Assembly (NCBI RefSeq): GCF_002157875.1
Contig: NZ_CP021376.1
Coordinates: 2,644,501-2,708,500 of the forward strand
Direction: 5' to 3'
DNA length: 64,000 nt
Source: Oceanisphaera avium
GTDB lineage: Bacteria > Pseudomonadota > Gammaproteobacteria > Enterobacterales > Aeromonadaceae
Below the pieces are notes generated by a model. That model ran no database searches, was not told the DNA's origin, and saw only the letters and a list, made by a program, of their open reading frames with translations. How positions within the stretch are numbered: the stretch's first letter is position 1; the number at the start of each line of letters is the position of its first letter. A program made the position numbers and the translations under genes. Below are positions 1 through 64,000 of this stretch, in pieces.

Positions 1-472
1 GATCAGAGTCGGAGAACTCAATTTCTACTAAATCTTTGGCATCTACTTTTAGTAGCGCAATATCACTTTGCTTATCACTGCCAATAAGCTCAGCTTCATA
101 TTCTTGACCATCGATTAGAGTAATTAAAATTTTATCAGCATCAGAGATAACGTGATTATTGGTGATCACATAGCCTTTTTTCGCATCTATGATCACCCCA
201 GAGCCGAGGGCTTGAAAAGGACGCTCTTGTACTTGCTGGCCTTGCATCTCAGGGCCGAAGAAAAAACGAAAAGGCTCGGGTAAAGCTTGGCGACTCACTT
301 TATTACCCGACACGGAAATATTAACTACCCCCGGTGATACTTTTTCTACGACTGGCGCTAAGCTTCGAATATCATTGGCAGCGCTTAGTGGCAGTGCAGC
401 TTGCGCGGTGGGGATCACTGCCAAGCTAATACTCAGTGCTAGGACAGATAATAAAGGGAGTCGAGATTTCAT
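1..472 (-). CDS. degQ: Do-family periplasmic serine protease (DegQ/DegP), N-terminal part
   Basis: The reading frame runs off the window start, so only about the first 157 residues are present. It begins with ATG at 472, preceded by TAGGAGC, and a Sec signal peptide (Lys/Arg start, hydrophobic core, A-Q-A near residue 26). The trypsin-like fold follows, with the catalytic His motif TNNHVI and the Asp motif SDIALL; the Ser and PDZ domains lie outside. The family degrades or refolds misfolded envelope proteins. Position next to zapE-rplM argues for the degQ locus, where degS normally follows. A sigma-E-like promoter sits upstream, a feature known for degP, so the DegQ/DegP label is not settled. 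Confidence 0.88.
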   Translation of the reverse strand, partial: MKSRLPLLSVLALSISLAVIPTAQAALPLSAANDIRSLAPVVEKVSPGVVNISVSGNKVSRQALPEPFRFFFGPEMQGQQVQERPFQALGSGVIIDAKKGYVITNNHVISDADKILITLIDGQEYEAELIGSDKQSDIALLKVDAKDLVEIEFSDSD

Positions 473-542
473 GCACATGCTCCTAAAAGTCTAACTGGAT
501 AACTAACGATTAATAAAAGTAAAAGCCAACAGAAAAGTGTGA

Positions 543-573
543 TTTGAGACTATATAACACGCTAACTAGTTCC
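543..573 (-). promoter_or_regulatory. Candidate sigma-E promoter of the Do protease gene
   Basis: On the minus strand GGAACT (573-568) is followed, after one base and a 16-base gap, by GTCTCAAA (550-543). This resembles the RpoE consensus GGAACTT-N15/16-GTCTAA/TCAAA. The predicted start lies about 60 bases before the ATG at 472. It fits a periplasmic quality-control protease being under envelope-stress control. The match is by eye. Confidence 0.55.
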
Positions 574-721
574 ATATTCTCTACTAATTAACACGATAAG
601 CGCTTGGCATGCCACTTTTGTGTGGGTGGGCTACGCCATATGGAAATTAAGCCACCGATTAGCTAAGTGTCTCTATTTACATAAAATCAGTACACTAGTA
701 AGTCCCTCACTTAAATTAATG

Positions 722-1831
722 ATGCCGCTGATGAGCCCTCAACAACGATATCAGGCGGACTTAGCTCGTCCTGATTTTATGCAAGATGATACCCAAGCGC
801 TAGCAGTGCAGCATTTGCAGCGGCTGTTTAACGACTTGCAAAAGCCGCAACCTGTGGCGCCTAAGGCGAGTTTTTGGCAAAAAATAACACAGCAAAGCCC
901 GCCTCGCCCACAACCGGTACAAGGCGTGTATTTATGGGGAGGAGTCGGGCGCGGCAAGACTTATCTTATGGACACTTTTTATGACTGTTTACCCTTTCCT
1001 AATAAGTTAAGAGTACATTTTCATCACTTTATGCAGCAAGTGCATCAAGACTTAACTGAGTTGCAAGGCCAAGCAGACCCACTGCAAGCAGTGGCGGCGC
1101 AAATTGCGGCGCGCACCCGTATTATTTGTTTTGATGAGTTTTTTGTGTCCGATATTACGGATGCCATGATTTTGGGAACCTTATTCGAATATTTATTCGC
1201 TGAAAGTATTACCTTAGTGGCAACCTCTAATATTCCTCCCGATGACTTATACCGCCATGGCTTACAGCGTTCACGTTTCTTACCCGCCATTGCCTTAATT
1301 AAACAACATTGTGCTGTGTTCAATGTGGACTCAGGCGTTGACTATCGTTTGCGTACTTTACAACAAGCCAATTTATATCATTGGCCACTCAACGCCGAAG
1401 CTGAAGCCGCATTAGCGCAGTACTTTGCTCAATTAAGTAGCGGTGATATTAGCTGGGAAGAAGAGATAGTCATTAATCACCGCCCGTTAGTCACGCTGGC
1501 GCGCAGTGAGGGAGTGCTATATATAGAGTATGAAGAGCTGTGTTGTACGCCACGCTCTGCAAACGATTATATTGAGCTAGCTCGGCGTTATCATACGGTC
1601 TTGCTAGCCAATGTGGTGAGTATGGACGCACAAAGTAGTGATGCTGCGCGCCGCTTTATAGCCTTAGTGGATGAGTTTTATGAAAAGAGGGTCACGTTAA
1701 TTATCTCAGCGGCGGTGCCCATGGCTGAACTTTATCAAGGCGGGCAACTCGAATTTGAATTTAAACGTACCTTATCGCGACTCATTGAAATGCAATCTCA
1801 TGAATATCTTGCCAGAGAGCCCCTTAGTTAG
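722..1831 (+). CDS. zapE: Cell division AFG1-like ATPase ZapE
   Basis: About 369 residues if started at the ATG at 722 (in-frame ATGs also at 719 and 731); a longer frame reaches back to 620 but its extra N-terminus does not resemble the family, and E. coli ZapE is 375 residues. The Walker A motif GGVGRGKT is at roughly residues 75-82 and the Walker B-like CFDEFFVSD follows, then the conserved SNIPP, NHRP and FEFKR segments. ZapE is an ATPase linked to Z-ring constriction under stress and is the bacterial homologue of mitochondrial AFG1/LACE1. No strong ribosome-binding site is visible, so the exact start is uncertain. Confidence 0.9.
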   Translation: MPLMSPQQRYQADLARPDFMQDDTQALAVQHLQRLFNDLQKPQPVAPKASFWQKITQQSPPRPQPVQGVYLWGGVGRGKTYLMDTFYDCLPFPNKLRVHFHHFMQQVHQDLTELQGQADPLQAVAAQIAARTRIICFDEFFVSDITDAMILGTLFEYLFAESITLVATSNIPPDDLYRHGLQRSRFLPAIALIKQHCAVFNVDSGVDYRLRTLQQANLYHWPLNAEAEAALAQYFAQLSSGDISWEEEIVINHRPLVTLARSEGVLYIEYEELCCTPRSANDYIELARRYHTVLLANVVSMDAQSSDAARRFIALVDEFYEKRVTLIISAAVPMAELYQGGQLEFEFKRTLSRLIEMQSHEYLAREPLS

Positions 1832-2034
1832 TCACAATAGCCGCCCCCGTATCAGGGCATGATGCGAGGAAGGGGTTGGGCGAGCTTACTCTTTTTAATG
1901 GGCATTGAAATTAGTAGGTGATTATTACGGCAACTTTACCTATAATCGCCCAGCCCACGTTACACTGCTGTCTAACGGACGGCATCACTGTAAACAGACT
2001 GATACTCGAAGGGGTATGTGTTTGCTCGTGTTTT

Positions 2035-2057
2035 GCGCAAGTGCGCAAGTGTATAAT
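2035..2057 (+). promoter_or_regulatory. rplM-rpsI promoter region with tandem 8-bp repeat
   Basis: A consensus TATAAT lies at 2052-2057, giving a leader of only about 20 bases before the rplM ATG. Immediately upstream an exact tandem repeat GCGCAAGT-GCGCAAGT occupies 2035-2050, replacing a recognisable -35 box at normal spacing. This could be an activator site or simply a degenerate -35 promoter. Confidence 0.5.
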
Positions 2058-2082
2058 TCATCTAAGTATTTTGGGTTAATCC

Positions 2083-2511
2083 ATGAAAACTTTTGTTGCT
2101 AAGCCAGATACCGTAAAGCGTGACTGGTATGTTGTTGATGCAGAAGGCAAAACTCTAGGTCGTTTGGCCACTGAGATTGCGCTTCGTCTGCGTGGTAAGC
2201 ATAAGCCGGAATATACTCCGCATGTTGACTGTGGCGATTACATCGTTGTAGTAAATGCTGAGAAAATTCAGGTAACCGGCAATAAAGCCGAAGGCAAAAT
2301 TTACTATTCTCACTCCGGTTTCCCGGGTGGTTTGAAGTCAATTAGCTTTGAAAAACTGATTGTTCGCAAGCCTGAGATGGTGATTGAGTCTGCCGTTCGC
2401 GGCATGCTGCCTCGTGGCCCTCTGGGTCGTGCTATGTTCCGTAAGATGAAAGTCTTCAGCGGTGCTCAGCACAACCACGCTGCGCAACAACCTCAAGTAC
2501 TGGACATCTAA
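2083..2511 (+). CDS. rplM: 50S ribosomal protein L13
   Basis: The 142-residue product has the standard bacterial L13 length and begins [15 protein letters not shown]. It contains the family signature around [10 protein letters not shown] (residues 107-116). L13 is an early-assembly protein of the large subunit that binds 23S rRNA. The gene is first in the rplM-rpsI operon, 15 bases before rpsI, with a strong TATAAT upstream and a terminator after rpsI. Confidence 0.98.
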
Positions 2512-2526
2512 GGCGGGATTAGGCAA

Positions 2527-2919
2527 ATGGCAGAAACTCAATACTACGGTACCGGTCGTCGTAAAAGCTCAACGGCTCGTGTATTCGTAAAACCAGGTAG
2601 CGGTAACATCGTTATCAACAAACGTTCATTAGATCAGTATTTTGGTCGCGAAACTGCCCGCATGGTAGTTCGCCAGCCATTAGAATTGGTTGAGATGACA
2701 GAAAAATTTGACCTGTACATCACCGTTGCTGGTGGTGGTATTTCTGGTCAAGCTGGCGCAATTCGTCACGGCATTACTCGTGCTCTGATGCAATTCGATG
2801 AGACCCTGCGCAGTTCATTGCGCAAAGCAGGCTTTGTTACTCGTGACGCTCGTAAAGTGGAACGTAAGAAAGTGGGTCTGCATAAAGCACGTAAACGCCC
2901 TCAGTTCTCCAAGCGTTAA
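2527..2919 (+). CDS. rpsI: 30S ribosomal protein S9
   Basis: The 130-residue product matches S9 in length and shows the [14 protein letters not shown] start, the [15 protein letters not shown] core and the basic tail ending PQFSKR. The C-terminal Arg of S9 reaches the P-site tRNA in the small subunit. It is the second gene of the L13-S9 operon and is followed by an intrinsic terminator. Confidence 0.98.
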
Positions 2920-2940
2920 TTGGGACTGCGTTTTACAACA

Positions 2941-2968
2941 AAAGCCCGGGGTTTACCCGGGCTTTTTT
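2941..2968 (+). terminator. Intrinsic terminator of rplM-rpsI
   Basis: AGCCCGGG (2943-2950), a GTTTA loop and CCCGGGCT (2956-2963) form a GC-rich stem followed by a run of T. Confidence 0.9.
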
Positions 2969-3062
2969 ATATCTCAAAACGCGATTATTTGGCGATATCA
3001 GTTTTTGTTTTAAATAAAAAGCCTTTTGATCACAAATCATTTACTGCCACTTCCCCCAGTCC

Positions 3063-3091
3063 TTGTAAAAGAAGGCATTTTTCTTTAGAAT
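3063..3091 (+). promoter_or_regulatory. Putative petABC promoter
   Basis: TTGTAA (3063-3068) and TAGAAT (3086-3091) are spaced by 17 bases, a sigma-70-like arrangement about 115 bases before petA. Confidence 0.45.
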
Positions 3092-3203
3092 TTCAGGGTT
3101 TTTTGTGGCAATTGAAACCATAATATCCGCCGCAGTTGTCACAGCCGTCTCGAAGCATGGAAAAAAACAATAACGCGCGGAGACCAAATGGGAGAGTTTT
3201 TGG

Positions 3204-3794
3204 ATGAGCAATGCGCCAGTTAGTACCGGTCGCCGCAGATTTCTGACCTGGTCCACTACCGTAGTGGGTGGGGTAGGAGCTGCTTTTGCCGCTGTACCTT
3301 TTATTGCTTCATGGAATCCCAGCGCAAAAGCGAAAGCTGCCGGGGCTCCAGTGGAAGTAGATATCAGCAAAATTGAACCGGGTCAGTTAATCCGTGTAGA
3401 GTGGCGAGGAAAACCCGTGTGGGTGGTCCGTCGTAACCAAGCTACGCTTGATTCATTGACCAAGCTTGATGAACAACTGCGAGACCCTCATTCAGAGGAA
3501 CCTCAGCAGCCTGATTACGCACAGAATGAATACCGCTCAATTAAGCCTGAGTTATTGGTGACAGTAGGTATTTGTACTCACCTAGGTTGTTCGCCAACCT
3601 ATTTACCAGATTCATTTGGTGAACAAGTTAAGGGCGTAACCGCGGGTTTCTTCTGTCCTTGTCACGGTTCCAAGTTTGATATGGCTGGGCGCGTTTTCAA
3701 AAGCGTACCTGCTCCGTTAAACCTGGTGATCCCCCCCTATTACTATGTCAACGATTCCACGATTTTAGTGGGCGAAGACGGTGAAGGAGCCTAA
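3204..3794 (+). CDS. petA: Ubiquinol-cytochrome c reductase, Rieske iron-sulfur subunit
   Basis: The 196-residue protein starts with a Tat-type signal anchor (GRRRFLTW, residues 9-16, then a hydrophobic helix). The two Rieske cluster motifs are intact: CTHLGC (C124, H126, C129) and CPCHGS (C151, C153, H154). The [2Fe-2S] cluster oxidises ubiquinol on the periplasmic side of the bc1 complex. It is the first gene of petABC and ends two bases before petB. GGGAG lies about 14 bases before the ATG. Confidence 0.97.
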   Translation: MSNAPVSTGRRRFLTWSTTVVGGVGAAFAAVPFIASWNPSAKAKAAGAPVEVDISKIEPGQLIRVEWRGKPVWVVRRNQATLDSLTKLDEQLRDPHSEEPQQPDYAQNEYRSIKPELLVTVGICTHLGCSPTYLPDSFGEQVKGVTAGFFCPCHGSKFDMAGRVFKSVPAPLNLVIPPYYYVNDSTILVGEDGEGA

Positions 3795-3796
3795 GT

Positions 3797-5011
3797 ATGC
3801 TGGGTAAATTCGTAAACTGGATCGACGAACGGATCCCGATGACGGCGACCTACAACAAGCACGTAGGTCAGTATCCGGCACCGAAAAACTTTAACTTCTG
3901 GTATTTCTTCGGCTCCCTAGCCATGTTAGTGCTGGTTAACCAACTGCTAACGGGTGTGTGGTTAACGATGAACTACAACCCCTCTGGTGAGGGCGCATTT
4001 GCCTCTGTTGAATACATAATGCGTGATGTGGAATACGGCTGGTTGCTGCGTTATATGCACAGTACTGGTGCCTCTGCTTTCTTCGTCGTTGTGTATATGC
4101 ACATGTTTCGCGGCCTGATTTACGGCTCTTACCAAAAGCCCCGTGAATTGCTGTGGCTGTTCGGTATGTTAATCTTCTTGGTATTAATGGCCGAAGCCTT
4201 TATGGGCTACTTGCTACCTTGGGGACAGATGTCGTACTGGGGTGCACAGGTTATTATCTCACTCTTCGGTGCTATTCCGGTGATTGGCGATGATTTAACG
4301 CTGTGGATCCGCGGTGACTATGTTATCTCAGGTGCCACACTGAATCGTTTCTTTGCCTTACACGTTATCGCCTTGCCGTTAGTGTTAGTGATACTGGTGT
4401 TCTTACACATAGTAGCGCTGCACGAAGTGGGTTCAAACAATCCAGATGGTATCGATATTAAGAAAGTAAAAGACGAAAAAGGCTGGCCAAAAGATGCGAT
4501 TCCGTTCCACCCTTACTACACAGTGAAAGACGTAGTCGGTGTCGCTGGCTTCTTGTTCATCTTTGCCTTCTTTATCTTCTTTATGCCTGATGGTGGTGGC
4601 TATTTCTTAGAAGCACCAAACTTTGAAGCGGCAAATAGTTTGAAGACACCAGAGCACATAGCTCCGGTATGGTACTTCACACCTTTCTACGCCATCTTGC
4701 GCGCGGTTCCTGATAAGCTAACGGGTGTTATCTTAATGGGGCTGTCGATTGTGGTGTTGTTCTTGCTGCCGTGGTTAGACCGCTGCAAGGTGCGCTCATT
4801 CCGCTACCGTAGCAAGCTGCATTTATTGAACATTACTCAGTTTGTAATCTGCTTCTTTATCTTAGGCGTGTTAGGTACTTTGCCTTCTACTCCGGTGTTG
4901 ACGCTGGTTGCACAGATATGTTCATTAGGCTACTTCGCTTTCTTTGTACTGTTGTTCTTCTACAGTAAAAACGAAAGAACTAAGCCGCTGCCAGAGAGGG
5001 TCACATTCTAA
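3797..5011 (+). CDS. petB: Cytochrome b of the bc1 complex
   Basis: The 404-residue membrane protein has the full-length cytochrome b pattern: an N-terminal four-helix heme-binding half, with histidines in RYMHSTGAS and the FALHVIALP segment, and a C-terminal half with the Qo-site motif PEHI after residue 270. It carries hemes bL and bH and both quinone sites. Its stop codon shares one base with the petC start (TAATG), which implies translational coupling. Confidence 0.97.
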   Translation: MLGKFVNWIDERIPMTATYNKHVGQYPAPKNFNFWYFFGSLAMLVLVNQLLTGVWLTMNYNPSGEGAFASVEYIMRDVEYGWLLRYMHSTGASAFFVVVYMHMFRGLIYGSYQKPRELLWLFGMLIFLVLMAEAFMGYLLPWGQMSYWGAQVIISLFGAIPVIGDDLTLWIRGDYVISGATLNRFFALHVIALPLVLVILVFLHIVALHEVGSNNPDGIDIKKVKDEKGWPKDAIPFHPYYTVKDVVGVAGFLFIFAFFIFFMPDGGGYFLEAPNFEAANSLKTPEHIAPVWYFTPFYAILRAVPDKLTGVILMGLSIVVLFLLPWLDRCKVRSFRYRSKLHLLNITQFVICFFILGVLGTLPSTPVLTLVAQICSLGYFAFFVLLFFYSKNERTKPLPERVTF

Positions 5012-5742
5012 TGAAGAAGTTAATCATTGCTGTACTCGCCTTGCTGCCTGCCGTGGCTTTTGCCTCAGGGGCGGCTAAGCTAGACAAAGCGAATTATGAC
5101 TTGAGTGACCAAGCCTCATTACAAAATGGCGCTAAGTTATTCATGAACTACTGTGCAGGTTGCCATAGTACTCAGTATCAGCGCTATAATCGCGTGGCTG
5201 AAGACTTGGGTATTCCTGAAGAGGTGATGCAAGCCAACCTTAATTTTACCGGTGTTGCAATTGGGGATTTAATGAAAAACTCTATCCCTGAAAAAGATGC
5301 AGCCGAATGGTTTGGTGCACCACCGCCGGATTTAACACTGGTAGCACGCGTGCGTGGTACTGACTGGTTATATACCTATTTGCGCTCTTTCTATAAAGAC
5401 GAAAGTCGCCCATTTGGTGTGAATAACACAGTGTTTCCTTCGGTAGGTATGCCTCATGTCTTGGAACCTTTACAAGGCGCAACCACGGTTAAATTGGAAA
5501 CTCGCACCATTGATGGTGAAGAAGTAGAAGTACCAGTTGGGATTGAAGTGGCCGGCAACGGTGAACTGAGTCCTGATGAATATGATGCCGCTGTGTTAGA
5601 CATAGTGAATTTCTTAGCTTATTCTGCTGATCCGGTTAAGTTAGAACGTCATCGTATGGGTTACTGGGTACTGGGCTTTTTAGTTATCTTCTTTATCTTC
5701 GGTTACCTGTTGAAGAAAGAATACTGGCGTGACGTACACTGA
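5011..5742 (+). CDS. petC: Cytochrome c1 of the bc1 complex
   Basis: The 243-residue protein has a cleavable signal peptide (about residues 1-18), the heme c motif CAGCH (C48, C51, H52), a candidate axial Met in SVGMPH, and a C-terminal membrane helix (about residues 215-235). It passes electrons from the Rieske protein to a soluble or membrane cytochrome c. It is the last gene of petABC and is followed by a hairpin. Confidence 0.97.
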   Translation: MKKLIIAVLALLPAVAFASGAAKLDKANYDLSDQASLQNGAKLFMNYCAGCHSTQYQRYNRVAEDLGIPEEVMQANLNFTGVAIGDLMKNSIPEKDAAEWFGAPPPDLTLVARVRGTDWLYTYLRSFYKDESRPFGVNNTVFPSVGMPHVLEPLQGATTVKLETRTIDGEEVEVPVGIEVAGNGELSPDEYDAAVLDIVNFLAYSADPVKLERHRMGYWVLGFLVIFFIFGYLLKKEYWRDVH

Positions 5743-5770
5743 TTAGACATCGTCTAAGCTAACCTTGGAG

Positions 5771-5808
5771 ACGGCAATGAGGCAAAACGCTTCATTGCCG
5801 TTCCTGTT
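5771..5808 (+). terminator. Probable terminator after petABC
   Basis: ACGGCAATGA (5771-5780) pairs with TCATTGCCGT (5792-5801), followed by a weak T-rich stretch (TCCTGTTT). It lies between petC and sspA. Confidence 0.6.
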
Positions 5809-5828
5809 TATGATTTATGGAGGATCTA

Positions 5829-6458
5829 ATGGCAGTTGCGGCTAATAAACGCTCTATCATGACGCTATTTTCGGGTGCGGAAGATATTTACAGCCATCAA
5901 GTACGTATTGTATTGGCGGAGAAAGGGGTGAGTGTAGAAATCACTCAAGTAGAATTAGATGCCCTTCCTGAAGATATGCTCGAGCTCAATGCTTACGGAA
6001 CGCTACCGACTTTAGTCGATCGCGAGCTAGTACTGTATGAGTCTGACATTATCATGGAATACTTGGATGAGCGCTTTCCTCACCCGCCTCTAATGCCAGT
6101 TTATCCGGTCGCGCGGGGCAACAGTCGCCTAATGATGCACCGTATTAAACAAGACTGGTATTCATTGGTAGAGCGCATTCAGCGTAATGAAAAAGCCGAT
6201 GAAGCTCGCAAAGAGTTGCGCGAGGCCTTATTGGCAGTAGCACCGGTATTTGCTGAATATCCTTACTTTATGAGTGAAGAGTTTAGCTTGGTGGATTGCT
6301 ACATGGCGCCGCTATTATGGCGTTTGCCATCGCTCGGTATTGAGCTTTCTGGACGGGGTGCAAAAGAGCTGAAAGGCTACATGATACGTTTGTTTGAGCG
6401 TGAGTCGTATCAAGCTTCAATGACGGAAGCTGAGCGCGATATTGGCGGTAAGATTTAA
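5829..6458 (+). CDS. sspA: Stringent starvation protein A (GST-fold, RNA polymerase associated)
   Basis: The start at 5829 (MAVAANKRS) is chosen because TGGAGG precedes it and E. coli SspA begins the same way; the upstream in-frame ATG at 5817 is not expected. The 209-residue protein has a GST-like N-terminal thioredoxin fold and helical C-terminus, with the long conserved stretch PHPPLMPVYPVARG. SspA binds sigma-70 RNA polymerase and is needed for acid and stationary-phase responses. It is followed by sspB after two bases. Confidence 0.95.
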   Translation: MAVAANKRSIMTLFSGAEDIYSHQVRIVLAEKGVSVEITQVELDALPEDMLELNAYGTLPTLVDRELVLYESDIIMEYLDERFPHPPLMPVYPVARGNSRLMMHRIKQDWYSLVERIQRNEKADEARKELREALLAVAPVFAEYPYFMSEEFSLVDCYMAPLLWRLPSLGIELSGRGAKELKGYMIRLFERESYQASMTEAERDIGGKI

Positions 6459-6460
6459 TT

Positions 6461-6904
6461 ATGGAGAATCTGACACCCAGCCGTCCTTATTTGTTGCGTG
6501 CCTTTTATGATTGGTTATTAGATAACGAGCTGACTCCTCATTTATTGGTGAATGCCGTTATTCCTCATACTGAGGTGCCGCAGCAATATGTAAAAGATGA
6601 CCAAATTGTGCTCAATATCGCACCGTCAGCGGTTGTTGGTCTACATATGGATAATGATGCGGTGAGTTTCAGCGCACGGTTTGGCGGCTCGCCCTTTCAG
6701 GTTTATATACCGATGGCAGCCGTGGTGTCGATTCAAGCGCGAGAAAACGGTGCTGGCACCTTTTTCCCGCCTGAAGATGCTTATGATGCTTGGTTAGAAA
6801 GTGTAGATGCCGATGAGGCACTAGATAGCCTGTCAACCACTGAGCCAGAGGATCCACCCACACCGCCTAAAAAAGGTAAGCCAAACTTACGAGTCGTTAA
6901 GTAG
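6461..6904 (+). CDS. sspB: ClpXP adaptor SspB
   Basis: The 147-residue protein has the SspB substrate-binding fold (SRPYLLRAFYDW start, the LHMDNDAVSFSARFGG strand region), an acidic Pro-rich linker and the C-terminal ClpX-docking peptide LRVVK. SspB delivers ssrA-tagged proteins to ClpXP. It is cotranscribed with sspA, and a strong terminator follows. Confidence 0.95.
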   Translation: MENLTPSRPYLLRAFYDWLLDNELTPHLLVNAVIPHTEVPQQYVKDDQIVLNIAPSAVVGLHMDNDAVSFSARFGGSPFQVYIPMAAVVSIQARENGAGTFFPPEDAYDAWLESVDADEALDSLSTTEPEDPPTPPKKGKPNLRVVK

Positions 6905-6924
6905 CCACTTGGCTTTATTATTTA

Positions 6925-6951
6925 AAAACGCAGCCAAGGCTGCGTTTTTTT
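6925..6951. terminator. Terminator between convergent sspB and dolP
   Basis: AAAACGCAGCC and GGCTGCGTTTT form a strong stem with a two-base centre. A-rich and T-rich flanks let it work in both directions. Confidence 0.88.
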
Positions 6952-6973
6952 ATGCTACTAAGTTAATGAGTCT

Positions 6974-7552
6974 TTAGGGCGCGGCTTGAATAAATTCAAA
7001 CACGGTAATAACCCGTTTTACACCAGACACATTTCTTGCCAGTTTAACGGCGATATCTGCTTCTTTTTGGGTCACTAAGCCAATCAAGAATACCTCGTGC
7101 GCTTCAGTGACCACTTTTACTTTAGTGCCATCGATATTTTTTTCTGCTAATAGCGTACTTTTAACCTTCGAAGTTAACACTGAGTCTTGGCTACGCGCAG
7201 TAATATCCAGCGGGGGAGTAATACGCAACTCATTAAACACCTCTTCCACACCCGGAATATCTTTCACTATTTCTTCTGCCTGTTGGCTTAACTCCGGAGT
7301 AGGCGTTTGCCCAAGCAGTAAACTTTTACCTTTAGTGGTGATCACGACCACTCGGCTTTTTTCCGCTAGAGGTTGAGTGGTGCTTAAGCGGTGAGTGGCG
7401 CGTACATCTATGGCATGATCACTGACTTGCGTGGACACTGCGCGTCGGTCGGTCAGTGAAGCTACGCCAGTGCCGGCACCGGCTAACAGTACGCCAGCAC
7501 AGCCTTGTAATAATAAAGAGAGTGAGAGAGTGGTGATTAATTTAGCTTTCAT
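6974..7552 (-). CDS. dolP: BON-domain outer-membrane lipoprotein DolP (YraP)
   Basis: The 192-residue protein has a lipoprotein signal ending in LLQGC (Cys18) and two BON domains (roughly residues 45-115 and 122-190), as in DolP/YraP. DolP supports outer-membrane integrity at division sites and BAM function. It overlaps diaA by four bases (ATGA) and is the last gene of the lpoA-yraN-diaA-dolP cluster. Confidence 0.9.
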
Positions 7553-8145
7553 GAGTCATCTTCTTCTTGAGGAAAGAGAGTGCGATCAATTAAGTCACAC
7601 AAACAATGTAAGGTGAGTAAGTTCACCTCATGAATACGGGGCGCGCGTAGTGCCGGGACGCGAATTTCTACATCGTTAGGGCCCAATAATCCAGCGAGCT
7701 CGCCGCCGTCTTTACCCGTAAGCGCCACTATGGTCATATCCCGGCTCAGCGCGGCTTCTGCGGCTTTAATTAGGTTACGGCTATTGCCCGTGGTAGAGAT
7801 AACGACTAAGACGTCACCTTCTTGGCCGAGGGCGCGAATTTGGCGGCCATAAGCTTCATCAAAGTGCTGGTCCACCGCAATCGCGCTAATACTGCTGGTA
7901 TCGAGTGTTAAGCAAATTGCTGGCAGTGCAGGGCGCTCTGTTTCGTAGCGGTTAATCAACTCGCTAACAAATAATTGTGCTAGGGCATTAGAGCCGCCGT
8001 TGCCACACACCAGTAACTTATTGCCATTTAATAAGCACATCACCATCATTTGGGCTGCCGCTAAAATATCATCGGGTAAGGCTTCGGCTGCCGCAATTTT
8101 GGTTTGAATGCTCTCGGTAAAGCTGGCTTTAATCTCGTCTTGCAT
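7549..8145 (-). CDS. diaA: DnaA initiator-associating protein DiaA (SIS domain)
   Basis: The 198-residue protein is one SIS domain with the [11 protein letters not shown] phosphosugar-type loop and the STTGNSRN motif. DiaA forms a tetramer that loads DnaA at oriC; the fold is shared with GmhA phosphoheptose isomerase. The yraN-diaA-dolP order identifies it as DiaA rather than GmhA. Confidence 0.93.
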
Positions 8146-8154
8146 AGTTGATCC

Positions 8155-8592
8155 TTAAAAGGCGTTTTCTAGCCAATGAAGTGCAGAGCCTTCAAAGGCG
8201 ATCACATCAAAGCGACAAGCTTGAGCGGCCTCATTGAGACGCTGAGCTTGCATGTAATTTAAGGCGGCGCGGCGCAGTTTTTGTTGTTTCGCAGGCGTAA
8301 TTGAGGCCAGCGCGCCGCCAAAATCTGCTTGACGACGATAACGCACCTCAATAAAGACTAAGGTGTCGCCACTGGCCATAATTAGGTCTATCTCGCCCAG
8401 CTTGCACCAATAATTACGTTGTATTAGTACCAAGCCTTGCGCTAATAAAAACTGCTCAGCTTGGTGTTCAAATTCGTCCCCTACCTCTTGGCTAGATGGG
8501 AGGCGGTGGCGCTTATCTGGCGTTTTGTTTGAGCTCTTCTTTAAGTTCAGCTTCCAGCTCAGGGTCGAGGCTAAAGTCTTCCCCTGCTGCAT
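8155..8592 (-). CDS. yraN: YraN/UPF0102 endonuclease-like protein
   Basis: The conserved domain begins near GDEFEHQAEQ and shows the PD-(D/E)xK-type core GEIDLI...VFIEVRYR. No start codon lies between the lpoA stop and this domain, so I use the ATG at 8592, giving 145 residues and an overlap of about 80 bases with lpoA. An in-frame ORF reaches 8691. The family has a restriction-endonuclease-like fold and no firmly established role. Confidence 0.85.
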   Translation of the reverse strand: MQQGKTLASTLSWKLNLKKSSNKTPDKRHRLPSSQEVGDEFEHQAEQFLLAQGLVLIQRNYWCKLGEIDLIMASGDTLVFIEVRYRRQADFGGALASITPAKQQKLRRAALNYMQAQRLNEAAQACRFDVIAFEGSALHWLENAF

Positions 8593-10375
8593 CAGGTGCT
8601 GCCATGCCTTCGATTTGCCAGTCGCCATCCTGATACTCCATCCATTGTAAGCGCCGCTCAATGACCCCTTGTTCATTAACGCTAAGATCACCGGTTAAAC
8701 CAGGCACAGCACCACCTTGAGTGCTGAGCTCTGGCAGGCGAGGGAGTAAACTTAGCGCATCATAACCCAGTGCAAATAGCCGTAGCCAAGAGCTACTACT
8801 ATTGGGCCATTGTAGCTCGACTGTGGCTCTTAGCGGGTCTTCTTGGTCAAAGATCCAAGGCATGTCTGCCAACATCACGCCATTAAGCTCTTTCATCGGT
8901 GCTTGCCCACCTGGAATAAAGCTGCGCGAAGTGACGTAGGTAGGGAGGCGTTGTTTGCGGCTATCTCGTACAAAGTCAAAGTAGGGCAAAATAAAGCGCG
9001 TTTCAGTGGCGTTAGAGGCCATAAATACTGAGTCGATAGCGCCACTGGCGATAGCATCGCCGTCAGTATTTTTGGGGGCTGAGGTATTGAGTGCGCGGCG
9101 CACATCCGCTTCTATGGCTTGCTTACTACTAAAGTAAGCGACGCGTGCCGGCTGGCCACTGAGTTGTTGCCAGCGACGGTTAAATTCGGCTGCACTGCGT
9201 TTACCTAAGGCATTACCAGGAGCAAAGACTAAAGGTTGACGATGGCCTTGCTCCCACAGATGCAGTGCGCCTTCTGCCGCTTCACTTTCCGGAGATAAGG
9301 CAAAGTAATAGCGATGCGCTAACTCTTGGTTATTAGGCGGGCGATTTAGCGCCAACTGCGGCATGGCGGGATCTAATATATCCAGTGCCGCAATATTATC
9401 TTTTAGTAATGGACCAATAATAAAATCGGCGCCTGCACTTTGTAGCTCTTGGTAAAGCCGACTCATGTCTGTGGCGGTATCAAAGAAGCTCAGGGTAGAG
9501 CTTTGACCTTGATGCGCCTGCAAAATGCCATTACGAATGGCGTCCGCTTGGCTGGCTAACTGACCACTTAAGGGCAGTAACACCGCAATATGGCTTGGCT
9601 GATAAGTAGTGAGCGTGGGCGTGCGCTCTAAATCCTCTGGCAAATAATATCCTCCAGGGTGCTTGGGATAACTGCTACGCCATGAATTGAGTTGCCAATC
9701 GCGCTGTTTGTTATTGCTAGTGGGGGAGTTTAAAATCGCCATTAAGCGTAACCAACCCTGAGTATCGTCTTGATACTCTTCGTTTAACGCCTCATGTAAG
9801 CTTTCGCTAGAGAGCGGCGCGAGTAGCGCATAAATACGCTCTAGGTTCGCCTGCTGTCTTGCTCCTGCTAATTTCTCATGCCGTGCTACCAACATATCGG
9901 CGGCGGCAATGGGCTTATGTTGTTGCTCAAAGCGATGGGCTTGTTGTAAAAAATAATAATTTAGCGCACTGGGCTTAAGCGAGTCGCGGTTAATCGCTTC
10001 TAAGAGCTGCTGTGCTTGCTGGGCATCATTATTTGCCAGTGCTAGCTCTGCTGCGAGTAAATCAATAACGGGAGTTTGCTCTGGCGTGGCTGAGCTTCGT
10101 AATTGGGTGAGCTGTTTAGTGGCTTTTGCTAGCTCCTTTTCTTGTAACCAAGTGCGAATGGCGAGTACCTGCCAGCTAAAGGCATCCTTTGGCGAGGCCT
10201 TGTGCGCATACTTAAGATATTGCTCAGCACTTAATTCCAGCGTGCCAAACATCTTAGGCGGCGCATCTGGTAGGGGTTGTGAAACCATGCCGCTGCCACA
10301 GGCGAGCAGTAAATATGAAAGCACCATGGTGCATAATAGCCGTGATACACTCTTGCGTTGATGTAATGTAGCCAA
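8513..10375 (-). CDS. lpoA: Penicillin-binding protein activator LpoA
   Basis: The 620-residue lipoprotein has a signal ending LLLAC (Cys26), an N-terminal TPR-like helical region to about residue 250, and a C-terminal periplasmic-binding-protein-like domain starting HIAVLLPLSGQL. LpoA in the outer membrane reaches across the periplasm to stimulate PBP1a transpeptidation. It is divergent from rsmI, as in most gammaproteobacteria. Confidence 0.95.
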   Translation of the reverse strand: MATLHQRKSVSRLLCTMVLSYLLLACGSGMVSQPLPDAPPKMFGTLELSAEQYLKYAHKASPKDAFSWQVLAIRTWLQEKELAKATKQLTQLRSSATPEQTPVIDLLAAELALANNDAQQAQQLLEAINRDSLKPSALNYYFLQQAHRFEQQHKPIAAADMLVARHEKLAGARQQANLERIYALLAPLSSESLHEALNEEYQDDTQGWLRLMAILNSPTSNNKQRDWQLNSWRSSYPKHPGGYYLPEDLERTPTLTTYQPSHIAVLLPLSGQLASQADAIRNGILQAHQGQSSTLSFFDTATDMSRLYQELQSAGADFIIGPLLKDNIAALDILDPAMPQLALNRPPNNQELAHRYYFALSPESEAAEGALHLWEQGHRQPLVFAPGNALGKRSAAEFNRRWQQLSGQPARVAYFSSKQAIEADVRRALNTSAPKNTDGDAIASGAIDSVFMASNATETRFILPYFDFVRDSRKQRLPTYVTSRSFIPGGQAPMKELNGVMLADMPWIFDQEDPLRATVELQWPNSSSSWLRLFALGYDALSLLPRLPELSTQGGAVPGLTGDLSVNEQGVIERRLQWMEYQDGDWQIEGMAAPDAAGEDFSLDPELEAELKEELKQNAR

Positions 10376-10458
10376 TCCCTTTCATCCCAAGCTGTGCCAT
10401 TCTACTCCCTATATTAATAGGGCCATGACGGTGAAACAATTACTTGACAGGAGTCCTC

Positions 10459-11301
10459 ATGAGCCAAGCCGCTGCACTTTATATAGTGCCAACCCCTATC
10501 GGAAATTTGAATGATATCAGCCAGCGTGCACTGGATACATTACAAGAGGTTGATTTAATAGCCTGTGAAGATACCCGTCATACGGCCAAACTGCTATCTC
10601 ATTACCAGATTAATACCTCCACTTGGGCCTTGCACGATCATAATGAACAATATAAATCCGAACAGCTAGTGGCGCGGCTCTTGGATGGACAACGTATCGC
10701 CTTAGTCTCAGACGCGGGTACGCCGCTGATCAGTGATCCTGGTTATCACTTGGTCAATCGGTGTCGTGAAGCGGGCATTCAAGTCATCGCACTGCCTGGT
10801 CCTTGTGCGGCGATCACGGCGTTATCTGCTGCAGGCTTACCCACAGATCGCTTTGCTTTTGAAGGCTTTCTACCCGCTAAAGAAAAAGCGCGGCTAGATA
10901 AAATTGAACAATTAAAAGAAGAAGGCCGCACCTTAATTTTTTATGAGTCGCCGCGACGCTTAATTGATAGTGTGGCCGCACTAGTAGCGGTGTTGGGCGA
11001 CGACCGCCAAGTGGTGGTGGCCCGAGAAGTGACGAAAACCTTTGAGTCTATTCACAGCTTACCCGCTGCTGAAATGCTGACATGGCTTAAGCAAGACAGT
11101 AACCGTAGTCGTGGAGAAATTGTCTTGATGGTCGCCGGCTATCGAGCCAGCGTTGAAGATGAGTTAGCAGCTCCTGTGCTGCGCACGCTGCGTTTATTGT
11201 GTAGTGAGCTGCCGTTAAAGAAAGCCGCCGCGCTCACCGCCGAGATCCATGGCTCAAAGAAGAATGCATTATATAAGTACGGACTAGAGAACGGGCTTTA
11301 A
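10459..11301 (+). CDS. rsmI: 16S rRNA (cytidine1402-2'-O)-methyltransferase
   Basis: The start at 10459 follows AGGAG; an upstream in-frame TTG at 10444 lacks support. The 280-residue protein has the tetrapyrrole-methylase-type fold with [10 protein letters not shown] near the N-terminus, EDTRHT, and [12 protein letters not shown]. It methylates the ribose of C1402 in the decoding centre. It is divergent from lpoA. Confidence 0.96.
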
Positions 11302-11410
11302 TAACGCTCTACGTTATCCGTTAAATAAATTGGGTGTGAGTGGGGACGTACAGCTTATTTCGTATGGCATATAGCAGCCAGAAGAGCTAGCGTCAGCCTA
11401 ATGGCTAGTG

Positions 11411-11416
11411 TACAAT
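11411..11416 (+). promoter_or_regulatory. rnpB promoter -10 element with GC-rich discriminator
   Basis: TACAAT (11411-11416) is followed by CCGCGCC and the predicted 5' end of the RNA at about 11424, the right distance for a start site. A GC-rich discriminator is typical of stable-RNA promoters. No convincing -35 box is seen. Confidence 0.6.
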
Positions 11417-11423
11417 CCGCGCC

Positions 11424-11806
<383 letters not shown>

Positions 11807-11812
11807 ACTTTT

Positions 11813-11838
11813 AAAACGCAGCTTCGGCTGCGTTTTTT
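11813..11838 (+). terminator. rnpB terminator with UUCG tetraloop
   Basis: AAAACGCAGC (11813-11822), TTCG loop, GCTGCGTTTT (11827-11836), then T residues. Confidence 0.92.
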
Positions 11839-11913
11839 CATTATGTCGTCCTATTCGCGCTTTATGGGGTTATTAGAACCCAACTGAGACCCAAGAACCG
11901 CACGAATACACAA

Positions 11914-11937
11914 CCTGACTCTTTTCAGGGTCTTTTT
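11914..11937 (+). terminator. Weak hairpin with T-tract upstream of mraZ
   Basis: CCTGA (11914-11918) and TCAGG (11925-11929) are followed by a T-rich stretch. The stem is short; it may end read-through from rnpB. Confidence 0.35.
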
Positions 11938-11950
11938 CTATTTAGCTTGC

Positions 11951-11979
11951 TTGAAATGCCTCCCTTGCCTCCTTACAAT
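11951..11979 (+). promoter_or_regulatory. mra/dcw cluster promoter
   Basis: TTGAAA (11951-11956), a 17-base spacer and TACAAT (11974-11979) form a good sigma-70 promoter. The predicted start at about 11986 lies directly before the MraZ-type repeats. Confidence 0.75.
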
Positions 11980-11987
11980 CTAGCGAA

Positions 11988-12020
11988 GTGGGGAAAAGTG
12001 GTTTTTGTGGAACAAACTGG
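11988..12020 (+). promoter_or_regulatory. Putative MraZ operator (TGG repeats with ~10-base period)
   Basis: TGG occurs at 11989, 11999, 12008 and 12018, the first within GTGGGG, at spacings of 10, 9 and 10 bases. MraZ is known to bind GTGGG-type direct repeats at a 10-base period in the mra leader, repressing its own operon. Placement just after the -10 element fits autoregulation. Confidence 0.65.
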
Positions 12021-12036
12021 TCTTTAAGGACTCATA

Positions 12037-12494
12037 ATGCTGCGTGGTACACACGCCATCAGCCTAGACAGCAAAGGCCGCTTGGCAATACCGACTCGAT
12101 ATCGAGAAAAATTTCGCGAAGAAGCGGACGGTATTTTAGTGTGCACGGTAGATATCTTTGAACCCTGTTTGTTGCTCTATGCTCTTTCTGAGTGGGAGCA
12201 AATAGAAAAAAACTCCGCTTACTTTCTCGTATGGACCCTCAAGAGCGGCGGCTGCAACGGGTATTGCTTGGCCATGCCAGCGAATGCGAATTAGATAGCC
12301 AAGGACGTTTATTAATTCCCAGACCCTTGTGCCAACACGCAGGGCTGGAAAAGAAAATTATGCTGGCGGGGCAACTCAATAAGTTTGAAATTTGGGATGA
12401 GCGGCGCTGGCAACAACAAATTAGCGATGACTTGCAGCTTCTTCCTGATGAAGACTGGAATACATCCGCACGACTGCGGGATTTTGGGTTATAA
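12037..12494 (+). CDS. mraZ: Transcriptional regulator MraZ, with apparent -1 frameshift
   Basis: Two overlapping frames together give one complete MraZ of about 152 residues, the E. coli length. The first frame (12037 onward) covers the first AbrB-like half through EWEQIEK; the second frame continues [15 protein letters not shown] to the stop at 12494 with the second half ([22 protein letters not shown]). The switch lies at a run of seven A (12206-12212), where eight would restore the frame. The site reads A-AAA-AAC in phase, a possible -1 slippery heptamer. Either a base is missing from the assembly, the gene is mutated, or the ribosome shifts. MraZ represses the dcw operon; putative sites lie upstream. 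Confidence 0.85.
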
Positions 12495-12495
12495 C

Positions 12496-13440
12496 ATGAG
12501 CCAACAACACACACATATTACGGTTTTGCTACACGAAGCGGTGGCTGGCTTAGACATTAAACCTGATGGTATTTACGTAGATGGCACCTTTGGCCGCGGT
12601 GGCCATTCTCGCCACATCCTCTCTCAATTAGGTCCAAATGGGCGCTTATTCGCCATTGACCGCGACCCGCAAGCCATAGCTGAAGCCGCCACTATTACTG
12701 ACCCGCGTTTTAAAATTCTCCATGGTCCTTTTTCTCAGCTGGCGAGCATGATGGCCGAGCTGGGCTTAACGAAAAAGATTGACGGCGTTCTGTTGGACTT
12801 AGGCGTTTCTTCTCCACAGTTAGATGAAGCAGAGCGGGGCTTTAGCTTTCAAAAAGATGGTCCGCTAGATATGCGCATGGACACGACCACGGGGCAAAGT
12901 GCGGCACAATGGTTAGCCGAGGCCAGCGAAGATGATATTACGTGGGTATTAAAAAATTACGGTGAAGAAAAATTTGCTCGTAAAATTGCCCGCGCTATTG
13001 TCTTTGATCGCGCGACTGAACCCTATACTCGCACGCGAGCTCTGGCACAAATGATAGCGCGCGTCAGCCCCAGTAAAGATAAACACAAACATGCGGCTAC
13101 GCGAAGTTTTCAAGCGATCCGTATTCATATTAATGGTGAGCTCGAGGAGATTGGACAAGCACTGGCCGGCGCACTGGAAGTATTAGCGCCCCAGGGGCGC
13201 TTATCGGTGATTAGTTTTCACTCCTTAGAAGATCGCATCGTCAAGCGCTTTATTCGCAAGCACGAACAAGGCCCAGAGCTCCCTCCTGGATTACCGCTCA
13301 CCGAAGCTCAATTATCGACAGGGCGCTTATTAAAAAGCCTCGGTAAAGCGCAAAAGCCGACTCGTGAAGAAGTGGCCGCTAACCCTCGCTCTCGTAGCTC
13401 AGTACTGCGGGTGGCAAAGCGCTTGGATAATGAGCAGTGA
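12496..13440 (+). CDS. rsmH: 16S rRNA (cytosine1402-N4)-methyltransferase
   Basis: The start at 12496 ([16 protein letters not shown]) matches the family; a longer frame from 12385 is an overlap with mraZ. The 314-residue protein has the SAM-binding [10 protein letters not shown] motif and the C-terminal [13 protein letters not shown] signature. It methylates the base of C1402, the same nucleotide that RsmI modifies on the ribose. It starts one base after the mraZ stop and overlaps ftsL by four bases. Confidence 0.97.
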
Positions 13441-13751
13441 GAAGCGCTAGAGTGAATCTTGCCAAAGAAATTGGCCAAGACTTATTACGCTATAAATGGC
13501 TGTTATTATTAGCCGCTATTACCATTGGCTCGGCACTCATCGTGATTGTGATCACTCAAGGAACGCGCCAGCTCACCAGTGAATATAACGAGCTCATGGC
13601 TGAGCAAGACCGGCTGGATATTGAATGGCGTCATTTACTGTTAGAGCAAAACACACTAATGGAGCACAGCCGCATAGAGCTGCTAGCACGAGATAAACTG
13701 GGTATGAAACGACCTGCCCCGGCCGAGGAAAAACTGGTGGTGCAACAATGA
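13437..13751 (+). CDS. ftsL: Cell division protein FtsL
   Basis: The 104-residue bitopic protein has a short cytoplasmic N-terminus, one membrane helix (about residues 20-42) and a periplasmic leucine-zipper-like coiled coil with the conserved [12 protein letters not shown] segment. The start is GTG overlapping the rsmH stop (GTGA); a second in-frame GTG at 13452 is an alternative. FtsL joins FtsB and FtsQ to activate FtsWI at the septum. Confidence 0.93.
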
Positions 13752-15493
13752 GACGGCGCAAGCAAGCTAAAAAAGAGCCGCTTTTAACGAGCTGGCGCTT
13801 CCTAACCGTCTGTGCCTTTATTGTGGTGGCGTTTGCCTCCTTATTTGCTCGCGCAGCTTGGATACAAGTGGTGTCGCCGGATCGGTTGCGCATGGAGGGC
13901 GATATGCGCTCCTTGCGCACCGCCGTAACCAGCACTACGCGCGGCATGGTAATGGATAGGAACGGGGAAGAGTTAGCGGTATCGGTACCGGTACAAGCGG
14001 TATGGGCAGATCCTAAACAAGTGCATGGTGAGCAGAGTTTAAAAAAAGAACAAGCTTGGCAGGCGCTAGCGGATGTATTGGGCGTGCCACGAGAAAAATT
14101 ACTGAAACAGGTAGAAAACCCTAAGCGTCGCTTTGTTTATTTACAGCGCCAAGTTACGCCAGCGGTGGCAGAATACATTAGAAAATTGCGTCTACCTGGG
14201 GTTCACCTGCGCCCCGAAGAACGGCGCTTTTATCCCACTGGGGAAATTAATGCCCATATGGTGGGCATGACCAATATCGATGGTAACGGCATAGAAGGCA
14301 TTGAGCGCAGTTACAATGACTGGCTAACGGCACAAGCGGGCGAGCGTCGCGTTCGCAAAGATAGAACAGGGCGCATTATTGAAGACTTAGGCGTGGTGTC
14401 AGAAGCGCGCCAAGCCAATAATATTCAGCTGAGTATTGATCAACGCATCCAAGCCTTAGCCTATCGCTCGCTAAAGCGTGCCAGTGAGTATTACCGTGCC
14501 ACTTCTGCCTCTCTGGTATTAATTGATGTAAAAAGCGGCGAAGTCTTGTCCATGGTCAATAGCCCGTCATTTAATCCTAATAACCGTGGCCAGTATCAAA
14601 GTTTTCGCGCGCGTAATCGCGCGGCGACCGATGCTTATGAGCCCGGCTCTACTTTAAAGCCGCTCATTGTAGTGAGTGCCTTAGAAAACGGCGTGGTCAA
14701 TGCTAATTCTATTATTGATACCAGTCCGGGCTGGATGCGCCTTGGCGGCAAGCGGGTGTCAGATACGCGCAACTTAGGCCCAATTAGCGTAGAAACGGTG
14801 TTAATGCGCTCTTCTAATATGGGCATGGTACGAATGGCATTACAAGAAACGCCAGAACAGTTAATCGACACCTTATATCGCTTTGGGTTGGGAATTGACT
14901 CGGGTACCGGTCTGGTGGGCGAAAGCCCAGGCTTAGTGCCGCAGCGTCGTCGCTGGTCAGATATTGAAAAAGCCACCTTATCCTTTGGTTATGGCTTAAC
15001 AGTAACGCCCTTACAGCTAGCGCAAGCGTACGCCGTTATCGCCAACGGTGGCGTGCGGTTTCCACTCAGTATTCTTAAGCGAGAACAACCCCCTAAGGGG
15101 GAGCAGGTTATCCCTAAACAGCACGCCGACTCAGTACTCAAGATGTTAGAAGCTGTGGTAGGCCCGGGCGGGACTGCAGGGAACGCCGCTATTCCGGGCT
15201 ATCGTGTGGGTGGCAAAACGGGTACCTCGCGCAAAGCTATCGCCGGCGGTTATGGTAACGATTACGTAGGCTTATTTGCCGGCGTGGCGCCCATTAGTGA
15301 TCCGCGACTGGCTATGGTGGTAGTGATGAATGAGCCACAAGGTGATCAATATTATGGTGGGCAAGTGGCGGCGCCGGTGTTTGCTGAGGTGATGAGTGGC
15401 GCGCTGCAATTAATGAATATTCGCCCCGATGGTGCCAAAGATGAACAATTTAACTTAGCAGGTCAGGAGGCAAAACGTGTCCCTCACACTTAG
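13748..15493 (+). CDS. ftsI: Division-specific transpeptidase FtsI (PBP3)
   Basis: The 581-residue class B PBP has an N-terminal membrane helix (about residues 17-38), a dimerisation domain, and a transpeptidase domain with intact motifs: S301-T-L-K304, S355-S-N357 and K490-T-G-T. It crosslinks septal peptidoglycan with FtsW. It overlaps ftsL by four bases (ATGA) and murE by 17 bases. Confidence 0.97.
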   Translation: MRRRKQAKKEPLLTSWRFLTVCAFIVVAFASLFARAAWIQVVSPDRLRMEGDMRSLRTAVTSTTRGMVMDRNGEELAVSVPVQAVWADPKQVHGEQSLKKEQAWQALADVLGVPREKLLKQVENPKRRFVYLQRQVTPAVAEYIRKLRLPGVHLRPEERRFYPTGEINAHMVGMTNIDGNGIEGIERSYNDWLTAQAGERRVRKDRTGRIIEDLGVVSEARQANNIQLSIDQRIQALAYRSLKRASEYYRATSASLVLIDVKSGEVLSMVNSPSFNPNNRGQYQSFRARNRAATDAYEPGSTLKPLIVVSALENGVVNANSIIDTSPGWMRLGGKRVSDTRNLGPISVETVLMRSSNMGMVRMALQETPEQLIDTLYRFGLGIDSGTGLVGESPGLVPQRRRWSDIEKATLSFGYGLTVTPLQLAQAYAVIANGGVRFPLSILKREQPPKGEQVIPKQHADSVLKMLEAVVGPGGTAGNAAIPGYRVGGKTGTSRKAIAGGYGNDYVGLFAGVAPISDPRLAMVVVMNEPQGDQYYGGQVAAPVFAEVMSGALQLMNIRPDGAKDEQFNLAGQEAKRVPHT

Positions 15494-16949
15494 AGAGTTA
15501 GCCCAAGCGCTAGGACACACGGCGCCGGCCATTCCTATCACTGCGATCACACTAGATAGCCGGGCCGTGGTGCCTGGCTGCTTATTTATTGCCATTCAAG
15601 GACAAGTGCAAGATGGGCGGCAATATATAGAAACAGCACTCGCCCAAGGCGCCGCCGGCGTATTAGTTGAGGTAGCGCATCCCGAGCAAGCAGGCCTAGT
15701 GGCTGATGATCCTCGTTTACTGAATGTCTATCAGCTCGCTCAGCAGGTGTCTTTGTTAGGTGGGTTATTTTATGGCGATATGTCTGCTGCTTTGCCAGTA
15801 GTAGGCGTGACCGGCACCAATGGTAAGAGCACAGTTAGCCAAATTATTGCTAATTGGAGCGACTTGTTGGGCACTCCTGCTGGGGTAATGGGCACCCTAG
15901 GTAATGGCCTTTATGGCCACTTAACGCCGGCAATAAATACCACCGGCTCGCCTTTAGCGATCCAAGCGCAACTGGCTGCTTTACAAAGGGCGGGTGCCAA
16001 GCGAGTGGCGATGGAGGTCTCTTCTCATGGCTTGCATCAACACCGAGTGGCAGCACTGCAGTTTAAGGTGGCCGTGTTCACTAATCTCAGTCGTGATCAC
16101 CTAGATTATCACGCCACTATGGCAGAGTACGCCGCGGCTAAGCGCCAATTATTTGAATTGTGTCAGCAGGCACGGGTGATAAATGCCGACGATCAGCTGG
16201 GTCGTCGCTGGTTGGTACACTATCCCGATGCCATTGCTTATAGCTTGCATGGACGGCTGAGTGATTTTAGCGGTAAACAAATTGTCGCGGAAACGGTGCG
16301 CTTTTCTGGCGATGGCATGCAAGTGACCATTAACTCTGATTGGGGCAATGGTGTATTATTCGCCCCCCTGATGGGCAGCTTCAATGTGGCTAATCTATTG
16401 GCCGCCATGGGCGCGTTATTAGCGTTGGGCGAGCCCTTTGAGCGATTATTAGCCACTGCGGCGCAATTATCGGGCATAGAAGGGCGCATGGAGTCATTTC
16501 GCGCCCCGCAACAGCCGTTAGTGATTGTAGATTATGCTCATACGCCCGATGCCTTAGAGCAAGTACTAAACGCCTTGCGCCAGCACTGCCAAGGTCAATT
16601 ATGGTGTGTAGTGGGTTGTGGCGGAGACCGAGATAAAGGTAAGCGCCCGCTAATGGCCGCCGCCGCCGAGCAAGGGGCAGACTGCGTGGTACTGACTGAA
16701 GATAATCCTCGTACTGAGTCGGCCAGCAATATTATTAACGATATGCGCCAAGGATTAAGCGCGCCAGACTCAGTGCCGGTGGTGCACAATCGAGCCGACG
16801 CTATTGCTTATGCTATCGCACAAGCAAGCGCGGACGATATTATTTTAGTGGCCGGTAAAGGCCATGAGGATTACCAGATAGTGGGCAGCGAAAAAATACA
16901 TTATAGCGATCGCGAAACGGTCGCGGCGTTATTGGGAGCGAATTTATGA
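15477..16949 (+). CDS. murE: UDP-MurNAc-tripeptide synthetase (meso-DAP adding)
   Basis: The GTG start at 15477 is preceded by AGGAGG inside the end of ftsI. The 490-residue Mur ligase has the ATP loop GTNGKST (113-119) and the DNPRTE motif, whose DNPR part is characteristic of meso-diaminopimelate-specific enzymes. It adds the third residue of the stem peptide in the cytoplasm. The stop overlaps the murF start. Confidence 0.97.
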   Translation: MSLTLRELAQALGHTAPAIPITAITLDSRAVVPGCLFIAIQGQVQDGRQYIETALAQGAAGVLVEVAHPEQAGLVADDPRLLNVYQLAQQVSLLGGLFYGDMSAALPVVGVTGTNGKSTVSQIIANWSDLLGTPAGVMGTLGNGLYGHLTPAINTTGSPLAIQAQLAALQRAGAKRVAMEVSSHGLHQHRVAALQFKVAVFTNLSRDHLDYHATMAEYAAAKRQLFELCQQARVINADDQLGRRWLVHYPDAIAYSLHGRLSDFSGKQIVAETVRFSGDGMQVTINSDWGNGVLFAPLMGSFNVANLLAAMGALLALGEPFERLLATAAQLSGIEGRMESFRAPQQPLVIVDYAHTPDALEQVLNALRQHCQGQLWCVVGCGGDRDKGKRPLMAAAAEQGADCVVLTEDNPRTESASNIINDMRQGLSAPDSVPVVHNRADAIAYAIAQASADDIILVAGKGHEDYQIVGSEKIHYSDRETVAALLGANL

Positions 16950-18292
16950 TAGCGCTAACATTAAGCCAAATAGCTGACGCCTCCGGCGGAGAGCTACGCG
17001 GAGCAGACCGCTTAGTAACGCGCGTGACGACTGACAGCCGACAGCGACTCAGTGCCGGCACGCTATTTGTCGCCTTAACAGGCGAGCGTTTTGATGGTCA
17101 TGACTTTGTCGCTGATGCGCTAGCGCAAGGCGCTGATGCCCTATTAGTGGAGCGCTGGTTAAGCGTGCCCGATACGGTGGCCCAAATAAAGGTCGCCGAT
17201 GCGCGGTTAGCGCTGGGCGTGCTAGGAGGCTTAGTTCGCGAACAAAGTAGCGCCAAAGTATTAGCCATTACCGGCAGTTGTGGCAAAACCACGGTAAAAG
17301 AAATGGCCGCCTCTATATTGCGCCAAAAAGGCCAAGTGCTGGCCACCGAAGGTAATTTAAACAATGAAATCGGCGTGCCTCTTACCTTATGCCAGCTCAC
17401 CGCAGATACAGATTTCGCCGTTGTTGAGCTAGGAGCGAACCATGTGGGTGAAATCGCTTGGACCAGTTCTTTAACCCAACCTCATGTGGCCATTATTAAT
17501 AATGTGGAAGCCTCACACTTAGAAGGCTTTGGCTCTTTGGAGGGGGTGGCACAAGCGAAAGGGGAAATCTATTCAGGCTTAGTAGAAGGCGGGGTAGCCA
17601 TTGCTAATGGTGCCAGCCCCTTTTGTAAGCTGTGGAAAGAACACTACCCCTTAGTTTATTTTGGTGAGCATAAAGCGTATCAGGCACGAGATATTCAATT
17701 AGACAGAGCCGGCTGTGCACAATTTCGCTTGCTCACCCCTCAAGGTGAGGTAGCCATTAAATTGCCACTTCCGGGTAAGCATAATGTGGCAAATGCGCTA
17801 GCCGCCGCGGCAGGCACCGAGCAACTAGGGGCCAGCTTAAGCGATATTAGCCAAGGTTTAAGTCAGTTTGCGTCGTCTGCAGGGCGCTTGCAGGTATGGA
17901 CGCGACCCGGCTTGACGGTGTTAGATGATACATATAACGCCAGTGTGGCTTCTGTACTTGCAGGTTTAGACACCCTAGCTAGCTTGCCTGGTTTTCATAT
18001 CTTTGTGTTTGGCGATATGGCCGAGCTTGGCAGTTATAGCAAAGCCATGCATAGCCAAGTGGGTGAGCACGCCAAAAAACTCGGTATTGACTGCGTATTA
18101 ACCGTAGGTAAAGACAGCCAATTTACGGCGCAAGCGGCACAAGGGCGACATTTTGTCGATAAACAACAATTACAGACAGTGTTATTTGAGACGCTGGCTC
18201 AACAACATAAGGTTGTGGTTTTGATTAAGGGTGCACGTAGTGCGCGCATGGAAGACGTGGTACGCGCGATACAGGAGAAAAGTCCATGCTAG
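16946..18292 (+). CDS. murF: UDP-MurNAc-tripeptide:D-Ala-D-Ala ligase
   Basis: The 448-residue Mur ligase has the ATP loop [12 protein letters not shown] near residues 109-120, the [13 protein letters not shown] segment specific to MurF, and the C-terminal LDDTYNAS motif. It adds D-Ala-D-Ala to complete the pentapeptide precursor. It overlaps murE by four bases and mraY by seven. Confidence 0.97.
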
Positions 18293-19368
18293 TTTGGCTG
18301 GCGGAGTGGCTGACTCCTTATTTCAGCTTTTTTAACGTATTTTCTTACCTAACTTTTAGAGCCGTTATCGCCATTTTAACTGGCTTAGTCATTAGTCTGT
18401 GGGTGGGGCCTTACTTAATACGACGACTACAACAGCTGCAAATTGGCCAAGTAGTACGCGACGATGGCCCTGAGTCACATTTTAGTAAGGCTGGCACGCC
18501 CACTATGGGCGGCCTAATGATCCTTATTTCTATTTTTGGCACCGTATTGTTATGGGCGCGCCTAGATAATCCGTATGTATGGATAGTGTTGTTTGTTTTA
18601 GGTTCTTTTGGAGCCATCGGTTTTGTCGACGATTATCGCAAAGTGGTACGCAAAGATACCGATGGCTTGATTGCCCGTTGGAAGTACTTTTGGCAATCCA
18701 TGGCGGCCCTTGCCGCGGCGCTAGCGGCTTATATCATCGCTAAAGACCCCGCCCAGACCCAATTAGTGGTGCCCTTTTTTAAAGAAGTGATGCCGCAACT
18801 GGGTTTATTTTTTATTATTTTGAGTTATTTCGTGATTGTCGGCTCTAGCAACGCCGTTAACTTAACCGATGGTTTAGATGGCCTCGCTATTATGCCGGTG
18901 GTGATGGTGGCGGCAGGCTTTGCCTTAGTGGCGTGGGCCACCGGTAACGTTAACTTTGCGGCGTACTTGCATATTCCTTATGTGGCCCATGCGGGTGAAC
19001 TCACCGTGTTTTGTACCGCCATTGTCGGTGCTGGTTTAGGCTTTTTATGGTTTAACACCTATCCCGCTCAAGTCTTTATGGGGGATGTAGGTTCATTAGC
19101 GCTAGGCGCGACCTTAGGTGTTATTGCAGTGTTGGTGCGCCAAGAGTTTTTATTGGTGATCATGGGCGGGATCTTTGTGATTGAAACGCTATCGGTCATC
19201 TTACAAGTCGGCTCTTATAAGCTGCGCGGCCAGCGTATTTTTCGCATGGCGCCCATTCATCATCACTATGAGTTAAAAGGTTGGCCTGAGCCGCGAGTGA
19301 TTGTGAGATTTTGGATTATCACGCTGATGCTGGTACTGATTGGCCTCGCTACCTTAAAGGTAAGATAA
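18286..19368 (+). CDS. mraY: Phospho-MurNAc-pentapeptide transferase
   Basis: The 360-residue, roughly ten-helix membrane protein has the catalytic FVDDYRK aspartates, the [10 protein letters not shown] motif and the [10 protein letters not shown] and [11 protein letters not shown] segments. It transfers phospho-MurNAc-pentapeptide to undecaprenyl phosphate to make lipid I. Confidence 0.97.
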
Positions 19369-19370
19369 GC

Positions 19371-20681
19371 ATGTTGCCTAAGCGGATCCTTATTCTAGGG
19401 CTGGGGCAAACTGGTATTTCAGTTTTGCATTATTGTCTGGCGCACCATATCACTCCGATAGTGATGGACACCCGCGACTGCCCACCTGGTGCTGAGCAAT
19501 TACCGGCCCATGTTGAGCGCCATTTTGGTGCTTTGTCATTAGCGCCTTTATTAGCGGCTGAGCTCATAGTAGCAAGCCCCGGCGTGCCCTTGGCCACGCC
19601 TGAGTTACAGCAGGCGCTTGAGGCGGGGGTGGAGATTATTGGTGATATTGAGTTAGTAGTGCGAGCGCTTGCCACTCGCCACGTTCCCATTATTGCTATT
19701 ACCGGCTCCAATGGTAAAAGCACCGTTACTACCCTAGTAGCCGAGATGGCCGCTCAAGCAGGCATTAAGGTGGGTATGGGGGGCAATATTGGCACTCCGG
19801 CACTGGAGTTACTGGCGGACCAGCCGCAGTTAGTGGTATTAGAGTTATCAAGTTTTCAGCTAGAAACTACGCCCAGTTTAGCCACGTTAGGGGCCACTGT
19901 GCTTAATATTAGCGAAGACCACCTAGACCGCTATCGCGACCTTGCTCATTATCGCGATACGAAACTGACGATTTATCAAGATACCCAATTAGGTGTATTT
20001 AATCGTGAAGACACTCAAACTCAGCCGCCTAAGAAAGTGGCAAGCGTCAGTTTTGGCTTGGATGAAACTCACTATGGGCGCACAGAGCAGGACGGCCAAT
20101 TATGGCTAAGTCGAGCAGGTCAGCCGTTGTTTCCGGTTTCTGAGCTAAAAATATTAGGTAGTCATAACCAACTTAATGCACTGGCGGCGATGGCCTTGAG
20201 TGATCAAGCAGGCATCTCTTGGCCAGCGCAAGAGGCGGTCTTGCGCCGCTTCAGTGGCTTAAAACATCGCTGTCAATTTGTAGCCGAAAAAAAGGGCGTG
20301 CGCTGGGTAAATGACAGTAAAGCCACCAATGTGGGGGCGACCTTAGCGGCAATTGATGGGCTTGCTGAGAGTGCAAAGCAAGGACGTTTATGGCTGATTG
20401 TCGGCGGCCAAGGTAAAGGCCAAGATTTTTCTCCTTTGATGGCGGTCCTTAAGAGCAAGGTGGCAGCCATGGTGTGTTTTGGGCAAGACCAAGCGCAATT
20501 ATTGGCGCTCGCTGCTAACACTCACGCTGTGACTAACTTAGCGCAGGCTGTTACATGGTGTGCTGAGCAAGCCACAGCGGGCGATACGGTATTATTTGCC
20601 CCCGCCTGTGCCAGTCTTGATATGTATGGCAATTATCAGCTGCGCGGTGAGCACTTTATTACGCTGGTGGAGGCGCTATGA
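19371..20681 (+). CDS. murD: UDP-MurNAc-L-Ala:D-Glu ligase
   Basis: The start at 19371 lies two bases after the mraY stop and begins the Rossmann-like segment [12 protein letters not shown]; a longer frame from 19311 overlaps mraY and is not needed. The 436-residue protein has the ATP loop TGSNGKST and the NDSKATN motif. It adds D-glutamate to the stem peptide. It overlaps ftsW by four bases. Confidence 0.97.
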
Positions 20682-21850
20682 AATGGCCTACTTTTGGTAG
20701 CAACTGGTTACTGCGCCCCTCAATTGGCCTTATTTATGATCGTCAATTAGTGATTTTATCGCTGACCTTAATGGCCATCGGTTTAGTTATCGTCTCTTCG
20801 GCCTCCATTGCCGAGGGCATTAATGTAGGTAATGACCCTTTTCATTTTGTGAAGCGCCACGGAATTTTTTTGGTTATTTGCTTAGTGCTCAGTGTGTTTA
20901 TTTTACAAGTCTCCATGGATCGTTGGCAGCAGTTTAATACCGCGCTGTTATTGTTTTCTATTGTGCTCTTAGTACTGGTATTAGTGTTAGGTCGTGAAAT
21001 AAACGGCAGTCAGCGCTGGTTACCCTTAGGGCCATTAAACGTCCAGCCTGCAGAAATCGCTAAGCTGGCACTGTTTACTTTTTTGGCCGGTTATTTAGTG
21101 CGCCGCCAAGATGAAGTGCGTGGCCAATGGAAGGGCTTTATTAAGCCGCTGGCGGTGATGGGCATCTTGTCGGTGTTATTGCTATTACAGCCCGACTTAG
21201 GCTCGGTGGTGGTATTATTTGTGACCACACTGGGTATGTTATTTTTAGCGGGCGCTCGCTTAAGCCAGTTTTTAAGCTTAGTGGGCTTAGGTTTGGCTTT
21301 ATTATTATTTTTGGTTATTAATGCGCCTTATCGGATGCGCCGTGTCACCTCTTTTTTAAATCCTTGGGAAGACCCCTTTGGCAGTGGCTACCAGTTAACT
21401 CAATCCTTAATGGCGTTTGGGCGCGGAGGATGGTTTGGCGAGGGCTTAGGGAATTCTATTCAAAAGTTAGAATACCTTCCAGAAGCCCATACTGACTTTG
21501 TGTTTGCCATCTTAGGCGAAGAGCTTGGCTTTAGCGGTGTCATCATAGTGTTATTACTGCAAGCATGGTTAGCCTTTAAAGCGCTGCATATTGGCCAAAA
21601 AGTATTATTAGGAGGGCGCCAATACGAGGGCTATTTAGCCATGGGCATTGGCATTTGGTTTAGTTTTCAAACTGTGGTCAACGTAGGGGCGGCGTCTGGC
21701 ATGTTACCCACTAAAGGCCTAACGTTGCCCTTAGTCAGTTATGGTGGCTCGAGTCTGTTAGTGATTAGCACGGCGGTGGCGATTTTGCTGCGCATCGACT
21801 TTGAGTGGCGCCGCGACAATATGCAAGCAAGACAACGGGAGGCGAGTTAG
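20678..21850 (+). CDS. ftsW: Septal peptidoglycan polymerase FtsW (SEDS family)
   Basis: The 390-residue protein has about ten membrane helices and the SEDS signatures: [10 protein letters not shown] and PAEIAKL, the PDLGS motif with the conserved Asp, and the C-terminal [10 protein letters not shown]. FtsW polymerises lipid II at the septum with FtsI. The last base of its stop is the first base of the murG GTG start. Confidence 0.97.
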
Positions 21851-22938
21851 TGTCAAATAGTGCTGCTCAGTCTCCCAAAACTTTATTAGTGATGGCCGGT
21901 GGTACCGGTGGCCATGTGTTTCCAGGGTTAGCTGTGGCGGACTTGCTGCGAGACCAAGGCTGGGACATTCATTGGTTAGGCACGGCTGAGCGCATGGAAG
22001 CGCAGTTAGTGCCACAACACGGTTATCCGCTACACACTATTGCGATTGCTGGCGTGCGCGGTAATGGCTTTAAGCGTAAGCTATTCGCTCCTTGGCATAT
22101 TTTGCGAGCGACTTGGCAAGCGCGCGCTATTTTAAAGGCTGTGAAGCCGCACGTGGTGCTTGGGATGGGCGGTTTTGCTGCTGGCCCTGGGGGCGTGGCA
22201 GCGTGGCTTATGGGTATCCCATTAGTATTGCATGAGCAAAACGCGGCAGCTGGCATGACCAATAAGCTATTAGCCCGCTTAGCAAAAAGCGTGTTAATAG
22301 CTTTTCCTGGCCCTTTTGCTAAGCGCAAGCAAGTGCAGTTAGTAGGTAATCCGGTACGCGCCGAAGTATTAGCGTTACCGGCACCTGAGGCGCGCATTTC
22401 GCTAGACCCGCAGCCGTTGCGTTTATTAGTGGTGGGCGGCAGCTTAGGCGCAAAAGTATTAAATGAAGTCGTGCCCTTAGCCGTTGCTCGGGCAGGTAAT
22501 GTCATAGTGCGCCACCAAACGGGCAAAGGAAATAGCGAAGCGGTGCGCGCTCACTATCAAGACTTAGGGTTAGTCGCCCACGTGAGTGATTTTATTCAAG
22601 ATATGGCGAGCGCTTACGCCAGTGCCGATATAGTGGTGTGTCGCGCGGGCGCCTTAACGGTGTCTGAAATTGCCGCCGCTGGCGTGGGCGCCATTTTTGT
22701 ACCGCTGCCCCATGCAGTTGACGATCATCAAACTAAGAACGCGGGCGTGCTTGCCCACTCAGGTGCCGCTATTTTAGTGGCACAAACTGAACTTACCCCC
22801 GATTTTTTGGCCGAACAGCTGCACCAGCTTAGCCACAATCGAGCGCGCTTATTATCCATGGCCCAACAGGCACGTGCGCTTGCTATTACTGATGCCGCCG
22901 AGCGGGTCACCGCGCAATTACAAAGCGTTGCAAAATAA
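21850..22938 (+). CDS. murG: UDP-GlcNAc:lipid I GlcNAc transferase
   Basis: I choose the GTG at 21850, preceded by GGGAGG and directly before the conserved start, over the frame opening at 21805. The 362-residue GT-B enzyme has the N-terminal [12 protein letters not shown] loop, [15 protein letters not shown] and [10 protein letters not shown] motifs. It makes lipid II on the inner membrane face. Confidence 0.97.
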
Positions 22939-22951
22939 ATGAGAGAAAGGC

Positions 22952-24411
22952 ATGACCAAAGTTGAACTAGCAAAACTTCGCAGCACAGTTCCCGAAATGA
23001 GACGAGTGCGTCGCATCCATTTTATCGGCATCGGTGGTGCCGGTATGGGCGGTATTGCCGAAGTGTTGGGCAATGAAGGTTATGTGATCTCTGGCTCCGA
23101 TATTGCTTATAACCCCGTTACCGATCGCTTAACTGCTAAAGGGGCCAAAATCTATTTAGGTCATGCCCCGAGCAAGTGGCCGATGTCAGTGTGGTAGTTA
23201 TTTCGAGCGCTATTAAAGAGGATAACCCCGAGTTAGTGGCGGCCAGAGAGCTGCGGATCCCGGTGGTGCGCCGCGCGGAAATGTTAGCTGAGCTAATGCG
23301 CTTTCGCCACGGTGTAGCGGTAGCCGGCACCCATGGCAAAACCACCACCACTAGTTTAATTGCCAGTATTTATGGCGAAGCGGGGCGCGATCCGACTTTT
23401 GTTATTGGCGGCTTACTCAATAGCGCTGGCTGTAATGCACGCTTAGGCTCTAGCCGCTATTTAATTGCCGAAGCCGATGAAAGTGATGCTTCGTTCTTAC
23501 ACTTACAGCCCATGGTTTCGATTGTGACCAATATTGAAGCGGATCACATGGACACCTACGGCGGTGATTTTAGTAAGTTAGAAGCGACCTTTATCGACTT
23601 TTTACATAACTTGCCCTTTTATGGCTTAGCGGTGTTATGTGTAGACGATGAGGTGGTACGTGAACTCATGCCGCGCATTAGCCGCCAATGTGTCACCTAT
23701 GGTTTTGCCCAAGATGCCGACTATCGCATTAGCGATTTTAGCCAAGAACGAGATAGTTGTCGCTTTAGCGTATCGCGCCCCGATGGTCGCTCGTTAGCGG
23801 TAAAACTAAATTTACCAGGGCGCCATAATGCCCAAAATGCGACGGCCGCTATTGTGGTCGCTTGCGAGGACGGCGTAGCGGATGAGGCTATTTTAGCCGC
23901 GTTAATTAAGTTTGAAGGCGTGGGTCGTCGTTTTCAACAATATGGCGAATTTGCTACCGGTCGCGGCTATGCCAAGTTAGTGGATGACTATGGCCATCAC
24001 CCTAGCGAAGTGCGCGCCACACAAAATGCGGTCCGTGCGGGTTGGCCAGAACGACGCTTAGTGACCATTTACCAACCCCACAGATACAGTCGAACCCGTG
24101 ATCTGTACGAAGATTTTGTTGATGTATTATCAAAAACCGATGTACTGATCTTGCTTGAGGTGTACAGTGCGGGCGAAACGCCAATTCCGGGTGCGGATAG
24201 TCGTGCCTTATGTCGTTCTATTCGTAGCCGTGGCAAGATGGAGCCTATTTACGTGGCCAGTCCTGAAGAAGTACCGCACGTGCTGGCCGAGTTATTGCAA
24301 GATGGTGACTTAGTGCTAACCCAAGGGGCTGGCAATGTGGGCAGCTTAGCGCGCACTTTAGGCCAATTAGAATTATCGATCGCTGCAATGCAACAAGGAG
24401 AGCCCGCGTGA
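22952..24411 (+). CDS. murC: UDP-MurNAc:L-alanine ligase MurC, with apparent frameshift
   Basis: Two frames together make a full MurC. The first runs from ATG 22952 through [12 protein letters not shown] to GHAP near 23170; the second resumes there with [14 protein letters not shown] and continues through the ATP loop GTHGKTTTT to 24411. One extra base near 23168-23172 (for example CCCCGGAGC instead of CCCCGAGC) would restore a single frame of about 486 residues. MurC is essential and no gene product would result from the sequence as written, so a base missing from the assembly is the simplest explanation. It adds L-Ala to UDP-MurNAc. Confidence 0.9.
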
Positions 24412-25325
24412 CATCATTTGGTAAAGTAGCAGTATTATTTGGCGGGCATGCAGCAGAGCGCGAAGTGTCATTACGCTCGGGAGCGGCCGTGTTAAAGGGG
24501 CTGCGCAATGCGGGTGTGGATGCCCATGGTATCGATACCAAAGACTATGCGCTAGCTGAGCTTAAAACCGAGGGCTTTGAGCGAGCTTTTATCGTGGTAC
24601 ATGGCCGGGGCGGGGAAGATGGTGCGCTGCAAGGGGCATTAGAATATTTAGGTCTGCCTTATACAGGCTCGCGCGTGCTTGGCTCGGCACTGGCCATGGA
24701 TAAAATCCGCACCAAACAAGTCTGGAAAACCTTAGACTTACCCACTGCAGAGTTTAGCGTGGTGCATCGTGGCCAGTTTAAGGCTGAAGATGCGAGTGCG
24801 CTATTGGCCAAATTTGCCGGCCCTATTTTTGTAAAGCCTGCTAATGAAGGCTCAAGTATTGGCATGACTAAGGCGGTAGATGCACCTACCTTAATCGCCG
24901 CCATTGAAGAAGCGTTTAAATTTGACGCACAAGTGCTGTTAGAGCGCTTTATCGATGGCGAGGAATATACGGTGAGTATTTTAGGCGAGCAGGCATTGCC
25001 CGCTATCCGTTTGCGTACCACTCATGATTTCTATGATTACTCGGCTAAGTACCAATCCGGTGATACTGAGTACTTATGCCCTTGTGGTTTAAGTGAAACT
25101 GAAGAAAAAGCACTGGGCGAGCTGTGTGTCGCCGCCTTTAAAGCGGTGGATGCCAGTGGTTGGGGACGCGTAGATGTGATGCGTGACAGCCAAGGTAACT
25201 GGTGTTTATTGGAAGTGAATACGGTCCCTGGCATGACTGAAACCAGTTTGGTGCCCAAAGCGGCTAAAGTAGCCGGCTTATCGTTTGAGCAATTAGTGGT
25301 GGCGGTGCTGGAGCAGGCATACTGA
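24408..25325 (+). CDS. ddlB: D-alanine--D-alanine ligase
   Basis: The 305-residue ATP-grasp enzyme has [15 protein letters not shown] at the N-terminus, [11 protein letters not shown] in the ATP-binding domain, and the metal-binding [14 protein letters not shown] near the C-terminus. It supplies D-Ala-D-Ala to MurF. The location within the dcw cluster between murC and ftsQ identifies the DdlB type. It overlaps murC by four bases. Confidence 0.96.
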
Positions 25326-25326
25326 T

Positions 25327-26094
25327 ATGACCTCTGCCGCAACCCGCACTAGGCTGGCGTTTTTTGGTGGCTTAAGTTTTTTCTTAGTGGTGCTGTCAGC
25401 GCTGCTTTGGGGCTTGTGGCTAGTCGTGCTGTGGATGACCTCGGCAAATCAATTGCCCGTTAATAATTTAATGATCCAAGGGGAGCACCGTTATCTAAGC
25501 CGTGAGATGGTGCGCGACTCGGTATTAGAGCTGCCCGGCATTGGCAATTTTTTTGCGCTAGAGGTAGATCAGGTCCAACAACAGTTGCAAGCGCTGCCGT
25601 GGGTTTATCAAGCATCGGTGCGCAAACAATGGCCGGACACGGTGCGAGTCTATATAGTCGAGCAGCAACCGGCGGCACGTTGGAACTATAACGCCTTGCT
25701 GAATGAATTAGGTGAAGTCTTTCAAGCGACGCTAGAAGAAGCAGATTTGGTGTCGTTATCGGGACCAGATGAAGAGTCGGCACGAGTATTAGCCGAATAT
25801 AAGCAAATAAAACAATATTTACAGCCAAAGGGTTATGGCATTGAGCAGATTCACTTAACACCACGTCGCTCATGGGAACTGACTCTAGATAACGGCATAA
25901 CTTTATTATTGGGCCGCGAGAATATAGCGGCACGATTACAACGATTTGTTGATGTCTATCCAGATATTGATGAGCGCGAACGAGTAGCCTATCTCGATTT
26001 GCGCTACGATACTGGGCTGGCAGTGGGATGGAAGCAGGACGAAGAGACGGATAATGACCAAAAGCGCGGAAAGAAACCTGATCGTCGGGCTTGA
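25327..26094 (+). CDS. ftsQ: Cell division protein FtsQ
   Basis: The 255-residue bitopic protein has a short cytoplasmic N-terminus, one membrane helix (about residues 10-38), a POTRA domain starting NNLMIQGEHRYLS, and the beta domain with LTLDNGITLLLGR. FtsQ recruits FtsL and FtsB to the division site. Its 3' end overlaps ftsA by 41 bases. Confidence 0.95.
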   Translation: MTSAATRTRLAFFGGLSFFLVVLSALLWGLWLVVLWMTSANQLPVNNLMIQGEHRYLSREMVRDSVLELPGIGNFFALEVDQVQQQLQALPWVYQASVRKQWPDTVRVYIVEQQPAARWNYNALLNELGEVFQATLEEADLVSLSGPDEESARVLAEYKQIKQYLQPKGYGIEQIHLTPRRSWELTLDNGITLLLGRENIAARLQRFVDVYPDIDERERVAYLDLRYDTGLAVGWKQDEETDNDQKRGKKPDRRA

Positions 26095-27310
26095 TATCGG
26101 CACGGCTAAGGTCACAGCTCTGGTAGGCGAATTACTACCAGACGGCGATTTGAACGTTATCGGCATTGGCAGCCATTCTTCAAAGGGAATGGACAAAGGC
26201 GGCGTTAACGATTTGGAGTCAGTGGTTAAATCACTGAAACGAGCCGTAGATGAAGCAGAAATGATGGCAGACTGCCAAATCACTTCTGTCTACCTTGGCC
26301 TATCGGGTAAGCATATCGAATGTCGTAATGAAACGGGCATGGTACCCATCTCTGATGAAGAGGTGACTCAGGAGGACGTAGATAACGTCATTCATACTGC
26401 CAAATCAGTACGCTTATCAGATGAACACAGGGTGTTGCATGTATTGCCTCAAGAATACTCCATCGACTTTCAAGAGGGGATTAAAAACCCCATTGGTTTG
26501 TCGGGCGTGCGTATGCATGCCAAAGTGCACTTAATTACCTGCCATAACGACATGGCGCGTAATATTGAAAAGTGTGTGGAGCGCTTAGGTTTGCGTGTCG
26601 ACCAGTTGATCTTTAGTGCCCTAGCCTCAAGCTATGCGGTATTAACCGATGATGAAAAAGAATTAGGGGTGTGCGTGGTCGATATTGGCGGCGGCACCAT
26701 GGACATGGCGGTCTTTACCGGCGGCGCGCTGCGCCACACTAAAGTGATCCCCTACGCAGGCAGCACCGTCACCAGTGACATTGCTTATGCGTTTGGTACA
26801 CCTCCTTTAGATGCGGAAGCCATTAAGATCCGCCATGGTAGCGCCTTTAGCCGTTTGGTCAGTAAAGAAGACACCATAGAAGTGCCAAGTGTGGGTGGTC
26901 GTCCGGCGCGTAGTTTACAACGCCAAACCTTGGCGGAAGTGATAGAGCCGCGCTATAGCGAGTTATTGGGCATGATTAACCAAGAGTTAAGCAAAATCCA
27001 AGGCGAGCTAAAAAAAGCCGGGGTGAAACACCAACTGGCGGCCGGACTGGTCTTAACCGGTGGTGCGGCACAAATTGAGGGATTGGTAGAGTGTGCCGAG
27101 CAAATATTTCAATGCCAAGTACGCATCGGCCAGCCTGATGGCGTTAAAGGTTTATCAGATTACGTTGAGACACCTGTGTATTCCACGGCCGTAGGTTTGC
27201 TCCATTACGGTAAGGAGCATCAGTCAATGCCTCAGCAAGACTATAATGGCAAATCCAGTTTTGGCTCTATTTTTAAACGTATGGGCAACTGGTTGCGTGG
27301 CGAATTTTAA
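26054..27310 (+). CDS. ftsA: Cell division protein FtsA
   Basis: The 418-residue actin-fold ATPase begins IVGLDIGTAKVTALVGE and has VVDIGGGTMDMAVF and the LTGGAAQIEG adenosine motif. The C-terminal amphipathic membrane-targeting helix (FKRMGNWLRGEF) is intact. FtsA tethers FtsZ to the membrane. The ATG lies inside the end of ftsQ. Confidence 0.97.
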   Translation: MTKSAERNLIVGLDIGTAKVTALVGELLPDGDLNVIGIGSHSSKGMDKGGVNDLESVVKSLKRAVDEAEMMADCQITSVYLGLSGKHIECRNETGMVPISDEEVTQEDVDNVIHTAKSVRLSDEHRVLHVLPQEYSIDFQEGIKNPIGLSGVRMHAKVHLITCHNDMARNIEKCVERLGLRVDQLIFSALASSYAVLTDDEKELGVCVVDIGGGTMDMAVFTGGALRHTKVIPYAGSTVTSDIAYAFGTPPLDAEAIKIRHGSAFSRLVSKEDTIEVPSVGGRPARSLQRQTLAEVIEPRYSELLGMINQELSKIQGELKKAGVKHQLAAGLVLTGGAAQIEGLVECAEQIFQCQVRIGQPDGVKGLSDYVETPVYSTAVGLLHYGKEHQSMPQQDYNGKSSFGSIFKRMGNWLRGEF

Positions 27311-27363
27311 GCTTGTGGACCTAGCCCCTGGCACTCAGTCCCAAGAAAAGCGGAGAGACTCTT

Positions 27364-28506
27364 ATGTTTGAATTGATGAATGATCACGAGCAGGAAGCGG
27401 TAATTAAGGTGATCGGCGTGGGCGGTGGCGGCGGTAATGCCGTTGAGCACATGGTTCGCGAAAAGCTAGAGGGTGTGGAGTTTCTAGCCATCAACACCGA
27501 TGCTCAAGCACTGCGTAACTCCAGTGCCGATAGCACGCTACAAATTGGGGGCGAGATCACCAAAGGCTTAGGCGCTGGTGCTAATCCGGAAGTAGGGCGC
27601 GACGCCGCCATAGAAGATAAAGACGCGATTCGCGAATTGCTTAATGGCGCGGATATGGTGTTTATTGCGGCCGGTATGGGCGGCGGCACCGGTACCGGTG
27701 CGGCACCCGTAGTAGCAGAGATTGCGAAAGAATTAGGTATTTTAACCGTCGCGGTCGTGACCAAGCCGTTTGCCTTTGAAGGTAAAAAGCGTTTGAGTTA
27801 TGCCCAGCAAGGGATTGATGAGCTGGCCAAACACGTCGACTCTTTAATTACCATTCCTAACGATAAGTTATTAAAAGTTTTAGGCCGCGGTATTTCACTA
27901 TTAGACGCGTTTCGTGCAGCGAACGATGTGTTATTGGGTGCGGTACAAGGTATTGCCGAGCTAATTACTCGTCCTGGCTTAATTAACGTCGACTTTGCTG
28001 ACGTGCGTACCGTAATGCGAGAAATGGGTACCGCTATGATGGGTACCGGCACCGCCACCGGCGAAGATAGAGCCGAAGAAGCCGCCGAAAAAGCCATTTC
28101 TAGCCCCTTGTTAGAAGATGTGGACTTAGCTGGCGCGCGCGGTATTTTGGTTAATATCACCGCCGGTTTAGATATGACCATTGAAGAGTTTGAAACGGTA
28201 GGTAATGCCGTTAAGGCGTTCGCTTCAGAAAATGCCACCGTCGTGGTGGGTACCGTATTAGACCCAGAAGTATCTGATGAGCTGCGCGTCACCGTCGTCG
28301 CCACGGGTATTGGTGCTGAGCGTAAACCCGATATTACCTTAGTAAAATCGGGCACCAGTAATCGTGATGATAATGGGATGCGCCAAGTGGAAGCACCACG
28401 GGAAGAGCAGCCCGGTAAAATGGTGGTTAACGCGGATGCCACGCAAGCTAAGTCAGATATGGACTATTTAGATATACCGGCATTTTTGCGTAAACAGGCC
28501 GATTAA
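27364..28506 (+). CDS. ftsZ: Cell division GTPase FtsZ
   Basis: The 380-residue tubulin homologue has the GTP signature GGGTGTG (106-112), the T7-loop segment [11 protein letters not shown], a short variable linker and the C-terminal conserved peptide [12 protein letters not shown] that binds FtsA and ZipA. It forms the Z-ring. It is 53 bases after ftsA. Confidence 0.98.
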
Positions 28507-28532
28507 CTCTGCAGCCTTTTAAAGGGTCTAAT

Positions 28533-28560
28533 TTGCGGTGAGCAATTATTATGCTAACAT
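28533..28560 (+). promoter_or_regulatory. Putative lpxC promoter
   Basis: TTGCGG (28533-28538), 16 bases, then an extended -10 TGC-TAACAT (-10 at 28555-28560). It lies between ftsZ and lpxC, consistent with separate control of LpxC. Confidence 0.45.
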
Positions 28561-28636
28561 ATTGGACCACTTGAATTTGGTTGGGATCTGGCCTTTAGTG
28601 CAGACTCGTGGCAGATAACTACTGGCGGACAATCTT

Positions 28637-29560
28637 ATGATTAGACAACGAACGTTAAAGAATACCGTGCAGGCCACCGGAATCGGCCTGCATTCCGGCC
28701 ATAAAGTACAAATGACCTTTGTACCGGCGCCGGCTAACACAGGTATCGTGTTTCGTCGTACGGATCTGAGCCCGCAGGTCGATATTCAAGCCGATGCGGC
28801 TTTAGTGAAAGACACTATGCTGTGTACCGCGCTAGTCAATGAAGACGGCGTGCGGGTATCGACTATAGAGCATTTATCTGCCGCCCTTGCAGGGCTTGGC
28901 ATCGATAACTTAATTATCGAAGTGGATGCCCCCGAAGTGCCGGTAATGGACGGTAGCTCTCATCCGTTTATTTACCTGCTGCAATCGGGAGGAATTCACG
29001 AGCTGAATGCCTTAAAGCGCTTTATTCGTATTAAGAAAACAGTACGCGTTGAAGATGGCGATAAATGGGCAGAATTAAGACCCTATCATGCCGGCTTTAA
29101 GATGGACTTGACCATCGACTTCGATCACCCGGTGTTTGAAGGTCAAAGCCAACATTTGGTACTGGATTTTTCGGGTGCTGCCTTTGTTAAGCAGTTAAGC
29201 CGCGCTCGTACATTTGGCTTTATGCGCGATATTGAATATCTGCACTCGCAAAACTTGGCGCTGGGCGGCAGTTTAGAAAATGCCGTGGTGTTAGATGAGT
29301 ATAAAGTGTTAAACGAAGACGGCCTGCGCTACCCCAATGAGTTTGTGAAACATAAGATGTTAGACGCCATTGGCGATCTATACATGTGTAATCACAGTAT
29401 TTTGGGTGAGTTTTGCGCTTATAAAACCGGCCACGCTCTGAACAATACCTTATTGCGCGCTATGTTAGCCGATGCCGAGGCCTGGGAAATCGTCACCTTT
29501 GATGAGCAAGATTCTCAGTCACCGATCCGCTACTACGACACCGCCTTTAGCCCTGCTTAA
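28637..29560 (+). CDS. lpxC: UDP-3-O-acyl-GlcNAc deacetylase
   Basis: The 307-residue protein has the zinc ligands in [10 protein letters not shown] (His near 79) and [10 protein letters not shown] (His and Asp near 240) and the VMDGSS catalytic region. It performs the committed step of lipid A synthesis in the cytoplasm. It ends the dcw cluster. In E. coli its level is set by FtsH acting on the C-terminal tail, here ending TAFSPA. Confidence 0.97.
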
Positions 29561-29574
29561 ATGTTATTAAGACT

Positions 29575-29601
29575 CGCCAGCCTTAGCTGGCGTGTTTTTT
29601 T
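29575..29601 (+). terminator. lpxC terminator
   Basis: CGCCAGC (29575-29581), CTTA loop, GCTGGCG (29586-29592), then a T run. Confidence 0.9.
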
Positions 29602-29635
29602 GTTTCCTCGTCCTATTTCTTAAGCACACCTTCTT

Positions 29636-30484
29636 ATGCAAAAAGCCCCCGCTCTTACCAAACAAACTCGCTTTGCTTGGTCTTTAACGCCTTGGTTATG
29701 CTTAGCACTAATTAGCACGCTACTGGCCGCGGTATTTTTTTATAGCCAGTGGCAAAGCAGTCAGCGCCAACAGCAGCTGTTAACCAGCCAACTCGCTCAG
29801 CAAAAACGTATTCAACAGCGAGAGCTTACCCGTATTGGCCAGCGTTTAGGTCAATTACAAGCGCAAGTAAGCCAAGTGAGTCAAATGAGTCATCGCTTAG
29901 TCAGTGACTATGATTTAATGGACGAGTTACCAGTAGCTCGCCTTGATACTAATTTATTACAGCGCCCTTTTAATGGCTTTGCCGATCTTAACCAAACCCT
30001 AAGCCAAGTCATGGCGCACACTCAAGAATATGGCATTACGCTGGTAGCACTTGAATCTATGCTATTGAATCTCCATATCAATGAAATCACGCAAGTCCAA
30101 GGACATCCCGTTCCTGGCACCAGTGAACTGAGTTCAGGGTTTGGCAAACGCAGTGATCCCTTTAGTGGACGAGCGCGTTGGCATCGCGGTTTAGACTTTA
30201 GAGGTAAAATAGGCGAGCCTATTGCTGCCACGGCCGCCGGTGTAGTGAGTGTATCTGAGCACCATAAAGACTTTGGTAATATGGTTGAAATTAACCACGG
30301 GCAGGGGTGGATTACCCGCTATGCCCATCTTGATAGTCAGTTAGTTGAAGTGGGTGAGTATGTCGAGCAAGGGCAGCTCATCGCACGTATGGGACGCTCT
30401 GGTCGTGCTACCGGCGTGCATTTGCATTACGAAGTGTTAAAAGGCAATAAACAGTTGAATCCAGCGCGATTTATACTTAATTAG
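29636..30484 (+). CDS. Membrane-anchored M23 (LytM) peptidase
   Basis: The 282-residue protein has one N-terminal membrane helix (about residues 17-37), a Gln-rich coiled coil (40-90), and a C-terminal LytM domain. The zinc and catalytic residues are present: H183 and D187 (HRGLD), H231 (RYAHLD) and H262-x-H264 (HLHYE), so it should be an active peptidoglycan endopeptidase rather than an EnvC-type activator. It lies between lpxC and secA, where enterobacteria carry secM. Confidence 0.88.
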
Positions 30485-30534
30485 ATCTCGGTCCCCACTG
30501 GGGCTTTCTCTTTCATCAGCAAAATTGGCCAAAC

Positions 30535-33267
30535 ATGATCACTAAACTTTTTACCATGATAATTGGTAGCCGTAACGACAGAAGCCTCAAGCGCATGCGC
30601 AAAGTGGTGGATGAAATTAATGCCATGGAGCCTAAATTTGAGGCCTTGTCCGATAGCGAGTTACAAGCTAAAACTGTTGAGTTTCGCCAACGCCTAGAAC
30701 AAGGTGAAACCTTAGAAGAACTCCTTCCCGAAGCTTTTGCTACTGTGCGTGAAGCCTCACGCCGTGTCTTTGAAATGCGCCATTTCGATGTGCAGTTAAT
30801 TGGCGGCATGGTGTTACATAACAATCAAATTGCCGAAATGAAAACCGGTGAAGGTAAAACTTTAACCGCCACCTTGCCGGTCTATCTTAATGCGCTCACT
30901 GGGCGCGGTGTGCATGTGATCACGGTGAATGATTATCTGGCGCGTCGTGACGCAGAAGCTAACCGACCGTTATTTGAGTTCTTAGGCTTAACTGTTGACT
31001 GTAACTTAGCCGGTATGGACTCGAGCGAAAAGCATGCCGCGTATGCCGCCGATATTACTTACGGTACCAATAATGAGTTTGGCTTTGATTACCTACGGGA
31101 CAACATGGCCTTTTCTCCGCAGCAGCGCGTACAACGTCCTTTATATTATGCGCTGATTGATGAAGTGGACTCGGTTTTAATTGATGAGGCGCGTACACCA
31201 TTAATTATCTCAGGTCCGGCAGAAGACAGCTCAGAGCTTTATATTCGCATTAATACCTTGATCCCAAAGCTGGTTAAGCAAGACGAAGAAGACACCGAAG
31301 ATTACATCGGTGATGGCCATTACACGGTAGACGAGAAAAACAAACAGGCGCTATTAACGGAAAACGGCCAAATTTTCGTTGAAGACGAATTAAAGCGCAT
31401 GGGGTTAATTGAAGAGCATGACTCTTTATTCTCAGCAGGCAATATTACGCTGTTAGCTCATGTGAATGCGGGCTTGCGTGCTCATACATTATTTGAGCGC
31501 AACGTCGACTACATCGTTCAAGATGATGAAGTGATTATCGTGGATGAGCATACGGGTCGTACTATGCCTGGGCGTCGTTGGTCAGAGGGCTTACACCAAG
31601 CCGTTGAAGCGCGCGAAGGGGTGAAAATCCAAAATGAAAACCAGACCTTAGCCTCCATTACTTTTCAAAACTTCTTTAGATTATATGAAAAGCTGGCCGG
31701 TATGACTGGTACCGCAGATACTGAAGCTTTTGAATTTCAACATATTTACGGTTTAGATACGGTGGTGATCCCTACTAATAAACCCATGGTCCGCAACGAC
31801 ATGGGCGATTTAGTGTATTTAACAGCCCCTGAAAAATATTTAGCCATTATTGAAGACATTAAAGGCTGTGTTAAACGGGGCCAGCCGGTGCTCGTGGGTA
31901 CCGTCTCTATTGAAAACTCCGAATTACTATCAGGCATCTTAGATAAAGAAGGCATCGCTCACCGAGTCCTTAACGCTAAATTTCATGAAAGTGAAGCGGA
32001 AATTATTGCCGAAGCCGGTCAAGCGGGAGTGGTCACCATAGCGACCAACATGGCCGGTCGGGGTACAGATATTGTGCTAGGTGGCAACTGGCAGTCAGAA
32101 ATCGATAAGCTAGAAGCGCCGAGTGCGCAGCAAATCGCCGATATTAAAGCGGCGTGGCGCATTCGCCACGATGAAGTGATTGCTGCGGGTGGCTTACATA
32201 TTATTGGTACCGAGCGCCATGAATCTCGCCGTATTGATAACCAGCTGCGCGGTCGTGCCGGTCGTCAAGGTGATGCCGGCTCTAGCCGTTTCTACTTGTC
32301 GATGGAAGATGCTTTGATGCGTATTTTTGCCTCAGATCGGGTTACCGGTATGATGAAAAAATTAGGCATGGAAGAAGGCGAAGCGATTGAACACCCTTGG
32401 GTGAGTCGCGCCATTGAAAATGCTCAGCGCAAAGTAGAAACCCGTAATTTCGACATTCGTAAAAACTTATTAGAATTTGATGATGTTGCTAACGACCAGC
32501 GTAAAGTTATCTATGAACAGCGTAATGAGCTGTTAGATGCCAGCGACATTAGCGACACCATTGCCTTGATCCGTGAAGACGTTATTAATGGCATTATCGA
32601 TGAGTATATTCCTCCTCAATCATTAGAAGAGTTGTGGGATGTGCCAGGACTTGAGCACCGTTTGATGGCTGATTTTGGCTTAGAAGCGCCAATCGAGGCT
32701 TGGTTAAAAGAAAACGATAAGTTACACGATGAGCAAATTCGCGACCAAATACAGGCACTCGCTGCACAAGCTTATGCCGATAAAGAAGCGGTAGTGGGCG
32801 CGGAAGTGATCCGCCAATTTGAAACCTCAGTCATGCTGCAAACTCTAGACACCTTGTGGAAAGAGCACTTGGCGGCCATGGATCATTTACGCCAAGGTAT
32901 TCATTTACGAGGTTATGCGCAAAAGAACCCTAAGCAAGAGTACAAGCGCGAGTCTTATGAGTTGTTTACTCAGTTGCTGGAAAATCTAAAGCGCGAAGTG
33001 GTGAGCATTTTGAGCCGAGTGAAAGTACAAAGCCAAGAAGAAATTGCCACCGCAGATGAACAACGCCGTGAAGCAGCGGAGAGTTTGCCACAAAGTTACA
33101 GCCATGCTTCGGCAGATAATTTATTAGAAGATGAGACGGCGACTGCGACTGCGGGCGCGGCTGAGCCTAATACTTTTGTGCGCGAAGGCCAAAAAGTAGG
33201 TCGTAATGACGCCTGCCCTTGTGGTTCCGGTAAAAAATACAAGCAATGTCACGGTAAATTAAATTAA
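30535..33267 (+). CDS. secA: Protein translocase ATPase SecA
   Basis: The 910-residue protein has the Walker A loop [10 protein letters not shown], the DEVDS Walker B, the [10 protein letters not shown] helicase motif and, at the end, the zinc-binding tail [13 protein letters not shown] that binds SecB. It drives Sec-dependent export through SecYEG. The stop codon lies in a tandem AAATT repeat, and a terminator follows at 33313-33341. Confidence 0.98.
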
Positions 33268-33279
33268 ATTAAATTAAAT
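33256..33279 (+). repeat. Short tandem AAATT repeat over the secA stop
   Basis: Four perfect AAATT units (33256-33275) plus AAAT follow the secA codons for Gly-Lys. The stop TAA (33265-33267) is within the array, so a unit gain or loss would change the last residues. Confidence 0.85.
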
Positions 33280-33312
33280 ATATCGCAAAAACTTAATGCT
33301 TGTGAGTGAATA

Positions 33313-33341
33313 AGGCCGCCTATTAAAGGCGGTCTTTTTTT
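33313..33341 (+). terminator. secA terminator
   Basis: AGGCCGCC (33313-33320) and GGCGGTCT (33328-33335) pair with one G-T wobble; seven T follow. Confidence 0.88.
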
Positions 33342-33409
33342 GCGGGCGCTTTGATCAAAAACAAGCCACTAGTGCGCTAAAAAAGTTAGGGTTTAGTCAT
33401 ACATATTAC

Positions 33410-33436
33410 TAAATAAAATATTAAGGAAGTCGATAT
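33410..33436 (+). promoter_or_regulatory. Sigma-28 (FliA)-type promoter of the first chemoreceptor gene
   Basis: TAAATAAA (33410-33417), an 11-base spacer and GTCGATAT (33429-33436) match the flagellar consensus TAAAGTTT-N11-GCCGATAA at the core TAAA and six of eight bases of the -10. It is about 54 bases before the start codon. Confidence 0.6.
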
Positions 33437-33489
33437 AAGTATAACGAATAAGAATTTTAACTAAGCCTTAGCTAACGGAGTGCTAAATT

Positions 33490-35151
33490 TTGAAAAACTT
33501 AACCTTGAAAGCGTTGATCCGCTTGGTGTTCTTGGTAGTGCTAGCGGTCGCTATGATATTTGGTGTTGCCTTATATCTGTTATTGCAATCCCAACAAAGT
33601 GTTAGCCACACTCAAGAATCTCGGTTTCAGTCTTTTAACGCCAGTAATATGATGCGTATGTACTCGCTTGAGCTTTCTAATGATATTCGTAACTATGTCG
33701 TTACCGCCAACCCTGAAAAACTAAAAACTTACCAAGACACCATGGCCATGACCTTGGGCGAAAAACCAAGAGCAGGGGGCTGGCAGATTTCAAACCAAGC
33801 CATGTTGGCAGAATTGCCAGTGGATGCTTCTGAATTAGCTTTGCTTGAGCAAGGCCGCCGCGGCACTGTGATGCTAGGTGAGCTGGAGAAAAAAGCGATT
33901 GCACTAATGCAAAATGGCCGTGCCACTGAAGCTCAACAATTAGTGTTTGGCCCTGAGTATGATGAAGGTCGTCACTTAATGAGTAATTCGGTCAATATGG
34001 CGATTGCCGACTTACTCCAGCGCTTAAATACTCAGTTAGAGCAAGAGCAGCAGCGTAACCAACAAATGGTGACCTTGATGATTACGTTAGTGGTGGGTTT
34101 AGTGGCATTAAGTCTGCTACTGGGCTGGACGCTGAAGCGCTCGGTATTACAACCGCTTGGCGCAGAGCCCAGTGAAATGGAGCGCGTCGCCACCGCTATT
34201 AGTGAAGGAGATTTAAGTTTAACCTTTAATGCTAACGCCACGGGTGTTTATGCTAATTTGCAGCACATGGCGGAAAAGCTGCGCGAAGTGATTGGTCATA
34301 TTCATCAATCTAGCCAAAGCTTATCTACGGCGGCTGAAGAAACCTCCGCTATTTCCTTACAAACCAGTGCTAATATCGGACGCCAACAAACCGATACCGA
34401 ACAAGTGGCGGCGGCCATAAATGAAATGTCTGCCACGGTGCAAGAAGTGTCTCACAATACCAGCTTAGCGGCGTCTTCGGCACGCTCTGCTAACGAAGCA
34501 GCCGAGCAGGGGAAAGTAGTAGTGCAACAGACGGTACTGTCTATTAGCCAACTTGCTGATGATGTGCAAGCAACCGGTCAAGTGGTGCAATCTTTAGCCG
34601 ATAGCAGTCAAGAAATTAGTACTGTGGTCCAAGTTATTCAAGATATTGCCGATAGAACTAACTTATTAGCCCTTAACGCCGCCATTGAAGCGGCACGAGC
34701 GGGAGAACAGGGCCGAGGTTTTGCGGTCGTGGCGTCAGAGGTACGTGATCTTGCCGAGCAAACCCAGCAATCCTCACAAGTGATTGTGACCACTATTGCT
34801 AAGCTACAAAATGATGCTAAGCAGGCTATGTTAGCCATGCAAAGTGGCCGCCAGCAAGCGGAGCTCACCGTTAGTCAGGCCCATGAAGCCGAGCAGGCGC
34901 TTAATCTCATTAGTGCCGCCGTGCAAACCATTAATGACATGAATACCCAAATTGCCACCGCCGTAGAGCAACAGGCCACGGTCACGGAGGACATCAGTCG
35001 TAACCTCACCACCATTCAAGGAGTAGGCGAAGAGACCGCCAGTGGTGCCGAGCACACCGCCAGTGCCAGTCGTGAGCTATCAGAGCTTGCCGCGGGGCTA
35101 CAACAACTCGTCCAAGGCTTTCGCTTAGAGACTACGCTACGTAACGCTTAG
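33490..35151 (+). CDS. Methyl-accepting chemotaxis protein (paralogue 1)
   Basis: The 553-residue receptor has a membrane helix (about 12-32), a helical periplasmic sensor domain of about 160 residues, a second helix (about 193-213), a HAMP domain (214-270) and the cytoplasmic signalling hairpin with its conserved tip ([20 protein letters not shown], about 397-416). It should signal through CheW/CheA. The start is TTG, fixed by alignment with paralogue 2 and by CGGAG upstream. No NWETF-type tail for CheR docking is present. The ligand is unknown. Confidence 0.93.
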
Positions 35152-35169
35152 GGTGAGTATTGATTATTT

Positions 35170-35203
35170 AACGCCCTCGGTAGCAATGCCGAGGGCGTTT
35201 TTA
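35170..35203 (+). terminator. Terminator after chemoreceptor 1
   Basis: AACGCCCTCGG (35170-35180) and CCGAGGGCGTT (35189-35199) form an 11-bp stem followed by T residues. Confidence 0.92.
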
Positions 35204-35505
35204 TTTCAAGGCTTATAAGTGAAGAGCAAACCTGTTTTGTGGACGAGGTATGACTTTTTATAAATACCTCTTAAGTATTTATTCTCACCGCCGATAGGGT
35301 GATTGCACGCTATAGAGCTAAGCAAACGCCATTAAAAAGTCTTTAAAAACAACAACTAATCTAAGTTATTGTTATTAGTGGATTTTAAAGTCAAGTTTAT
35401 GCCATCCCTTGCTCTGTAATACCTGATTTGGTCTATCTCGTCTAAGTATTTTTGACAGGTGATTGACCATAGAACTTTCTCCCTCGAGATAGGCTAATTA
35501 TTACT
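35204..35505. other. Intergenic region between the two chemoreceptor genes
   Basis: About 300 AT-rich bases between the terminator of the first and the start of the second receptor. The sigma-28-type promoter at 35271-35297 is the only element recognised; it leaves an untranslated leader of about 200 bases in which no ORF or RNA family was identified. Confidence 0.6.
35271..35297 (+). promoter_or_regulatory. Sigma-28 (FliA)-type promoter of the second chemoreceptor gene
   Basis: TTAAGTAT (35271-35278), 11 bases, GCCGATAG (35290-35297). The -10 matches the FliA consensus at seven of eight positions and the -35 at six of eight. Confidence 0.7.
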
Positions 35506-37182
35506 ATGTATAAAAATTTAACCCTTAAGATGGTGATCCGCTTGGCGTTTATTGTGTTATTCGCGCTGGCGTTAATACTCAGTGGCTCGCTGTATTTGCT
35601 ATTGCAATCTCAGCAAGGAGTCAACAACGCTAAAGACGATCTCTTTAACTACTTTAATAACGCTGGCATGGTGCGTTTATATTCTACGGAGAAATCGACT
35701 GCACTTCGTGACTATGTGGTCACGGGTAATGCCGAGCAACTGGCAGTCTATGAAAAAGCCGATGCGGTAGTAGAAGGGCGTTCTAAACGAGTAGATAATA
35801 ATACCATTTCTGACACAGATATGTTGGCGAAAATGGACTTAACTACCGCGGAGCGCAGCATCCTAGAGCGCGGACAAAAATCCATTGTTATCATGGATAA
35901 GATGGAAAACGAGGCCATCACATTAATGAGAACAGGCCGCCAACAACAAGCCCAAGATATATTGTTAAGTGCAGAATACGATGCCGAGCGTTTAATAGCC
36001 GTAAACACGGTGGATGAGTTTATTGATACTATGCTCGGCCGTTTATACGGCACTGTGGCATTAGAAGAGCAACGTAATAGCACCATGGCCGGAGTGATGG
36101 TGGCGGTAGTGGTGGCTTTGATTATCTTTAGCTTATTCTTAGGCTGGGTGTTAAAGCGCTTAGTACTTGTGCCCTTAGGTGCCGAGCCTAGTGAAATGGA
36201 GCGGGTAGCTAACTCCATTGCTAATGGGGATTTAAGCTCACAGTTTGCAGCTAATGCTTCAGGTGTGTATGGCAAGTTGCAACATATGAATAATAATTTG
36301 CGCGAGCTGATTGGCCATATTCATGAGTCCAGTAATAGCTTGTCGGCAGCCGCTGAGCAAACGTCGGCGATTTCATTACAAACTAGTGCTAACTTAAATC
36401 GCCAGCAGCAAGATACTGACCAAGTAGCCGCCGCGATTAACCAGATGTCGGCTACCGTGCAAGAAGTGTCTCAAAACACCTCGCTGGCAGCGTCTTCAGC
36501 GCAGTCTGCCAATGAAGCGGCTGAACAAGGGCGTAGCGTGGTACAACAAACAGTGACCTCCATTAGTCGTTTAGCCGATGATGTGACCGCAACTGGGCGT
36601 GTGGTGCAGTCATTAGCCGATAGCAGTAGCCAAATTAGCTCAGTGGTAGAAGTGATCCAAGAAATTGCCGATCGCACAAATTTATTGGCGTTAAACGCCG
36701 CAATTGAAGCTGCACGCGCCGGCGAGCAAGGTCGTGGTTTTGCGGTGGTGGCCTCTGAGGTGCGCAATTTAGCAGAGCAAACGCAGCATTCTTCTCAAGA
36801 GATAGTGACCACCATTGCTAAGCTCCAAGAAGATGCTAAGCAAGCCATGACTGCCATGACCGGTGGTCGACAGCAGGCGGAGCTTACCGTCGGCCAAGCG
36901 CAAGAAGCAGAGCAAGCGCTGGAGATGATTAGTGGGGCGGTACAAACTATTCATGATATGAATACGCAAATTGCCACCGCCGTTGAAGAGCAAGCGACGG
37001 TAACAGAAGACATTAGTCGCAACTTAACGACTATCCACGAATTAGGCGATGAGACCGCGGCAGGAGCGAACCAAACAGCCACCGCCAGTGGCGAGCTCAC
37101 CCAACTTGCCGCGCGCTTACAACAACTGGTACAGGGCTTTAAACTAGAAGCCCATGAACCCAGCGGCCGCTACCTTGGCTAA
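35506..37182 (+). CDS. Methyl-accepting chemotaxis protein (paralogue 2)
   Basis: The 558-residue receptor has the same architecture as its neighbour: TM helix, about 160-residue sensor domain, TM helix, HAMP and signalling hairpin with an identical tip. The cytoplasmic halves are nearly the same while the periplasmic domains differ much more (residues 35-190), so the pair looks like a tandem duplication with diverged sensing. It has its own sigma-28-type promoter and terminator. Confidence 0.94.
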
Positions 37183-37213
37183 GCACGACTTCTGTTAGTG
37201 GTGTTGATAAATT

Positions 37214-37249
37214 AAGACCCAGCCGTTTCATTAGCGACTGGGTCTTGTT
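37214..37249 (+). terminator. Terminator after chemoreceptor 2
   Basis: AAGACCCAG (37214-37222) and CTGGGTCTT (37238-37246) form a stem with a long loop and a short T-rich tail. Confidence 0.75.
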
Positions 37250-37301
37250 CATATTAGGGGTGCTCAGTATACTGCCGACTCTCAAAATGCGGGATGTTCT
37301 G

Positions 37302-38024
37302 ATGTTAAAGCTATTGCGGATCTTAATCTTGGCGCTGGCCATGGTGGCGGTGTTTATCTTAGGCACTCTTATTTGCCTAGTACGCCCTCGTCATCCTAAT
37401 AACGTTTACTTGCTAGGACGCTTGTTTAACCAAGCCTGTAAAATTATTGGGCTGCATGTCACCTTTCGCGGTTATGAACACGCAAAAAATATTAAATCGG
37501 CGGTGTATATCGCCAATCATCAAAGTAACTGGGACATAATTGCGCTAACCGGTGCGGTGATGCCGCGCACTGTGGCCATTGGGAAGAGCAGTTTATTTTG
37601 GATCCCCTTATTTGGTCAGTTATTTTGGCTTAGTGGTAACTTGCTAATTAACAGAGAAAATAAAGCCAAAGCGGCCAGTACTATCGGCACTGTAGTGGAC
37701 AAAATTCGCCAGCAAAATATGTCGATTTGGATGTTTCCAGAAGGCACGCGCAGCCAAGGTAAGGGCTTATTGCCGTTTAAAACCGGTGCCTTTCATATTG
37801 CATTGCAAGCGCAAGTGCCGTTAATCCCTATTGCCTGCTCTAGCTACTTTGGCCAAGTGGACTTAAACCGTTGGGATAATGGTGAGCTTATTGTGGAAAT
37901 TATGCCGCCCATTGCCATTGAAGGATATGATGCGCACCAAATTCGCGACTTGCTAAAGCATAGTCGCAAACTATTAAGTGAGCGCATCGATGAGCTTGAT
38001 CAAGAGGTGCGCCGTCCTACTTAA
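37302..38024 (+). CDS. plsC: 1-acyl-sn-glycerol-3-phosphate acyltransferase
   Basis: The start at 37302 (MLKLLRILIL) matches PlsC; an in-frame extension to 37245 would cross the preceding terminator. The 240-residue protein has an N-terminal membrane helix, the acyltransferase motif NH-x4-D (N72, H73, D78) and FPEGTR (145-150), plus IPLFGQLFWLSGNLLI. It makes phosphatidic acid from lysophosphatidic acid. Confidence 0.95.
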   Translation: MLKLLRILILALAMVAVFILGTLICLVRPRHPNNVYLLGRLFNQACKIIGLHVTFRGYEHAKNIKSAVYIANHQSNWDIIALTGAVMPRTVAIGKSSLFWIPLFGQLFWLSGNLLINRENKAKAASTIGTVVDKIRQQNMSIWMFPEGTRSQGKGLLPFKTGAFHIALQAQVPLIPIACSSYFGQVDLNRWDNGELIVEIMPPIAIEGYDAHQIRDLLKHSRKLLSERIDELDQEVRRPT

Positions 38025-38087
38025 ATGAAAGAGTGTATTTTGCTTCACCCTTAACTGGTTATTGAATTATCGGCCAAGGAGCCTGTT

Positions 38088-38432
38088 ATGACTGAACTGC
38101 AACATTGGCAAGATGAAACCCATGAGATTATTGCCTCATTATTAGAAGATGGCAGTAAAGCGGATGCGCTTTATACCTTAGAGCATCATTTCTCTGGGCT
38201 AGACTTCGACAAGCTGGAAAAAGCCGCTCTGGATTGCTTTAAGCTAGAATATGAAGTGACTGATGCCGAAGAAATCGTGATTGAAACCGGTGAAACACTG
38301 CTTAGTTTTGATGCCATAACTCAAGGGACGCTAGAGGCTGAAGCTATTATGCTACAAGTAAAACAGCTGCTGGCCATCGCCGAAAAATATGGCCTTGAAT
38401 ATGATGGCTGGGGCACTTATTTCGAAGAGTAA
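38088..38432 (+). CDS. rraB: Ribonuclease E inhibitor RraB
   Basis: The 114-residue acidic protein matches RraB through LLEDGSKADALYTLEHH, KLEYEVTD and EYDGWGTYFE. It lacks the long acidic tail of the E. coli protein. RraB binds RNase E and alters degradosome composition. AAGGAG precedes the ATG. Confidence 0.92.
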   Translation: MTELQHWQDETHEIIASLLEDGSKADALYTLEHHFSGLDFDKLEKAALDCFKLEYEVTDAEEIVIETGETLLSFDAITQGTLEAEAIMLQVKQLLAIAEKYGLEYDGWGTYFEE

Positions 38433-38441
38433 TATTGCTTC

Positions 38442-38531
38442 GCCACGGAATACACAAAAAAGAATATACTCGCTAATTTTTACTCATTTAGCTTGCAAAC
38501 AAGGAGTGCTTAGTTCTGTGTATTCTGTGGC
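38442..38531. repeat. Small inverted-repeat element
   Basis: GCCACGGAATACACA (38442-38456) is mirrored by TGTGTATTCTGTGGC (38517-38531) with one mismatch in 15 bases and 60 AT-rich bases between. It has the form of a short non-autonomous palindromic element between rraB and the acetyltransferase gene. Confidence 0.6.
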
Positions 38532-38585
38532 AAAAAATATTTTCTTATTGTTATTTTTTCTTCCTTAATAAACACTGCCATAGCC

Positions 38586-39101
38586 TCATAGTTTTAGCAT
38601 AAGCGTGATTTCACAATCATCATGGCCGGTGTTACCTAAACGAGGGCAGGGGCGAAAGCCTAATTTTTGATATAAATGCAGTGCTTCAGGTAAAATCGCC
38701 GTAGTTTCTAGATAACAGCATTGATAACCGCGCTCTTTAGCCTTAGCTAACACCCCTTGTGCTAATCGCTTTCCTAAGCCTAAGCCCCGAGCTTCGTTTA
38801 ATAAGTACATTTTTTGTAGCTCACACACAGTTGGCTCCCCTATTAAGGGAGCAAAGCCGGCTCCGCCTACTATTATTCCGCTTTTATTAATGACTAGCCA
38901 ATACTGTGCCGCTGGCGCTAGGTAAAGCTCACTGAGCCGGTCAAGACTGGGGTCTGCGACGCTATAGCCTTTTTCTGCACTCAGTCCATACTCAGCCGAG
39001 ACGGCGCGAATAACCTGAGCTAAGGCGGCGTTATCGGCCTCCCTTAAGGCACGCAAAAAGTAATTATCAATTAACGGGATAGGTGTGGTTGTTGTCATCA
39101 T
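38586..39101 (-). CDS. GNAT-family N-acetyltransferase
   Basis: The 171-residue protein is a GNAT domain with the acetyl-CoA loop EARGLGLGKRLAQ near residues 103-115 and the C-terminal ALHLYQKLGFRP segment. Substrate is not predictable from sequence. It stands alone, convergent with rraB. Confidence 0.88.
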   Translation of the reverse strand: MMTTTTPIPLIDNYFLRALREADNAALAQVIRAVSAEYGLSAEKGYSVADPSLDRLSELYLAPAAQYWLVINKSGIIVGGAGFAPLIGEPTVCELQKMYLLNEARGLGLGKRLAQGVLAKAKERGYQCCYLETTAILPEALHLYQKLGFRPCPRLGNTGHDDCEITLMLKL

Positions 39102-39187
39102 CTCTTCTTAAATAATGAATAGTGTCATTGGGTAAGCTAGTAATAAGTCATGCTATAGTGAGCTAAATTAGGGGCTAAGGAGCGCGT

Positions 39188-39601
39188 ATGTATCCCCATT
39201 ATGAACCCGATCCCTATGTCTTATTATGGGATGAATATAAGTATCGTCATGATCATATATGGCAAAAGCTATTTCAAATTACCATAGCGGTAGTCGTGCT
39301 TGGCGCCGTGCCGTATTTAAAGCCAGAAATTGGTCAAGTGTTAGGGAACTGGATCCTAATTGCGCCTTCATTAGGCTGTATGCTGACACTTATCACCTTG
39401 GTATTAATGCATTTTGAACTAACCTTATTTGCAAAAATTGCTGCAGCCCATCGTTTGCATCAAGAACAACAAGGGTTACTTAATCACAGTAAACATAACT
39501 ATTTTCGTTACATGGTGTTGGTTTACGTGAGCTTTTTATTGTTAGTGAGCATTGTAAATGTATTAGTAATCCGCAGTCTGTGGCTAGACTCTGTTGTGTA
39601 A
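39188..39601 (+). CDS. Hypothetical inner-membrane protein
   Basis: The 137-residue protein has three predicted membrane helices (about 30-47, 53-75 and 108-130), with a Tyr/His-rich N-terminus (MYPHYEPDPYVLLWDEYKYR) and a basic loop between helices 2 and 3. TAAGGAG precedes the ATG, supporting translation. I do not recognise the family; RipA-like or transporter-accessory roles cannot be judged from sequence. Confidence 0.7.
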   Translation: MYPHYEPDPYVLLWDEYKYRHDHIWQKLFQITIAVVVLGAVPYLKPEIGQVLGNWILIAPSLGCMLTLITLVLMHFELTLFAKIAAAHRLHQEQQGLLNHSKHNYFRYMVLVYVSFLLLVSIVNVLVIRSLWLDSVV

Positions 39602-39734
39602 TGGCAAGCTTTGCGCACAAAGTTTCGCGACAGTGCCAGTCTTAACATGGGTTAAACATAAGGTAATTCCAGTTTAAAGCCGATACACTAAAATAGTTAA
39701 AGTACCACACTCACCCAGAACAGGAGTAATTCCT

Positions 39735-39950
39735 ATGATTAGCAGCAAAAAATTAGCAGCGATTACATTGGCCTCCACCTTACTCTTTGGCTTAAGTGCG
39801 TGCAGTAATATGTCAGAACGCGATCGCAACACGGCCATAGGTGCAGGTGCAGGGGGCGTAGCCGGTGCCGTATTAACGGGCGGTAGTACCATGGGTACCT
39901 TAGGTGGTGCAGCTGTGGGTGGCGTCATCGGTAACCAAGTTAAAAAATAA
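39735..39950 (+). CDS. osmB: Osmotically inducible lipoprotein OsmB (glycine zipper)
   Basis: The 71-residue protein has a lipoprotein signal ending LSAC (Cys23), then SERDRNTAIGAGAGG and a Gly-zipper repeat, nearly matching E. coli OsmB. AGGAG precedes the ATG and a terminator follows. Its exact role in the outer membrane is unknown; in E. coli it is induced by osmotic and stationary-phase stress. Confidence 0.9.
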   Translation: MISSKKLAAITLASTLLFGLSACSNMSERDRNTAIGAGAGGVAGAVLTGGSTMGTLGGAAVGGVIGNQVKK

Positions 39951-39961
39951 ACTGATCTTAT

Positions 39962-39989
39962 AGGCGTGTTTTACTAACACGCCTTTTTT
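39962..39989 (+). terminator. osmB terminator
   Basis: AGGCGTGTT (39962-39970), TTACT loop, AACACGCCT (39976-39984), then T residues. Confidence 0.9.
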
Positions 39990-40034
39990 ATGTTTATTAT
40001 CTTGCTTGTACCCTGAATAAAAAATACCGCGGAT

Positions 40035-40063
40035 AAAAAAACCGACCTCAAGGTCGGTTTTTT
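40035..40063. terminator. Terminator between osmB and valS (bidirectional)
   Basis: AAACCGACCT (40039-40048) and AGGTCGGTTT (40051-40060) pair; A and T runs flank both sides, so it can serve valS on the minus strand. Confidence 0.85.
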
Positions 40064-40083
40064 GTTATTAATAAATGGCGCGC

Positions 40084-42948
40084 TTACAAGCTGGCAATCT
40101 GTTCTTGCTGAGCCACAAGCTTAGCCAAGACCGCTTTATAATCTTCTAGCTTACCTTGTTCAATTGCCACTACCGCCGCGGGTGCCTTTGCCACAAAGCC
40201 GGCGTTATTGAGTTTGCCCTCAAGGCGTTTTATTTCACTATGAGTTTTATCTAGCTCTTTTTGCAACCGCGCCAGCTCCGCTTCTTTATCGATAAGACCC
40301 GCCATCGGTAATAGCAATTCTGTCTCACCAATTAACTGCTTGGTGGAGGTAGGCGCGGCTTCATCAGAGCTTAAGTGAGTAATGGCATCAAGCTTGGCCA
40401 TGGCTTTTAAGAAAGCTTCATTCTCATGAGCACGGCGCGCATCATCACCCGCAGGACGCAATAGAACCGATAATGCCTTGCTGGGTGCTAAGTTCATCTC
40501 GGTGCGCAAGTTACGAATAGATACGATAAAGCGCTTCACCCACTCCAAATCTGCCATAGCATCGGCATCTTCCAGTGAGGCATCGGCCTGTGGATAAGCG
40601 GCCAGCATAATACTGTCGCCACCGCGATTAGCCAAGGGCGCCACGCGCTGCCAAATTTCTTCGGTGATGTAGGGCATAATCGGGTGCGCTAAGCGCAATA
40701 GTGTTTCTAACACTTCGATCAAGGTCTTGCGTGTGGCACGCTGCTCAGACTCTGAACCATGCCACAACACCGGTTTTGTCAGCTCTAAATACCAGTCGCA
40801 AAACTGATGCCAGATAAACTCATACAGCGCATTAGCAGCTCGGTCGAAGCGATAGTTATCGAGCGCTTCTCGCACTTCGGTAATGGTCACTTGCAGCTGT
40901 GCTTGGATCCAGCGATCCGCCAAAGAATAGCTTAACTCGCCGCTTTTACCTTCGCTATGAGTGCCGCAATCTTGCTCTTCGGTACTCATCAACACGTAGC
41001 GCGAGGCATTCCACAGTTTATTACAAAAACTCCGATAACCATCTAAACGGCGCATATCCCAGTTAATATCACGCCCTGTTGACGCCATGGCGGCCAGCGT
41101 AAAGCGCAGCGCATCGGTACCGTGGGCTTCAATTCCTTCGGCGAAGGTAGAGCGGGTATCTTTTTCAATCTTAGCAGCAAGCTGGGGTTGCATCATATTG
41201 CCAGTCCGCTTGGTCACTAACGACTCAAGGTCGATACCGTCAATCATGTCTAACGGATCCAAGACGTTACCCTTAGATTTTGACATCTTATCGCCGTTTT
41301 CATCACGAATCAGACCGGTGACATACACGGTTTTAAAAGGTACCTGCGGTTTGCCATTTTCATCTTTAATAAAGTGCATGGTCATCATGATCATGCGCGC
41401 TACCCAGAAGAAAATAATATCAAAACCGGTAACTAACACGCTGCTGGGATGAAAAGTGGCTAAGTCGGGTGTTTTTTCAGGCCAGCCTTGAGTAGAGAAG
41501 GTCCACAGTGCCGAGCTAAACCAAGTATCAAGCACATCTTCGTCTTGGTTGAGTACTACATCGCTTGCTAGTTGATAGTTAGCGCGCACCTCGGCTTCAT
41601 CACGTCCCACATAGACCTTACCCTCGCTATCATACCAAGCAGGAATACGATGGCCCCACCAGAGCTGGCGCGAGATACACCAATCTTGAACATCACGCAT
41701 CCACGAGAAATACATATTCTCATATTGTTTAGGTACAAATTCAATTTCACCGTCTTCCACCGCTTTAGTGGCCACTTCGGCAAGCGGCGCGGCGCGTACA
41801 TACCATTGGTCGGTAAGCATGGGTTCAATGGGCACACCGCCGCGATCGCCATAGGGCACCACTAAGTCATGATCTTTTACGCTATCGAGTAAGCCTAGCT
41901 TATCTAATGCCGCTACTATGGCTTTGCGAGCTGCATAACGCTCCAGACCCTGAAACTCCGCCGGTAAAGCATCGCTATAGATATCGCTTACTTCACCTTT
42001 AGTGGTGAAGACTTCTGCCTGCTCACGAACATGAGCATCTAAAGTGAGGATATTAATCAGTGGCAACTGATGGCGCTTGCCCACTTCTGCATCATTAAAG
42101 TCATGAGCGGGGGTAATTTTCACACAACCCGTGCCTTTTTCCATGTCCGCATGCTCATCGCCGACAATGGGTATACGACGAGCCACTAATGGTAAGTCGA
42201 TAAATTTACCAATCAGGCTTTGGTAGCGCGGATCGTTAGGATTTACCGCCACGGCGGTGTCACCAAGCATGGTTTCTGGACGAGTGGTAGCCACTACTAA
42301 ATAGTTTTTACCCTCACTGGTAGTGACACCATCGGCCAACGGGTAGCGAAAGTGCCACATGTGACCATTAACATCGCGGTTTTCTACTTCTAAGTCTGAG
42401 ATGGCGGTATTAAGCTTAGGATCCCAGTTCACTAGGCGCTTGCCGCGATAAATTAAGTCTTCTTGGTACAGCTGCACAAACACTTCTTTAACTGCATTTG
42501 ATAAGCCCTCGTCCATAGTGAAGCGCTCGCGCTCCCAATCTACGGAAGTACCAAGGCGGCGCAGCTGCTGAGTAATAGTGCCACCGGACTCTTTTTTCCA
42601 ATCCCAAATTTTATCGATAAAGGCCTCACGACCGTAATCGTGGCGTGTTTTATCTTCTTCAGCGGCAATTTTACGCTCTACCACCATTTGCGTGGCGATG
42701 CCGGCGTGGTCGGTGCCTACTTGCCATAAAGTGTTTTTGCCTTGCATGCGCTGGTAGCGGATCAAGGTATCCATAATGGTATCTTGAAACGCATGGCCCA
42801 TGTGCAAGCTACCGGTTACGTTGGGTGGCGGTATCATAATGCTGTAAGCGGGTTTGCTGGTATCGCCATGAGGCTTAAAATAGCCCTTATTTTCCCATTG
42901 CTGGTACATGGCTTGTTCGATAGCCGTGGGATTAAATGTTTTTTCCAT
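40084..42948 (-). CDS. valS: Valyl-tRNA synthetase
   Basis: The start at 42948 ([18 protein letters not shown]) matches the family; an extended frame to 43059 overlaps holC. The 954-residue class I synthetase has [13 protein letters not shown] (HIGH motif), the editing domain, KMSKSKGN and the C-terminal coiled-coil arm ending [10 protein letters not shown]. It charges tRNA-Val. It follows holC after four bases. Confidence 0.97.
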
Positions 42949-42952
42949 GATG

Positions 42953-43402
42953 TTATTCGTCTTGAGTTTGGGAAGGGACGGGGGCGGTGGTAAGGCTAAA
43001 ACCCGCTTGGCGGTAAGCTTTAAAGCGCTCGCGCGCCGCCTGTTTGCCGGCGTCATCAACAGGCACTATATCTACTAGCTGCTTAAAGCGACGGGCGAAA
43101 TCTGGCGCACTGGGCGCCAGATTAATTAATACCGCTCGCCCTTGTTTGGGCGCTTGCCAGCCAATAACGACTTGCGCGCCTTGCGGTGGGCCCTCACCTT
43201 GTAAATTGTGAGCAATAAAACTATCGCTGGGCTGTTGCCACAAGGCTTCATCCAAGGCTTCAGCCTGTTGTTTATCTTGAGCATGAATAAATACGCCTAG
43301 GCCTTGGCGATAAAAATCGCCAGTAAGCGTACACACCCAGTTAATCAGTGCTTCTGAGTCTGCGTCTTGGAGTAAATAAAAACAGCCTTGGCTCATGCTC
43401 AC
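42953..43402 (-). CDS. holC: DNA polymerase III chi subunit
   Basis: The 149-residue protein matches HolC with [17 protein letters not shown] near the start and [16 protein letters not shown] in the second half. Chi links the clamp loader to single-stranded-DNA-binding protein. It sits between pepA and valS as in other gammaproteobacteria and overlaps pepA by four bases. Confidence 0.93.
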
Positions 43403-44910
43403 TCTTCAATATTGTTGACGCCGGCCCGATTCAATAAAAACTGGGTCAACAAGGGAACAGGACGACCGGTTGCGCCTTTATTTTTACCGCTCACCCACGC
43501 AGTACCCGCCACATCTAAGTGTGCCCATTGGTACTTCTTGGTAAAACGGCCCAAGAAGCAGGCAGCGGTAATAGCTCCGGCTGGGCGCCCACCAATATTG
43601 GCCATATCGGCAAATGGACTTTCTAATTGTTCGTTATATTCATCGCTCATCGGTAAGCGCCAAGCGCGATCGCCGGCTTGTTCCGAAGCATTAAGTAATT
43701 CATGGGCCAATGGATTGTGATTAGCTAGCAGTGCTGAGGTGTGATGCCCCAATGCGATAATACAAGCACCGGTGAGTGTGGCAATATCCACCACCACTTC
43801 TGGTTCATAGCGCTCAACGAAGGTGAGTGCGTCACACAATACTAGGCGGCCTTCGGCATCGGTGTTTAACACTTCGATAGTTTGACCCGACATACTGGTT
43901 AAGATATCGCCGGGGCGATACGCATTGCCATCGGGCATATTTTCACAGCCTGCTAACACGGCTACTACGTTAATGGGCAGCTGTAATTCGGCCAGCGCTT
44001 GCATGGTTCCTAACACAGAGGCGGCGCCCCCCATGTCGTATTTCATTTCATCCATGCCCTCGCCAGGCTTTAGCGAAATGCCACCGGCATCAAAGGTTAG
44101 GCCTTTGCCGACTAATACAATAGGGCGAGCCTCCGGCTCAGGATGACCTTTATATTCAATGATCGACATCATGGCTTCGTTGCGCGAGCCGCGCGCCACT
44201 GCCAAATAAGCATTCATGCCAAGCTCAGCCATTTCTTGCTCGCCAACGACACGAGTGGTGATGTTATCCCAAGCATCTGCTAATTGGCGCGCTTGCGAGG
44301 CTAAATAAGCGGGGTTACATACGTTAGGTGGCATATTGGCAACATCGCGACACACTCTTACGCCACGAGCGATAGCCAGCCCGTGAGCAACGGCGCGCTC
44401 ACCTATGGGCAGTTCGCGACGCGTAGGCACATTAAATACCATTTTGCGCAAGGGACGGCGCGGCTCGGCTTTATTGGTTTTAAATTGGTCGAAACTATAT
44501 AAGCTGGCTTTAGTGGTTTCTACCGCTTGGCGCACTTTCCAATAGGTATCGCGCCCCTTGACGTGCAGCTCAGTTAAAAAGCACACTGCTTCCATTGAAC
44601 CGGTATCATTAAGCGTGCTAATGGTGTTGCGAAGAATTTGTTTATACTGACGCTCGTCGAGTTCGCGCTCTTTGCCACAGCCTACCAGTAATACGCGCTC
44701 GCTGAGCACGCCCGGCACTTGATGTAACAGCAGCATTTGTCCGGCTTTGCCTTCTAAATCGCCGCGGCGTAATAAGGCACTCAAGTAACCGTCGCTGATT
44801 TTATCCAGCTGCTCGGCAACAGGAGATAACCGGCGGGGTTCAAACACGCCGACCACGATACAGGCACTGCGCTGTTTCTCGGGGCTACCACTTTTAACAC
44901 TGAACTCCAT
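43399..44910 (-). CDS. pepA: Leucyl aminopeptidase PepA
   Basis: The 503-residue M17 enzyme has the metal-binding [11 protein letters not shown] (K269, D274) and the signature NTDAEGRL (349-356). In E. coli PepA is also a DNA-binding accessory factor for Xer recombination and carAB control. It heads the pepA-holC-valS operon, divergent from lptF. Confidence 0.96.
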
Positions 44911-44980
44911 GGATTCTCCTACCGCTTGAAGACAATGAGCGTTAGATCAAGGATAATGATGATCGTCGCAAAAATATGCA

Positions 44981-45009
44981 GATTTTCGCTACCTAAAGAT
45001 GCGAAAATC
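44981..45009. promoter_or_regulatory. Inverted repeat between pepA and lptF
   Basis: GATTTTCGC (44981-44989) and GCGAAAATC (45001-45009) form a perfect 9-bp dyad with an 11-base centre in the divergent intergenic region. The spacing of about two helical turns between half-site centres fits a dimeric regulator; which one is unknown. Confidence 0.45.
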
Positions 45010-45071
45010 ATGATTTTACGCTTATTCTTAAGCGTTTCCATTGAAAAGACAAGTTAACACTGGGATTTACG

Positions 45072-46181
45072 GTGATTGCATTTCGCTATTTGTTTTGGGA
45101 AACCCTAAAAACGCAGCTTGCTGTGTTATTTGTGCTGCTGCTCATTTTTGTTAGCCAAAATTTTATTGAAGTCTTGGGCGGCGCGGCCAGTGGCACCATA
45201 CCCGCAAGCCTAGTGGGGCGTTTATTGCTATTGAATATGCCCGATATGGCTACGCTAATGTTCCCCATTAGTTTATTTTTGGGCATCTTATTTACTCATG
45301 GCAAGCTCTATGCCGAGAGTGAGATGACGGTGATGCGCGCGGTAGGCATAGGACCGGGCAAAATAATGACACTCACGCTGATTTTGGCCTTGTTTTGGAC
45401 CACAGCGGCGCTGGCTAACTCGCTCTGGCTTAATCCGTGGTCTAAGGCGCAAATCTATCAAATTCGCGAACAAGTAAAAGCAGACTCAGGTATTTCTTTA
45501 CTTCGTCAAGCGCGCTTTATGAATTTAGATGGCGGGCGCGTGGTCGCTTATATTGAACAGCTTAACCCTGAGGGAGAGGGCAGCAGTCTTAATCGATTAT
45601 TTGTGGTGCAACGTGGCCAAACAGAACAAGCACCCAGTATTGTGGTGGCTAATAGCGGGCGCTTTCAAGAGCGTGATGGCGGGCAATGGCTCACCTTAGA
45701 TGAAGGGCACCGTTACAGCGGTCTACCAGGAACGCGTGCTTTTGATATTTCTGAGTTTGATGAATATAGCGCTTTTATTAGAACCAGTGAAATAGGTGAG
45801 GTAGAGCGTAAAGAGGCAGCAAAAGACAGTCGAGCTTTAAGTGCGTCGCCGGATTTGATTGATAAAGCTGAGTTGCAATGGCGGATTGCGCTACCTCTTT
45901 CAATGCTGGTGTTAGTGTTATTAGTGGTGCCACTGGCGGTGATCAATCCGCGCCAAGGACGCTACGCTAAATTATTACCGGCGATTTTACTGTATTTGGC
46001 GTATTTCTTATTACAAAGCGCTTCCCGTTCGGCGGTAGAGGCGGGCAGTTTAGCGCTTTATCCCGGTTTGTATACGGTTCCTTTAGTCTTTTTATTCTTG
46101 GTGGCGGTGCCGCTTAATCTTAGAGAAACCGCGTGGTGGAATCGCACTCGCGAAAAAATTAAACGTAAAAAGGCTGCCTAA
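45072..46181 (+). CDS. lptF: LPS export permease LptF
   Basis: The 369-residue protein has three N-terminal membrane helices, a periplasmic beta-jellyroll (about residues 125-255) and three C-terminal helices, with the conserved PLAVINPRQGR. The start is GTG at 45072. LptF and LptG with LptB extract LPS from the inner membrane. Its stop shares a base with the lptG start (TAATG). Confidence 0.95.
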   Translation: MIAFRYLFWETLKTQLAVLFVLLLIFVSQNFIEVLGGAASGTIPASLVGRLLLLNMPDMATLMFPISLFLGILFTHGKLYAESEMTVMRAVGIGPGKIMTLTLILALFWTTAALANSLWLNPWSKAQIYQIREQVKADSGISLLRQARFMNLDGGRVVAYIEQLNPEGEGSSLNRLFVVQRGQTEQAPSIVVANSGRFQERDGGQWLTLDEGHRYSGLPGTRAFDISEFDEYSAFIRTSEIGEVERKEAAKDSRALSASPDLIDKAELQWRIALPLSMLVLVLLVVPLAVINPRQGRYAKLLPAILLYLAYFLLQSASRSAVEAGSLALYPGLYTVPLVFLFLVAVPLNLRETAWWNRTREKIKRKKAA

Positions 46182-47251
46182 TGTTCACAATTTTTGACCG
46201 CTATATTGGCCGCACCGTGTTAATGGCGATGTTATTATGCGAGCTTACCTTAGTGGGCTTGTCAGCCATTATTCGCTACGTTGAGCAGCTAAGAAGCGTG
46301 GGCGAGGGCACTTACACCTTATTATCCGCTTTTTACTATGTCTTGCTCTCAATGCCTCAAGAAATAGTGTTATTTTTTCCTATCGCCGCTTTGCTGGGCG
46401 GTCTTATTGGTTTAGGCCAGCTGGCAAGTAACAGTGAATTAGTGGTAATGCAGTCGGCGGGGCGCTCGCGCTTTAATATCGTCGTTAGTGCTCTTAAAAC
46501 TACCTTACCCTTGATGTTAGCTATTATGTTGGTGGGTGAATATGTGGCACCCGTGGCTAAGCTCGCCTCCGATGATCTGCGTAGCCAAGCTAAGTCTGGC
46601 GGTCAGGTGGTGTTATCAGTGTATGGCGTGTGGGCCAAAGATAATGAAGCCTATATCAATATTGCCCAAGCCAAGCGCGATGGCACCCTAACCGATGTCA
46701 CCTTGTATTATTTTGAAGACAGTACCCATTTAGCGCGTATTACTCAGGCTAAAAGTGCCACTTACCAAGACTCCTATTGGCAATTAAGCCAAGTGACGGA
46801 CACCTTGTTTAATGATGGGCGCTCGATTGAAACTCAATATCAAGACAGTAGAGACTGGCATACCAGCTTAACGCCCGACAAGTTAGGAGTGGTGGCCATA
46901 GATGCTAATGAGCTATCTATGCGTGGCTTATGGGAGTACACCGGCTATTTAGCAGATAATGGGCAAGATGCAGGCTTATATGAATTAGAGTTTTGGCGCA
47001 AAGCCTTACAGCCCATTATGGTCATTGCTATGCTGCTGCTTGCTTCTTCCTTTGTCTTTGGTGCGCTGCGCAGTGTGACTATGGGCGCGCGTTTATTGCT
47101 AGGTATCTTATTTGGCTTTGGTTTTTATGTAGCCAACCAAGTGTTTGGCCCGATTAGCTTGGTTTATCATGTGCCCCCTGTCTTAGGGGCCTTAGGACCG
47201 AGTTTGCTATTTATTGGTATTGCTTTGGCGTTACTGAATCGCAAAGCCTAA
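46181..47251 (+). CDS. lptG: LPS export permease LptG
   Basis: The 356-residue partner of LptF has the same 3TM-jellyroll-3TM plan, beginning DRYIGRTVL and ending with FVFGALRSVTMGARLL and the final helix. It is translationally coupled to lptF. Confidence 0.95.
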   Translation: MFTIFDRYIGRTVLMAMLLCELTLVGLSAIIRYVEQLRSVGEGTYTLLSAFYYVLLSMPQEIVLFFPIAALLGGLIGLGQLASNSELVVMQSAGRSRFNIVVSALKTTLPLMLAIMLVGEYVAPVAKLASDDLRSQAKSGGQVVLSVYGVWAKDNEAYINIAQAKRDGTLTDVTLYYFEDSTHLARITQAKSATYQDSYWQLSQVTDTLFNDGRSIETQYQDSRDWHTSLTPDKLGVVAIDANELSMRGLWEYTGYLADNGQDAGLYELEFWRKALQPIMVIAMLLLASSFVFGALRSVTMGARLLLGILFGFGFYVANQVFGPISLVYHVPPVLGALGPSLLFIGIALALLNRKA

Positions 47252-47321
47252 CTCGGTGTGGAAACGAGTGAGTGTAAATACTGAGGTGAGAAGGGAAAAG
47301 ACGCACTCACCCCTCGCCCTC

Positions 47322-47828
47322 TCACTCTGGCTGCTTATCTAATAAGCGTTTATTCAATTCCTTGCTCATCACTATCATTTCGCAGTCGGCAATTTTATCT
47401 TGCAGCGCTAATTTTTGGCGAGGATTAAACAATAGCCAAAAATTACCTAAGCCTAGTAACGCGGCTCCCGCTCGAATAACACACTGTGCTAAACGCAGCC
47501 GAGTGCCATCGGTATTTTGTACTCGTAAGCGCCAAGCACGCATGCCAAGCGTTTGGCCGCTAGTACGCCAAAACCAGCAATAAAAAAATAACCCCACTGC
47601 TAATAGACACAGCTGGTAGCTACGACTGGCACTGAGTAGCGCTGCGGTGTCTTCATGATCGCCTAAGCTTATCCAGCCTAATTGTAAGGCGAGCAGCGTG
47701 GCGCCAAAATAGACAAACCCAGTGAGCATCAACAAAGAGATCAGCACTAAAAAATCATATAACCATGCTGCTAAACGGCGCATTAAGCCTGCACGTGGCA
47801 GGTTGATATAATCAGAATAAGCAAACAC
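47322..47828 (-). CDS. RDD-family membrane protein
   Basis: The 168-residue protein begins with GTG at 47828 and has RLAAWLYDFLVL, the RDD-type first helix with Arg and Asp, plus about three membrane helices and the GQTLGMRAWRLRV motif. The family has no general function. It is convergent with lptG, as in related genomes. Confidence 0.85.
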   Translation of the reverse strand: MFAYSDYINLPRAGLMRRLAAWLYDFLVLISLLMLTGFVYFGATLLALQLGWISLGDHEDTAALLSASRSYQLCLLAVGLFFYCWFWRTSGQTLGMRAWRLRVQNTDGTRLRLAQCVIRAGAALLGLGNFWLLFNPRQKLALQDKIADCEMIVMSKELNKRLLDKQPE

Positions 47829-47974
47829 CAGCGATTACCGCCCTATTAGGTAGGAGAAGAAGAGCGCATTCTAGCAAATGTGGCTAAGCGCGGTCATATT
47901 TGTCTTTAATAAGTAGAAAGTTACGGGGAGTGAGTAATTTATGTGCGATCAGTTGGGGTAAGTGAATAATCTGC

Positions 47975-48002
47975 TTGCGGCCTGCGCGCTAATACGTATA
48001 AT
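47975..48002 (+). promoter_or_regulatory. Promoter of tRNA-Leu
   Basis: TTGCGG (47975-47980), 16 bases and TATAAT (47997-48002) lie about 80 bases before the tRNA. Confidence 0.65.
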
Positions 48003-48084
48003 TCACCTCGTTCCCAAGGGAAGCAAGTGGCAATGGGCTTAAGCAACGTTTTTAGCAAGTAAGCCTTGCTGGTAAGTAAAATTT

Positions 48085-48169
48085 GGCGGTGTGGTGAAAT
48101 TGGTATACACGACGGATTCAAAATCCGTTGCCTTCGGGCGTGGCGGTTCAAGTCCGCCCACCGCTACCA
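48085..48169 (+). tRNA. tRNA-Leu (anticodon CAA)
   Basis: An 85-base class II tRNA with GTGGTGAAATTGGTATACAC (D-arm), anticodon loop TTCAAAA in a GGA/TCC-closed stem, a variable arm (TGCCTTCGGGCGT region), GGTTCAAGTCC T-arm and encoded CCA. Acceptor ends GGCGGTG and CACCGCT pair with one wobble. It reads UUG. Confidence 0.95.
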
Positions 48170-48180
48170 AATTATAGAGA

Positions 48181-48204
48181 AAGCCGTCCTTTGGACGGCT
48201 TTTT
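48181..48204 (+). terminator. tRNA-Leu terminator
   Basis: AAGCCGTCC (48181-48189), TTT, GGACGGCTT (48193-48201), then T residues. Confidence 0.9.
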
Positions 48205-48567
48205 CGATCTTCCTCATCTTTATTATTCCCTTTATTACATCTATCCCTTTTCTATTTATCTTATCCATGTGTGGTTTTTCTCAGTAGTTAAGGTATTGCC
48301 TTTATCTCGACGCGACTATTCAATTACCTACTTAGGTAGGTAATTGACAATCAGCTTACGACTTAGGTACTCGCGCTTTACACGAGCTGTTATATCTTCC
48401 TTACTAAATCATAGTCGTGCTCAGAACCTCATTTATTTACAAATACATTGAGCGCCCAAATAAATAAGACCCCTGTTCATTTAAACCCACTCGTTAGCGC
48501 TGTATTTTTAAGCAGAGCTAAAGGGAGAGAGTGAATAAAAGAATGAGTAACTAGATTTTTTAGGTCG
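48205..48567. other. Intergenic region after tRNA-Leu
   Basis: About 360 bases without a supported gene. Short ORFs here have no ribosome-binding site and unconvincing composition. The only clear structure is the perfect inverted repeat at 48321-48346. Confidence 0.6.
48321..48346. repeat. Perfect 11-bp inverted repeat
   Basis: CAATTACCTAC (48321-48331), TTAG, GTAGGTAATTG (48336-48346). There is no T-run after it, so it is more like an operator or a small palindromic element than a terminator. Confidence 0.7.
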
Positions 48568-49038
48568 TTACAGCGTATCGCTAGCTAAAATAACAAAGGG
48601 CTGATTAGGCTGGGCTTTAAACTGGCCTTCATAGCCGTAGGCCTTTTCTTCTAAAGGCGCTTGGCGATAACCATAGTGCAGCACTTCGCTAATGTAGCGT
48701 TCTATAAATGCACTTGGGCCTAGCGCTTGCCATTGTAATACGTGAATAAGCTCATGAAAGTGCACGCTCAGTTGTGCTGCTACTTTTGGCTTTATGTAGT
48801 AAGTATCATTGAGCGTGATGCCTACTGCGGTGGGGCTTAGTAGTTGAGTTAGTCCTAAGTGAGCTACTTGACTAATGGGTGGGCTAGGAAGTTGGCTAGT
48901 GATGACGAAGCCTGCCTTAGTGAATAGCTCGGGTTCAAAAAACCCAGAAAAATGGCGGCTTAACTGCTGGCAGCTATGGCGCAGCGACGCGTGTGCTGCA
49001 TTGGTGTTGTTAACCCAGTCTAAAATATGATTAATCAT
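48568..49038 (-). CDS. Hypothetical protein with HExxH motif
   Basis: The 156-residue protein has no signal peptide and carries HELIHVLQW (H95, E96, H99), a zinc-metallopeptidase-type motif, followed by an acidic APLEEKAYGYEGQ segment that could supply the third ligand. The pattern resembles the small DUF4157-like putative peptidase group. Substrate and role are unknown. It is divergent from mscL. Confidence 0.75.
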   Translation of the reverse strand: MINHILDWVNNTNAAHASLRHSCQQLSRHFSGFFEPELFTKAGFVITSQLPSPPISQVAHLGLTQLLSPTAVGITLNDTYYIKPKVAAQLSVHFHELIHVLQWQALGPSAFIERYISEVLHYGYRQAPLEEKAYGYEGQFKAQPNQPFVILASDTL

Positions 49039-49136
49039 TCTTTCTCACTACTAATAAATAGAGGCTTGTTATGCTTTAATTTACTAGGAGATATCTTCAC
49101 TCGACTGATAACAATAATCTACTAAGGAAGTGATTA

Positions 49137-49616
49137 ATGGCTAAAAAAAATAGCTTTTTCAGGGAATTTCGACAATTTGCCGTTAAGGGCAATATGATTG
49201 ATTTAGCGGTGGGTGTCATTATCGGTGGGGCTTTTAGCAAAATTATCGACTCACTGGTACGCGATGTATTTATGCCGGTGATTAACTTTATTTTAGGCGG
49301 TGATGTCGACTTTTCTAATAAATTATTGGTGCTACGGGCGCCACAGGGTTACACAGGCTCCGAAACCCAAGAAGCGCTCAGTGCCGCTGGCGCCATTGTC
49401 TTGTACTGGGGTAATTTTGTTACTGTGTTTATCAATTTTATTCTCTTGGCTTTCGTGGTCTTTATTATGGTGAAGATGATTAATCGCATGCGCCAATCAT
49501 TACACCATGAAGAAAAGACCGCCACCGTGGCACCTGCACCACCGCCAGAAGATATCCAACTGCTGCGTGAAATACGCGATGCACTACAAGATAAGTCTCA
49601 GCCACCGGTAAAATAA
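49137..49616 (+). CDS. mscL: Large-conductance mechanosensitive channel
   Basis: The 159-residue protein has the MscL pattern: amphipathic N-terminus ([12 protein letters not shown]), TM1 with [15 protein letters not shown], a periplasmic loop, TM2 and a cytoplasmic helix ending [10 protein letters not shown]. It has a somewhat longer Pro-rich linker than the E. coli channel (136 residues). It releases solutes on hypo-osmotic shock. Confidence 0.97.
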
Positions 49617-49632
49617 CAGGCACTGAGTAAAA

Positions 49633-49657
49633 AAATCCTGCGAGGCGGGATTTTTTT
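49633..49657 (+). terminator. mscL terminator
   Basis: AAATCCTGC (49633-49641), GAG, GCGGGATTT (49645-49653), then T residues. Confidence 0.88.
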
Positions 49658-49883
49658 ATGGCAGTTATTTTTTGCCTAAGTGCTAAAACGTGCGGTGTCG
49701 CCCACTGAGGTCTTTTTTTGGATGGTAGTGCCAACACAAATGATGATTATATTTTAATAAAAATAACAGCCACGCTGCTTTGTGCTGGTTCTCTAATCCC
49801 GTAAAATAGTCTGTTTTTTATATTATGGTCTGCTTTATGACCAAAACCTATTCTTAGTAATGCTTTAAGCGCGTTACTAATTT

Positions 49884-51251
49884 ATGCCATACAGAGTGCA
49901 TGACATGCTAAAACCCGGAACGCGCGTTACCGTCCTTATAAAAGAGCTGACGGATAAAGGAGATGGCATCGCTTACCTAGAGGGACGACCTTTGTATGTA
50001 GCAGGGGCGTTAGTAAATGAGCGCGCAATAGTGATGTTAACGCAAATAAAGCCTAATTTTATGCAAGGAAAATTAGAGCAGCTTATTGCTTCTGATCCAC
50101 AACGCCAAGCTGATTTTTGTATCTACCAAGCCTGTGGCGGCTGTCAGCTTAGAGTGCTCGGGTATCAAGCACAGCTAGCGCTTAAACAACAATTATTAAT
50201 CGATGTGTTACACACGCATCAATTAGCGTGTCCGGTAGCCAGTACCTTGGGCATGGCTGAGCCGTTTCATTATCGTAATAAGGCACAGTATGCAGTGCGC
50301 CCAGGAGCACAGATTGGTTTTTACGCCAAACTCAGCCATCAACTTATTGATATTAAAGAATGTGTGGTTCAAGCACCGATCACCTCTTTGGTGGTCGCTC
50401 AGCTTAAGCTGTGGATGCAAACCGAGACAGTAAGTGCTTATAACGAACTAACAGAGCAAGGCTGTGTGCGCCACATTATGATCCGTAATGGTATTAATAG
50501 CGGACAAGTGATGGTGGTGTTAGTGGTTAACGAACTCCTGACTGAGCATGAGCGTGCGTCGCTGCTGTTAGCGCTGCAAAACATTGTTGGCCTAACGAGC
50601 GTAATGCTCAATATTAATAAGGCAAAAGGAAATCGCGTCCTTGGCGATACGACGCATTTGTTATGGGGAAAATCTGAAATTATCGATAGTTTAGCTGGGC
50701 TTAAGTTTGCTATCTCTGCTCAGTCTTTTTATCAAATTAACCCTAAGCAAACTGAAGCTCTCTATCAAGAGGCGCTGCGCTTAGCCGCACCTCAACCTCA
50801 GGATATCGCTTTTGATCTTTATTGTGGTATCGGTACCATTAGCTTGTTTTTAGCACCAAGGGTAGGGCAAGTTTATGGCATTGAAGTGGTTGCTGAAGCT
50901 ATTGTTGATGCTAAAAAAAATGCACAACTAAATGGTTTGTCTAACCTTGAGTTTTATACTGGTAAAGCGGAACAAGTTGTACCTACGTTATATTCTCAAG
51001 GGATCAAGGCTGATTTAGTAATAGTGGATCCGCCGCGTAAGGGCTGTGATACAACCTTGCTGGCCACACTCGTTGCCATGCAGCCTAGTCGGTTAGTGTA
51101 TGTCTCTTGTAATCCTAAAAGCTTAGCGCGCGATCTAGAGTGGTTAACGCACCAAGGCTTTACCTTAGAACAAGCCACCCCTGTCGATATGTTTCCTCAT
51201 ACTATGCATGTAGAAGCTGTGGTCTTACTCACTTGGCAAGGAAGAAAATAA
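49884..51251 (+). CDS. 23S rRNA (uracil-C5)-methyltransferase, RlmD/RlmCD type
   Basis: The 455-residue protein has an N-terminal TRAM domain (about 8-65), Fe-S cysteines C79, C84, C87 and probably C160, a SAM domain with DLYCGIGTIS, DPPRKGC and the nucleophile VSCNPKS (C409), and a final E444. It belongs to the TrmA/RumA family of 5-methyluridine enzymes. The cysteine spacing is Cx4CxxC where RlmD usually has Cx5CxxC. Motif wording is more like Firmicutes RlmCD than gammaproteobacterial RlmD, and the gene is not beside relA, so it may be an acquired second copy. An ATG at 49905 is an alternative start. Confidence 0.85.
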   Translation: MPYRVHDMLKPGTRVTVLIKELTDKGDGIAYLEGRPLYVAGALVNERAIVMLTQIKPNFMQGKLEQLIASDPQRQADFCIYQACGGCQLRVLGYQAQLALKQQLLIDVLHTHQLACPVASTLGMAEPFHYRNKAQYAVRPGAQIGFYAKLSHQLIDIKECVVQAPITSLVVAQLKLWMQTETVSAYNELTEQGCVRHIMIRNGINSGQVMVVLVVNELLTEHERASLLLALQNIVGLTSVMLNINKAKGNRVLGDTTHLLWGKSEIIDSLAGLKFAISAQSFYQINPKQTEALYQEALRLAAPQPQDIAFDLYCGIGTISLFLAPRVGQVYGIEVVAEAIVDAKKNAQLNGLSNLEFYTGKAEQVVPTLYSQGIKADLVIVDPPRKGCDTTLLATLVAMQPSRLVYVSCNPKSLARDLEWLTHQGFTLEQATPVDMFPHTMHVEAVVLLTWQGRK

Positions 51252-51255
51252 AGCA

Positions 51256-51286
51256 TTGATCTTTTTGTTAATGATAACTATTATCA
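51256..51286 (+). promoter_or_regulatory. Promoter with overlapping Fur box
   Basis: TTGATC (51256-51261), 17 bases and TATTAT (51279-51284) form a promoter. TGATAACTATTATCA (51272-51286) covers the -10 and matches the Fur 7-1-7 consensus TGATAATNATTATCA at every defined position but one. Fur-iron should block the promoter of the small gene at 51314. Confidence 0.75.
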
Positions 51287-51313
51287 TGTGCATCAAGAGG
51301 GAGGAGAACACAT

Positions 51314-51523
51314 ATGGTAATGCTATTAGTAGTGGGCTGGTTATTGATGGCGTGGTGGATCCCAAGCTCTGCTATCACGTTATGGTTAAGTGCAGGCTTT
51401 GCGCTATTTGCACTACTATTAGCGCTGCCGTCGGTGAGTCGACACTGGTATTGGCTACCTGTGGGCGGGTTAGCAGGGCTGGGGATGGCAATGGGCATGA
51501 TGCTTACGGAGCAAACAATCTAA
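51314..51523 (+). CDS. Small membrane protein, probably Fur-regulated
   Basis: The 69-residue product has two or three hydrophobic helices (about 2-15, 20-40 and 47-64) and Trp-rich ends. GGGAGGAG precedes the ATG at good distance, a promoter with a Fur box lies 30-60 bases upstream, and a terminator follows, so the unit is complete. I do not recognise the family. A role in iron or metal homeostasis is inferred only from the operator. A second ATG two codons in is an alternative start. Confidence 0.75.
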   Translation: MVMLLVVGWLLMAWWIPSSAITLWLSAGFALFALLLALPSVSRHWYWLPVGGLAGLGMAMGMMLTEQTI

Positions 51524-51550
51524 AGGCTAATGCTAGCTCTGTTGGACATT

Positions 51551-51578
51551 AAAAAATCGGCTTGAAGGCCGATTTTTT
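51551..51578. terminator. Terminator between the small membrane gene and rsmC
   Basis: AATCGGC (51555-51561) pairs with GCCGATT (51568-51574), flanked by A and T runs on both sides. Confidence 0.85.
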
Positions 51579-51600
51579 ATGGCGTAGTTAAAAAGCAGTA

Positions 51601-52626
51601 TTAACGATTCACGGCTCGATAGATCTTAAATTTGCCATTAGCGGCAATGGTCTCGCAGTGACCGAAGCTTTTCTCAATGAGCTCGGGGTAAGGTAAGAAG
51701 GCGTTAGCTACTAAGGTAAGCGAGCCGCCTGATACTAAGTAATGCTTTGCTGAGCTTAATAGTGACTCAGTCGTATGAAAGAACGTTTTAAGACCCGCAT
51801 GAAAAGGTGGATTCGCCACAATATGGTTAAAGGTGCCGCTCAATTGGTTTAAGCCATCAGAAGCATAGATGTTAGCGCTTAGCCCATTCGCTGCTAAGGT
51901 TAAACGAGTGGCTTCTAAAGCAAGCGCACTAATATCAATACATTCTAGCTCCAGCTCCGGTTGACGCTTTAGGAGATGGGCTCCTATCACTCCAGCCCCA
52001 CAACCAAAGTCTAACACGCGTCCTTGAAGCTGAGTTATATTCTCTAGCAGTAAGCGTGAGCCTGAGTCTAAATGACCGGCACTAAACACCCCTGGCAATG
52101 TACAAATTTTTAACTGCTCTTGTTCAAGCTGATAGCCGCTTAGCCATTCATCTAGCTTAAAGATAGGAGCAGGGCGCATTAGCTCTGCTTGATATAAACT
52201 AGCACGGCGCGCGCTGTCTAGCTTATTAACCTGCTCGCAGTAAGGAGCCAGTAATTTAGGCGCGGATTTTACGCCTCCTTTATTATCACCGGCCATAAAC
52301 AACTGCGCGCCAGGGCTAAGCAACGGCAAACAGGCCGCTAATAAATATTCAGCTTCGGCTTTTGCTTTTGGCATCAATAATAACAGGCCTGTGGCATCCT
52401 CAATTTTTTCAGGGCAAACGCCAAATTCTATTGCGCACTGGCCTTGATTTTTTTGCCACTGATAGTAGCGAAAGTCAGTGGTGAAAATATGCGGAGCAGG
52501 CCCTGCTTGAGCGAGCATGCCGGGCAGGTTATCTTCGAGCAAACCACACACCAGTAGCGGTTGTTCGCTAAGTACATCCAAGTTGCGTGCCAGCATTTCG
52601 CTAACTGGGGTTAAGGCCTCAAACAT
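51601..52626 (-). CDS. rsmC: 16S rRNA (guanine1207-N2)-methyltransferase
   Basis: I choose the ATG at 52626, preceded by GGAG, over the GTG at 52638. The 341-residue protein has a degenerate N-terminal methyltransferase-like half and a catalytic C-terminal half with DFGCGAGVIG and the amino-methyltransferase motif NPPF. It methylates G1207 in 16S rRNA. Confidence 0.94.
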   Translation of the reverse strand: MFEALTPVSEMLARNLDVLSEQPLLVCGLLEDNLPGMLAQAGPAPHIFTTDFRYYQWQKNQGQCAIEFGVCPEKIEDATGLLLLMPKAKAEAEYLLAACLPLLSPGAQLFMAGDNKGGVKSAPKLLAPYCEQVNKLDSARRASLYQAELMRPAPIFKLDEWLSGYQLEQEQLKICTLPGVFSAGHLDSGSRLLLENITQLQGRVLDFGCGAGVIGAHLLKRQPELELECIDISALALEATRLTLAANGLSANIYASDGLNQLSGTFNHIVANPPFHAGLKTFFHTTESLLSSAKHYLVSGGSLTLVANAFLPYPELIEKSFGHCETIAANGKFKIYRAVNR

Positions 52627-52843
52627 CTTGCGCTCCACGTTAAATTATTTGATCCGGCATTATACATACCTAAGGTACTCTTGACATTTGTCGGGCATTA
52701 GCAAAAGATGCACTCAAGGTCTTTTTCAGGTGACGCAGATGCTATTTATAGTCAAACGTAAACAGGGTAAACCGCTAACACGAAAAGCGCTAGCCACAGT
52801 TGCGTAACCGATGCCTGATCTTCTTTTAAGACAAGATGTTTTC

Positions 52844-52878
52844 AAACCCCGGTAATGCAACAGCAGCCGGGGTTTTTT
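52844..52878 (+). terminator. Terminator-like hairpin in the dapA leader
   Basis: AAACCCCGG (52844-52852) and CCGGGGTTT (52867-52875) form a strong stem followed by T residues, 45 bases before dapA and after the divergent rsmC start. No + strand gene precedes it, so it must end a leader or a small RNA. Confidence 0.75.
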
Positions 52879-52919
52879 ATTTAAAATTTATCATCCTCTA
52901 ACCAGGAGAAGGAGTTTCC

Positions 52920-53792
52920 ATGTTTCGCGGTTCTTTAGTTGCCTTATTAACCCCCTTCGATGGCAGCCGCATTGACGAGCTGGCATTGCGTCGTTTAGTC
53001 GATTGGCACATTGCAGAGGGAACTCATGGTCTAGTGCCGGTGGGCACCACAGGTGAAAGCCCTACTATGACTCCTAAAGAGCACTGTCGAGTCATTGAGA
53101 TAGTGGCCGAACAAGCAGCAGGACGAGTACCTGTTATTGCGGGTGCTGGCTCAAATAACCCGCTTGAAGCTATTGAGTATAGTAATTGTGCTGAACGAGT
53201 CGGTGCAGATGCAACTTTGCATGTGGCTGGTTATTATAATCGTCCCAATCAAGATGGTTTATTTGAGCATTTCAAGATGCTGCACGATGCCACTAAACTG
53301 CCGATTATTGTTTATAATATTCCACCGCGCGCTGTCGTCGATATTAAGCCAGAAACGTTAGCGCGTATGGCAGAATTGCCACGTATTGTGGGCGTTAAAG
53401 ACGCCACCGGTGATTTATTGCGCCCCTGGGTGGAACGTAAGCACATTAAAAAGCCATTCGCTTGGCTATCTGGCGAAGATGGGACTGCGGTTTCTTATAA
53501 TATAGGCGGTGGTCAGGGCTGTATTTCGGTGACGGCTAACATTGCACCTCGGTTATGTGCCGAGTTGCAAGAGTTAATGTTAGCAGGAAACTGGGAAGCG
53601 GCACGGGTACTGCAAGATAAACTGCTACCGTTGCATCAAGTGCTGTTTTTAGAGCCTAACCCAGCTGGGCCAAAATACGCGTTATCACTATTAGGCTTAG
53701 CCAGCGAAGCATGTCGTATTCCTGTGGTGCCATTACAAGAATCAAGTAAAGCTGAAATTCGCCGCGTAATGACAGAGTTAGGCCTAATTTAA
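52920..53792 (+). CDS. dapA: 4-hydroxy-tetrahydrodipicolinate synthase
   Basis: The 290-residue TIM-barrel enzyme has the VGTTGES motif, Y132 in YNIPPR and the Schiff-base Lys K160 in VGVKDATGDL. It condenses pyruvate with aspartate semialdehyde, the entry to lysine and meso-DAP, which MurE in this window consumes. GGAGAAGGAG precedes the ATG. A terminator-like hairpin in the leader suggests attenuation or an upstream RNA. Confidence 0.97.
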   Translation: MFRGSLVALLTPFDGSRIDELALRRLVDWHIAEGTHGLVPVGTTGESPTMTPKEHCRVIEIVAEQAAGRVPVIAGAGSNNPLEAIEYSNCAERVGADATLHVAGYYNRPNQDGLFEHFKMLHDATKLPIIVYNIPPRAVVDIKPETLARMAELPRIVGVKDATGDLLRPWVERKHIKKPFAWLSGEDGTAVSYNIGGGQGCISVTANIAPRLCAELQELMLAGNWEAARVLQDKLLPLHQVLFLEPNPAGPKYALSLLGLASEACRIPVVPLQESSKAEIRRVMTELGLI

Positions 53793-53824
53793 GTAAGCGA
53801 GTAGCGCTGTTAAACGACAAATAT

Positions 53825-53855
53825 AAAAGGTCAGCAACTGCTGACCTTTTTATTT
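53825..53855 (+). terminator. dapA terminator
   Basis: AAAAGGTCAGC (53825-53835), AACT loop, GCTGACCTTTT (53840-53850), then T residues. Confidence 0.92.
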
Positions 53856-53887
53856 TGTTTTCTTATTCATTCGATAATAAATAAGTT

Positions 53888-54256
53888 CTACTCTTCGTTT
53901 GGCTCATATTCATCCTGGGGTCGCTGGTAGCTATCATCTCGTGAAGTTGGATGGCTTTCATAACGGGGGCGCCGGGGTTTGCTAATAATAGGGCCGGTGC
54001 GTGGTGGCCTACGAGTAGCGGGAGAAATAGTAGAAATTTTAGCTTTGTAAATCAGCTGTTGCTGGCCTCTTGGGTCAGAAAGTAAAATGCTATATTGGTC
54101 AAAAGCACTGATCATCCCTTCTAGTTTAATGCCATTAGTAAGGAAAATAGCGCAATGGGTTTGGTTCTTGCGCAGCCAATTCAGTGCCGCATCCTGTCCA
54201 TTACCCAATGAAAATGCTTGTTGAAGCGATTGGGGATTCGCTGTTTGGCCAGTCAT
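53888..54256 (-). CDS. Hfq-like Sm-fold protein with extended tail
   Basis: The 122-residue protein aligns with Hfq over residues 9-79: QSLQ start, Sm1 FLTNGIKLEGMISAFDQY, and Sm2 YKAKISTISP. Differences from Hfq are marked: an insertion of about nine residues after the N-terminal helix start, the proximal-face YKH changed to YKA, the rim Arg patch RRER changed to RKNQ, and a basic Pro/Arg segment (79-100) followed by an acidic tail. It is not in the miaA-hflX context of hfq. It is probably a second, diverged Sm-like RNA-binding protein. Confidence 0.75.
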   Translation of the reverse strand: MTGQTANPQSLQQAFSLGNGQDAALNWLRKNQTHCAIFLTNGIKLEGMISAFDQYSILLSDPRGQQQLIYKAKISTISPATRRPPRTGPIISKPRRPRYESHPTSRDDSYQRPQDEYEPNEE

Positions 54257-54370
54257 GTAGGCAGTCCTGTCGGTTATTATTTAAAGAGATTGTGCTCAAT
54301 GAGCCCCTGTGTTGTCAAAGTAAAGCTCACTTTGCACTTAGTCGCAATAGCTCTTCATTAAGGAAAACAG

Positions 54371-55543
54371 GTGTTATCAAGATTAGCTAATCATAGTCGG
54401 CTTATTTTCGCGTGTCTGATTGTCAGTATTGGTCAGCTAAGTGTGGGTTTGTTGTTGCCTGTATTACCTGCGATTAGTAATAGCTTGGCAGAAGATGCTA
54501 ATCGGGTGCAGTGGCTCATTTCTATCTATTTATGTTCTTTTGGACCGGTACAACTGCTATATGGGCCCTTAAGTGATGCTAAAGGCCGCCGCCCAGTACT
54601 GATTGCCGGTTTAGCATTAGCTATAACGGGAGTTGGCGTGTGTTTGTTGCCTAATATTAGTTTTGAATGGTTATTAGTAGGGCGGCTACTACAAGGCTTA
54701 GGGGCTGGGTGTGGCGCTGTGGTCTCGCGCGCCATGCTTAGAGATAGCTTTGCTGGACCTTATTTGCGTAATGCGCTTTCTTATGTGGCTATGGCCGCCG
54801 CCTTTACGCCCATAGTGGCTCCGGCCGTGGGTGGGATCATTGGTTATCATTTTGGCTGGCACAGTGTGTTTTTAGCCATGTGGCTGTATTTACTAAGTTT
54901 ATGGCTATTATTATTTTTTCGCTTTGAAGAAACCCACACCCAGCCTAGCAAAAGCTTACAGCTGACAACTATCGTCGCTAACTATCGCTACTTATTAAGT
55001 TGCCGCCACTTTTTAGGCCATGGCGGTATGTTATGGGGACAGTTCTCATTAATGATGGTCTCTATCTCAGTCATGCCCTATATCATGCAGCACCATATCG
55101 GCATGACTACGGCGCAATATGGCCGCTGGGCATTGTTACCTGCATTAGGCTTATTATTGGGCGGCATGATTAATAATCGAATTCAGCATAAAGTCAGTGC
55201 CGAACAGGTTTTGCGCGTTAGCCCTTATTTACAACTAGCTGCTGGCGGTTGGTTATTGTTGGTGCCCACTCAACCCGGTTGGCTTATTGCAGGAATTTTT
55301 ATCCAAGCACTAGGAAATGGCATGGCTTTTCCTAATGCGATGAGCCGACTGTTGGAGCCCTATAAAGATCTAGCGGGTGCTGCCGCTGCTTTATCTGGAG
55401 CTTTACAAATGCTTAGTGCTGCTTTGCTAACCGCGGCGTTAGTTTATTTAGGCGTTAATGATGTGGTGAGTTTAGGCATTTGTATTTTATTAGGTGCTTT
55501 AGTATTAAAGCTTTTATCTTGGTGCGCAGTGGGGCGCTGGTGA
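54371..55543 (+). CDS. MFS drug transporter, Bcr/CflA (EmrD-like) family
   Basis: The 390-residue protein has twelve predicted helices, starts with GTG after AGGA, and carries the MFS loop motif YGPLSDAKGRRPV between TM2 and TM3 and the GRLLQGLGAG motif-C-like region typical of DHA1 drug/proton antiporters. Substrate is unknown. It is divergent from the Hfq-like gene. Confidence 0.88.
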   Translation: MLSRLANHSRLIFACLIVSIGQLSVGLLLPVLPAISNSLAEDANRVQWLISIYLCSFGPVQLLYGPLSDAKGRRPVLIAGLALAITGVGVCLLPNISFEWLLVGRLLQGLGAGCGAVVSRAMLRDSFAGPYLRNALSYVAMAAAFTPIVAPAVGGIIGYHFGWHSVFLAMWLYLLSLWLLLFFRFEETHTQPSKSLQLTTIVANYRYLLSCRHFLGHGGMLWGQFSLMMVSISVMPYIMQHHIGMTTAQYGRWALLPALGLLLGGMINNRIQHKVSAEQVLRVSPYLQLAAGGWLLLVPTQPGWLIAGIFIQALGNGMAFPNAMSRLLEPYKDLAGAAAALSGALQMLSAALLTAALVYLGVNDVVSLGICILLGALVLKLLSWCAVGRW

Positions 55544-55646
55544 AGTGAGGCCATGTACGTTAAAGATAAACACAAGGTCTGCGAGTGACGAACATAAGAC
55601 GTATAGCACCAGACGTACAACTCACCGAGAGTATCAAATTTTAAAC

Positions 55647-55674
55647 AGAAAAAAGCCGCGCCCTAGGGCACGGC
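55647..55674 (-). terminator. Terminator of the cold-shock gene
   Basis: On the minus strand AAGCCGTGCCC and GGGCGCGGCTT pair with one mismatch around a CTAG centre, followed by T residues. Confidence 0.85.
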
Positions 55675-55702
55675 TTAGAGATTCTTTCGCTGAGGTAAAC
55701 TC

Positions 55703-55912
55703 TTACAGAGCTACAACGTTTTCAGCTTGAGGACCTTTCTGACCTTGAGCTACAGTGAACTCAACAGCCTGGCCTTCAGCTAAGGTTTTGAAACCTTGGC
55801 TCTGAATGGCACTGAAGTGTACGAATACATCAGGACCTGACTCTTGCTCAATGAAACCAAAGCCTTTTGACTCATTGAAGAACTTTACTTTACCTTTAAC
55901 GATATTAGACAT
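55703..55912 (-). CDS. Cold-shock protein (CspA family)
   Basis: The 69-residue OB-fold protein has RNP1 KGFGFIEQ and RNP2 VFVHFSAI. It binds single-stranded RNA or DNA. A leader of about 130 bases between the predicted promoter and the ATG fits the long structured leaders of cold-inducible csp genes. Which csp paralogue it is cannot be told. Confidence 0.95.
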
Positions 55913-56050
55913 ACCTAAATCCTGTAATCAAACCTACCAAAATACGAATGCTTGAAAAAATACAGATTTAACTTATGAAATACAGGACGAGGTACTACTA
56001 GAACTTCGTAACATTAACATAAATACAACCATACTTTTCGAGCTGCATTC

Positions 56051-56079
56051 ACTCTAACTGGTAACTAGGGGACGGTCAA
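56051..56079 (-). promoter_or_regulatory. Promoter of the cold-shock gene
   Basis: On the minus strand TTGACC (56079-56074), 17 bases, TAGAGT (56056-56051). It predicts a 5' leader of about 130 bases before the ATG at 55912; the rest of the 300-base gap to 56214 shows nothing else. Confidence 0.6.
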
Positions 56080-56213
56080 CAGGTATTTTAAGCTAGAGTG
56101 ACAGAACCATTAGAAATGAGGGATGGCGCACAAAGACGCGACTTTTGAGTAGTGTGAGCAGACATTCACAGGCTTTATCAGAGGCATAGTAAATTATTAG
56201 CTAAGGAAGCGAA

Positions 56214-56522
56214 ATGAGTCAGTTATATTGTGTTGCCCGTTTTAAAGCTCAGCCTGGTAAAGCAAAAGCATTGCAAGAGGCATTAACAGCGTTGATTAAC
56301 AACACTCACCAAGAAGAAGGCTGTCTATTATACCAGCTGAGTGAAGAAATTCCTTATGAAGGCGCCAATGGCGAACCTTGGGATTGTATATTTATAGAGC
56401 AATGGGCCAGTCGTGCGACATTTGATAAGCATTGTACCCAACCGTATATCAAAGACTACTTTGAACAAGTTGCGCCTAGTATTGTGGCAGAGGCCGATGT
56501 ACGTTTATATCGGCCTGTCTAA
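56214..56522 (+). CDS. ABM-domain (YgiN-like) monooxygenase family protein
   Basis: The 102-residue protein is one antibiotic-biosynthesis-monooxygenase domain: an N-terminal strand followed by KAQPGKAKALQEAL, then EEGCLLYQL and EQWASRATFDKH. Members are dimeric ferredoxin-like folds acting on quinones or related small molecules. AAGGAAG precedes the ATG. Confidence 0.85.
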   Translation: MSQLYCVARFKAQPGKAKALQEALTALINNTHQEEGCLLYQLSEEIPYEGANGEPWDCIFIEQWASRATFDKHCTQPYIKDYFEQVAPSIVAEADVRLYRPV

Positions 56523-56553
56523 ATAGAATTAGTTATTAAATAAAGGGCGTTGT

Positions 56554-57534
56554 TTAGCGTCGAAAATTCAGATCTCCTTTAAACATCATCTCGACTCTTA
56601 ATGTTATCCCTAATTGAGGGTCGTAATCTTCTTCTCGTGGAAAGTGTAACTCTGGAATAAGATCCACAAATAAAATATTTCTATGCAGATTACGACGATA
56701 ATGAGTGTAAATATAGTAATCATGCAGACGAGGATCGGAAACACTTCGCCCCACAGCGGCTACGGCATAGCGCATTACACTGCGCGAGCCTAATAGCTGA
56801 TTGATCTCAACGCCTTCTGAATATTCTAAAGTGTCTACTTCTTCTTGCCACTGCACGTTAGTGATAAAGCGCAAATGGTGATTTTCATCTAACGGGCGCC
56901 CTAAGTCCCACTTAGTGCGTACAGAGTAGCCCTCTTTATTAAACCAAGAGGCTCTATTATAAGACTCTAATTGCCACGGCGAGTCTAAGTCCCACAGCCG
57001 TTCACCGGTAAAACGTACATAAGGGTCTGGTGGCCAACGTACTTTAACCCCAGCGCCCGCTCTTAAATTCCACGCCTCTGTTTTATCTTTTTTACTGAGC
57101 TTACTTAATCCTAATATAGTGCTGCCTACGCTATTTTGATCATTACGAATACGATTGGTGCCTTGTTCTGATAAGGTTCCTGCGGTCTCATCTGGATCAC
57201 TTTCAATAATAAAGCGCAATCTTTCTTTAGAGGTAGGTAAGTCTAAGCGAAAGCGCACCCCAGTTTTAGCATTAAAGCCGTCAGGATCGCTCCAGTCTAC
57301 CTCTTGGCTAATACGTAAAAAAGAGTCGTTGTCTACTTCCATACTCTCTTCGGTACCAAAAAAACCGTCGATACTGCGAGAGCTATTTGTCACCCATTCT
57401 GAGACCGCATCATGCATAGGGGCTATATTTTCAATAGCCCAGTCTGGTAGATCGGTATCGTCTTTAGGATCCAGCTCCGTGGCCAACACTTGCGGCGCTA
57501 AGGCCAGTGAAATGGCGAGATAAATTTTTTTCAT
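56554..57534 (-). CDS. Exported protein of unknown function, likely beta-rich
   Basis: The 326-residue protein has a cleavable signal peptide (about residues 1-18, ending VLA) and many short alternating aromatic/polar stretches (FRLDLPTSKERLRFIIE, VRWPPDPYVRFTGE, YSVRTKWDLG) such as are seen in outer-membrane beta-barrels. An acidic region follows the signal. AAGGGA precedes the ATG. It is downstream of the HPr-kinase/PqqD gene on the same strand, about 205 bases away, so cotranscription is possible but not shown. Confidence 0.7.
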   Translation of the reverse strand: MKKIYLAISLALAPQVLATELDPKDDTDLPDWAIENIAPMHDAVSEWVTNSSRSIDGFFGTEESMEVDNDSFLRISQEVDWSDPDGFNAKTGVRFRLDLPTSKERLRFIIESDPDETAGTLSEQGTNRIRNDQNSVGSTILGLSKLSKKDKTEAWNLRAGAGVKVRWPPDPYVRFTGERLWDLDSPWQLESYNRASWFNKEGYSVRTKWDLGRPLDENHHLRFITNVQWQEEVDTLEYSEGVEINQLLGSRSVMRYAVAAVGRSVSDPRLHDYYIYTHYRRNLHRNILFVDLIPELHFPREEDYDPQLGITLRVEMMFKGDLNFRR

Positions 57535-57739
57535 GGCGATGTCCCTTGGCCTTTTACTTAACGCTATGATTTTCGAGAGTAAAAAACCAATACCATTATT
57601 AATAAACGTGACGCGGATAGCGTAAACTGAGTATTTAAGTAGCTAATACTATGGTCATATATTCGTTTAGGCGAGGCGAGTTATTTTTAAACGGCCAAAT
57701 AAAAAGAGCTCTATTAGTGACCTAGTGGCTAGCACTGGA

Positions 57740-58945
57740 TTAGCACTGAGTGATCAATTCGGCTTGGTTAAGTATGGCTAGTAAGGCGGCGATATCTAAG
57801 TTAACCGTAGCTGTTGGCACTTGAAAATGAGTCGCAATAATCTCGCTTAGCTCTACTGCGGTGATGGCCTCTTGTTGCAATAATTGCCAAGCCACTTTGC
57901 CGCTAGAGTTAAGACGATGAATGGCACCACTTTCATTATGGATCAGAAATAACTCTTCAGCTAACGGGTAGCTAGTGACACTAGGTGAAGCAGTCCACTT
58001 ACTATCTGCTTTTTGAACATAAATTTTATCTTGCTCATTAGTGGGTGCTGTAGGTGGTACCTTAATCAAGCTGGCTCGATTCATATTTTGTAAGTGAGGG
58101 TGTTTAATGACCTCGGCTAAGTAACGTGCACCGACTAAGGGCTCAGAGTAGCGTAATAGCAAGCAGGGTACACTTTGCATCAAGGGTAATAAGCGCTGTA
58201 AAAGTATTGAGGTTTGGGCTTCACGAGCAAAGTTTTGGCAAAGTAATTGTAATAAACCTTCCGCAGGCGGTAGGGTCACGACTTGAGGATGAGTAATGCT
58301 GGCATCGCGTTCTAATAAAACAATGGCACCTATTGGACAGCGCTCATCTAAATGGGCTAGGCCACCAGACTTTGGCAGCACAAAGCGATAGCGATCATCT
58401 TCAGGACCTGCATAACGGTTCGCATAATCCACAAACTCAGCGGAGAAACTCGCCGGTAAAGGTAAACGCAATCTAGGCGCAACGCCCATGGCAACCCCTT
58501 CGCCATTTTCTGTTAGCCCTAATACGTCATCCCCAAATAAACGATAGCCGGCTGCGGCAAAGGCCACGGACAAGGTACTTTTACCCGCTTTGCTACTTTC
58601 AGGAAATAGCACTAATCGCTGGTTGATCTCTACACTGGCACAATGTAGCCCTAAGAGCTCAGGTTGAGTTTGTAACCGCTCGCTTAAAAGATCGCCAACT
58701 AAGCTACAAGCCGCAGAAGCGGGGGAGGGGAGATGAAATTCATTAGCTTCATGCAAAGAACCTTGCCATAAGCCGGTAGCATCACGATAAATATAGCGCG
58801 TTGGCAAGATTGAGCTTGGCGGACTTACCTTGATAGGCCAGCTAGGCATAGCTTGCATTAGAGCCTGTACCACTTCTGGAACGCCATCAACCCGTAAGCA
58901 ACGCCCCACATAAGGCAGCTCTAAATCGACGATATCTTGGTTCAT
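57740..58945 (-). CDS. HPr-kinase-like and PqqD-like domain fusion protein
   Basis: The 401-residue protein has a region resembling HprK: His101 in GLHCASVEI, a P-loop-type segment PESSKAGKST (115-124) and FGDDVLGL (GDD at 138-140). The first Gly of Walker A is replaced by Glu116. Residues about 325-401 resemble PqqD, with EELFLIHNESGAIHRLN and VAWQLLQ, the fold that binds leader peptides in RiPP pathways. Its ATG overlaps the stop of the preceding small gene (TAATG), so the two are translationally coupled. I infer kinase-type modification of that peptide; no substrate is proven. Confidence 0.75.
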   Translation of the reverse strand: MNQDIVDLELPYVGRCLRVDGVPEVVQALMQAMPSWPIKVSPPSSILPTRYIYRDATGLWQGSLHEANEFHLPSPASAACSLVGDLLSERLQTQPELLGLHCASVEINQRLVLFPESSKAGKSTLSVAFAAAGYRLFGDDVLGLTENGEGVAMGVAPRLRLPLPASFSAEFVDYANRYAGPEDDRYRFVLPKSGGLAHLDERCPIGAIVLLERDASITHPQVVTLPPAEGLLQLLCQNFAREAQTSILLQRLLPLMQSVPCLLLRYSEPLVGARYLAEVIKHPHLQNMNRASLIKVPPTAPTNEQDKIYVQKADSKWTASPSVTSYPLAEELFLIHNESGAIHRLNSSGKVAWQLLQQEAITAVELSEIIATHFQVPTATVNLDIAALLAILNQAELITQC

Positions 58946-59271
58946 TAACGGCGCTGAGGTCCTAAAATTGCATCTTCTAAGATACGAATGGGATCTTCTG
59001 TATACTCGCGAACGCGTTCTCTAGGGCGGTAATCATAACGGCTAATACGCGAATAACTGGGTCTTGAGTAACTCGGGTAAGAGTAACTGCTGCTCCAACT
59101 TCCCGCTTGAACTTGACCTATGCTAAACAGCGTAGGAGCCACATAGGCACCTGCGATGCCTGCGCCGATCATTGTTAATAATCTTCTACGAGTTTGGCGT
59201 TTTTGCTCCGTCTCGTTAAGTTTAGCTTGTTCATCTGCCGTTTGATTTTTATCAAGTTTATTATGCGGCAT
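58945..59271 (-). CDS. Tat-leader small protein with Ser/Tyr-rich tail
   Basis: The start at 59271 is set by GGAGG five bases upstream; an in-frame ATG at 59316 has no such site. The 108-residue protein has a charged N-region, a twin-arginine motif TRRRLLT (27-33), a hydrophobic stretch to about residue 54, and a possible cleavage after VQA (54-56). The tail (57-108) opens with alternating Ser, Tyr and Pro (about 58-83) and ends with a charged Arg/Glu segment. It is coupled to the HPr-kinase/PqqD gene and is a plausible substrate. I know no named family for it. Confidence 0.7.
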   Translation of the reverse strand: MPHNKLDKNQTADEQAKLNETEQKRQTRRRLLTMIGAGIAGAYVAPTLFSIGQVQAGSWSSSYSYPSYSRPSYSRISRYDYRPRERVREYTEDPIRILEDAILGPQRR

Positions 59272-59492
59272 AGATGCCTCCAAATGTTTACTTACTACTA
59301 GCGATAATTCCACCATAACACTGGCTAAGCTTTGTCTCTAGCCAATGCGCGCAACCGTCAGACTTAAACTGTCGCTAATTAAGGTTTTCTTTAACTGTTT
59401 TGCCAGTAATAGCATAAGCCTGACTCGAATACTCGTTACACAATGCTCCTTATTGGTCTTTTCGGTTAACTGTTTCCTAGTTAATCCTTTCT

Positions 59493-61400
59493 TTAAGAGG
59501 AGCGTTTTTTCTTAAAGTACTTTTTAATGGCTTTATATTCATCTAGCTTTATCATTTTCTCTGATAGTTCTAATGCAGCTATAATAGAGATATGAGCGCC
59601 GTCTGCCGAATAAGGGATTTCCCTAGAATTAGCTACCAAGGTATCATTAGTAAATAATTTATCTTTATGAACGTAGATAAATTTATTATTACGTTGCGCA
59701 AGTTGAGCAAGTTGTTGTTCAACCTGATCGATGTATTTAGTGTTTTCTTCTTCGGCTATAAAAGATTTATTATCGAGTGCAGGGCCACCTAGTAAATGAG
59801 ATATGTAATCCTCTCCGATATTTCTTTTATAAATACTAGGACTAGGTAGATATACCATCGCCGTTCCTTGCTCTGTAATATGATTAATCATATTGATGAC
59901 TTCTTCGGGAGAAGTGTTTTCATAGTTAAGAAATGCGTCCCAGCGCGCAGAGATAAAGATCATATCATAATTTTTTATATTGTTTTCTACATACTCTCGA
60001 TTAGCCATACATTGGCTATATCCTATGTGACTGGGTTCACCATTAAATTCCTTAGAAAAAGAGGGGTAACAAGAGTTTGTAGTAATGGCATCAATAGCAA
60101 TGTTTTCGTATTTTCCAATAATATCTAATAGGGGCTCAAAGTGGCCTGCAAAAGAATCACCAAATAATAATACTCGAGACGTTTTTTTAGTTAAGCCGAT
60201 TTTGCAGTTTAAATAATCATCGTCTGCTACCCCAGCACCTGGTGAGCCAAAGCAGTAACCGCTTTCGCGACTCGCCATATCATAAACCTCTAAGTTCCCT
60301 AATGCTTGTTGCTTGTTTTGATAATGACTGAATATTAAACTTCCTGAAGCGCATACTAATATAGCAACATACAGTACTTTAAGTTTAACTAAACTAAATA
60401 TATTGTTTAAATCAAAATTAAATCTAATGCTTTCTATATATTTAAAGCTTAAATATCCTAACAAAACAGATAAGGGAATAGCTAAATAAGCAAGAGAGCT
60501 TTTTAATGAGAAATAATAAATAGCTACTACTAGTGGCCAATGCCATAAATAAATAGAGTAAGACCAGGCCCCTAACTTTTCAAATATAATATTTCCTGTA
60601 ATTATACTATCGTTGCGCTGTGCTTGGATAATAAAGAAAGCGCCTACTACTGGGAATAATGCGATTAAACCTGGCCAAGGTGTACTTGCAGAGACAAAAA
60701 AATATGAGCCCAAAATAAAGGTCAATCCAGTTAGCTCTAACATTTTCTTTTGTCTGGTGGTGGTGCTAAAGGGGTACACATAAGCAAGCCCACCTACCAT
60801 CATCTCCCACGCTCGACTAGAGAGTAAGTAGTAAGCGGAGCTGGGTGCAGTTGAAGTTAAGTAAATACAATATAAGAAACTAATGGCGCTAGCATAGATA
60901 ATTATCTTTTTTAATGTTTGCTGACTAGTTAATTTATATAAAGCCAAAAGAACGAGAGGATATATAATGTAGAATTGCCATTCTACTGAAAGTGACCAAG
61001 TGTGAAGGAGCCATTTTTCAAGAGAAGAAGCGTCGAAATATCCCGCTTCATTAAGGTAAATAATGTTAGACAGAAAAGCCATACTACCTGTAACGTGCTT
61101 ACCTAATAACTTATGCTCTAATGGCGTTAAATATAAATAACCAAAGATAAGAAGCGTTAAGCACAGTACGGCCAAAGCGGGGATGATCCTATTTGCTCTA
61201 GCTACATAAAATTTTAATAAAGAAAAATTTTCTTTTTCTATTCCTCTAAATATTATCCCAGTCATTAAGAAACCTGAAATAACAAAAAATACGTCTACGC
61301 CTGCAAATCCACCTGGTAGCCAAGTGGGATTAAAGTGAAAGATTACCACTGCTATTACTGCCAGTGCTCTTAATCCATTAATATCTTTTCTAAATTTCAC
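59493..61400 (-). CDS. OafA-type membrane acyltransferase with SGNH domain
   Basis: The 635-residue protein has an acyltransferase-3 membrane domain of about ten helices (from FRKDINGLRALAV, with the conserved His22 in VIFHF) and a C-terminal SGNH domain starting near residue 365, with LFGDSFAGHF and the D600/H603 pair in SADGAHIS. Such proteins O-acetylate LPS, peptidoglycan or other glycans. The start is GTG. The gene is clearly more AT-rich than its neighbours and is followed by a long AT-rich non-coding stretch, suggesting transfer. Confidence 0.9.
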   Translation of the reverse strand: MKFRKDINGLRALAVIAVVIFHFNPTWLPGGFAGVDVFFVISGFLMTGIIFRGIEKENFSLLKFYVARANRIIPALAVLCLTLLIFGYLYLTPLEHKLLGKHVTGSMAFLSNIIYLNEAGYFDASSLEKWLLHTWSLSVEWQFYIIYPLVLLALYKLTSQQTLKKIIIYASAISFLYCIYLTSTAPSSAYYLLSSRAWEMMVGGLAYVYPFSTTTRQKKMLELTGLTFILGSYFFVSASTPWPGLIALFPVVGAFFIIQAQRNDSIITGNIIFEKLGAWSYSIYLWHWPLVVAIYYFSLKSSLAYLAIPLSVLLGYLSFKYIESIRFNFDLNNIFSLVKLKVLYVAILVCASGSLIFSHYQNKQQALGNLEVYDMASRESGYCFGSPGAGVADDDYLNCKIGLTKKTSRVLLFGDSFAGHFEPLLDIIGKYENIAIDAITTNSCYPSFSKEFNGEPSHIGYSQCMANREYVENNIKNYDMIFISARWDAFLNYENTSPEEVINMINHITEQGTAMVYLPSPSIYKRNIGEDYISHLLGGPALDNKSFIAEEENTKYIDQVEQQLAQLAQRNNKFIYVHKDKLFTNDTLVANSREIPYSADGAHISIIAALELSEKMIKLDEYKAIKKYFKKKRSS

Positions 61401-61517
61401 AGCTTTATATCCATGATTAAAGTAATTCTAATTTATAAAATTATAATAATTAAAATTTAAATTAGATTCGATGCTACTTAAGAGAAATAGATATAGCAAT
61501 GCATGTCAATCTAAGAT

Positions 61518-61539
61518 AACTCTAATTTAGAGTTTTTTT
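61518..61539 (+). terminator. Orphan terminator-like hairpin on the + strand
   Basis: AACTCTA (61518-61524), ATT, TAGAGTT (61528-61534), then T residues. No + strand gene lies upstream; TATAAT at 61442-61447 could start a short RNA. Confidence 0.4.
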
Positions 61540-61987
61540 AATTGGCTTTAGCTAAAGATAATCAGTGTTATTCAGTTATACTAGAAGAAGTTTTTTGTTC
61601 TAGTTAGGAGTTAGCTTTGATTAGTAATTGTTAATTAAGACTAGTCTACGCTAAGCTGTTACACGGCTCACTTAACGCCATAAGCAAGAACATCGATCAA
61701 GGAAGCTAAATTTTTAAGTCTATAGTGGCTGCTACTTTAGTATAAGTTAATAAGTTAGATATTAACGCGCTAATAGACGTCAAATAAAAAATAGTGGTTT
61801 GCGGCTATTTATGACGCATAAAAATAGGGGGGTTATTGCGACTATATTTGTCAAGTATGAGCATTATCTAGCAACATGTTATAGGTATTTTAATTAACAG
61901 GCTGGGCAGAGTTATTTGTTTTAAATGTTCAACTTTATTAAGTTACCAAATAATAGTAAGTCGATATATATTATTAGAAAATAAGAG

Positions 61988-62012
61988 TCACTATTAAATT
62001 ATTTAATAGTGA
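61988..62012. repeat. Perfect 11-bp inverted repeat
   Basis: TCACTATTAAA (61988-61998), TTA, TTTAATAGTGA (62002-62012). It lies just before the tRNA operon terminator. Confidence 0.6.
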
Positions 62013-62023
62013 TATATGAGACA

Positions 62024-62062
62024 CAAAAAAACCAGTTTGCGATTAAGCGAAACTGGTTTTTT
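62024..62062. terminator. Terminator of the tRNA-Phe/Thr operon
   Basis: CCAGTTT (62032-62038) and AAACTGG (62050-62056) pair, with A and T runs outside. It lies just downstream of tRNA-Thr on the minus strand. Confidence 0.8.
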
Positions 62063-62084
62063 GCACCAACGAAGTTGGTTTGTA

Positions 62085-62160
<76 letters not shown>

Positions 62161-62165
62161 TTAAA

Positions 62166-62241
62166 TGGTGCCCGGAGACGGAATCGAACCGCCGACACGA
62201 GGATTTTCAATCCTCTGCTCTACCGACTGAGCTATCCGGGC
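62166..62241 (-). tRNA. tRNA-Phe (anticodon GAA), copy 3
   Basis: A 76-base tRNA with acceptor GCCCGGA/TCCGGGC, anticodon stem-loop GAGGATTGAAAATCCTC (anticodon GAA), GGTTCGATTCC T-arm and encoded CCA. It is identical to the two copies upstream and five bases from tRNA-Thr. Confidence 0.97.
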
Positions 62242-62271
62242 TAAACATGCTGTAACAATGTTATATTAAAA

Positions 62272-62347
62272 TGGTGCCCGGAGACGGAATCGAACCGCCG
62301 ACACGAGGATTTTCAATCCTCTGCTCTACCGACTGAGCTATCCGGGC
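62272..62347 (-). tRNA. tRNA-Phe (anticodon GAA), copy 2
   Basis: Identical to the other copies. The copies start at an exact 106-base interval and the spacers between them are similar, which indicates recent tandem duplication. Confidence 0.97.
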
Positions 62348-62377
62348 TAAACATGCCGTGACATCGTTATATTAAAA

Positions 62378-62453
62378 TGGTGCCCGGAGACGGAATCGAA
62401 CCGCCGACACGAGGATTTTCAATCCTCTGCTCTACCGACTGAGCTATCCGGGC
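62378..62453 (-). tRNA. tRNA-Phe (anticodon GAA), copy 1
   Basis: First tRNA of the operon, 13 bases after the -10 element. Same sequence as copies 2 and 3. Confidence 0.97.
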
Positions 62454-62465
62454 TAATGGGGCGAC

Positions 62466-62494
62466 ATTACATAGGATTGGCTAACCCAAGTCAA
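62466..62494 (-). promoter_or_regulatory. Promoter of the tRNA-Phe/Thr operon
   Basis: On the minus strand TTGACT (62494-62489), 17 bases, TGTAAT (62471-62466), then a GC-rich GTCGCCCC discriminator typical of stringently controlled stable RNA promoters. Confidence 0.75.
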
Positions 62495-62506
62495 CCGCTT
62501 TTTCAA

Positions 62507-62532
62507 AGACATAGGCGTGTTTGCCTATGTCT
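62507..62532 (-). terminator. Hairpin after yggX
   Basis: AGACATAGGC and GCCTATGTCT pair around a six-base loop; the T-run is weak, so termination is likely but not certain. Confidence 0.55.
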
Positions 62533-62548
62533 TGAGCAAAGCGTTGCT

Positions 62549-62824
62549 TTAGTCTGCAGTTGGTGGTGTATAACCATCCACTTTTACTTCAGCGCCTTCA
62601 AATAAGTAGGCTATCATTTCTTGCTCTAGTAACTGTCTATGCTCTGTATTCATCATGTTAAGCTTTTTCTCGTTGATCAGCATAGTTTGCTTGTGCTGCC
62701 AAGCCGCCCAAGCTTCTTTAGAGATATTGTCATAGATGCGCTTACCCAAATCGCCGGGATAAAGTTGAAAATCTAGACCTTCGGCTTCTTTATTTAAACG
62801 CTGGCAAAAAACTGTACGGCTCAT
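62549..62824 (-). CDS. yggX: Fe(2+)-trafficking protein YggX
   Basis: The 91-residue protein matches Ygg[20 protein letters not shown] with the conserved Cys7, [10 protein letters not shown], and [16 protein letters not shown]. It protects Fe-S clusters from oxidation. It follows mutY with a four-base overlap, as in enterobacteria; MutY itself is an Fe-S enzyme. Confidence 0.95.
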
Positions 62825-63882
62825 AATTCGTTCCTTGTTTGCAGTTCTGAGTAGGCCAGTAGCTTTTTAGTGGCTGCTGCTAAACCAACTGATGCGGGGT
62901 GTTCCAAGTTATACCAAAGTCGGTCGCCGGCGGCCATGATCTCATTGGTTATCTGTGGAATTTCTACCAGCCAAGGGCTGATATCTAAATGAAAGTGACT
63001 AAAAGTATGGCGAAAACCCGCTAATGGTTGGGGAGAGCTAGCGTAAGGGAAGCGTGTCAGCCACGCTATTAACTCAGACTTGGTGTTAAATTCAGGAAAG
63101 CAATAGAGCCCACCCCAGATGCCCTGTGGTGGTCGCTGTACTAACAGTAATTGACTACCTTGCTTGAGTAGTAAAAAATGCGCCTGTTTTATAGGCTGCA
63201 GCGTTTTTTTGGGCTTAGGGTTAGGAAAAGTGGTGGGCGTTCCCAGCGCTAGCGCTTGGCAATCTTCACTTACTGGGCATAAGTGGCAGTTGGGTTTAGA
63301 GCGAGTGCAAACGGTAGCGCCTAAGTCCATCATGGCTTGGTTATATTCGCTAACGCGTGCCTTGGGCGTGAGTAGAGCCACCTGCTGCCATAGCTCATTT
63401 TCCACGGCCTTTTTGCCTGGCCAACCCGCTTGTGCCAGCCAGCGCGCTAATACTCGCTTTACGTTACCATCTAAGATGCCATGATGTTGCCCTAGTGCCA
63501 GAGATAAGATGGCTCCCGCCGTTGAAACCCCGATGCCTGGCAGCGCTAGTACTTGTTCAAATTGCTCGGGAAATTCCCCATGATATTCATCGCGAATAAT
63601 CTTGGCCGCTTTATGTAAATTACGAGCGCGCGCGTAATAGCCAAGGCCAGTCCATAAATGCAGCACCTCATCTTGTCCAGCATTGGCTAACGTCACCACA
63701 TCTGGAAAGCGTGCCATAAAGGTTTGATAGTATGGAATGACGGTAGCGACTTGTGTTTGTTGTAACATGATCTCTGAGATCCACACCCGATAAGCCGTTT
63801 TATTTATTTGCCACGGAAGCGTTTTTCGACCATGTAGTTGGTACCAAGCTAATATGCGTTCGGAAAATGAGACTGTATGCAC
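62821..63882 (-). CDS. mutY: A/G-specific adenine glycosylase
   Basis: The 353-residue protein has the helix-hairpin-helix [11 protein letters not shown], catalytic E37 (SEIMLQQT) and D138 (LDGNVKR), the [4Fe-4S] cysteines C192, C199, C202, C208, and a C-terminal NUDIX-like domain that reads 8-oxoG. It removes A mispaired with 8-oxoG. It is the first gene of mutY-yggX. Confidence 0.97.
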
Positions 63883-64000
63883 GATGAAAGCTATCTAAAA
63901 AATAATAAGCTGATCAGAGCATAATCACCGAAATTGCGCAAATTTAGCTCGTTTTGCGCCTTGAAAATCATCTTTAGTCTTAGGACCAGCTCACTATCAG

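Follow-up and report, generated by a model that had tools for sequence, protein, structure and literature searches.

A Tat leader with a lasso-type YxxP motif beside a predicted HprK-RRE fusion protein: a candidate two-gene modification and export cassette in Pseudomonadota

Introduction

According to the available part of PMC12452194, signal peptides are "highly unusual" in bacterial RiPP precursors, and a mechanism must stop export before modification. A locus of Oceanisphaera avium raises this question, as a small protein with a Tat leader is encoded there together with a protein combining an HprK-like kinase domain and a PqqD-like domain (RRE). The locus is part of a 64,000-nucleotide stretch of contig NZ_CP021376.1 that was analyzed as a whole and is here named the window. 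An earlier note on this DNA had proposed kinase-type modification of a Ser/Tyr-rich tail, followed by Tat export. In this study, we asked how such a precursor might be recognized, modified, and held back, and how widely the two genes occur together.

Results

The small precursor consists of 108 amino acids (58945..59271; this and all further features lie on the minus strand), and its gene overlaps the gene of the fused kinase-RRE protein of 401 amino acids (57740..58945). An alternative upstream ATG at 59316 would give a precursor of 123 amino acids. The leader shows the features of a Tat substrate, i.e., the twin-arginine core R28-R29-R30 (59182..59190), a hydrophobic stretch, and an A-x-A-like site, V-Q-A at residues 54 to 56 (59104..59112), where signal peptidase is predicted to cleave. 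The predicted mature part (residues 57 to 108; 58948..59103), the proposed target of a putative modification, harbors a Ser/Tyr/Pro/Arg-rich stretch followed by a C terminus of the type REYxxDPxxILEDxIxG. No Pfam domain was found in the small precursor, and its 56 homologues are called "hypothetical" or "uncharacterized" wherever the source gives a name. The Ser/Tyr-rich small protein with a Tat leader that overlaps a kinase/PqqD fusion, as first described in the earlier note, was confirmed as a real observation.

The kinase part of the fusion protein (residues 1 to 291; 58073..58945) showed the HprK/PEPCK fold in VIA-align and contains the P-loop FPESSKAGKST (about 58574-58603). The protein was also aligned to L. 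casei HprK. The P-loop, a His residue, and an Asp-Asp pair were kept in all 81 aligned proteins of the set; the roles of the P-loop, the catalytic His, and Asp-Asp we take to be those known for HprK. The scores for HPr kinase/phosphorylase proper stayed below the cut-offs (PF07475, 13.1 of 33.3 bits; TIGR00679, 11.9 of 240 bits). The same is true for the HPr-rel-A families TIGR04352 (37.5 of 200 bits) and TIGR04353 (15.9 of 35 bits), as also seen for nine proteins of relatives, and since the nearest curated family is missed by such a margin, the kinase chemistry is assigned by analogy with remote homologues. The residues of the ATP site are present, and the kinase fold, the intact P-loop, and the PqqD/RRE domain that had been proposed to occur in one protein were all found.

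The PqqD/RRE domain (residues 315 to 401; 57743..58003) scored 37.1 bits against PF05402, above the gathering score of 23.4. Its fold matches TbiB1 with bound leader at an rmsd of 1.6 A (VIA-align), and its best sequence relatives in the PDB are lasso and LPP RREs. As far as described in the available text of PMC13381572 and PMC10368454, lasso and LPP RREs bind a YxxPxL element of the leader. The new point of our analysis is that the Tat leader itself carries this YxxP-x-hydrophobic motif of lasso peptides within the signal, as YVAPTL at residues 43 to 48 (59128..59145), a candidate RRE-binding element. While the Tat leader of the earlier note is supported, this motif had been missed. On the side of the RRE, an Asp predicted to bond the motif Tyr (D384; 57794-57796) is found in 80 of the 80 rows having a residue there, and an Asn predicted to fix the Pro kink (N346; 57908-57910) in 67 of 80 rows, the other 13 having Ser or Asp; both contacts to YxxP are taken from the available text of PMC13381572. 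Leader recognition by the RRE is a well-supported prediction from sequence, conservation, co-occurrence, and fold.

The motif was also evaluated against controls. The search expression matched 99 of 5,384 open reading frames of the loci, 88 of them upstream of the kinase, on the plus strand, and within 2.6 kb. Among generic Tat signals, all of them taken from relatives of the window and in part repeated copies of the same few proteins, Y..P occurred in none and W..P in one of 28 clean controls (30 reads minus L121 and L122, dropped as apparent wrong-strand reads). An earlier one-strand control resolved 14 signals, none with the motif. In alignment A2, RR and Y..P are invariant by construction, since the selecting expression demands both; A-x-A at the equivalent cleavage position in relatives is partly demanded by the expression as well. 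TatC is encoded in all 12 pair-bearing genomes tested. The leader of the window is not among the PF10518 matches at E values up to 0.001, the sole match in G000 lying elsewhere, and the Pfam comparison gave no PF10518 match either, so that assignment to Tat export rests on the motif.

We analyzed whether the two genes stay together in other genomes. Among 101 relatives of the kinase, 80 loci were kept, and in 79 of these loci, gathered via the kinase, a small protein with RR...YxxP is encoded upstream on the same strand; at L089, no precursor adjoins the kinase. Kinase and small protein were matched in the same 5 of 61 relatives, and among 398 Pseudomonadota genomes, strong matches to kinase and leader fell into one common set of 8. 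At the search thresholds, this set yielded 15 genomes with the kinase and 13 with the leader, 9 of them common. The class sample of 289 genomes gave 23 and 23 genomes with strong matches (22 common) and 27 and 24 at the search thresholds (22 common). The strong and weak cut-offs, 1e-30 and 1e-9 for the 398 genomes and 1e-17 and 1e-7 for the 289 genomes, were chosen after viewing the match lists. Per genome, 4 to 6 kinase and 19 to 26 leader candidates from a first look were scored, a part of the total, so that further copies per genome are possible. In the class sample, G611 has the kinase with no leader found, and G547 has the leader with neither the kinase nor a PF05402 match found, indicating that the leader motif can occur apart from kinase coupling.

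Kinase and precursor genes are adjacent in 7 of 8 genomes of the phylum sample and in 14 of 22 of the class sample. A distance of at least about 25 kb separates them in six genomes (G074, G519, G523, G621, G634, and G640), and they lie on separate contigs in G506 and G554. Furthermore, several pair-bearing genomes encode kinase and RRE as separate genes, and PF05402 is split from the kinase in many alphaproteobacteria. A PF05402 PqqD protein is encoded in all 20 genomes with both parts that were tested (G384 and G368 were left out), in 16 of them directly beside a split kinase; in G534 and G630, no PqqD gene adjoins the kinase, and the nearest is about 26 to 28 kb away. The G074 kinase was considered as a pseudogene with in-frame stops, which was rejected as it reads as overlapping kinase and PqqD genes. 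The expectation that homologues of the small protein lie beside HprK/PqqD proteins was borne out by the relatives and by the adjacency in both samples, and the pair behaves as a conserved unit across genomes.

No third gene conserved across lineages stood out when the open reading frames of the neighborhoods were clustered. The clusters mostly reflect local synteny in Halomonas/Vreelandella; many antisense frames in the clustering were ignored. Genes for a sigma factor and a subtilase occur only in some of the loci L072 to L092. The downstream beta-rich protein, which the earlier note had mentioned, is a core gene of the genus and was rejected as third component. Likewise rejected was an upstream AT3-SGNH acyltransferase, with no match in seven of seven stretches, two of which (G005 and G011) carry the pair.

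In 10 of the 21 loci L072 to L092, mainly alphaproteobacterial, a subtilase-like protein encoded next to the kinase shares the leader of the small precursor and includes a stretch containing Ser (Pfam was run on two of the 10 proteins). Judged from sequence, the subtilase is an apparent second substrate of the RRE-kinase. The earlier note had recognized the pair and had missed these second substrates as well as the unlinked and split versions.

The best reading of the conserved pair and of the kinase and RRE evidence is the one already proposed for this DNA, leader-directed modification followed by Tat export. We put the probability at roughly 0.6 that the RRE-kinase engages the Tat signal in the cytoplasm and phosphorylates Ser residues of the mature part before the Tat system exports the product, with two genes forming the cassette. 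The RRE would capture the precursor in the cytoplasm via the YxxP-x-hydrophobic motif within the hydrophobic region of this signal. The precursor, held by its leader, would then be presented to the HprK-like active site, and phosphate would be transferred from ATP to Ser beyond the leader, at many sites in SRPSYSRP-like tails and at one or a few in PSPC-like tails. Since the RRE would cover the Tat signal, export would be withheld until modification is complete and the leader is released, which may amount to proofreading. Tat chaperones have such a proofreading role. Finally, Tat export and cleavage by signal peptidase would yield a small, modified, mostly basic protein, which the signal would place in the periplasm.

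Phosphorylation of the tail is inferred from homologous lasso and LPP kinases, which phosphorylate Ser as far as described in the available parts of PMC8498205, PMC10368454, and PMC13381572. The mature tails of 79 small proteins contain 17.7% Ser compared to 5.2% in the kinases, the lowest tail having 8%. The precursors of the six genomes with distant genes carry one to three Ser in tails that are rich in Gly/Pro/Cys or in Arg, so that multi-site phosphorylation is not general; the Ser/Tyr richness emphasized earlier holds in the window and is not universal among relatives. An unlikely alternative is that the RRE-kinase acts mainly as a proofreading chaperone of the Tat signal, with ATP driving release rather than tail modification. 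It would fit the position of the motif in the Tat signal itself and the conserved leader in front of greatly varying tails, some of them nearly free of Ser, but not the invariant protein-kinase active-site residues or the overall Ser enrichment of the 79 small tails. Moreover, characterized homologues with RRE partners modify Ser of the precursor (available text of PMC10368454 and PMC13381572).

Slightly less probable still is other ATP chemistry on the tail, such as polyphosphorylation, nucleotidylation, or activation leading to crosslinks or dehydration, and no simple phosphopeptide. The kinase part aligns with PEPCK over 255 to 270 residues compared to about 132 with HprK, 11 of the 13 precursors from genomes with a split kinase show [ST]-x-C just behind the leader, and lasso and LPP kinases can place several phosphates on one Ser (available text of PMC8498205 and PMC13381572). 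However, His and Asp-Asp of the HprK type are conserved, and the clustering of neighbors revealed no further modifying enzyme that stood out across lineages.

A lasso-peptide cluster, intact or decayed, is improbable. Leader motif, RRE, and kinase resemble lasso parts, with a YxxP-x-hydrophobic leader beside an RRE, and weak kinase matches in other genomes adjoin asparagine synthase genes (L173, L174, L175, and L177). Seven genomes of the 398-genome set gave weak kinase matches, and the four that were inspected (G183, G143, G435, and G187) all have such genes nearby; inspection left out G061, G075, and G282 of this set and G477 and G524 of the 289 genomes. This reading was rejected, as tblastn with a single cyclase and a single B2 sequence of L175 returned no match at E 1e-3 in the 80 loci, PF13471 occurs in 1 of 12 pair-bearing genomes, and the kinases branch apart from the lasso-cluster kinases with support of 96/97 in a tree with several long branches, whose lasso group comprises three distinct kinases (L147 and L177 being the same protein and the L174 kinase absent). 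That the genes are mere neighbors without functional coupling is hardly credible, since the missing partner at L089 and the single parts in G611 and G547 stand against near-complete co-occurrence, unlinked cases included.

Discussion

The preferred reading, leader-directed phosphorylation before Tat export, may extend to a widespread class of proteins in Pseudomonadota, so far unnamed, whose modification is directed by the leader; for this we see about even odds. In this class, the Tat signal would double as RRE recognition sequence, and the kinase-RRE would both modify its substrates and gate their export, acting in trans and, in some genomes, on several substrates ranging from small peptides of the SRPSYSRP or GGG/PSPC type up to subtilases. 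Since the motif lies within the signal peptide, binding of the RRE would physically cover the signal, which offers a directly testable answer to the question of premature export. If true, bacteria would have a pathway in which a Ser kinase acts on exported proteins, Tat would join the routes by which such peptides leave the cytoplasm, and a role could be proposed for proteins whose present names are "PqqD family protein" or "hypothetical protein". The pairing across many proteobacteria may show how cells finish proteins prior to export.

Among known systems, HprK itself differs by its N-terminal part; the protein described here has a C-terminal RRE and scores below the Pfam cut-off, and HPr is unlikely to be its substrate. 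The HPr-rel-A system comprises the nearest curated kinase family (TIGR04352) and a PqqD family (TIGR04353), and the fusion protein of the window remains far below both cut-offs. Bufferins, like other MNIO-modified RiPPs that carry Sec signals, share the signal peptide in place of the leader, but the available text of PMC12452194 describes MNIO enzymes, DUF2063-type partners, Cys-containing substrates, and Sec export, in contrast to the kinase, PqqD RRE, and Tat signal found here.

Lasso peptides whose clusters include an HPr-kinase homologue (PadeK and BsfK), paeninodin-like ones among them, share the kinase fold, RRE B1, a YxxPxL leader, and a Ser target; leaders of the paeninodin type have WxxP (both according to the available parts of PMC8498205 and PMC10368454). 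In contrast, the precursor described here looks exported, has about 70 to 170 amino acids and often a repetitive tail, and is accompanied by a kinase of a separate branch, and the loci yielded neither a lasso cyclase nor B2. The LPP RiPPs of Bacillota (LppA/LppB/LppK) likewise combine a YxxP leader, a PqqD-like RRE, and an HprK-like kinase acting on Ser of the precursor, and the available text of PMC13381572 further describes a discrete RRE, a dedicated SpI-like peptidase, a transporter, and an NTP transferase. In the system described here, one protein unites RRE and kinase, except in many alphaproteobacteria, where the two are split. Its leader is a Tat signal, and conservation across lineages is limited to two genes. 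Neither a Tat leader with an RRE nor a fused HprK-RRE protein was described among the matches listed from the open-licence literature, as far as their available text goes. The best reading is that the locus represents a variant of the lasso/LPP-type RRE-kinase systems that was not previously described.

Results

The earlier note had described two overlapping open reading frames, and both were borne out by the sequence. The first (58945-59271, minus strand) encodes a protein of 108 residues with a Tat-type leader, TRRRLLTMIGAGIAGAYVAPTLFSIGQVQA, and a tail rich in Ser, Tyr, Pro and Arg; its stop codon has one base in common with the start of the second (57740-58945, minus strand), which encodes the kinase-PqqD/RRE protein of 401 residues. 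The PqqD-like domain that had been read in the latter was confirmed at residues 331 to 398 by a Pfam match above the cut-off, and Hpr_kinase_C matched below the cut-off only. The closest NCBIfam models were HprK-related kinase A (37.5 bits versus 200 needed) and the lasso-peptide PqqD (23 versus 70 bits).

The pair appears as a two-gene cassette within the 2.9-Mb genome. Two genomes (G005 and G011) have the order MutY, YggX, pair, beta-rich protein, ABM, i.e., that of the window minus the acyltransferase, and two others (G007 and G013) have MutY-YggX-beta-rich-ABM without the pair. It is also absent from G017, which carries YggX and the beta-rich protein, and from the stretches of G016 and G001, which cover only part of the region. 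The beta-rich protein, noted before as lying downstream, is rejected as a third component: it occurs in 17 of 19 genomes (the window's own and others of the genus) with the pair present or absent. An AT3 acyltransferase with an SGNH domain (59493-61400), upstream of the pair, was not found in the examined stretches of two pair-bearing relatives. On the YggX side of the accessory cassette, an uninterrupted array of one tRNA-Thr and three tRNA-Phe genes (62085-62453) forms a possible insertion hot spot. In the kinase tree, the window protein adjoins that of Oceanisphaera pacifica, and the Paenalcaligenes hominis kinase is nested among Oceanisphaera and Halomonadaceae proteins (group of four, support 99/96), a placement suggestive of lateral transfer.

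Scanning genome contigs with the kinase alignment yielded 101 relatives; the analysis used the 80 best. In 79 of these 80 loci, a small protein with RR...YxxP is encoded upstream on the same strand; none was found upstream of the kinase in the sole exception, L089. The small genes end between 326 bases before and 2 bases after the start of the kinase match. Across 89 leaders (79 small and 10 large proteins), the residue preceding the motif Pro is Ala in 83, Thr in 3, Ser in 2 and Val in 1, and the second residue past it is Leu in 72, Met in 8, Val in 5 and Phe in 4. Invariance of RR and YxxP in the leader alignment follows from the selection of its rows by an expression requiring both. As a control, this expression matched 99 of 5,384 locus ORFs, 88 of them upstream on the plus strand within 2.6 kb; among the remaining 11, one is a true second precursor, from L055 (Guyparkeria sp. 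SCN-R1), where a paralogous Tat-YxxP small protein lies about 3.5 to 3.9 kb upstream of one kinase. Among generic PF10518 Tat signals of relatives (30 taken, 28 clean reads, several being copies of the same few proteins), Y..P occurred in 0 of 28 and W..P in 1 (L116). We consider it highly probable (about 0.85) that the Tat leader is recognized by the RRE.

Both genes were found in the same 5 genomes among 61 relatives. In an even draw of 398 genomes from the phylum, 8 genomes had strong kinase matches (E < 1e-30) and the same 8 had strong leader matches (E < 1e-9); the two were adjacent in 7. In 289 genomes from the class of G384 (cut-offs 1e-17 and 1e-7), each was found in 23 genomes, with 22 common to both and 14 adjacent; G611 had the kinase without the leader and G547 the leader without the kinase. 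Hypergeometric p values were 7e-17 and 1e-30, respectively, for strong matches, with cut-offs chosen after inspection of the match lists, and 5e-12 and 4e-26 when the searches were taken at their own thresholds; the samples overlap slightly because G074, G368 and G384 are in both. For the solitary leader protein of G547 (L214), neither a kinase nor any PF05402 match was found in the genome, and its mature part is devoid of Ser.

In G074, G523, G621, G634 and G640, the leader gene shares a contig with the kinase gene at a distance of about 25 to 120 kb. The two lie on separate contigs in G519, both being tens of kb away from the contig ends, and in G506 and G554, for which the assembly gives no distance. 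No leader was found in the kinase stretches of G519, G621, G634, G523 and G640. That both parts are present although far apart indicates that the coupling outlives linkage. PqqD (PF05402) was sought in 22 genomes and was present in all 20 that have both parts: it adjoins the split kinase in 16, forms the C terminus of a fused kinase in G462 and G651, and was not found adjoining the kinase in G534 and G630 (closest match about 26 to 28 kb away). In G074, separate kinase and RRE genes overlap (L171/L172), and the sole Tat-YxxP peptide found is about 40 kb off. A response regulator adjoins the split kinase and PqqD genes in L204 and L206 (Response_reg and Trans_reg_C by Pfam in L206); presumably it resembles CtrA. 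Unlinked Tat-YxxP peptide genes in L203 and L205 (G519 and G621) adjoin a gene for a protein of 1,460 to 1,489 amino acids; in L205 this protein contains 29 stretches of RTX calcium-binding repeats.

Ten of the 21 loci L072 to L092 encode, upstream of the small gene, a larger protein in which the RR...YxxP Tat leader recurs, followed by a stretch containing Ser and by a subtilase-like domain (L072, L074, L076, L079, L080, L082, L083, L085, L088 and L092; about 1.7 to 2.0 kb upstream of the kinase match). All 10 larger proteins are apparent second substrates; Peptidase_S8 matched both of those tested (Pfam E values, 1.7e-31 and 8.8e-25). Seven of the 10 loci have a sigma-70-type gene (Pfam-tested in two) adjoining a gene for an anti-sigma-like protein, for which the one tested gave no Pfam match. 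The mature tails of 79 small proteins contain 17.7% Ser, versus 5.2% in the kinases, and 11 of 13 precursors from separate-kinase genomes have [ST]-x-C directly past the leader (e.g., AFPSNCAGGG and VLPSPCAGRGRRRRR). The C termini of the small proteins end in Trp in 48 of 79 (Arg-Trp in 46), and this ending is often preceded by a short run of alternating hydrophobic character.

Discussion

Paeninodin and proteobacterial lasso kinases target a C-terminal Ser, the proteobacterial ones adding several phosphates (PMC8498205); BsfK phosphorylates Ser3 in a reaction sped up by its RRE (PMC10368454); and LppK puts two phosphates on Ser3, with Thr and Tyr variants not phosphorylated (PMC13381572). Since homologous kinases act on Ser and the tails are enriched in Ser overall, phosphorylation of tail Ser is our leading guess for the chemistry and, by this analogy, somewhat favored. 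The Tat signal would be masked until modification is complete; PMC12452194 raises the question of premature export for Sec-signal RiPPs and suggests masking as an answer. As a guess, the basic, His- and Ser-rich tails might bind metal, envelope polymers or phosphate-bridged partners.

In the literature searched (open-licence papers, among the matches listed), we found no account of a Tat signal as an RRE leader, of a fused kinase-RRE or of a cassette of precursor and kinase-RRE genes alone, and the words "kinase" and "HPr" do not occur in the main text, as searched by passage, of RRE-Finder (PMC7470986) or of a structure-based RRE survey (PMC12710340). The combination of RRE, HprK-like kinase and YxxP is already known from the LPP systems of Bacillota and from lasso clusters. 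L175 (G435), a lasso-type cluster, represents this parent theme without a Tat signal. It carries genes for asparagine synthase, Transglut_core3 and PqqD as well as for an HprK-like kinase, and its short precursor has YSAPQLKFWG, versus YVAPTLFSIG in the window leader. The kinases of the Tat pairs separate from those of lasso clusters with a support of 96/97; the underlying 47-row tree is unrooted, contains some long branches and represents the lasso clusters by three distinct kinases.
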